Of a stretch of DNA of 34,538 nt, positions 1-34,538 are shown one piece after another. Made by a program: the position numbers and the translations under genes. Numbering within the stretch: position 1 is the first letter of the stretch; every line of letters begins with the position of its first letter. The notes beneath the pieces are model-generated. The model had not been told where the DNA came from and searched no databases. It saw only the letters and a program-made list of their open reading frames with translations. Origin of the DNA: Pseudoselenomonas ruminantium (GTDB lineage: Bacteria; Bacillota; Negativicutes; Selenomonadales; Selenomonadaceae); assembly GCA_902781305.1 (NCBI GenBank), contig CACZIV010000019.1, positions 1 to 34,538 on the forward strand, given 5' to 3'.

Positions 1-155
1 TCTGCGTGCACAGAAGTGTGCGTGAATGGCTTTCGACATTCAGTTCAAGCTGATTTATCAAGGCATACGGGATGTTTTCCGTGTGCGAAGTTTGAGTAAC
101 TAATAATACTGCAACTACAGTAACCACAGTTACAGATGCGACTAAGGTACAGAAG

Positions 156-1892
156 GTGACAACGACAACTTTTGTAACATGCAATGAAATTACATCGACC
201 AAACCAGAAGAGCCTATCCTTATCACTAATGGCACAACATCCATCACCGCTAATGGGGTATATAGATTTGCTTCAGATTACACAGGAACTCTGACAATAA
301 GCGCACCAACTGTAGAAATAATGGGGCCTGAAGATGGTTCAACGGTGAATGATGTATATATTGTAGATAATGGCTTACAGGATCTATATTTAAAGGATGT
401 AAGTATTTCCAATAATGGTGATGATTCAACGATACGATTTGATGCATTGGGTTCAAATACGCTTCATTTGTTAGGGACAAATACTATTTATGAAGAAGGA
501 AATTATCCTGGGCTTAGTATACCACGCCCTAAAAATACTGCATGTATAAATGCAGGAGGCAATCTGTCTGTGGTGGGGAATGGCAGCTTATCCATAACAT
601 CTAAATTTTTAAATTTTGGAGCAATAATTGGCAGTGATTATGAAGGAACTTGCGGTAATATATTATTAGGACAGGGAATAACAGTAGATATAATTCAGGA
701 AAATAATGGGCCTGGTGCTGGCATAGGAAGTGGTGGAGGTGAATCATCATCATGTGGGGATATATCAATAGGCAGCAATTCCAATATTACAGTAAAAAGA
801 TATACGACCCCTGGAGGTACAGTAGATAATGATAACCCAGGTGTGGCAATTGGTGCTGGACAAATAAGTGCTCGACCACAAGTTAATGTTAATATGCCAC
901 CTAAATGTGGTAATATTATTATTTATTCTAATGCAAATGTTACCGCTTATGGGCAAAAAGGCGCAGGTATTGGCTGTGGTGCTGGGGCAAGTTCCTGTGG
1001 AAATATCGTAATTTATTCCGATGCCAAGGTGGACGCAAAATCACAATCAGTAACAGGCAGTGCTGCGATAGGAAGCGGTACTGGAGGTTATGATTCTTTG
1101 GTTTCTTCAATACGCTACCAATCAACATGTGGAGATATCAAGATATACTCCTATTCGAGTGGTAATGTTAAAGCTGTTGCTGCTTCTATTGATGCTCAAG
1201 CTATCGGGAAAGGGAATACAAGTTCTAATTATTCGGCCTATAGTATAGTGGGAAATGTATTATTGTTAGATACAGCAATGCAAAAGACTGGTGGAATTGC
1301 TGATTACAGCGAACTTAGTCTTGGGGAAACTACGGTTACGGAATATGAAATAATCACCGATACTATTGAAACTACAGAAACAACGGGAACAATTACGGAA
1401 ACCGTAACAACACAATATGATACGTGGACAGAAACAACGGAACATATTTCAACGACAGTTTATGAAGATGGGGAATATGAACGTATAGCGAAGTTGAATA
1501 AACCTTTAATCATCCATACTGGAACAAAAGCTAATGAGCACCTACGTGTTTATATTGAAAATATGCGGTTAAGTGCATTAGGTATTGAAGATACTAAGAT
1601 AGATCCGTTGGAAGCTGCTGTATCTGCACTGGGAGTGATTGACAAAGCTATAGAATATGCATTGAATAATGCGACTAAAGTTGGTGCGTATTCATCAAGG
1701 CTCGGCCATACAAATGAAACCTTGGTGGTGTCGAAGGAAAGCATGACAGCTAGTGAATCGACAATACGTGACGCAGATATGGCTAAAGAAATGGTTTCTT
1801 TTACGAAGAACAGTATTCTGACACAAGCATCACAAGCTATTTTAGCGCAAGCAAATCAAAATTTGAGCAATGTACTGTCTCTTTTGCAATAA
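156..1892 (+). CDS. Flagellin-like protein, C-terminal part with large inserted repeat domain; probably 5'-truncated
   Basis: The last ~110 residues (about 465-578) are a clear flagellin C-terminal D1/D0 domain: the IENMRLSALGI segment, SRLGHTNETL, and the closing ESTIRDADMAKEMVSFTK and ILAQANQ helix. Before it lies a Thr-rich linker (about 390-445), and before that a domain (about 90-390) built of repeats with CGNI/CGDI starts and GAGIG/AAIGSG ends, which looks like a parallel beta-helix or surface adhesin fold. A second Thr-rich linker precedes the repeats and runs back past residue 1 to a TGA at 93-95. GTG at 156 is only the first possible start and has no properly spaced ribosome binding site. 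The expected flagellin N-terminal domain is not encoded in this frame. Domain identity is confident. Whether this is a live gene, a pseudogene or a silent cassette is not known. Confidence 0.6.
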   Translation: MTTTTFVTCNEITSTKPEEPILITNGTTSITANGVYRFASDYTGTLTISAPTVEIMGPEDGSTVNDVYIVDNGLQDLYLKDVSISNNGDDSTIRFDALGSNTLHLLGTNTIYEEGNYPGLSIPRPKNTACINAGGNLSVVGNGSLSITSKFLNFGAIIGSDYEGTCGNILLGQGITVDIIQENNGPGAGIGSGGGESSSCGDISIGSNSNITVKRYTTPGGTVDNDNPGVAIGAGQISARPQVNVNMPPKCGNIIIYSNANVTAYGQKGAGIGCGAGASSCGNIVIYSDAKVDAKSQSVTGSAAIGSGTGGYDSLVSSIRYQSTCGDIKIYSYSSGNVKAVAASIDAQAIGKGNTSSNYSAYSIVGNVLLLDTAMQKTGGIADYSELSLGETTVTEYEIITDTIETTETTGTITETVTTQYDTWTETTEHISTTVYEDGEYERIAKLNKPLIIHTGTKANEHLRVYIENMRLSALGIEDTKIDPLEAAVSALGVIDKAIEYALNNATKVGAYSSRLGHTNETLVVSKESMTASESTIRDADMAKEMVSFTKNSILTQASQAILAQANQNLSNVLSLLQ

Positions 1893-1997
1893 AAGAATGT
1901 TAAGGAGATCAAACATTGTAAAGATGCAGATACGTTAAATTGTAGGAAAGGATAATGACCTATAATGAAGTTGCAGGCATCTTCATAGAAAATGGAT

Positions 1998-2040
1998 AAA
2001 AAATACCGGTCAGCATGCACTATGCGACCGGCATTTTTAG
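1998..2040. terminator. Bidirectional terminator between the flagellin-like gene and serC
   Basis: Two arms (CCGGTC plus GCAT, and ATGC plus GACCGG) form a 10-bp stem with one bulged base and a short loop. A run of A precedes it and a run of T follows it, so it can stop the flagellin-like transcript on the plus strand and the serC transcript on the minus strand. Confidence 0.8.
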
Positions 2041-2052
2041 TGAAATTATAAA

Positions 2053-3144
2053 TCAGACGTTTTCTTTGCGGAACTTATCCATGAACTGGGCGAGCTTTTC
2101 AGCGCCTTCATACGGCATGGCGTTGTAGATGGATGCGCGCATGCCGCCGACACTGCGGTGGCCTTTGACGCCGCTAAGACCCTGCTCTAAAGCTTCTTTT
2201 ACGAATTTTGCTTCGAGTTCTTCAGAAGGCAGGCGGAAGGTAACGTTCATGAAGGAACGGCTGTCCTTGTCAGCATGGCCTTTGTAGAAACCGTCGGAAT
2301 TGTCGATGGCATCGTAGACCACAGCGGCTTTCTTCTTATTGCGTTTAGCCATTTCCTCAAGACCGCCTTCAGCCTTAATCCAGGCGGCAACTTTGCCGAC
2401 CATGTAGATGCAGAAAGCAGGCGGCGTGTTGTAGAGGGAATCCTTTTCGAGGAAGGTGCTGTAGCGGAACATGGTCGGTAGAGTTTTGGGGCTCTTGGCG
2501 AGCAGTTCTTTTTTGGCAACGACGAGCACGACACCAGCGGGGCCTAAGTTCTTCTGCACGCCGGCGTAGATGAAGTCAAACTTCTTAAAGTCGAGCGGAC
2601 GGGAGAGCATATCCGAGGACATATCGGCAAAGAGGGGCACGCCGTTTGTTTCAGGAATGTAGTGGTATTCCGTGCCATAAATGGTGTTGTTGTAGCAAAG
2701 GTGTACATAGGCAGCATTCGGATTGATTTTGAGTTCTTCCTGAATGGGAATGTGCTTGAAATCTCTATCCTTGCTGGAAGCGGCGATTTCACCCACGCCT
2801 AAGAGTTCCGCCTCTTTGTAGGCTTTGGAGGCAAAACTGCCGGACAGGACATAGCTGCCGGGATGGTCTGGGCTGGCAAAGTTCAGCGGAATCATGGCGA
2901 ATTGCTGGCTGGCACCGCCCTGGCAGAACAGGACTTCGTAATCGTCGCCGAGGCCCATGAGTTCCTTGATATCGGCTTTTGCCTGTGCATGTACGGCGGC
3001 ATAGGGCTTAGCGCGGTGGCTGATTTCCAGAATGGACATGCCGCTGTCACCGAAGTTCAGAAATTCTGCCTGTGCTTCCTTGAGTACCGACAGGGGCAGG
3101 GTAGCCGGGCCGGGATTAAAGTTATATACGCGATTTGCTTCCAT
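2053..3144 (-). CDS. serC: Phosphoserine aminotransferase (SerC)
   Basis: This is the pyridoxal-phosphate enzyme that transaminates 3-phosphohydroxypyruvate with glutamate to give 3-phosphoserine, the second step of serine synthesis in the cytoplasm. The 363 residues match the family length. The protein opens with NFNPGPATLP, has the cofactor phosphate-binding GGASQQF near residue 76, and the Schiff-base lysine is K198 in GVQKNLGPAG. The C-terminal KGHRSVGGMRASIYNAM is typical of SerC. An AGGAGG at 3151-3156 lies 6 bases before the ATG. The gene stands alone, back to back with the trp leader. The pathway's first enzyme, serA, lies beyond the trp operon; no serB is present in the window. Confidence 0.97.
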   Translation of the reverse strand: MEANRVYNFNPGPATLPLSVLKEAQAEFLNFGDSGMSILEISHRAKPYAAVHAQAKADIKELMGLGDDYEVLFCQGGASQQFAMIPLNFASPDHPGSYVLSGSFASKAYKEAELLGVGEIAASSKDRDFKHIPIQEELKINPNAAYVHLCYNNTIYGTEYHYIPETNGVPLFADMSSDMLSRPLDFKKFDFIYAGVQKNLGPAGVVLVVAKKELLAKSPKTLPTMFRYSTFLEKDSLYNTPPAFCIYMVGKVAAWIKAEGGLEEMAKRNKKKAAVVYDAIDNSDGFYKGHADKDSRSFMNVTFRLPSEELEAKFVKEALEQGLSGVKGHRSVGGMRASIYNAMPYEGAEKLAQFMDKFRKENV

Positions 3145-3202
3145 GGAGTACCTCCTAAAAGTAAAAAACTTACAATGTTACATATAGCGGATATTTTTCT
3201 CT

Positions 3203-3231
3203 ATTTTACCCCTAATTTTTTATAAAAGCAA
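3203..3231 (-). promoter_or_regulatory. Promoter of serC
   Basis: On the minus strand TTGCTT (3226-3231) and TAAAAT (3203-3208) are 17 bases apart, about 60 bases before the serC start codon, which is a good sigma-70-type arrangement. Confidence 0.6.
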
Positions 3232-3313
3232 GGGCAAAAACAAATATTGTTCCTCTATAAAATACAGATGGCGAAACTGAAAAGATAAATTTTACAGATT
3301 TACGAAAAATATC

Positions 3314-3340
3314 TTGACATACCTGCGGAATAATGATAAG
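3314..3340 (+). promoter_or_regulatory. Promoter of the trp leader and operon
   Basis: A perfect -35 TTGACA (3314-3319) is followed after 15 bases by GATAAG (3335-3340), a four-of-six -10. A start near 3347 would place the whole T-box leader in the transcript. The -35 is convincing; the exact -10 is less sure. Confidence 0.55.
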
Positions 3341-3372
3341 CTTACATCAATTTCAAAATTAAACAATAAGGA

Positions 3373-3705
3373 ACTGCGATAAATAATATTGTAAGATTAT
3401 TTTATCGCAGTGACCTAAACCGATGAAGCGGAGATAACGGCTTTTACGCCTTTACAGAGAGCCTGCGTTGCTGGAAGTCAGGCAAGAAACGGATGGTCAA
3501 ATGGACCGCTGAGGGTGCAGTCAAATGATTTGACAGGTCAAATCAGAGTATTCTGCAACGTGAGGAACGCGTGAGTTTCCGGGGATATGGTTGTATCCTG
3601 CAAAGCGCATGGCTGAAAGCCATGAAAACAAGGTGGCACCGCGGATAGTGTGAAAACTTTTCGTCCTTGATAGAATGGATTGTTCTGTCAAGGGCGTTTT
3701 ATTTT
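3373..3705 (+). promoter_or_regulatory. Tryptophan-specific T-box leader
   Basis: The conserved T-box (AAGGTGGCACCGCGG, about 3630-3644) pairs with downstream bases to form the antiterminator; the same bases are the 5' arm of the terminator at 3662-3705. In stem I the distal AGAGAGCC...GCTGGAAG motifs are visible at about 3456-3477. The basal arms AGCGG and CCGCT bracket a specifier loop that reads TGG (3502-3504) followed by A, the usual position of the specifier codon, so it should read tRNA-Trp. The T-box TGGC would pair with a GCCA acceptor end, fitting the G discriminator base of bacterial tRNA-Trp. Uncharged tRNA-Trp should allow read-through into trpD. An extra ~15-bp hairpin (3373-3411) precedes stem I. 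Confidence 0.9.
3662..3705 (+). terminator. Regulated terminator of the trp T-box leader
   Basis: Arms 3662-3675 and 3683-3696 form a 14-bp stem (two G.U pairs) with a 7-base loop, followed by TTTTATTTT. The 5' arm overlaps the bases needed for the antiterminator, as expected of a T-box switch. Confidence 0.9.
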
Positions 3706-3759
3706 GCCTGGGTTATGGCAGAACCGTGCCGGAGTTTTTGTATCGAAGGAGGATTTACC

Positions 3760-4791
3760 ATGATTGAGCAGGCTATTGTAAAGATTGTCAGCAAAGAAGA
3801 TTTGACTTACGATGAAGCTTATGCCGTGATGAATGAGATTATGAGCGGCAAGACTAGTCCCACGCAGAATGCGGCGTTCCTGGCGGCACTCTCCACCAAG
3901 AGTGCGCGGGCGGAAACCACGGAGGAAATCGCCGGCTGTGCGGCGGCCATGCGTGACCATGCGACGAAGGTGGATACGGGAATGGATATCTGCGATATTG
4001 TCGGTACCGGCGGCGACCACTCCCAAAGCTTCAATATCTCTACCACGGCAAGTTTAGTGGCGGCTGCGGGCGGTGTAAAAGTCGCCAAGCATGGCAATCG
4101 GGCAGCCTCCTCCAAATGCGGCACGGCAGATTGTCTGGAGGCGCTGGGCGTTAATATCGAGCAAAGCCCGGAGATGTGCAAGAAACTTCTCGATGAAGTG
4201 GGCATGTGCTTCTTCTTTGCACAGAAGTATCACACTTCCATGAAATATGTCGGCGCTATCCGCAAGGAACTTGGGGTACGGACGGTGTTCAATATCTTGG
4301 GGCCGCTGACCAATCCCGGCAGTCCGACCCGCCAGCTCTTGGGGGTTTATGATGAATACCTCGTGGCGCCGCTCGCGCATGTGCTCAGCAGCCTTGGCGT
4401 CAAGCGGGGCATGGTGGTTTACGGCAGGGATAAATTGGATGAGATTTCCCTGTCAGCGCCCACGGCGGTCTGCGAAATCCGCGATGGCTGGGTCAAGGCT
4501 TATACCATTAAGCCGGAAGATTTCGGTATGGAACGCTGCACGAAGGATGATTTAGTGGGCGGTACGCCCGCGGAAAATGCTGCAATTACCCGCAGTATTT
4601 TGCAGGGCGAGCGCGGGCATAAGCGCAATGCAGTGCTCCTGAACGCAGGTGCGGCGCTCTATATCAACGACAAGGCACCGGCTTTGGTTGATGGTGTAAA
4701 ACTTGCGGCAGAGCTTATTGACTCCGGCAAGGCCATGGAAACTTTGGAGAAGTTTGCCGCTATAAGTCAGAAAGTGCAGGCGGTAGCATGA
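3760..4791 (+). CDS. trpD: Anthranilate phosphoribosyltransferase (TrpD)
   Basis: TrpD joins anthranilate to phosphoribosyl pyrophosphate, the second step of tryptophan synthesis. The 343 residues match the usual length. GTGGD (residues 82-86) binds the pyrophosphate, SFNISTTAS follows, and KHGNRAASS (from K110) is the next conserved block. [20 protein letters not shown] is the family's central signature. The frame stays open upstream into the leader terminator, but the start at ATG 3760 is preferred because GAAGGAGG ends 7 bases before it and the protein then begins as the family does. It is a stand-alone TrpD with no glutamine amidotransferase domain. Its stop overlaps the trpC start (ATGA). 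Confidence 0.97.
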
Positions 4792-5594
4792 CGGTACTGG
4801 ATAGGCTGGCAGGCTATGCCAGAGAACGAGTGAAGGCGGCTAAGGAACAGAAATCTTTGGCACAAATCCGTGAGGAAGCGTTGGCGCTGCCCAAGGGGGA
4901 TTTTGCCTTTGAACAGGCCTTGCGGAAAAAGAAACTGTCCTTTATCTGCGAATGCAAGAAGGCTTCGCCTTCTAAAGGGCTTATTGCTCCGGACTTTCCC
5001 TATTTGCAGATTGCCAAGGAATACGAGGCTGCCGGCGCTGATGCAATTTCCGTGTTAACGGAGCCAAGCGAGTTTTTAGGCAGTGATGCTTACCTGCGGG
5101 AGATTGCGGCGGCGGTGAACATTCCCTGCCTGCGCAAGGATTTCACCGTGGATGAATATATGATTTATGAAGCCAAGCTTTTGGGCGCGGCGGCGGTGCT
5201 CTTGATTTGCTCCCTGCTTACGGAGGCGCAGATTCGGAAATACTTGGCCATCTGCGATAAGCTGGGGCTGTCAGCGTTGGTGGAAGCCCATGATGAAGCA
5301 GAAGTAAAGATGGCCTTAAATGCGGGGGCGCGGATAATCGGCGTCAATAACCGCAACCTCAAGGATTTTTCCGTAGACCTCAATAATAGTGCCAACTTGC
5401 GTGAACTGGTGCCTGCAGATATCATCTTTGTAGCCGAAAGCGGCATCAAAGATGCAGAAGATGTCAAAGCCGCTGTGAAGATGGGCGCCAGCGCTGTGCT
5501 GGTGGGAGAAGCCCTGATGCGGGCGGAAGATAAGAATGGAAAACTAGCGGAGTTTTATGCCGCTGCGGATAGAGTAAAGGAGCGTTTGCAATGA
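4788..5594 (+). CDS. trpC: Indole-3-glycerol phosphate synthase (TrpC)
   Basis: TrpC closes and decarboxylates carboxyphenylaminodeoxyribulose phosphate to indole-3-glycerol phosphate. The 268-residue single (beta-alpha)8 barrel shows [13 protein letters not shown] (from residue 52), [15 protein letters not shown] with the likely catalytic lysine K117, ALVEAHDE with E166, [16 protein letters not shown] and the C-terminal phosphate-binding LVGEALMR. There is no fused PRA isomerase (TrpF) domain, although many bacteria carry TrpC-TrpF as one protein. It overlaps trpD upstream and trpB downstream by 4 bases each (ATGA), which suggests coupled translation. Confidence 0.97.
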
Positions 5595-6781
5595 CCAATC
5601 CTCAGGGAAGATTCGGCATTCATGGCGGGCAGTACATTCCCGAAACCTTGATGAATGCCGTTATCGAATTAGAAGAAGCCTATAACCACTATAAAAAAGA
5701 CCCGCAGTTCCAAAAGGAACTCACGGAACTCTTAAATGACTATGCCGGCCGTCCATCACGGCTCTATTATGCGGAGAAAATGACCCGCGACTTGGGGGGA
5801 GCAAAAATTTACCTCAAGCGTGAGGACTTAAACCATACCGGCGCACATAAAATCAACAATGTGCTGGGGCAGGCACTACTGGCGAAAAAGATGGGCAAGA
5901 CCCGCCTGATTGCCGAAACCGGCGCCGGCCAGCATGGTGTGGCTACGGCTACGGCGGCAGCACTTATGGGCATGGATTGCGTGGTCTTTATGGGCAAGGA
6001 GGACACGGAACGGCAGGCGCTCAATGTCTACCGCATGCGTTTGCTCGGTGCCAAGGTTGTAGCGGTTACTTCCGGCACGGCGACGCTTAAAGATGCCGTA
6101 TCTGAAGCCATGCGCGAATGGACGACCCGTATCAGCGACACCCATTATTGCTTGGGTTCCGTTATGGGGCCGCATCCGTTCCCGACGATAGTCCGCGACT
6201 TTCAGGCGGTTATCTCACAGGAAATCAAAAGTCAGATGTTAGAGAAAGAAGGTCGCCTGCCGGATGCAGTATTGGCCTGTGTGGGCGGCGGCTCCAATGC
6301 CATCGGCAGTTTCTATCACTTCATTGAGGATGAGCAGGTACGACTGATTGGCTGTGAAGCTGCCGGCAGGGGCATTGACACCTTTGAGACGGCGGCGACC
6401 ATCAATACGGGCCGCGTGGGGATTTTCCACGGCATGAAATCCTATTTCTGTCAGGATGAAAACGGTCAGATTGCACCGGTGTATTCCATTTCAGCGGGGC
6501 TTGACTATCCCGGCGTCGGCCCGGAACATGCCCACCTGCATGATATCGGGCGGGCAGAGTATGTGGCGATTACTGATGATGAAGCAGTGGAGGCGTTTGA
6601 ATATCTCTCGCGGACGGAAGGCATTATCCCGGCGATTGAGTCTTCCCATGCCATCGCCCATGCCATGAAACTGGCACCGCAACTGGACAAGGACAAAATC
6701 ATCGTTGTAACGGTATCTGGACGGGGCGACAAGGACTGTGCCGCCATTGCCCGCTATCGGGGGGAGGATATTCATGAGTAA
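5591..6781 (+). CDS. trpB: Tryptophan synthase beta chain (TrpB)
   Basis: TrpB condenses indole, channelled from TrpA, with L-serine to form tryptophan using pyridoxal phosphate. The 396 residues match the TrpB1 class. The cofactor lysine is K87 in [10 protein letters not shown], the same number as in the Salmonella enzyme, and the phosphate-binding glycine loop GGGSNAIGS is at 232-240. [13 protein letters not shown] and [14 protein letters not shown] are also typical. The last 8 bases overlap the trpA start. Its need for serine gives sense to the serC and serA genes on either side of the operon. Confidence 0.98.
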
Positions 6782-7547
6782 TATTGCAAATGCATTCAAG
6801 AACGGCAAAGCCTTTATACCCTTTTTTACTTGCGGTTTCCCCGATATGGAAACGAGCAAGGCCGCGATTAAGGCGGCTGTGGATAATGGCGCTGACCTTA
6901 TCGAACTGGGGATTCCCTTCTCTGACCCTACAGCCGAAGGTCCGGTGATTCAGCGTTCCACATTGGGGGCGTTGAAAAACGGCGTCAATACCAACAAGAT
7001 TTTCAAGATGGTCAAGGACCTGCGGCAGGAAGTTACGATTCCGCTGGTCTTTATGACCTATGCCAATGTGGTGTTCTCTTATGGCGGGGAGGATTTCTTC
7101 GCCAAATGTCAGGAGGTGGGGATTGATGGGCTTATCCTGCCGGATTTGCCTTATGAGGAAAAAGAAGAATTTGCGGCCCTCAGCGAAAAGTACGGTGTGG
7201 ATTTGATTTCCATGATTGCGCCGACGTCCCATGAGCGCATCGCCATGATTGCCAAAGAAGCCACGGGCTTTATCTATGTGGTCAGCAGTTTGGGCGTTAC
7301 TGGCGTGCGCAAGGAAATCACCACGAATCTGACGGAAATGGTGGAAGAAATCCGTAAGGTCACGGATGTGCCCTGTGCCATTGGCTTTGGCATCGCCAAT
7401 CCCGACCAGTCCAAACGCATGGCCCAGATTGCCGACGGCGTGATTGTAGGGTCAGCCATTGTGAAACTGCTCGAAAAATATGGGAAGGATGCGCCGGAAT
7501 ATGTGGGGGCTTATGTGAAGTCTATGCATCCGAGAAATTTGCTATAA
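6774..7547 (+). CDS. trpA: Tryptophan synthase alpha chain (TrpA)
   Basis: TrpA cleaves indole-3-glycerol phosphate to indole and glyceraldehyde 3-phosphate and passes indole to TrpB. The protein is 257 residues. ATG 6774 is chosen because GGGGGAGG lies just upstream and the protein then begins MSNIANAF as expected; an earlier in-frame ATG would add 12 unusual residues. The catalytic glutamate is E44 in [11 protein letters not shown]. The position of the second catalytic acid (Asp60 in Salmonella) is Glu55 here, in [28 protein letters not shown] and GVIVGSAIV form the phosphate-binding part. It is the last gene of the operon, followed directly by a terminator. Confidence 0.96.
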
Positions 7548-7552
7548 ATGCG

Positions 7553-7585
7553 GCCCGAGGAAAAAGATATTTCCTCGGGCTGTTT
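7553..7585 (+). terminator. Terminator of the trp operon
   Basis: Arms 7553-7563 and 7570-7580 form a perfect 11-bp stem (GCCCGAGGAAA with its complement) with a 6-base loop. It is followed by TGTTT, a weak T run, just after the trpA stop. Confidence 0.75.
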
Positions 7586-7591
7586 CATGAA

Positions 7592-8196
7592 AAATTGCAG
7601 TTTGCCAGTACGTGCTAAAATTTTTTGTTACAGCTCAGTTTGGGCGGAGGTGGTAATACTTTTCGCCGTTGCACGAAATGACCCACAAGGAAATGTATGG
7701 GCTTTTAGCCACCTGCGCCGGGCAAGACCGACGGCGCGTATGTTCAGCGCAATATTTAGTTTATATCGTTTGTGGGCCAGTCCTCACTGTGTTCGGACAG
7801 TCGTTCCACGGCAAAAAGCATCACCACCTCCGCCCTAAGTGATGTTCGTATAAAACGGCATTTTCGCGGTGACAAGCAGCAAGTACATCGATGTTCTTGT
7901 TACGGGAGCAACGAGTTCGTAGCAATAGCCTAATCCGTAACTTGGGGCGAACGGGGAGTGCTTTTTCTGTCAGGAGCGACTGCCTGAACGCAGTGAAGGC
8001 CGGCCCCTGTAGGGCGTTGCTAAGTAAGTTCGCTGACAGAAGCGCCGTTGGCCCGCCCGGCGCAGGCGACTGGACAGCTATTTTTCCCGAGGGGGTCGTT
8101 TAGCGGGAAACAGAAAAAGTACTCCCTGTTTGCCCCTGACAACGTATAAACAGGCTACCTTTAGCACGAAACGAACTCCCCAACAAACTGCAATTT
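7592..8196 (+). ncRNA. Large structured non-coding element, unknown family (candidate RNA or mobile repeat)
   Basis: The 600 bases between trpA and serA hold no credible gene but are full of nested complementarity. A perfect 13-bp helix joins 7592-7604 to 8184-8196, and a perfect 9-bp helix joins 7611-7619 to 8160-8168. Inside lie three domains. Domain A is closed by a perfect 13-bp helix (7642-7654 with 7823-7835) that continues as 7660-7669 with 7808-7816. Domain B is an 8-bp helix (7869-7876 with 7896-7903). Domain C is closed by an unbroken 27-bp helix (7944-7970 with 8110-8136). GCGCCG/CGGCGC hairpins occur in both A (7715-7737) and C (8042-8063). Odd pairs in C and B are all G.U on the plus strand, which favours a plus-strand RNA. 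A possible promoter (TTGCAG 7595-7600, TAAAAT 7616-7621) lies in the left arm. It could instead be a non-autonomous transposable element; I do not recognise the family. Confidence 0.45.
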
Positions 8197-8267
8197 GTTA
8201 CATAAAGCATGAATTAATAGCATAAAACTAAACTTAGAAATAAAATTTGTTTTTTGGTAAAATACAC

Positions 8268-8296
8268 TTGCTACTGCGAAATGGATAAACTATAAT
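8268..8296 (+). promoter_or_regulatory. Promoter of serA
   Basis: TTGCTA (8268-8273) and a perfect TATAAT (8291-8296) are 17 bases apart, about 37 bases before the serA start. serA therefore has its own promoter beyond the structured element. Confidence 0.8.
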
Positions 8297-8332
8297 GGAA
8301 TAGTGTTATTTTGATTATAAGGAGCGATGGAT

Positions 8333-9919
8333 ATGAAGGTTTTGGCTGCTGATGGCATTTCGCCCAAGGGCATTGAGCTTTTGCAGAAGGAGTTTGAAGT
8401 AGATGTGCGGGACAAGATTTCCGCTGAGGAACTGCTGGAAATTATTCCGCAGTATGATGCATTGATGGTGCGTTCTGCCTCTAAGGTGACGGCTGAAGTC
8501 ATTAACCGGGCAGAGAAGCTCAAGATAATCGGTCGTGCTGGTGTCGGCGTGGATAATATTGACATTCCGGCAGCTACGGCTAAGGGTATTATCGTCATCA
8601 ACTCTCCCGGCGGCAATACCATCGCCGCTACGGAACATACCATGGCCATGATGCTGGCCATGTCCCGCAATATCCCCATTGCCAATGAAACCATGCAGAA
8701 GGGCGAGTGGAATCGCAAGCAGTATGTGGGCGTGGAATTGCGGAATAAGACGCTGGGCGTTATCGGCATGGGCCGTATTGGTTCCGGCGTAGCGAAACGG
8801 GCCATGGCTTTTGATATGAATGTCATCGCTTATGACCCCTATATCAACGAAGACCGTGCCAAAGATTTGGGCGTGACCGTGGGCACGCTCGAAGATGTTA
8901 TCACCCAGTCGGACTTCATCACTGTGCATATGCCGCTGACGCCTGACACCAAGGGCATGATTGGCATGGAACAGATGAAGAAGATGAAAAAGGGCGTACG
9001 TCTGGTGAACTGTGCCCGCGGCGGCATTATCGTCGAAGAAGATTTGGCCGAAGCCGTGAAGCAGGGGATTGTGGCTGGCGCAGCCATCGACGTATTCACC
9101 AGCGAGCCTGTCGGTGCGGACCATCCGCTCGTCGGTGTGCCAGGCATTGTGCTGACGCCGCATCTGGGTGCATCCACGGTGGAAGCGCAGGTCGGCGTAT
9201 CCCTGGATGTATCCGAAGGTATTCTGGCAGCCCTCAAGGGTGAACCAGTGGCAACGGCTGTAAACATGGCGCCGGTTTCTCCGCAGGTCATGAAGGTTAT
9301 TGCGCCTTACCTTACGCTGGCTGAACGCTTGGGCGGCACGGTTGCCTCCTTGGCCGAAGCTCCCGTCAAGAAGGTGGAGGTTACCTACAACGGCGAGATT
9401 ACGGAAGTCAACACGGGCATGCTGACCACGGCTGTAATCAAAGGCCTCTTGAACCCCATTATGGAAAACGATGTAAACTACGTCAACGCTCCTGGTTTGG
9501 CGAAAGAACGCGGCATCAAGGTGACGGAAGTCAAGAAGAAGGAAGCTGAAGACTTTGCTAACCTCATTACGGTCAAAGCCGATATTGGCGGCGGCAAGAA
9601 CCTCACGGTGCAGGGCACGCTCTTTGGCAGCGAAGCCCGCATTGTGCGCATCAACAAATTCCGTGTGGACGTTGACCCACAGGCGCGTATCCTTGTTTGC
9701 CCGCACATCAATAAGCCCGGCGTTATCGGCACGATTGGTACTTTCCTGGGCGTGCATGGTATCAACATTTCCGGCATGCAGGTGGGCAAGACGGAAGTTG
9801 AAGGCACGAGCCTGATGGTGCTGACCGTTGACCATGACATTCCGGCAAGCGTGCTTAAAGATGTCAAGGGCATTGACGGTATCATTGATGCCAAACTGGT
9901 CAACTTCTACGCTATTTGA
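8333..9919 (+). CDS. serA: D-3-phosphoglycerate dehydrogenase (SerA), long form with ACT domain
   Basis: SerA oxidises 3-phosphoglycerate with NAD to 3-phosphohydroxypyruvate, the committed step of serine synthesis. The 528 residues are the long (type I) form. The NAD-binding GMGRIG is at 145-150, the substrate arginine is R229 in NCARGG, the acid of the catalytic pair is E258 in FTSEP, and the histidine is H277 in LTPHLGAS. An intervening regulatory domain follows, and then an ACT domain (about 452-528, from RILVCPHINKPG) that in relatives senses serine. ATG 8333 is preferred over ATG 8327 because AAGGAG at 8319-8324 is 8 bases before the former and only 2 before the latter. The gene is monocistronic. 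Confidence 0.96.
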   Translation: MKVLAADGISPKGIELLQKEFEVDVRDKISAEELLEIIPQYDALMVRSASKVTAEVINRAEKLKIIGRAGVGVDNIDIPAATAKGIIVINSPGGNTIAATEHTMAMMLAMSRNIPIANETMQKGEWNRKQYVGVELRNKTLGVIGMGRIGSGVAKRAMAFDMNVIAYDPYINEDRAKDLGVTVGTLEDVITQSDFITVHMPLTPDTKGMIGMEQMKKMKKGVRLVNCARGGIIVEEDLAEAVKQGIVAGAAIDVFTSEPVGADHPLVGVPGIVLTPHLGASTVEAQVGVSLDVSEGILAALKGEPVATAVNMAPVSPQVMKVIAPYLTLAERLGGTVASLAEAPVKKVEVTYNGEITEVNTGMLTTAVIKGLLNPIMENDVNYVNAPGLAKERGIKVTEVKKKEAEDFANLITVKADIGGGKNLTVQGTLFGSEARIVRINKFRVDVDPQARILVCPHINKPGVIGTIGTFLGVHGINISGMQVGKTEVEGTSLMVLTVDHDIPASVLKDVKGIDGIIDAKLVNFYAI

Positions 9920-9942
9920 CCGGTTTTTAAGTAAATATTGCT

Positions 9943-9985
9943 AAAACAAAGCTCTGTGTCAGACGGACATAGAGCTTTTTGTTTT
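9943..9985 (+). terminator. Terminator of serA
   Basis: Arms 9948-9960 and 9966-9978 form a 13-bp stem with one G.U pair and a 5-base loop, followed by a T-rich tail. Confidence 0.88.
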
Positions 9986-10066
9986 GCTGTTGTTTGTATT
10001 ATGTATACACATAATCAATATTCACATAATTCAGTAAACAGTTTATTAAGTATACATGCATACAAT

Positions 10067-10095
10067 TTGCGATTACTGTAAACTTATGCTATTAT
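10067..10095 (+). promoter_or_regulatory. Promoter of the 117-aa orphan gene
   Basis: TTGCGA (10067-10072) and TATTAT (10090-10095) are 17 bases apart. The AT-rich stretch just upstream holds two GTATAC palindromes and repeated CATAAT words (about 10001-10065), which could be regulator sites. Confidence 0.6.
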
Positions 10096-10120
10096 ATATC
10101 CACGGTAAGGAGTGTTGTGT

Positions 10121-10474
10121 ATGTATACGAAAGAACTTTATATAACAAGAATTAAATTGATTGCCCTTAGCCGGATTCGTCAGATTGTGGATTCGGTGAA
10201 GGAAAGACCGGCGGAATATCGCAAGGATACGCGGGAGTATCTGGATGCCATGTATGAGGGGATTTCCTACATGCGTCCGGAACGTCTGGCGGAGGTAGTG
10301 AATACCGTCCATGAAAGCTATGTAGAAGCGAATATGGATGATGATGGCTGTGTAGCCGATTCTCTGATGATGATTGCACTGGCGGAATACCAGAATGAAC
10401 TTGGCGAAGAGAATATTTACGACTTAGGCTGGAACAGCTGGGTGGAGGATTTCTTCCGTACGGCAATCGCTTAA
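10121..10474 (+). CDS. Conserved-looking hypothetical protein, 117 aa
   Basis: I do not recognise the family. The protein is soluble, acidic and mostly helical by composition, with a basic N-terminal part (RIKLIALSRIRQIV) and an acidic, aromatic C-terminal part ending NSWVEDFFRTAIA. There is no signal peptide, membrane segment or cysteine cluster; the single cysteine is in DDDGCVADS. TAAGGAG at 10106-10112 is 8 bases before ATG 10121, which decides the start over the in-frame GTG and TTG just upstream. Its own promoter and terminator make it a single-gene transcript and support it being real. No function can be given. Confidence 0.8.
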   Translation: MYTKELYITRIKLIALSRIRQIVDSVKERPAEYRKDTREYLDAMYEGISYMRPERLAEVVNTVHESYVEANMDDDGCVADSLMMIALAEYQNELGEENIYDLGWNSWVEDFFRTAIA

Positions 10475-10492
10475 CTTTATAGAAAACGTGAG

Positions 10493-10523
10493 AAAACTTC
10501 TGCATTTGGCAGGAGTTTTTTTC
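10493..10523 (+). terminator. Terminator of the 117-aa orphan gene
   Basis: AAAACTTCTGC (from 10493) pairs with GCAGGAGTTTT across a short loop, with one G.U pair, and a run of seven T completes it. Confidence 0.82.
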
Positions 10524-10579
10524 TTGTGCGCGAAAGTAGGAATGTATAGTGATGGTGGATAATAGGTGGTGAATGTATT

Positions 10580-11158
10580 ATGCCAATGTACAAGAAACAA
10601 CTGTTTGTCTTAATGATTATTTTACTGGCGGCGGCAGGCGGCACTTATTACGGTTTGTACAGTGAGGAACAAGCTGTAGTATTGGATGCAGCTGCAACTG
10701 CTGAAAGCAGCCCGCCAAAGCAGGAAATAACGGTTTATGTAACCGGAGCAGTTAATAAGCCGGGGCTAGTGAAAGTGCCTGAAGGAGCGCGGGCGGCCGA
10801 TGCCGTCAATGCCTGTGGCGGGTTGCTGCCAACTGCGGACGGCGAAAAAATCAATATGGCGCAAAGTCTCAAGGACGGCCAGCAGTTAAAGGTGCCGGAA
10901 AAGACCGGAACAAACAGCAAAACGGATTCGGGAAAAGCGGATAAATCCAAAGGAGCAGACAGCGGGGAAAAGGTCAATATCAATACTGCCGATGAAAAAG
11001 CGCTGGATACCTTGCCGGGAGTTGGCCCAGCTATGGCCAAACGGATTATCGAGTATCGGGAAAGCGAAGGGGCATTCCAGTCGATTGAAGATATCAAGAA
11101 GATTCGTGGCATTGGTGATGCCAAATTTGCCAAAATGAAAGATAAGATTTGCATATAA
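10580..11158 (+). CDS. comEA: Competence protein ComEA (DNA receptor)
   Basis: ComEA binds double-stranded DNA outside the inner membrane and hands it to the ComEC channel. The 192 residues show a membrane anchor (about 6-26), an SLBB domain (about 50-108, starting ITVYVTGAVNKPGLV), a charged Lys/Ser/Gly linker, and a C-terminal helix-hairpin-helix DNA-binding domain (about 130-192) with VNINTADEKALDTLPGVGP and IRGIGDAKFAKMKD. AGGTGGTG at 10564-10571 precedes ATG 10580 by 8 bases. A possible -10 TATAGT is at 10545-10550 with a poor -35. It lies 15 bases before comEC, so the two are probably co-transcribed. No other competence genes are in view. Confidence 0.94.
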   Translation: MPMYKKQLFVLMIILLAAAGGTYYGLYSEEQAVVLDAAATAESSPPKQEITVYVTGAVNKPGLVKVPEGARAADAVNACGGLLPTADGEKINMAQSLKDGQQLKVPEKTGTNSKTDSGKADKSKGADSGEKVNINTADEKALDTLPGVGPAMAKRIIEYRESEGAFQSIEDIKKIRGIGDAKFAKMKDKICI

Positions 11159-11173
11159 GCGGGATGTGAGGGC

Positions 11174-13564
11174 ATGAAAATCGGTCAGCATCAGGAAGTA
11201 TTTTTGGCAGGCTTGCTGTTGGCTCTAGGCGCAGGAATTGGCTGTGCCAGTTTGCTTACAATGCCTATGGGGATTGTGCTGTCCTTGCTGGTAATGGCAC
11301 TGCTTTTGTCTGTTTATGGTTGTTATCGAGCACAGACGTGGACATGGCTCGCATTTGTGCTGGCATTCTTTTTCGTAGGCTTTTGGCGCTTTATGGTGGC
11401 GGATAATCTGCCGGAGCAGGATATATCCCATTGGGCTAAGGAGACGGTAAAAGTTGAGGGACCTTTGCGGGAAGCTCCGCGGCTGACAGAAGACAGTCAA
11501 GGACGGAAAAAACAGCGGTATTTGCTTGATGTGACCAAAGTTAAACAGCAGGAACATGAATGGCAGGCAGCCAGTGGCGGGCTGTATGTATATGCTTCAG
11601 AGCGTGAAGCACCGGAGGTGCGGATTGGCGACAAGGTGACGGCTACGGGAAAGGTGCGCTCACCCCATGGCTATCAGAATCCCGGCCAACTGGATACGAA
11701 AATGCTGTTAAAGAGCCAGGGAATCAGCGCTTCCTTATCGGCAGGCAAACAGGGAATAAAAGTCATGCCGGTGGACACGGCTGCTTTTGCCCGCAAATTG
11801 GCAGAGGTGCGACGCCACTATCGGGAAAGTATGGAACAGGTTATGCCCAAAACGGATGCAGCGGCTATATTTGCCATGCTTTTTGGCGGCTATGATGGCT
11901 TGAAGCCGGAACTGGTAGATTCGTTTACCATTACCGGGATAGTTCATATCCTTTCGGTGTCCGGCTCGCATATCAGTCTGTTGGCGGCGGTGATGGCAGG
12001 GCTGGGCGCATTGCTGCGCTTGCATAAAGTGGCTACGGCAGTGTTGGTGGTGGGGGTGATTGCAATCTACAGCCTGTTGGCTGGCGCGGTGCCGCCGGTT
12101 ATCCGCTCGGCGATAATGGGCGGGCTGGCTTTTGTAGCGTTAGCATTGGACAGGGAGCGTGACGCACGAAGGATTTTACTGTTGACCGGGCTGCTTATGC
12201 TCTTAATCTCACCGTTGCTGTTCTTTCACATCAGCTTTCAGTTGTCCTTCCTGGCCACGGCAGGGCTGCTTTATTTGGCGCCTGTCTGGCAAAAATATTT
12301 CCGTGAACATGGCTGTAATGCGTATATTGCGGCAGGGCTTTCCATTACCCTGGCGGCACAGCTTGCCACCCTGCCGATACTTGCCTGGTATTTTAATCAG
12401 CTCTCGTTGTCTTCCTTGATAGCCAATCTTGTGGTAGTGCCTTTGGTGGAAATGATTATCGTGCTGGGGCTTTTGGCTGGAGTGGTGGCCTTTATTCTGC
12501 CTTTTGCAGGCAGTGTAGTCTTTGCCTGTGGCAGTCTGCTCTTGGGTGTGGTCACGGAAATGACAGTAAAAATTGCTGCCTTGCCGGCAAGTTCGATATG
12601 GATTCCGAGTATGAATTTTGCATGGGGGCTATTGTATTATTTGCTGTTAGGTATGTTCCTGCTGAATGTACAGCAGCGGGAAAAACTATGGGACGGCATA
12701 AAAAAACGGCGCAATGCTTTAAGCGTGGCGCTGTTGGTGGCCGTTGTATTTCTGGTTAGTGTTCAATTGGCAAAGCCAAAGGAAATGCAGGTGCATTTTA
12801 TCGATGTAGGACAGGGCGATGCGGCACTTGTCATTACGCCAGGAGGACATGCCTTTATGTTTGATACCGGTGGTACCCGGGATGGCAATTTTGATATCGG
12901 TGCGAAAGTGGATGTGCCGTATTTGTTGCACTATGGCGTGTTGAAGTTGGATGGCGTTTTTCTTTCCCACGCCCATGAAGACCATGCGGCAGGCTGTGGC
13001 GGCATTTTGCGCAAAATGCCGATTGCGCAGGTGATAACCGCCGATGAAGGCATATTGGATTATGCCCGCAGTATGAAACTGGGGGATAATGACCCTTTAC
13101 TGCACAAATTCCATACTGCCCGACAGGGGGAGCGTATGACTGTTGATGGTGTGACCATTGAAGTGTTGTTTGCTCCACCACTGCAGGAAGGCGATAATAA
13201 AACGGGCAACGAGGCATCAAATGTTTATCGCGTGTCCTATGGCAAGGCAAGTTTCTTGTTTACGGGGGATTTGACCAAAGAAAAAGAAGCACAGTTATTG
13301 GCTGAGGGGATAAATCCTGCCAGCAGTGTGCTGAAAATTGGCCATCATGGCAGCGATACTTCCAGTTCGTCGGAGTTCCTGCAGGCAGTCAAACCGCAAT
13401 TTGGCGTATTTTGTGTGGGAGCCGACAACTCGTTTGGGCACCCAAAACCTGCGGTGGTGCAACGGTTTAAGGAGCAGGGGATTAAGACCCTGCGGACAGA
13501 CGAAAATGGTGCAGTGGTTTTTTATACGGACGGGGAGCGCATGCGGGTAGAAACTTATCAATAA
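11174..13564 (+). CDS. comEC: DNA internalisation channel ComEC/Rec2
   Basis: ComEC is the inner-membrane channel that takes up single-stranded DNA in natural transformation. The 796-residue protein has the full three-part layout: N-terminal hydrophobic segments with a DUF4131-like region (about 1-200), the multi-span competence domain (about 220-510, with GIVHILSVSGSHISLL), and a C-terminal metallo-beta-lactamase-like nuclease domain that starts VHFIDVGQGDAALV. The metal-binding motif is intact as SHAHEDHAAG with H599, H601, D603 and H604, and KIGHHGSDTSS follows. An intact motif suggests the nuclease is active. The start codon follows GGGATGTGAGGGC. Confidence 0.96.
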   Translation: MKIGQHQEVFLAGLLLALGAGIGCASLLTMPMGIVLSLLVMALLLSVYGCYRAQTWTWLAFVLAFFFVGFWRFMVADNLPEQDISHWAKETVKVEGPLREAPRLTEDSQGRKKQRYLLDVTKVKQQEHEWQAASGGLYVYASEREAPEVRIGDKVTATGKVRSPHGYQNPGQLDTKMLLKSQGISASLSAGKQGIKVMPVDTAAFARKLAEVRRHYRESMEQVMPKTDAAAIFAMLFGGYDGLKPELVDSFTITGIVHILSVSGSHISLLAAVMAGLGALLRLHKVATAVLVVGVIAIYSLLAGAVPPVIRSAIMGGLAFVALALDRERDARRILLLTGLLMLLISPLLFFHISFQLSFLATAGLLYLAPVWQKYFREHGCNAYIAAGLSITLAAQLATLPILAWYFNQLSLSSLIANLVVVPLVEMIIVLGLLAGVVAFILPFAGSVVFACGSLLLGVVTEMTVKIAALPASSIWIPSMNFAWGLLYYLLLGMFLLNVQQREKLWDGIKKRRNALSVALLVAVVFLVSVQLAKPKEMQVHFIDVGQGDAALVITPGGHAFMFDTGGTRDGNFDIGAKVDVPYLLHYGVLKLDGVFLSHAHEDHAAGCGGILRKMPIAQVITADEGILDYARSMKLGDNDPLLHKFHTARQGERMTVDGVTIEVLFAPPLQEGDNKTGNEASNVYRVSYGKASFLFTGDLTKEKEAQLLAEGINPASSVLKIGHHGSDTSSSSEFLQAVKPQFGVFCVGADNSFGHPKPAVVQRFKEQGIKTLRTDENGAVVFYTDGERMRVETYQ

Positions 13565-13575
13565 AAAGCAGGATT

Positions 13576-13603
13576 TTGCTGTTAAAAGTGGAAATAATAT
13601 AAT
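13576..13603 (+). promoter_or_regulatory. Promoter of the 63-aa orphan gene
   Basis: TTGCTG (13576-13581) and a perfect TATAAT (13598-13603) are 16 bases apart, between the comEC stop and the small gene. Confidence 0.7.
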
Positions 13604-13634
13604 ATCAGATAAATATGCAGAAGGGATGATTTTT

Positions 13635-13826
13635 ATGACAGCAGAAGAATTCAAGAGTGCAGCAAAAAAATTAGGTATTACAGAAGTTGCCGCAAACCAG
13701 ACTGTTGAGTTGCATGAAAAGTTTCTGCGCATGGGCATGACACCGGCCAGCTATGAGGAGATACTGGCAGCAAAACAGAAAAAATCCTGCGTAGAAGTAT
13801 TCGAGGCAGCGTTGGCAACGCACTAA
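13635..13826 (+). CDS. Small hypothetical protein, 63 aa
   Basis: I do not recognise the family. The protein is soluble, with two probable helices (TAEEFKSAAKKLG and NQTVELHEKFLRMG), a TPASYEEIL turn and a single cysteine in KKSCVEVFEAAL. ATG 13635 is preferred over ATG 13626 because the AGAAGGG before them is correctly spaced only for the later codon. A near-consensus promoter and a strong terminator bracket it, so it is very probably a real one-gene transcript. The N-terminal half resembles the small helical proteins that bind nucleic acid or act as adaptors, but this is not enough to propose a role. Confidence 0.75.
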   Translation: MTAEEFKSAAKKLGITEVAANQTVELHEKFLRMGMTPASYEEILAAKQKKSCVEVFEAALATH

Positions 13827-13873
13827 GAATAAAAGTACAATAAAATAGAGACATATTTTTAGCATGTTACAGG

Positions 13874-13913
13874 CGGTGCAGGCGATTTTATATACCTGCA
13901 CCGTTTATTTTTT
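13874..13913 (+). terminator. Terminator after the 63-aa gene
   Basis: A perfect 9-bp GC-rich stem (13874-13882 with 13895-13903) with a 12-base AT loop is followed by TTTATTTTTT. Confidence 0.88.
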
Positions 13914-14091
13914 GTACTGGTTTCCGCGAAGGCGATGAGAAATTGTACATGAAATAGCAGGAATTTTGCGTTGAGCATGGAATTATTCAAAAGAGTGTAT
14001 AGATATACGGAAGAAATATTCATGTTACACTTAGCTGCAATACAGTACTATGCTACACTGATTATAGAAGTCGATTTATTTGAGAAATAAG

Positions 14092-16263
14092 ATGATTCAC
14101 CAGTTACATGAAAAGGGTGGAAGTGTGGGTAATATTTTTCTGCGTATTTTTGCCAGCCTTATCCTGCTCTTAGCCTTAGGTGGGCGGATTGGGGACCTTG
14201 CACAGGTTTATCCGAAGGCGGCGGCATCCGAATATGTTGCGCCGATAATCAAGACCGTGCGGGTAGGCTATGTGGAAGCACCTTGTTTTATGCAGGGAAT
14301 GCGTGATGATGCTGTGAAGTCAGGGCTGGCTTACGATTATCTGCAGCGCGTATCCTATTATACGAACTGGCGCTATGTTTATGTATATGGAGATTGGGCA
14401 ACCATTCTGGATAAGCTCTACAAAGGGGAAGTCGATGTCATGGCGGGTGTCTCCAAGACACCGGAACGTGCTGGCAAAATGCTGTTCCCCGATTATGCTA
14501 TGGGCACGGAAAATTATTATATCTATGTCCATAACGACCATCCTTTGGCCATGAAGGGGCTTGCCGGGCTGCAAGGGCATACTGTCAGCGTCAATAAAAA
14601 TACCATTATGAGTGATTTGCTCCAGAGTTGGAATCAGGCGGGGAATTATCAGCTGAACATCCTCACTTATAGCGGCAATGATTCGCGTTACCGTGATTTC
14701 AAGGCCAATTTGGCAGATGCTACGGTAGATACGGATAATGCCGTTCAGGAGGATACGAACATGGTTCCCTTTGCCTGGATTGGCCAATCCGACTATTATC
14801 TGGCGGTCACGAAGAACCGTCCGGATTTGGTGAATGACCTTAACACAGCACTCAACAAAATCATTACGACAAATCCCCGGTTTGTTGATAAGCTTGCCAA
14901 TACTTATTTTTCCAAACTGGCTGTGGTAGCGAATCTCTCCGGGGATGAAATGGATTGGATTAAGCATAATCCGATGATTACCATTGGCTATGTCGATGAT
15001 TATCTGCCTTTATCCGACCGCGATGATAAGGGGCAGGTGGAGGGCATTTTCAAGGATATCTTTCAAGAAATTGTCCAAAAGCTAAACATTCAGGATAAAG
15101 TGCGTTTTTCCTTTGTCCCGTTTGACAGCTATGATGAGATGCTTCGTGCGTTAGCGGATGGCTCAATCTATGCAGCTTTTCCGGTGAATAGCGATGTACA
15201 GCAGGCGGAAAAACAGGGGATTTTCCTGAGCAGTGACGTCATCACGACACCGATGTATCTGATATACACGGGGGATTATGCGAACCTTAATCTGCGGCGC
15301 ATCGGGGTAAAACGGGAGAATTCGATTGGTGATATCTATGTGAGAACGCATTATCCGCATATGGAAATGGTTTATTACGATGATATCCACGATATGCTTG
15401 ATGCGGTTAAACGAGGAGCTGTGGACGGCTGTATCCTCAATCAATTCCGCAGGGATGCTTATTTGGCTCGGGCAGGTTATCGCGATTTGCAGTCGATTGC
15501 CTTAACGGATTATATTAGTCTGGGCTTTGCGGTAAGGAAGGGCCATAGTGAATTGTTATCCATTTTGAACCGTGGAATCACGAGACTGCCCAGTGATTTT
15601 GCCCTTACTTCGACTTATGCCTATACCGGCATGATGGCGCCGATGACTTTCCGGGATTATCTGTTGGAGAATCTGCTTACTGTCATGCTGGCAATCGGGA
15701 TTATTATTGCCATTTTGAGCAGTCTGGTGGCGTATATCTTTCTGATTCATCGCAATAAACGGGAAATGCAGTATATCGCCCAGCATGACGGACTTACTGG
15801 TTTGTTGAATCGTCATTGCTATAATGACTTTTTGAATGCCAGGCAACAGGATTATCCCCAGGATAATTTGGTGGTGATATCGATGGACCTGAATGGTCTT
15901 AAAGGCGTCAATGATACTATGGGGCATGAGGCTGGTGATGAACTCATAATGGGGGCTGCCGGTTGTATGAAAGAGGCCTTGTCCGCTTATGGCTCCGTAT
16001 ACCGGACAGGCGGTGACGAATTCGTGGCGATTATCGAAACACCGCAGCAAGGCTTGCCCAAGATTATTCAATCGTTGAAAGAGCGTTTCGACAGCTGGCA
16101 TGGCAAATGGAATAAGTCGATGTCGGTATCGCTGGGCACAGCGCATAACAGCGATTCATCGCGAAAGAAATTGCATGAATTGCTTGCCTTGGCTGATCAG
16201 GAGATGTATAAAGATAAGGCTGCGTATTACAGTCGTCTGGGGATTGACCGTAGACGGCATTAG
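14092..16263 (+). CDS. Membrane diguanylate cyclase with two periplasmic solute-binding domains
   Basis: The protein has an N-terminal hydrophobic signal/anchor (about 15-32), two tandem bacterial solute-binding-protein family 3 domains (about 55-275, starting VRVGYVEAPCFM, and about 290-505, starting ITIGYVDDYLPL), a membrane helix (about 524-550) and a cytoplasmic GGDEF domain. The active-site motif GGDEF is intact at 640-644, so it should make cyclic di-GMP from two GTP. The RxxD inhibitory site normally found just before GGDEF is absent (SAYG there), so product inhibition at that site is not expected. It probably senses an amino acid or similar small ligand in the periplasm. Start choice is uncertain: TTG 14080, ATG 14092 and GTG 14125 (after AAAGGGTGG) all keep the signal segment. 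The helicase gene follows after 39 bases. Confidence 0.9.
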   Translation: MIHQLHEKGGSVGNIFLRIFASLILLLALGGRIGDLAQVYPKAAASEYVAPIIKTVRVGYVEAPCFMQGMRDDAVKSGLAYDYLQRVSYYTNWRYVYVYGDWATILDKLYKGEVDVMAGVSKTPERAGKMLFPDYAMGTENYYIYVHNDHPLAMKGLAGLQGHTVSVNKNTIMSDLLQSWNQAGNYQLNILTYSGNDSRYRDFKANLADATVDTDNAVQEDTNMVPFAWIGQSDYYLAVTKNRPDLVNDLNTALNKIITTNPRFVDKLANTYFSKLAVVANLSGDEMDWIKHNPMITIGYVDDYLPLSDRDDKGQVEGIFKDIFQEIVQKLNIQDKVRFSFVPFDSYDEMLRALADGSIYAAFPVNSDVQQAEKQGIFLSSDVITTPMYLIYTGDYANLNLRRIGVKRENSIGDIYVRTHYPHMEMVYYDDIHDMLDAVKRGAVDGCILNQFRRDAYLARAGYRDLQSIALTDYISLGFAVRKGHSELLSILNRGITRLPSDFALTSTYAYTGMMAPMTFRDYLLENLLTVMLAIGIIIAILSSLVAYIFLIHRNKREMQYIAQHDGLTGLLNRHCYNDFLNARQQDYPQDNLVVISMDLNGLKGVNDTMGHEAGDELIMGAAGCMKEALSAYGSVYRTGGDEFVAIIETPQQGLPKIIQSLKERFDSWHGKWNKSMSVSLGTAHNSDSSRKKLHELLALADQEMYKDKAAYYSRLGIDRRRH

Positions 16264-16302
16264 TCATACTGCAAAGCGGAAAACTAAGGTGGCACAGGAA
16301 CT

Positions 16303-18888
16303 ATGGATTTGGCATTAAACAAAGAACAACAAGCAGCAGTAGAGGAACTGGAAAAAAATATTTTATTATTAGCACCGGCAGGCACAGGGAAAACCAATAC
16401 CCTGGCCTGCCGTATTGCGCATATTGTTGAGGAAAATCGGGCATTGCCGGAGGAAATTCTCTGTCTGACCTTCACCAACAAGGCGTGCCGGGAAATGCGC
16501 GAGCGTGTGGAGGCGCGGGCAGGAGATAATGGCAGCCGGGTGATGGTCAAGACCTTTCATGGATTTTGCTATGAGGTCATTAAGACTGAGGCCAAGCGTC
16601 ATTCGGATTTATTCACGGATTTTACGATTTTTGATGAAACAGATTGTCAGGGACTACTAAAGGAGATTATTGATGAGGAATGGCCGCTCAAGGCGGTGCA
16701 GAATCTGGTCAATCAGCTGAAGGAAAAGAAGGTCGAATATGCCATTGACAGCGGGGATTTAATCGCGGATTATCAGCAGACCTTGCAACGGCTTTTGCAA
16801 AAGGAAACCGCCGCTGTAAAAGCGTTAGCCGTGGATGATGCCTATAAATTCCACGGGCGGCTTTATGAGGGCTGGCAAGTCTGGGGCGCAGAGAAGACTG
16901 CGCTGTATGATGAGCGCCTTCATGAGCTGCATGGATTGGATTTTACGGATTTGCTGGTGCAGGTGGATACGCTTTTCCGGCAGGACAGCGTGGCAGGAAA
17001 ATGGGCGCGGCGGTTTGTCTATATCAATATCGACGAGGTGCAGGATACGAGCCTGTTGGAGTACCGCATTATCTCCCAGATTTTTGGTGCCAGTCACCTG
17101 CTCCTTTGCGGGGATTATTTTCAGACCATTTATGAATGGCGCGGTTCGCATCCGGAACTGGTTTTGCGCAAGTTCCAGCAGGATTATAATCCCAGACGCA
17201 TCGTGCTCCATGAAAATTATCGGGCTACGCAAGTGCTCTTAAATGCGTCCTTTGACTGGCTCAGAAATTCCTTCCCGGAGCGGGTGAATTTGCTTTATCC
17301 CGACGGCTTGCAGGCGGTGAGTCATGAGCATGGCGAGCCGATTGTATTGAAGGGGGCAGCGGATTTCAGCGAGGAAGCGCAATGGATTTACTATCAGATT
17401 CAGGAGCTGCCTGTTGCCGATTACAGCCGGGTCTGCATCTTGACCCGCAGCAATCGTTATAACAAGGAATTGTCCGCCCATTTTCGTTCACTGAGCCGTT
17501 TTGTATCGGAAAAGGAACGTCTGCCCTTTATGCTGATTGACGAGCAGAAGTTCTTTCGGCGGCAGGAGATAAAGGATGCATTGGCGGTACTTAAACTGGC
17601 AGTCAACAAGCATGACGTGGCAAGCCTGGTGCGGGTGCTGAACCGCTTTGCAACCGGAATTGGCCCGGCGACCATCAAGAAACTGTCCAGTGAGGAAATC
17701 CGCAGTGCAGGCATTCGGCTGACGGATTTTGTCGATGCCGATGCCCGTGAGAGCGGCGAACCTTATGCGAAACTACTGGCGGCTTTGGCGGCAGAGAACA
17801 TCGTCGTGTTTGATGTGGAGTCTACCGGCGTGGATACGACCCGTGATGAAATCATCCAGATTGCGGGCATCCGCCTGGATAAGCATGGGGCGGTCAAGGA
17901 AAAGTTTGTACGCCTTTTGACGCCCTTGCGCAAGGTCGGCGATTCGGTGAAGGTGCATGGCCTTACGGATGATTTCCTGCGGGAGCAGGGCGAAGACCCC
18001 AAAAAGGTCTTGCAGGATTTCTGCACCTTTGCTCAAGGGGCGGTGCTCGTAGGGCATAATGTGTCCTACGATTTGCGGATTTTGGGCAGCGAGCTGTCCC
18101 GGCTGGATTTGCCGCCACTGGAATATCCCCTGTATTATGATACGCTGGATATCTTCCGGCGGTTTTATCCCAATCTGCCCAATCACAAGCTGGAATTTTT
18201 GGGGAAATACTGTGAGGTCAAGCATAAATCCAGTCACGATGCCTTTGATGATATCATGGCGACAGCGGAAATCCTCCTGTATGCTGTGGAGCGGGATTTG
18301 CGTCCTCATATAGAGGCGCGGCAGGAAATTATGGCCAAATATCAGGAGTTGTTTACCGAATGGGCAGACATGCTTACCGAAGTTCGCCAAAAGGCAAAGC
18401 ACCTGCGTCCCTGGCAGCTCTTGGGGGAGATTGTGGTGAACTGGGGCATGGATAAGTATTATCTCAAGCACAAGGAACCGCAGCGCGTGGAACACTTGCG
18501 GGATTTATTCCGGCAGGCGCGGGATTTGGATGATGAAGCCATCCGGCCGCTCGATGCGGTGGAGCGTTTCCTGCGCTATACGACGCTTTCCAATACGGAG
18601 CTGGATGCATTGACGAAGCGTCCGCAGATACCCATTATCACCATCCATCAGGCCAAGGGCTCGGAATTTGACTATGTCTTCTTGGCAGGTTTGCAGGAGG
18701 GGACATTCCCCGGCTTTCAGGCAGAGAAAAGCGGGCGGCTGGCAGAGGAATCACGGCTCTTTTATGTGGCTATGACTCGGGCGAAAAAGCAGTTGTTCCT
18801 GTCGTGGTCGCAGACCATGTACGGTCACTACCGTCATATCAGCAGTTTTATCCGCAATATTCCGCGAAAGTATCTGCATAATGTATGA
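16303..18888 (+). CDS. UvrD/Rep-family helicase with inserted DnaQ-like 3'-5' exonuclease domain
   Basis: This 861-residue protein is an SF1A DNA helicase split by an exonuclease. Helicase motifs are complete: Q motif LNKEQQAAV, Walker A APAGTGKT (24-31), LTFTNKACREM, Walker B IDEVQD (D244, E245), CGDYFQTIYEWRG, ENYR, HQAKGSEFDYVFLAGLQEG (from H782) and FYVAMTRAKK (about 820-829). Between the two helicase halves lies a DEDDh exonuclease (about 500-660) with Exo I FDVEST (D504, E506), Exo II HNVSYDL (H585, D590) and Exo III HDAFDD (H645, D650), all catalytic residues present. Both activities are therefore likely, pointing to a repair or replication-restart enzyme that unwinds and trims DNA. 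It probably shares a transcript with the preceding cyclase gene. It lacks the usual UvrD C-terminal tail. Confidence 0.93.
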   Translation: MDLALNKEQQAAVEELEKNILLLAPAGTGKTNTLACRIAHIVEENRALPEEILCLTFTNKACREMRERVEARAGDNGSRVMVKTFHGFCYEVIKTEAKRHSDLFTDFTIFDETDCQGLLKEIIDEEWPLKAVQNLVNQLKEKKVEYAIDSGDLIADYQQTLQRLLQKETAAVKALAVDDAYKFHGRLYEGWQVWGAEKTALYDERLHELHGLDFTDLLVQVDTLFRQDSVAGKWARRFVYINIDEVQDTSLLEYRIISQIFGASHLLLCGDYFQTIYEWRGSHPELVLRKFQQDYNPRRIVLHENYRATQVLLNASFDWLRNSFPERVNLLYPDGLQAVSHEHGEPIVLKGAADFSEEAQWIYYQIQELPVADYSRVCILTRSNRYNKELSAHFRSLSRFVSEKERLPFMLIDEQKFFRRQEIKDALAVLKLAVNKHDVASLVRVLNRFATGIGPATIKKLSSEEIRSAGIRLTDFVDADARESGEPYAKLLAALAAENIVVFDVESTGVDTTRDEIIQIAGIRLDKHGAVKEKFVRLLTPLRKVGDSVKVHGLTDDFLREQGEDPKKVLQDFCTFAQGAVLVGHNVSYDLRILGSELSRLDLPPLEYPLYYDTLDIFRRFYPNLPNHKLEFLGKYCEVKHKSSHDAFDDIMATAEILLYAVERDLRPHIEARQEIMAKYQELFTEWADMLTEVRQKAKHLRPWQLLGEIVVNWGMDKYYLKHKEPQRVEHLRDLFRQARDLDDEAIRPLDAVERFLRYTTLSNTELDALTKRPQIPIITIHQAKGSEFDYVFLAGLQEGTFPGFQAEKSGRLAEESRLFYVAMTRAKKQLFLSWSQTMYGHYRHISSFIRNIPRKYLHNV

Positions 18889-18951
18889 TGTGCGTGTGTC
18901 TGAACATGCATACAGTATTTTTTATAAATTTTCGTCATTATAATAAAATTG

Positions 18952-18980
18952 TGTACATTCAGGCGGGATTGTAGTATACT
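18952..18980 (+). promoter_or_regulatory. Promoter of gdhA
   Basis: TATACT (18975-18980) is a good -10. TGTACA (18952-18957), 17 bases upstream, is a partial -35. The promoter lies about 50 bases before the chosen gdhA start. Confidence 0.5.
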
Positions 18981-19032
18981 ATTTATTGGTGGACACAATT
19001 GTATGAGTTTTATAGACAAAGGAGCGATTACT

Positions 19033-20382
19033 TTGGCAGACATGAAACAGTATGTACAAGATACGTTAGACCTGATTGCAAAACGCGACCCGGATCAGCC
19101 GCAGTTCAAGAACACGGTATCCAAGGTTCTGGAAAGCGTTATTCCCGTGTTGGAAGCACATCCGGAATTCAAGGAACAGAAGATTCTGGAACGCATTATC
19201 GAGCCGGAACGCGTGATTACCTTCCGCGTGCCCTGGCAGGACGATAAGGGCGAAGTTCATGTAAACCGCGGTTTCCGTGTGCAGATGAGCAGCGCCATTG
19301 GCCCCTACAAAGGCGGTCTGCGCTTCCATCCCAGTGTAAATCTCGATATTTTGAAATTCCTGGCTTTTGAACAGGTGTTCAAGAATGCTCTCTCCGGCCT
19401 GCCCATCGGTGGTGCCAAGGGTGGTTCGGATTTTGACCCGCATGGCAAATCCGACAATGAAGTTATGCATTTCTGCCAGAGCTTTATGACGGAGCTCTAT
19501 CGCCATATCGGCCCGGATGTGGACGTTCCGGCTGGTGATATCGGCGTAGGCGGCCGTGAAGTCGGCTATCTCTACGGCCAGTACAAGCGCATCCGTGACA
19601 GCTATGATGCAGGTGTCCTGACGGGGAAGCGCGTTGATTACTGGGGCAGTCTTGCCCGTACCGAAGCTACTGGTTACGGCCTGCTCTATTTTGTCAAGAA
19701 TATGCTTGACGCTAAAGATATCAGCCTTAAGGACAAGACGGTTGTGGTTTCCGGTTCCGGCAATGTAGCAACCTATGCCATCGAAAAAGCGCAGGCTTTC
19801 GGTGCCAAGGTGGTTACCTGCTCCGATTCCAACGGCTATGTCTATGACCCCAATGGCATTGACCTCGATGCCGTTAAGGAAATCAAGCAGGTTCGCCGCG
19901 GCCGCATCAAAGAATATGTGGAAAATCATCCGCAGGCTGAATATCATGAAGGCTGCAAGGGCGTTTGGACGGTCAAATGCGATGTGGCTCTGCCGTGCGC
20001 AACGCAGGGCGAAATCGACCTGGAAAGCGCGAAAGCCCTTGTGGCTAACGGCGTAATCGCTGTTGGTGAAGGTGCCAATATGCCGTCCACGCTGGAGGCA
20101 ATCGCTTACTTCCAGCAGAACAAGGTGCTCTTTGCTCCGGGCAAGGCAGCCAATGCCGGCGGCGTATCCGTTTCCGCTCTCGAAATGGCACAGAACTCTG
20201 AGCGCTTGCAGTGGACGTTTGAAGAAGTGGACGGCAAACTGCAGGATATCATGGCCAACATCTACAAGAATGCCAAGGCCAACGCTGAAAAATATGCTGA
20301 CCCTGACGATTTGGTAGCCGGTGCCAACATCACCGCCTTTGTCAAGGTGGCCAATGTTATGCTGGCGCATGGTCTGGTGTAA
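19033..20382 (+). CDS. gdhA: Glutamate dehydrogenase (hexameric, probably NADP-specific)
   Basis: GdhA interconverts glutamate and 2-oxoglutarate plus ammonia and is a main route of ammonia assimilation in rumen and gut anaerobes. With a TTG start at 19033 the protein is 449 residues, close to the 447 of the E. coli enzyme; AAAGGAG at 19018-19024 lies 8 bases before it. Earlier in-frame starts would place that site inside the gene. Visible motifs are IGPYKGGLRFHPSV, the catalytic lysine K129 in GGAKGGSDFDP, VPAGDIGVGGRE, and the nucleotide-binding VVSGSGNVATYAIEKA. The length and small-hexamer features suggest the NADP biosynthetic class; cofactor choice is inferred. The gene is monocistronic. 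Confidence 0.96.
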   Translation: MADMKQYVQDTLDLIAKRDPDQPQFKNTVSKVLESVIPVLEAHPEFKEQKILERIIEPERVITFRVPWQDDKGEVHVNRGFRVQMSSAIGPYKGGLRFHPSVNLDILKFLAFEQVFKNALSGLPIGGAKGGSDFDPHGKSDNEVMHFCQSFMTELYRHIGPDVDVPAGDIGVGGREVGYLYGQYKRIRDSYDAGVLTGKRVDYWGSLARTEATGYGLLYFVKNMLDAKDISLKDKTVVVSGSGNVATYAIEKAQAFGAKVVTCSDSNGYVYDPNGIDLDAVKEIKQVRRGRIKEYVENHPQAEYHEGCKGVWTVKCDVALPCATQGEIDLESAKALVANGVIAVGEGANMPSTLEAIAYFQQNKVLFAPGKAANAGGVSVSALEMAQNSERLQWTFEEVDGKLQDIMANIYKNAKANAEKYADPDDLVAGANITAFVKVANVMLAHGLV

Positions 20383-20401
20383 GAGAATAAAGTTTTTAGG
20401 A

Positions 20402-20431
20402 TTGACCAGTCAGATTGGCTGGTCAATTTTT
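20402..20431 (+). terminator. Terminator of gdhA
   Basis: TTGACCAGTC (20402-20411) pairs with GGCTGGTCAA (20417-20426) around a 5-base loop and is followed by five T. Confidence 0.88.
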
Positions 20432-20505
20432 AATGATATTTAATGCTTTTTTTCTCTTATGGAGCTATAATAAATAAATAATCTTTATAAGCAGAGGTAT
20501 GAAGC

Positions 20506-21552
20506 GTGAAATTTGGCGAGTTTATGGCCAGTTTGCAAAAAAGTGAGTTAAAGCATGTTTATTTGTTGGCTGGTGAGGAACATTATTATATAGAAAAAGC
20601 GCGGGAAAAACTTTTCGCGCAGCTGTTTGCCAGCCCGCAGGAACAGGCTGGTGCCCTGCAAAAACTGACTGGTGTGTTGGATACAGATGATTTAGTGGGG
20701 CTTATCGAGACTGCGCCGTTTTTTGCCAGTAAAAATGTGCTGCTTTTGCAGGATACCAGTTTGTTTAAGGAGAACAAAGAGGACGGGGACAGTAAAAAGC
20801 CGGGCAAGGACAAGAAGATGGAACGGCTGTTGACAACGCTTGCGGATATGCCGGAATTCAGCTATGTGATTTTTGTGCAGAACGGCAAGGCAGACAAGCG
20901 GCGCAAGTTGTATAAGGTCATTGAAAAATGTGGGGCGGTGCTCGAGGCAGACGCTGTCCGGGCCTGGAATATCAATGACTGGCTGCAGGGAAAGCTGCAA
21001 TCCATGAACAAGGATATGGACCGGGAGGCAATGGCGTATTTCAGCGGGGTAGTCAGCACCATGCAGATCATTTCCCTGGAATTTTTGGACAAGGAATTTG
21101 ACAAACTGGCGCTGTTCACCAAAGAGCGGCAAATCACGAAAGATTTGTTGACCAAGGTTTTTGCGGGATTGCCGGAGGTATCGGTGTTTGCCATGCTGGA
21201 TGCCATCAGTGAGCGGAAGGCGAAGAAAGCCATGCAGCTTCTGAGGCGCCAGTTAAATGATGGCACTTATTTTACGGTAATACTAGCGCTGTTGACTCGT
21301 CATGTACGGCAGCTTTGGCAGGCACAAACGCTGCAGAAACAAGGCATACGAGGCAAGGCACTGGCCAAGCCCTTGGAATTGAATCCTTTTATTGCTGAGA
21401 AATTGGGACGGGCTGCCATGCAATTTCCCGAAGCAGTACTGAAACGCAATATGCTTGAACTAATAGATGCAGACTACTTTTTGAAAACAGGACAGGCCGG
21501 AGAGGAAGTATTAGAACATGCCGTGATTGACCTGTGCCGTGGACAGGCATAG
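20506..21552 (+). CDS. holA: DNA polymerase III delta subunit (HolA)
   Basis: HolA is the clamp-loader subunit that opens the beta sliding clamp. The 348-residue length and layout fit the family: an N-terminal domain starting HVYLLAGEEHYYIEKA, the clamp-contact region with TAPFFASKNVLLLQD (about 65-85), FVQNGKADKRRKLYK, and a helical C-terminal collar domain with LALLTRHVRQLWQ. The start is GTG 20506, supported by AGAGGT at 20492-20497. A TATAAT at 20466-20471 is a probable -10, but no good -35 is seen. No partner subunits are nearby, which is usual for this gene. It ends at a terminator shared with the convergent chemoreceptor gene. Confidence 0.93.
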   Translation: MKFGEFMASLQKSELKHVYLLAGEEHYYIEKAREKLFAQLFASPQEQAGALQKLTGVLDTDDLVGLIETAPFFASKNVLLLQDTSLFKENKEDGDSKKPGKDKKMERLLTTLADMPEFSYVIFVQNGKADKRRKLYKVIEKCGAVLEADAVRAWNINDWLQGKLQSMNKDMDREAMAYFSGVVSTMQIISLEFLDKEFDKLALFTKERQITKDLLTKVFAGLPEVSVFAMLDAISERKAKKAMQLLRRQLNDGTYFTVILALLTRHVRQLWQAQTLQKQGIRGKALAKPLELNPFIAEKLGRAAMQFPEAVLKRNMLELIDADYFLKTGQAGEEVLEHAVIDLCRGQA

Positions 21553-21569
21553 GCAAAGATTGGGAAATC

Positions 21570-21611
21570 AAAAAGCATGAGGCTGCAAATAATTAGCGCC
21601 TCATGCTTTTT
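21570..21611. terminator. Bidirectional terminator between holA and the chemoreceptor gene
   Basis: A perfect 14-bp stem (21570-21583 with 21598-21611) has five A at its left edge and five T at its right edge, so it can terminate both convergent transcripts. Confidence 0.92.
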
Positions 21612-21638
21612 GTTAGGATATATTTCCTGCCAAGGTGG

Positions 21639-23687
21639 TCAGATACCCATCTCGATATTGTGAATAATGGTGGTCAGTTTTTCCATTTCCTCACTGGTGC
21701 GTTCGTTGATGGCATCCAGTGCTTTGATGGACTGGGTGGATTTCTGGATGTGAGTGATGCCTTCGTTGAGGTTTTTATGCAGTTCCTTCATTTGCTTAGC
21801 AAAGTTGGCATCGAAATCGTTGATGCGTTCTTCAAAGTCCTTGTTATCGGCAAGAATCTTGTTGATTTCGTTGACGTCATGGATAAGGGAACTGATGGCG
21901 TCATCGGAAACATGAACGTTGGTCTGGGTGTTTTCAGCCAGTTTGCGTACTTCCTGAGCAACGACGGAGAAGCCGCGCCCGGCCTCGCCTGCACGGGCAG
22001 CCTCGATGGCGGCGTTGAGGGAGAGGAGGTTGGTCTGGGCAGCTATCTCGTTGATGAGCTTCATGACATCATTGATTTTCTGGGTGCTCTGAGAGAGCAT
22101 ATCCAGTTTCGGGGTGATTTCCCGGTTGCGGTCCGTCAGCTGGTTAAAGAGGCCGTTCTGTTCGTCAATGCCGCTGGACAGCTGTTTGATGGCATTTTGA
22201 ATCTGGTCGACATCGGTAGACATACGCATGATGGTTTTGACAATGTCCGGCATTTTGGACTGATAGTCCTGGAACATATCAATAAGGTTGTCTTTCAGTT
22301 TTTCGGTGTGTTTTTGCCGTTCAATGATACGATTGAAGAAGAACGCATGACAGTTGGAGTAAATATGGGCAAAGTTGTCGATGTAGGAATCCGAGAAAGG
22401 GGTTCCTTCAGGCACATGATAGAAGACGATGGCCGTCAGGGTTTCGTTTACATGCAGCCCGGAAATTTCGCCGAAGCTGGAAAAACCAGCTACGGGAACA
22501 TCTTTGAACTCGTCAATATGCGTGATTTCATCCGGATAACCTAAACGGCGGAGAATGCAGTCGTTTAAGATAGCGCCGATGGGGTGTGGTTTGTTTTTGT
22601 TGAATTCGCGCAAATCCCGGGAGAGAGTCTGTGACAGGGATACGCGCTTCATCAGGTGCAGGCGCTCGCCCGTGACCACATCGCAGAAGAAATTGATGCG
22701 GTTGTTGGCTTCATCGAAACCGGAAAGTGTACGAATGTAATCTTCACCATTTATGTCGGTAGCAAAGGTATAACCCTGCATACAATCCTGCACTTCGCTT
22801 ACGGTCTGTACATGGAAATAATCTTTCAGGGCATCGATAATCGGAACTTCGCCATTAGGCCCTTCAACGGTTTCGATATAGCGCAGGGCACTGTTGGCAC
22901 TGCCGACGGTCACCGATTTATCTGTCCGTTCAACAGCCTGAGATTTCAGGATGCCATAGCGGTATTCTTTGCTCAGGCGGCAGATAATGATGATGGCATG
23001 ATTTTCCAGGCAGGTATTGTCATCGTAGATATAGGTATGGGCAAAATCCAGATTGCCGGCGGAACTGCCGCCGATAAAGGGAATGGGGAATTGTCCGGAG
23101 GCGTACAAAGCCTGTGATACGAAGGTTTCACAGCTGGATACGCCATCGATATAAACCATGGCAAAAGTATGGTTTACACTTAAACGGAAGGGCGGACGAT
23201 GCTTGTCGATTTCCTTGCGAATAGCGTCTACGCGGTCGTTGACAGTCATGCTTACCGTGCCGCTGCGCAGGTCTTCATTGGGCAGCGGGATATGCATGGT
23301 AAAGGTTTGTTCAAGCATGCGCTTGGAGAAAGACTGCAATAATACTCTGCCACGACGTTCAGGTGCGTCACAGTATAGCGTATGACTGCCCTGTGGACGG
23401 CAAAGTTCACCGGAAGTCGTCATAAGCAGCAGCTTGGCAGAGGACGGAATTTCGGCCTTAATCAGGCGGGCAACTTCTGGAACATCCAAATCAGGGGAAA
23501 CAAAGCCAATGACCATAGCCGGGCCGCCAGCCACATCAACCAGTTCTTTCAGGCGCAGGGCGGTCAGCTCACTTTTGGCCAGATAAGCCGTCTTGATATC
23601 GGGAAGTTCAGTCGCTGCCGGAACAGCAGCAGGTGTAACCGGCGTAGCAGCTTCGGCCCTTTTGGGCGTTTCGAATAGTTTGAACAT
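21639..23687 (-). CDS. Soluble methyl-accepting chemotaxis protein with FIST sensory domain
   Basis: After an Ala/Pro-rich N-terminal tail (about 8-30), residues about 35-420 form FIST-N and FIST-C domains ([38 protein letters not shown]). FIST domains are proposed to sense small ligands such as amino acids. The rest is the long coiled coil of a chemoreceptor signalling domain (about 440-682) with the conserved hairpin tip around 550-575 ([16 protein letters not shown]) that contacts CheA and CheW. There is no signal peptide or membrane span, so it should act in the cytoplasm. The normal TM and HAMP modules are missing. GAGAGGTG lies about 8 bases before ATG. It follows mutY by about 90 bases on the same strand. 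Loss of motility genes elsewhere would leave it without a partner, so it fits a motile cell. Confidence 0.93.
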
Positions 23688-23776
23688 GTATAAACACCTC
23701 TCAAATTTAATCAGTATCCCACATCCATAAATCCATTTGTTTGTTCTATTCGTGTTTTATAGCGAAATTCCTTCTT

Positions 23777-24877
23777 CTATAGAACATATTTTGGATAATA
23801 ATAGTGAAAAGCTGAGGGCAGACTGTATTTTTCTGCTAATTCCTTTTGTGTAACCCAGATAACGGGCAGAGAATTTTCCTGCAGGATATGGTCAGAAGGT
23901 GGTGTAAGTTCTATTCGCCAGCCGGAAAGGTGCCATTCGATATGGGAAAAGACATGTTTGGCTGCCGGCAGTTTTTGTATATGCTTAGCAGACAGACTCT
24001 GTGTTTGCAGCCATTCGGTTACGGCTGCTTTGTCGAGTTTTCCCTCGATGTTGGGGAATTCCCAAAGGCCTGCCAAAAGTCCTTTGGGTGGGCGTTTATG
24101 CAGGGCCACGGTATCTCCCTGCATCAGCAGAAGAATTGTGCGGTTTTCGCGGCGGCGTTTTTGGGGAGAGCTTTTGCGGGGCAGCTCTTGCTCCAGTCCC
24201 TCGGCATGGGCAAGGCAGATTTTTTCCAAGGGACAGCGAGGGCAATGGGGCGTGCCTTTGGGCAGGCAGATGGTAGCGCCTAAATCCATAAAGGCCTGAT
24301 TGATGTCTCCGGCGGTTTCGCCTTGCGGATAATGGGGGAGAAGGACCTGCTCGATGCTGTTTTTTGTCGCGGGCAGGGCGATGTCCGCAGTGGAGGCAAG
24401 GGCGCGGGAGATTACCCGCAGTACATTACCGTCGACGGCAGGCCAGGGCTGGCCAAAGGCAATCGAGCCGATGGCGCTGGCGGTATAGCGGCCAATGCCG
24501 GGGAGAGCCAGTAAGGTTTTGAAGTCCTGCGGAATTTTGCCGTTATGTTCCTGACAAATCATCGTGGCGGCTTTTTTGAGGTTGCGTGCGCGGGAGTAAT
24601 AGCCAAGCCCCTGCCAGAGTTTCATAAGGGCGTCATCATCACAGGCGGCTAAAGCCGCGATATCCGGCAGGGCGGCGAGGAAGCGTTCGTAATAGGGAAT
24701 CACGGCGCTGGCTCGGGTCTGCTGCAGCATGATTTCCGACAGCCAGGTGTGATAAGGCGTGGGGGACTTTCGCCAGGGAAGTTCCCGCAGGTCAGACTGG
24801 CTGCGGTACCAGCCGGGAAGTTTTTGCAGTATTTCCGGAATAAGTTCGGTATGCGGAATAGTGACTGTTTGGGACAA
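23777..24877 (-). CDS. mutY: A/G-specific adenine glycosylase (MutY)
   Basis: MutY removes adenine mispaired with 8-oxoguanine in base-excision repair. The 366-residue protein has the catalytic glutamate E48 in SEIMLQQTR, the helix-hairpin-helix LPGIGRYTASAI, and the catalytic aspartate D149 in AVDGNVLRV. The four cysteines of the [4Fe-4S] cluster follow (CLPKGTPHCPRCPLEKIC). The first cluster spacing is seven residues rather than the six of E. coli. The C-terminal domain (about 235-366, from RTILLLMQGDTVALHKRP) is the Nudix-like part that recognises 8-oxoguanine. The start is TTG, with AAAGGA 7 bases upstream; no ATG lies near a suitable position. Confidence 0.95.
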   Translation of the reverse strand: MSQTVTIPHTELIPEILQKLPGWYRSQSDLRELPWRKSPTPYHTWLSEIMLQQTRASAVIPYYERFLAALPDIAALAACDDDALMKLWQGLGYYSRARNLKKAATMICQEHNGKIPQDFKTLLALPGIGRYTASAIGSIAFGQPWPAVDGNVLRVISRALASTADIALPATKNSIEQVLLPHYPQGETAGDINQAFMDLGATICLPKGTPHCPRCPLEKICLAHAEGLEQELPRKSSPQKRRRENRTILLLMQGDTVALHKRPPKGLLAGLWEFPNIEGKLDKAAVTEWLQTQSLSAKHIQKLPAAKHVFSHIEWHLSGWRIELTPPSDHILQENSLPVIWVTQKELAEKYSLPSAFHYYYPKYVL

Positions 24878-25122
24878 GATAAAATCCTTTCTGCGCTAAA
24901 AAATCTTTTTCATAGTGGGGAAATTGTATCATATGCGTTGTAAAGCATGCAAGGTGGCATTATGGATAAAATTTTCAAAAAAAAGTAACAAGAAAAACTT
25001 TTTAATTCTCCACGAAAGACAAACGTATAATATAATTGTCATGTAAAGCTGTGTATGTGTGCTTATGGTGGAAGAAAATCTCAAAAATACACAAATAAGA
25101 TTAAAAAAGTTACATAATGGTG
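24878..25122. other. AT-rich intergenic region between mutY and ilvN
   Basis: About 245 bases separate the divergent genes upstream of the ilvN promoters. A TATAAT at 25026-25031 lacks a good -35. An A-rich word near 24970 loosely resembles a CodY box but has several mismatches. No T-box, gene or strong hairpin is seen. Confidence 0.4.
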
Positions 25123-25151
25123 TTGACAAAAATATCTATTCGCGCAATAAT
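25123..25151 (+). promoter_or_regulatory. Upstream promoter of the ilv-leu cluster
   Basis: A perfect TTGACA (25123-25128) and AATAAT (25146-25151) are 17 bases apart, which is the strongest promoter in the window. The leader to ilvN would be only about 80 bases. Confidence 0.82.
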
Positions 25152-25176
25152 GTATACATATTTACAACTTTACATA

Positions 25177-25205
25177 TTGAATGGACAGCTTAAACGTGTT
25201 ATGAT
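25177..25205 (+). promoter_or_regulatory. Possible second promoter of the ilv-leu cluster
   Basis: TTGAAT (25177-25182) and TATGAT (25200-25205) are also 17 bases apart, about 33 bases before the ilvN start codon. This could give tandem promoters. Confidence 0.45.
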
Positions 25206-25237
25206 GTTTTTGTGTGAAAAACAAGGGGGATTGCAGG

Positions 25238-25768
25238 ATGAAACATGTCTTGTCTGTGTTTGTGGAAAATCAGACTGGTGTGCTGGTCCGGGTTGTAAGT
25301 ATGTTTTCCAGACGCGAATTCAATATCGACAGTCTCGCAGTTGGCGTGACGGAGAAAGAAGGGTATTCCCGCATCACGGTTGTTGTACACGGCGATGAAA
25401 ATCTCATTGAGCAGATGATCAAACAGCTGGAGAAAATGCCGGTGGTGCAAGCCGTACAGCGTCTGGACGAGAAAAATGCAGTCTGCCGGGGGATGACGCT
25501 GATTAAGGTCAGGGCAAATGACACAAATCGTCTGGATGTGCTGAAGATGGCGGAACTTTTCCGTGCCCATGTCGTGGATGTGGACAGTTCCATGGTTATC
25601 TTCGAGCTCACAGGCAGTGATGACAAGGTGACGGCGTTCTTGAATCTCATCAAGCCGTACGGCATCGCCGAGGTCATTCGCACAGGTCTTATCGCGCTGG
25701 AACGCGGTGAGCATACTATTTATGAACATTGTGAGGAGAGAGAGTATTATGGCAAAAACTTATTATGA
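25238..25768 (+). CDS. ilvN: Acetolactate synthase small (regulatory) subunit
   Basis: This subunit activates acetolactate synthase and makes it sensitive to valine feedback. The 176-residue protein has an N-terminal ACT domain (about 3-75: [29 protein letters not shown]) and the C-terminal small-subunit domain (about 85-160: [24 protein letters not shown]). ATG 25238 is preferred to an upstream in-frame GTG because AAGGGGGA lies 8 bases before it and the protein then begins as the family does. The gene overlaps ilvC by 20 bases. Unusually, the catalytic subunit ilvB is not beside it but four genes away at the far end of the cluster. Confidence 0.95.
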
Positions 25769-26765
25769 TCAGGATGCAAATTGGGAAGTTCTTAATGGCA
25801 AGAAAGTGGCAATCATTGGTTATGGCAGCCAGGGCCATGCACATGCTCTGAACCTCAAAGAGAGTGGCGTTGATGTTGTGGTCGGGCTCTATGAAGGTTC
25901 TAAGTCCAAGAAAGTTGCTGAAGAACATGGCCTGACGGTTAAAAATGTTGCTGATGCAGTAAAAGAAGCAGATATCACGATGGTTCTGATTCCGGATGAG
26001 AAGCAGTCCGATGTCTATAAAAATGAGATTGCGCCGAACCTGAAGGACGGCAGTGCTCTCGCTTTTGCACATGGCTTTAATATTCACTACCAGCAGATTG
26101 TTCCGCCCGCTAATGTGGATGTGTTCATGGTTGCGCCGAAAGGCCCCGGCCATCTCGTTCGCCGTACATATACGGAAGGTTCCGGCGTTCCGGCTGTATT
26201 CGCTGTTTATCAGGATGCTTCCGGCAAGTGCTTTGACCTCGCTCTGGCTTATGCCAAAGGCCTTGGCGCTACGCGTTCCGGTGTTCTGCAGACGACCTTC
26301 CGCGATGAAACGGAAGAAGACCTGTTTGGTGAACAGGCTGTCCTCTGCGGCGGTGTTTGCCAGCTGATGCAGACGGGCTTTGAAGTGCTCGTTGAAGCAG
26401 GTTATCCGCCCGAAATGGCATACTTTGAATGCTTCCATGAAATGAAGCTCATCGTTGACCTCTGCTATGAAGGCGGTTTCACGAAGATGCGCAAATCCAT
26501 CTCCGATACGGCTGAATATGGCGATTACATGGTAGGCCCGCGCATCATCACGGAAGAAACCAAGAAAGAAATGAAGAAAGTCCTGAAAGAAATCCAGGAT
26601 GGCACCTTTGCCCGCAACTGGCTGCTCGAAAACCGTGCAGCTGGCCGTGCAAACTTCATGGCTCAGCGTCGTCTGCATGCTGAACATCAGATTGAGAAGG
26701 TCGGCAAGGATCTCCGCAACATGATGCCGTGGCTCAAGGGTGCTGATGATTTAGCTAAAGACTAA
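25749..26765 (+). CDS. ilvC: Ketol-acid reductoisomerase (IlvC), class I
   Basis: IlvC isomerises and reduces acetolactate (or acetohydroxybutyrate) to the dihydroxy acids that lead to valine, leucine and isoleucine. The 338-residue length marks the short class I enzyme. The Rossmann motif is [17 protein letters not shown], followed by the cofactor loop [10 protein letters not shown], whose serines usually favour NADPH. The magnesium-binding region is [13 protein letters not shown], and [14 protein letters not shown] follows. ATG 25749 is chosen over a GTG inside ilvN because TGAGGAGAG precedes it and [10 protein letters not shown] is a normal start. Overlap with ilvN suggests coupled translation. 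Confidence 0.97.
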
Positions 26766-26831
26766 TATGAAACTCCTGAAAAGCAGGAATATGTCCATTT
26801 AAGTCGAATGTTTTAATTAAACAGTTGTGAG

Positions 26832-26868
26832 AAGCCTTCCCCTTCCACCTAACGGGAAGGCTTTTCTT
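26832..26868 (+). terminator. Terminator or attenuator between ilvC and leuC
   Basis: AAGCCTTCCC (26832-26841) pairs perfectly with GGGAAGGCTT (26854-26863) and is followed by TTCTT. It ends only about 40 bases before the first usable leuC start, inside an otherwise continuous gene cluster. It may be a partial terminator, or the 3' half of an attenuator. Confidence 0.75.
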
Positions 26869-26906
26869 GTAGATAACGGGTCGCCAAACATGCAGGGCTG
26901 GAGCGC

Positions 26907-28115
26907 GTGGAAGCGGGACAGCTCGTGACCTGTAAGCTGGATATGGTGTTGGCCAACGATATTACGGCCCCGCCGTCCATCAAAATCTTTGAAAGCATTG
27001 GTCGTCCGGTCTTTGATAATGAAAAAATCGCCTTGGTGCCCGACCATTTCCAGCCGGCCAAGGATATCAAATCCGCAGAACTGGCGAAAATCGTGCGGGA
27101 TTTTGCGGTCAAGCATAAGATTGTGCATTACTTCGAGCAGGGGCGTGTGGGGATTGAACACGTTATCCTGCCGGAACAAGGTATTGTGGCGCCGGGCATG
27201 CTGACCATTGGCGCAGATTCCCATACCTGCACCTATGGTGCAGTCAATGGTTTTGCCACGGGCGTAGGCTCCACGGATTTGGGGGCGGCCATGGCCACGG
27301 GCGAAGCCTGGTTCAAGGTGCCGCAGGCCATTAAGGTTGAACTTACGGGCACGAAGCCTGCCGGCATCAGCGGTAAGGATGTTATCCTGACCCTGATTGG
27401 TCAGATCGGTGTGGATGGTGCGCTTTATAAATCGCTGGAATTTGCCGGCGAGGGCGTGAAGTCGCTGACTATGACGGACAGACTTACGATTTCCAATATG
27501 GCGATTGAAGCCGGCGGCAAGGCAGGCATCTTCCCCTATGATGAAATCACGGCCGCATACGTCAAAGACCGTGTAAAGAAGCCGTTTGAACCGGTGGCCG
27601 CTGATGATGATGCGGTTTATTGTCAGGTTGTGAAAATTGACTTGTCAACTTTGAAACCGGTTGTGGCCTTCCCGCATTTGCCGGGCAATACCAAGCGGGT
27701 CGAGGATATCAAAGAACCGATTGCCATTCAGCAGGTGATTATCGGTTCCTGTACCAATGGCCGTCTGGAAGATTTGCAGATTGCGGCTGAAGTGTTCAAG
27801 GGACATAAGGTTGCGGACGGCGTGCGCTGCATTGTGATTCCGGGCAGTCCGGCCGTTTACAAGGAAGCCATGAAGCGTGGCTATATTGATACCTTTATTG
27901 ACGCTGACTGTGCGGTGTCCACGCCGACCTGCGGGCCGTGCCTGGGCGGTTATATGGGCATTATGGCGGCTGGCGAGAAATGCGTTTCCACGACCAACCG
28001 CAATTTCCGTGGCCGTATGGGTCATGTGGATAGTGAAGTTTACTTAGCTGGCCCTCATGTGGCGGCGGCAAGTGCAATCCTGGGCAGAATTGCCACGGCA
28101 GAGGAGGTACAGTGA
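26907..28115 (+). CDS. leuC: 3-isopropylmalate dehydratase large subunit (LeuC); N-terminus incomplete
   Basis: LeuC and LeuD isomerise 2-isopropylmalate to 3-isopropylmalate through an aconitase-type [4Fe-4S] centre. The cluster cysteines are C282 (GSCTNG), C342 and C345 (PTCGPCLGG), counted from GTG 26907; [18 protein letters not shown] is also present. The homologous sequence begins earlier: the 10 codons before the GTG read [10 protein letters not shown], which is family sequence, but a TAA stands at 26874-26876 and no start codon lies between. Relatives have about 8 further residues (an MGMTxxxKIL-like start). Thus only GTG 26907 (GGAG 3 bases before it) is available, giving 402 residues and losing roughly the first 18. 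A deletion, an assembly error or an odd start are all possible. The stop overlaps the leuD start by one base. Confidence 0.88.
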
Positions 28116-28603
28116 TGAAGTTAGAAGGAAAAGTTTGGCGTTATGGGGATAATATTGATACGGACGTCATTATTCCCGCAAGATACTTAAATACCTTTGA
28201 CCCCAAGGAACTGGCCAGCCACTGCATGGTGGATATTGACGAAAGTTTTGCGGGTAACGTACAGGAAGGCGATATCATGGTGGGGGGCCGCAACTTTGGC
28301 TGTGGTTCTTCCCGTGAGCATGCACCGGTAGCCATTAAGGCTTCGGGGATTCCCGTGGTTATTGCGGCCAGCTTTGCGCGGATTTTCTATCGCAATGGCA
28401 TCAATATCGGCCTGCCTTTGCTCGAAATCGGTGATGATGTGGAAAAAATCCATGCCGATGATAAGCTGCAGGTGGATGTGACGACGGGTGAAATCAAGAA
28501 CCTCACCACGGGCGATGTGTTCCATGCGCATCCCCTGCCGGGCTTTGTGCAGGAGATTGCGGAAGCGGGCGGTCTGATTGAATACATTAAGAAGAAAGGG
28601 TAA
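28115..28603 (+). CDS. leuD: 3-isopropylmalate dehydratase small subunit (LeuD)
   Basis: This is the swivel-domain partner of LeuC in leucine synthesis. The 162-residue length is that of the short bacterial/archaeal class that pairs with the ~420-residue type of LeuC. Signatures are [15 protein letters not shown] near the start and [15 protein letters not shown], whose serine and arginine contact the substrate, followed by [17 protein letters not shown] 28115 is chosen over the in-frame GTG one codon earlier because AGGAGGT is 6 bases before it. The ATG shares its A with the leuC stop, so translation is probably coupled. Confidence 0.96.
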
Positions 28604-28615
28604 GTGTGGTTACTT

Positions 28616-29683
28616 ATGGCATATAATATTACGGTTATTCCCGGTGACGGCATTGGCAAGGAAATCACCGATGGTGCTGTAGAAGTACTGAAAGCTGCCG
28701 ATAAGAAATTCGGTTTGGGACTTAGTTTTGCTTATCATGATGCCGGCGGAACGGCTTATGATAAGTTCGGCACGCCCTTGCCGCAGGAAACCATTGATGC
28801 CTGCAAGGCGTCAGACGGTGTACTGTTCGGTGCCGTGGGCGGCGATAAATGGGACAAGGTAGACCCGGCCAAGCGCCCCGAAAAGGCTATTTTGGGGCTG
28901 CGCAAGGAACTGGGGCTTTATGCCAACCTGCGTCCGGTCAAGGTGGCCGATGCTTTGATTGAGTATTCACCGTTAAAGCCGGAACTCGTGCGCGGGGCTG
29001 ACCTCGTTATCGTCCGCGAGCTTATCGGCGGTATTTACTTCGGTGAAAAGTGTGAATCCGAACAGCATAATGGCGTGGAACGGGCCTGGGATTTGGAAAA
29101 CTATTCCGTACCCGAAGTGGAACGCATTGCCAAACTCGCTTTTGAGACGGCAAAACTGCGCCGCGGCAAGGTGACGTCCGTTGACAAGTCAAATGTGCTG
29201 GCGACTTCCCGCCTCTGGCGCAGAACGGTCGAAAAAGTAGCCAAGGATTATCCGGAAGTGGAGTGCAACAATCTCTATGTGGATAACTGCGCTATGCAGA
29301 TTGCCGTAAAGCCGACACAGTTTGACGTTATCGTGACGGGCAATCTCTTTGGTGATATCTTGTCGGATGAAGCGGCTGTAGTTGGCGGCTCCATCGGCAT
29401 GCTGCCTTCGGCCTCCATCGGTGAATGCACGAGCCTTTATGAGCCGATTCATGGCAGTGCACCGGATATTGCGGGCAAGGGCATTGCCAATCCGATTGGC
29501 ACGATTCTGTCGGCGGCGATGCTGCTCAGGTATTCCCTGCATGAGGAAGCCGCAGCCGATGCCATTGAAGCAGCTGTGGACAAGGCGCTTGCCGAAGGCT
29601 ATCGCACGCCGGATTTGTGGAAGGACGGCTTTACCAAGGTCAATACCAGTGAAATGACCAAAATCATCAGCGAGAGGGTGTAA
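28616..29683 (+). CDS. leuB: 3-isopropylmalate dehydrogenase (LeuB)
   Basis: LeuB oxidatively decarboxylates 3-isopropylmalate to 2-oxoisocaproate with NAD. The 355-residue protein opens YNITVIPGDGIGKEI and carries ANLRPVKV, VRELIGGIYFGE, the metal-binding DVIVTGNLFGDILSDEA and the NAD-binding YEPIHGSAPDIAGKGIANP. ATG 28616 fits the family start; an in-frame GTG at 28604 is an alternative, and the ribosome binding site is weak for both. It lies 12 bases after leuD and 2 bases before ilvB. leuA (2-isopropylmalate synthase) is not in the window. Confidence 0.96.
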   Translation: MAYNITVIPGDGIGKEITDGAVEVLKAADKKFGLGLSFAYHDAGGTAYDKFGTPLPQETIDACKASDGVLFGAVGGDKWDKVDPAKRPEKAILGLRKELGLYANLRPVKVADALIEYSPLKPELVRGADLVIVRELIGGIYFGEKCESEQHNGVERAWDLENYSVPEVERIAKLAFETAKLRRGKVTSVDKSNVLATSRLWRRTVEKVAKDYPEVECNNLYVDNCAMQIAVKPTQFDVIVTGNLFGDILSDEAAVVGGSIGMLPSASIGECTSLYEPIHGSAPDIAGKGIANPIGTILSAAMLLRYSLHEEAAADAIEAAVDKALAEGYRTPDLWKDGFTKVNTSEMTKIISERV

Positions 29684-29685
29684 TT

Positions 29686-31350
29686 ATGAACGGAGCACAG
29701 GCAGTCGTAGCATGTTTACAAGAACAGGGCGTCGATACGGTGTTTGGCTATCCCGGGGGGATGATACTGCCTTTATACGACGCTTTATATGATAGCAAGG
29801 AGATAAAGCAGGTTCTCGTGACCCACGAGCAAAATGCCGCCCACGCCGCTGACGGCTATGCCCGTGCTTCGGGAAAAGTTGGCGTCTGTATCGCAACTTC
29901 CGGCCCGGGAGCCACGAACCTCGTGACGGGCCTGGCTACGGCCTTTATGGATTCCATTCCGGTGGTGGCGATTACCGGACAGGTGGATACGGCGCTGTTG
30001 GGCCGCGATGCCTTTCAGGAAACGGATATTCTTGATGTGACCATGCCAATTACCAAGCACAACTACAAGGTAAAAGACGCCAAGATTTTGGTGGACACGA
30101 TAAGAGAAGCCTTTGCCCTGGCGAAAAAAGGCCGCCCCGGCCCGGTGCTCGTGGATGTGCCGCGGGATTTATTCTTCGAGGAAGTCGCTTGGAAAGACGC
30201 TGCAGAACAACCGAAAAAAACGGGCAAGCCGGATGCAGATTTCCTGATTTGTGCAGCCGAAGCTGCGCATGAAATCGTCAAGGCGCAGAAACCGGTGGTT
30301 ATTGTCGGTGGCGGTGTCATTTCGGCAGGGGCTACGGCTGAAGTTAGGGCTTTTGTGGAAAAATACCATCTGCCGGTGGCCCATACCCTGATGGGCCTGG
30401 GGGCTATCCCCAGAGAACATCCGCAGTCCTTGGGCTTTGCCGGTATGCATGGCGAAAAGGCCGCCAATCATGCGGTGGCGGCGGCAGATTTAATCATCGC
30501 CATTGGCAGCCGTTTCGGTGACCGTCAGACGGGCAATGTCAAGAAGTATACGCAGGATACGAAATTTATCCATATCGATATTGACCCTGCTGAGATTGAT
30601 AAGAATATCGGCAACAGCCTGGGACTGGCTGGCGATATGAAGGTTATTTTGAGCTTGCTGATGAAGCAGGAGGCTACGGGAAATCTGGACGAATGGTGGC
30701 AGCAGATTCAGGGCTGGCAGGAAACTTATGATTATGACTACCATGTGAACCGGCTGACGGTTCCCTGGGCGCTGCATCAGGTGGCGAAAAACACCAAGGG
30801 CAAGCCTTATGCCTTTGCGACCGATGTGGGCCAGCATCAGATGTGGGCAGCTTTGCACCTGCGCATCGAAGAACCGCGCACCTGGCTGACTTCGGGGGGC
30901 CTCGGCACGATGGGCTTTGGACTGCCGGCGGCAATGGGCGCACAGATGTATTATGGTGACAGCCACCGCGTTATCCATGTGGCTGGTGATGGCGGCATCA
31001 AGATGACGGGCAACGAGTTCTATACCATCGCCCGCCTGCAGCTGCCGGTGATTTCGCTGATTGTCAACAACACCAGTTTGGGCATGATTCGCCAGCTGCA
31101 GAAGGTCATGTATCAGGAACGTTATATCGCCTGCGAGTTTGACTATCAGATGGATTATGCCGCCTATGCGGGCAGCTTTGGCATCAAGGCCGAAACGGTT
31201 TCTACGCAGGAAGAATTTGCCGAAGCCTTGAAGCGGGCGTTGGAGGATAAAGACCATCCACGGGTTATTGTCCTCAATGTATGGCGCAGCTTTGTGGAAC
31301 CCATGATTAAGGGCGGGGCACGCATTGATGAATTTGTCGAGTTTAAGTAA
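29686..31350 (+). CDS. ilvB: Acetolactate synthase large (catalytic) subunit
   Basis: This thiamine-diphosphate enzyme condenses two pyruvates to acetolactate, or pyruvate with 2-oxobutyrate, in the first common step of branched-chain synthesis. The 554 residues include the N-terminal TPP pyrimidine domain ([16 protein letters not shown]; catalytic glutamate E48 in [21 protein letters not shown]), a central domain (about 190-330), and the C-terminal TPP domain with the metal-binding GDGG (D435) and VNNTSLGM about 27 residues on. GAGAGGG precedes the ATG, which is 2 bases after leuB. The partner ilvN is the first gene of the cluster, so subunit balance would depend on the whole operon and its internal terminator. 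It could be called ilvI. Confidence 0.96.
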
Positions 31351-31352
31351 TC

Positions 31353-31381
31353 TTGCGATGGCCCGGCAAATGGTATATACT
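31353..31381 (+). promoter_or_regulatory. Promoter upstream of uvrA
   Basis: TTGCGA (31353-31358) and TATACT (31376-31381) are 17 bases apart just after the ilvB stop. A terminator lies between this promoter and uvrA. Confidence 0.6.
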
Positions 31382-31410
31382 TGTGGTAAGCAATACAGTT
31401 GCATATAAGC

Positions 31411-31439
31411 AAAGGGGCTGAAAAGCCCCTTTCTTTTTG
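31411..31439 (+). terminator. Terminator between ilvB and uvrA
   Basis: AAAGGGGCT (31411-31419) pairs with AGCCCCTTT (31424-31432) around a GAAA loop, followed by TCTTTTT. It would end the ilv-leu transcript and also a transcript of about 50 nt from the promoter at 31353. Confidence 0.92.
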
Positions 31440-31475
31440 CAGGATAACCATTGACGTGTAGGAAAGGGCAAGTTT

Positions 31476-34304
31476 ATGGAACGGTTTATCAAAATCAAGG
31501 GGGCAAGAGCCCATAACTTAAAGAATATCAATGTGGACATTCCGCGGGATAAATTGGTCGTGGTTACGGGCCTGTCGGGGTCGGGGAAATCTTCGCTGGC
31601 CTTTGATACAGTCTATGCCGAGGGGCAGCGGCGTTATGTGGAGTCGCTGTCTTCCTATGCCCGGCAGTTCCTGGGGCAGATGGATAAACCGGATGTGGAT
31701 AACATTGACGGTCTGTCGCCGGCAATCTCCATTGACCAGAAGACCACGAGCCATAATCCGCGCTCCACGGTGGGCACGGTCACGGAAATCTATGATTATC
31801 TGCGTCTGCTCTTTGCCCGGGCGGGTCGTCCGCACTGCCCCAAGTGCGGCAAGCCCATCACCCAGCAGACGGTTGACCAGATGGTCGACCAGATAAAGGA
31901 ACTGCCGGAACGTACGAAGCTGCTCATCATGGCACAGGTCGTGCGGGGCAAGAAGGGCGAGCACCGCAAGATTCTCGACCATATTCGCCATGAAGGCTAT
32001 GTGCGGGTGCGCATTGATGGGGAAATCTTCGATATCAACGATGATATCAATTTGGAGAAGAATAAGAAACATACCATTGAAGTCGTGATTGACCGTTTGG
32101 TCGTGCGGGAAGGTATGGACCAGCGGCTCGCTGATTCCCTCGAAACCGCGCTTAAACTCGGTGAAGGTGTGGTCTATGTGCAGGTGGTGGACGGTGAACT
32201 CTTGATGTTCAGCGAAAACTTTGCCTGCGTGGACTGCGGTATCAGCCTGCCGGAAATCACGCCGCGGATGTTTTCCTTCAATAATCCTTATGGCGCTTGT
32301 CCGGTGTGTATGGGGCTCGGCAGCCATATGGAGTTCGACGAGGAACTCGTGATTCCCGACCCGAAGCTTTCCGTGGGCGGCGGTGTCTTTGCACCCTTGT
32401 CGAAGAACGTTCATTCCTATGCCATGTGTGCGATGGCCGCGGTATTGAAAGATTATGGCTATGACCTCGAGACATCTTGGAAGGATATGGACAAAAAGAC
32501 GCAGAAGGTGCTGCTCTATGGCTCGGCAGATGAAAAATTCCGCTTCCATTACACCAATATGTTTGGCGAAAACAAGGAATACAATGTGGAATTTGAGGGC
32601 GTTATGCCGCTTTTAGCCCGCCGTTACCGCGAAACGGATTCCGACGAAATGCGGGAGTCCTATGAAAATTACATGACCGAGATTCCCTGTTCGGCCTGTC
32701 ATGGGGCGCGCTTAAAGCCCGAAACCTTGTCGGTTCTGGTCGGCGGCAAGAATATCCATGAAGTGACGGATATGAATATCCGGGAGGCAGAGAGCTTTTT
32801 CCAGAATTTGGAATTGACGCCGCGGGAAGCTAAGATTGCCAAGCAGATTTTGAAGGAAATCCATGCGCGGCTGAATTTCCTCTTAAATGTCGGTTTGGAT
32901 TATCTGACGCTGTCGCGGGCGGCAGGTACGCTGTCCGGCGGAGAGGCGCAGCGCATTCGTTTGGCTACGCAGATTGGCTCCGGTCTGCAGGGCGTGCTCT
33001 ATGTACTCGATGAGCCCAGCATTGGCCTGCATCAGCGGGATAACAACCGTCTGCTCGAAACGCTCAAAAATCTGCGGGATTTGGGCAATACCTTGCTTGT
33101 GGTCGAGCATGATGAAGATACGATGTATGCCGCTGACCATATCATTGATATCGGCCCGGGGGCCGGCGAGCATGGCGGTCAGGTGGTGGCGCAGGGAACG
33201 GCGCAGGAAATCATGCAGGTGCCGGAATCGGTGACGGGGCAGTATCTGTCACGCAAGAAGTTTATTCCTGTGCCATCCCGCCGTCGTCCGGGCAATGGCA
33301 AATGCTTGGAAGTTGTAGGGGCTGCGGAAAATAACCTCAAGGATATCAATGTGAAGTTCCCTTTGGGCACGCTGACGCTCGTAACCGGGGTGTCCGGTTC
33401 GGGCAAGAGTACACTCGTCAATGAGATTCTCTACAAGGGCATTGCCTCGCGGCTCTATCATGCCAAGGGTAAGCCGGGCAAACATAAGAAAATCAAGGGA
33501 TTGGAGCATATCGACAAGATTATCGATATCGACCAGCAGCCCATTGGCCGTACACCGCGTTCCAATCCGGCTACTTATACCGGCGTCTTTGATGCAATCC
33601 GGGAGTTGTTCAGCCAGACCAGTGAGTCCAAGGTGCGTGGGTATAAGGCCGGGCGGTTCAGTTTTAACGTCAAGGGTGGCCGCTGTGAGGCCTGCAAGGG
33701 CGATGGTATTTTGAAGATTGAAATGCACTTCCTGCCGGATGTTTATGTGCCCTGCGAAGTCTGCAAGGGAGCGCGGTATAATCGCGAAACGCTTGAAGTC
33801 CGCTACAAGGGCAAGACCATTGCCGATGTACTCGATATGACGATTGATGAAGCCGTGGTGTTTTTTGCCAATGTGCCGAAGATTGCCCGCAAATTGCAGG
33901 TGATTCAGGATGTGGGACTAGGCTATATCAAGCTAGGACAGCCGGCGACTACGTTATCCGGCGGTGAGGCGCAGCGCGTGAAACTGGCAACGGAACTTTC
34001 GCGCCGCAGTACGGGCAAGACGCTTTATATTCTGGACGAACCGACTACAGGCCTGCATTCGGCGGATATCCATAAGCTGTTGGGCATTTTGCAGCGGCTG
34101 GTCGATGGCGGCGATACGGTCGTGGTCATTGAGCATAATCTCGATGTGATTAAGACGGCTGATTATATTATCGACTTGGGGCCGGAAGGCGGCGATAAGG
34201 GCGGTACCATTGTGGCCACTGGCAGGCCTGAAGATATTGTGAAGGCTCCGGCTTCTTATACAGGGAAGTTCCTGAAGCCTTTGCTTGAAGAAAAGAACGA
34301 ATAA
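31476..34304 (+). CDS. uvrA: Excinuclease ABC subunit A (UvrA)
   Basis: UvrA is the damage-recognition ATPase of nucleotide-excision repair. The 942-residue length is full. Two ABC modules are complete: Walker [10 protein letters not shown] (32-40) with [14 protein letters not shown] and [12 protein letters not shown], and Walker [10 protein letters not shown] (638-646) with [14 protein letters not shown] and [12 protein letters not shown]. Zinc-binding cysteine pairs are seen in CPKCGKP, CVDCG, CPVC and the C-terminal CEACKGDG with [18 protein letters not shown] lies 7 bases before the ATG. uvrB, often next to uvrA, is not upstream and is not seen downstream before the window ends. No terminator is evident after the stop. 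Confidence 0.98.
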
Positions 34305-34448
34305 TTGATTTGCACCATTGGATTCGTGGCAATTGACGCGGAGCCGGGGCATTGGCTGTTCTTCGCTATGGTGCTTAGCTAAAACCGATTTTTGCCTTTT
34401 AATTAAGTATCTGTAAAAGTCAAAACTCGCTGCGCTCAGACTGATATG

Positions 34449-34497
34449 CTCCCTCTATGAGAGACAGTAAAAAATAAAACTGTCATTATAGGGGGAG
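34449..34497 (+). promoter_or_regulatory. Hairpin covering the ribosome binding site of the IS transposase
   Basis: CTCCCTCTAT (34449-34458) pairs with ATAGGGGGAG (34488-34497), and GACAGT (34463-34468) pairs with ACTGTC (34479-34484), giving a long imperfect hairpin. Its 3' arm contains GGGGGAG, the ribosome binding site 6 bases before the transposase ATG. Confidence 0.6.
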
Positions 34498-34503
34498 TTT
34501 TTC

Positions 34504-34538
34504 ATGCCACATAAACAGAAAGCAACAGCAGATGAGAA
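34504..34538 (+). CDS. Transposase, first codons only (probable IS3-family OrfA), cut by window end
   Basis: Eleven codons are visible, reading MPHKQKATADE. This closely resembles the start of helix-turn-helix OrfA transposase proteins of IS3/IS150-type elements common in Selenomonas-like genomes. A strong GGGGGAG site is 6 bases upstream. The element's left end probably lies near 34442. The match rests on very few residues and memory of the family, so the exact IS family is uncertain. Confidence 0.5.
   Translation, partial: MPHKQKATADE

Follow-up and report, generated by a model that had tools for sequence, protein, structure and literature searches.

A MITE-like, probably non-autonomous 605-bp DNA element of Selenomonas at the base of terminator hairpins

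In the window, by which we mean the whole 34,538-nt stretch of DNA analysed here, a 605-bp sequence between trpA and serA is one copy of a dispersed family that is very probably a MITE-like non-autonomous DNA element of Selenomonas, presumably moved by a transposase made elsewhere. The element strongly prefers the base of terminator hairpins. An earlier note on this DNA had left two readings side by side, a large plus-strand ncRNA and a non-autonomous transposable element with terminal inverted repeats; dispersed copies, exact ends, filled and empty sites and a copy on a plasmid bear out the latter. We found this family neither in the libraries nor in the open-access papers searched; as a MITE-like element it is unusual in its target, and it lacks a target duplication. 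It offers a natural, replicated record of a duplication-free, terminator-seeking transposon that seemingly hits the same terminators again in either orientation, and it allows target choice by DNA structure to be put to the test in a genus of which many species have been sequenced.

Anatomy and distribution of the family

The window copy extends from 7592 to 8196 on the plus strand (W orientation); alignments with full-length copies, in its own and in related genomes, begin at base 1 and end at base 605. Its neighbours, identified by NCBIfam and given here as context, are those named in the earlier note: trpA (6774-7547, plus strand; TIGR00262, 286 bits; start codon uncertain) and serA (8327-9919, plus strand; TIGR01327, 667 bits). 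Four short ORFs of the region were compared with Pfam, and none reaches a cut-off; the absence of a credible gene was correctly seen. In 58 copies of the family, the longest ORF per copy measures 52-158 amino acids, with a median of 87.

The copy is bounded by the left terminal inverted repeat AAATTGCAGTTTG (7592-7604, plus strand), 13 bp long and nearly palindromic in itself, and by the right terminal inverted repeat (8184-8196, minus strand), whose 13 nt are 100% complementary to the left one. A 9-bp inner helix follows (left arm 7611-7619, right arm 8160-8168, both given on the plus strand; 9 nt, 100% complementary). Both perfect helices thus lie where they had been claimed; the inner one is exact in the window copy, but its left arm differs among the clade consensuses. 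Further inwards lie hairpin module B (7635-7842; arms 7635-7676/7801-7842, 42 nt, 83% complementary), in which pairs have changed on both sides across clades, a middle module (7870-7946) and hairpin module C (7944-8136; arms 7944-7970/8110-8136, 27 nt, 89% complementary). Within the middle module, a small near-perfect palindrome centred on ATCGAT (7880-7899) is almost constant over the five clade consensuses.

Family-wide figures are based on 79 copies from 15 genomes, a subset of the copies in each genome, which were defined by two recognisable ends, truncated copies thereby staying out of the counts. Most (61 of 79) are 595-615 bp long; 4 measure 660-670 bp, 6 measure 690-750 bp, 2 measure 874-882 bp and 5 measure 277-469 or 587 bp. 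The middle module, single in the window copy, accounts for part of this variation: in longer copies a module of about 134 bp is present two or three times, and element positions 279-355 recur, whole or in part, in copies of 697, 736, 738, 739, 748 and 882 bp, while the 874-bp copy has it unrepeated. A protein-like frame running through the repeated middle module of one copy was considered and rejected, Pfam and PHROGs yielding weak matches only (best E 0.03) and tblastn against phages yielding none.

The 13-bp ends are nearly exact even in copies whose body is only about 74% alike, as expected of an enzyme-binding site; a transposase made elsewhere would bind them. Two features of MITEs are present, terminal inverted repeats with exact ends and dispersed copies without a transposase gene.

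The earlier note had proposed a search for copies in Selenomonadaceae, and dispersed copies with the same exact ends were indeed found. In the draft genome to which the window belongs, similar DNA occurs at 22 places on 20 contigs, though 7 of these places are at contig ends and some may be halves of one copy; the element does not occur singly, which the same note had named as disproof of mobility. By DNA similarity, among 100 genomes searched with five candidates scored in each, the element was present in 15 of the 22 genomes of the genus (its own included) and in none of the 78 outside it. The exact 13-bp end AAATTGCAGTTTG occurs in 19 of the 22 genus genomes, and its backward-read control in none of them. 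All 53 stretches of named genomes in which the left-end pattern was found are titled Selenomonas, the carriers including S. ruminantium ATCC 12561 and HD4, several metagenome bins and Selenomonas sp. AE3005; viral contigs gave no match to the pattern. In genome G005, one exact 13-mer stands in a different setting, at the beginning of a helix-turn-helix-like reading frame; it probably matches by chance.

At the margin of the family, genomes G018 and G009 harbour elements of 429-708 bp with the same ends and bodies that are partly alike, mostly at 70-74%. The S. ruminantium plasmid pSR1 carries a truncated copy (element positions 1-448) with 92% identity to a copy in G013 over 448 bases; this copy spans the start of the record (L140) and overlaps an annotated HAMP-domain gene.

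Insertion sites

A hairpin of the intrinsic-terminator type, followed by its T-tract, lies beside one end of the element in 61 of 77 copies (2 of the 79 were skipped for short flanks, and shared sites are counted more than once). The T-tract ends within 0-5 nt of the element in 53 of these 77. Counted per flank, a terminator occurs in 65 of 154, versus 9-13 of 150 in five draws of control positions lying 110-290 nt farther from the element. It adjoins the left end in 44 copies and the right end in 17, and the neighbouring hairpin still folds beside the element. In the window, the probable target is a terminator-like hairpin behind trpA (7553-7580, plus strand); it has 11 perfect base pairs, leads into a T-rich stretch and lies immediately upstream of the element. 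Genes are left intact when the element lands behind terminators, and this would account for the persistence of such large copies. Group IIC introns insert behind terminators as well; such an intron was rejected here, as the absence of an Rfam match means that no group II catalytic RNA domains were detected.

Target-site duplications, for which the earlier note had proposed to look, are absent from the 79 copies. Common flanking stretches of 0, 1, 2 and 6 nt were seen in 41, 25, 12 and 1 of them, versus 49, 18, 10 and 0.04 for shuffled pairs; that is, 78 copies share 0-2 nt and one shares 6, no better than shuffled flanks. MITEs usually have a short target duplication, unlike the element described here; none is expected from a duplication-free transposase. 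The element would be joined by a blunt or nearly blunt cut beside the terminator hairpin, much as in IS1272/TnSha1.

Between genomes, both flanks match at 15 sites, and at 6 of these the element is reversed. Within the main clade, copies at the same site are 86.7% identical when in the same orientation (17 pairs) and 86.3% identical when flipped (8 pairs), against a background of 86.9% for other copies (961 pairs), while the flanks of shared sites are about 92.6% identical. A common site thus mostly does not mean a common copy. As copies at one site resemble each other no more than other copies do and some are reversed, the same terminators have probably been hit repeatedly, and gene conversion may contribute to the pattern; under the preferred reading, one and the same terminator would be struck again and again. 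Two same-orientation pairs, with 96.5 and 93.4% identity, look inherited.

The trpA-serA site itself was followed in 20 genomes with a match to serA. It is filled in six (G000, G003, G005, G006, G007 and G020), and no element match was found there in the other 14, of which G010 and G011 have upstream DNA unlike trpA. In G005 the right-hand junction lies about 28 nt off, so that junctions at shared sites are not always identical to the base. Elsewhere, three sites are without a detectable element in another species, two of them in G005 and one in G011. At a fourth candidate empty site, filled in G000, both G010 and G011 retain remnants of an element end of about 45 nt; these solo remnants lie near 1416-1458 in L242 (G011) and near 1448-1494 in L243 (G010). 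No base-exact empty site was found among the species compared, which are too far apart.

Most copies of G001, G002, G004, G005, G012, G013 and G017 cluster by species, those at shared sites included. Copies in G017 are up to 98% alike, which implies recent movement there. Near-identity also crosses species boundaries, a 277-bp copy in G003 being 96% like copies of G017 and copies of G004 and G013 that occupy different sites being 99.2% alike; judged by these identities, transfer is suggested.

Could these be old immobile repeats, shuffled by homologous recombination and gene conversion alone? The occupation of the same sites in several species would fit this, as would the star-like relations of the main-clade copies, about 87% alike on average. 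Element-free sites, reversals, the plasmid copy and the preference for one kind of target speak against it, and we hold this explanation to be very unlikely; gene conversion could explain part of the turnover, but not the flips.

Pairing in the element: DNA hairpins or RNA

The window copy folds at -257.5 kcal/mol, versus -194.0 (sd 6.4) for 100 dinucleotide shuffles (z -9.9); its minus strand folds at -248.7 kcal/mol. A cruder measure is less striking: the window copy contains 10 exact reverse-complement 12-mers, the maximum among 100 shuffles being 8. When the consensus of 39 copies is folded without restriction, the left module pairs in large part with the right module, and the whole element thus comes close to a giant imperfect palindrome. 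The three-domain plan put forward earlier therefore has a rival in this consensus fold, which joins the left and right modules.

Pairing was also assessed across copies in a strand-neutral fold, in which no G.U was allowed and the span was limited to 230; it comprises 130 pairs in 58 copies of five clades, drawn from the 62 copies of 590-620 bp by omitting three from G001 with a different body and one that is rearranged. A test for compensatory changes had been suggested in the earlier note, and paired changes were found: 6867 cells are unchanged, 159 are doubly changed yet Watson-Crick and 228 are other, with the reservation that cell counts tally inherited changes many times. With slid partners, the doubly changed Watson-Crick cells number 13-28 instead of 159. 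In the main clade alone, 26 of 5046 cells are doubly changed. Pairing is therefore maintained between clades.

Some of these properties would suit a large structured plus-strand ncRNA of the OLE, GOLLD or ROOL type. Those RNAs are similar to the element on paper, in size and in their closed multibranch plan, and the fold is very stable and accompanied by paired changes. Moreover, the 27-nt helix of module C indeed has three non-Watson-Crick positions, each with G facing T on the plus strand when read from the letters, and in a plus-strand fold of the five clade consensuses that allows G.U, G.U outnumbers A.C by 26 to 16 (22 double changes). Nevertheless, over the 58 copies of the strand-neutral fold, plus-strand G.U occurs 101 times versus 154 for A.C, and when the plus strand of 39 copies is folded without restriction the numbers are 166 and 163 (11 double changes). 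The window copy does have its three G.U, yet they are no rule for the family, and the plus strand is not clearly favoured as RNA. That G.U is not favoured on the plus strand suggests DNA hairpins.

The Rfam and promoter searches point the same way. The covariance search that the earlier note had recommended returned no match in Rfam, either at the gathering threshold or at E up to 1 for 7540-8260. The letters of the weak promoter that it had placed at 7595-7621 (TTGCAG, 15 nt, TAAAAT) are there, but they are without conservation in 58 copies: TAAAAT is kept in 1 of them, 12 lack TTGCAG at that position, and hexamers at spacers of 15-18 match at five of six bases in 3 copies and at fewer in 43. 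A promoter scan inside the element, with spacers of 16-18 only, found none. A multicopy mobile DNA, inserted in both orientations at 6 of 15 shared sites, without plus-strand G.U bias, conserved promoter or Rfam match, is unlike OLE, GOLLD and ROOL, and we regard the RNA reading as extremely unlikely. The family cautions against taking a strong conserved fold, even one with paired changes, as proof of an RNA.

If the element is the MITE-like transposon proposed here, its internal hairpins may have been retained because they are useful to transposition, as DNA cruciforms or folded single strands. Alternatively, the palindromes might correct themselves by template switching between their arms, without any need of selection. 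Taken further, the body of exchangeable palindromic modules would have to fold as DNA for the element to transpose, and the terminator hairpin, not its sequence, would be read as the target. We consider this unlikely; if true, the element would rely on DNA structure at the donor as well as at the target, through an enzyme family not so far linked to MITEs.

A related possibility is that a folded single strand is moved by an HUH nuclease (Y1/RAYT-like) or another structure-reading nuclease, with the hairpin modules as its recognition structure. The lack of target duplication, the keeping of hairpins without plus-strand bias and the insertion beside T-tracts are all consistent with it, but exact 13-bp inverted ends and the use of both orientations better fit a transposase that reads double-stranded ends, which renders such a mover rather improbable. 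In REP/BIME and RAYT systems the extragenic repeats are palindromic, like the element, but REPs are of 20-40 bp, against about 605 bp with 13-bp inverted ends here (PMC3733652, PMC2817692).

Comparable elements, the search for a mover and guest insertions

Prokaryotic MITEs are described as non-autonomous, intergenic and multicopy, with terminal inverted repeats and stable stem-loops (PMC10969869), all of which the element shares. It is larger than the MITE QMITE2, whose core is given there as 113-145 bp (PMC10969869), and it differs from MITEs in its variable number of middle modules, its terminator sites and the absence of a parent IS among the copies fetched.

The closest behavioural precedent is IS1272/TnSha1 of the IS1182 family. 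Its targets are hairpins, confirmed terminators included, there is no target duplication, and a single terminator received insertions repeatedly, in both orientations (PMC4923244). According to the same text, IS1272 deletes part of its target hairpin (PMC4923244), whereas the hairpin beside our element still folds. The element furthermore carries no transposase, and the Selenomonas IS1182 copies seen have other ends.

This precedent raises the question whether the element is an internal-deletion derivative of an IS1182-family insertion sequence. The family membership of IS1272, whose hairpin targets without duplication the element shares, argues for it, and five structures of 2.3 kb in G017 consist of the two parts of the element around an IS1182 transposase. 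They were rejected as autonomous parent, because the IS1182 (1711 bp) is a guest, having its own ends GAGGCCACTGAAAAA and 9-bp duplications. It occurs in 6 copies with identical transposase, 5 of them inside the element (L303, L306, L307, L308 and L309) and one elsewhere (L310), and it sits at two stem positions of the element, in both orientations. The full-length IS1182 genes of G005, G010, G012 and G014 were likewise dismissed as parents, since no pair of the 13-mer bounds any of them; three of the four have flanking arms of the type GGGGCTGTTGCA. No ends are common to the element and any IS1182 copy seen, by which the derivation is largely refuted for those copies, and we judge it improbable overall.

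Among the copies fetched and the matches listed, no transposase gene was found between the 13-bp ends; as most of the genomes are drafts that break at the element, a parent may have been missed. Of the 53 left ends in named loci, 28 are followed by a right end that mismatches at no more than 2 positions; in 27 of these pairs the distance is 350-746 bp. The longest such pair spans 2097 bp, the same length as a structure in G005, which was also rejected as a parent because an IS110-family guest (205 bits), at about 1413-2899 of L311, has inserted there close to the apex of module C. The other 25 left ends lack a right end, 16 of them with fewer than 1000 bases of sequence after them. The hairpins of the element attract other mobile elements (IS1182, IS110).

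Two further sequences were noted next to the element. In G017, GGGGCTGTTGCA begins 9 nt past two element copies, in the flanks of L296 and L297. A second dispersed repeat of about 100 bp (L094:895-993, in G010) directly adjoins the 605-bp element at one site, and in eight genomes of the S. ruminantium group it yields 19-42 query matches per genome.
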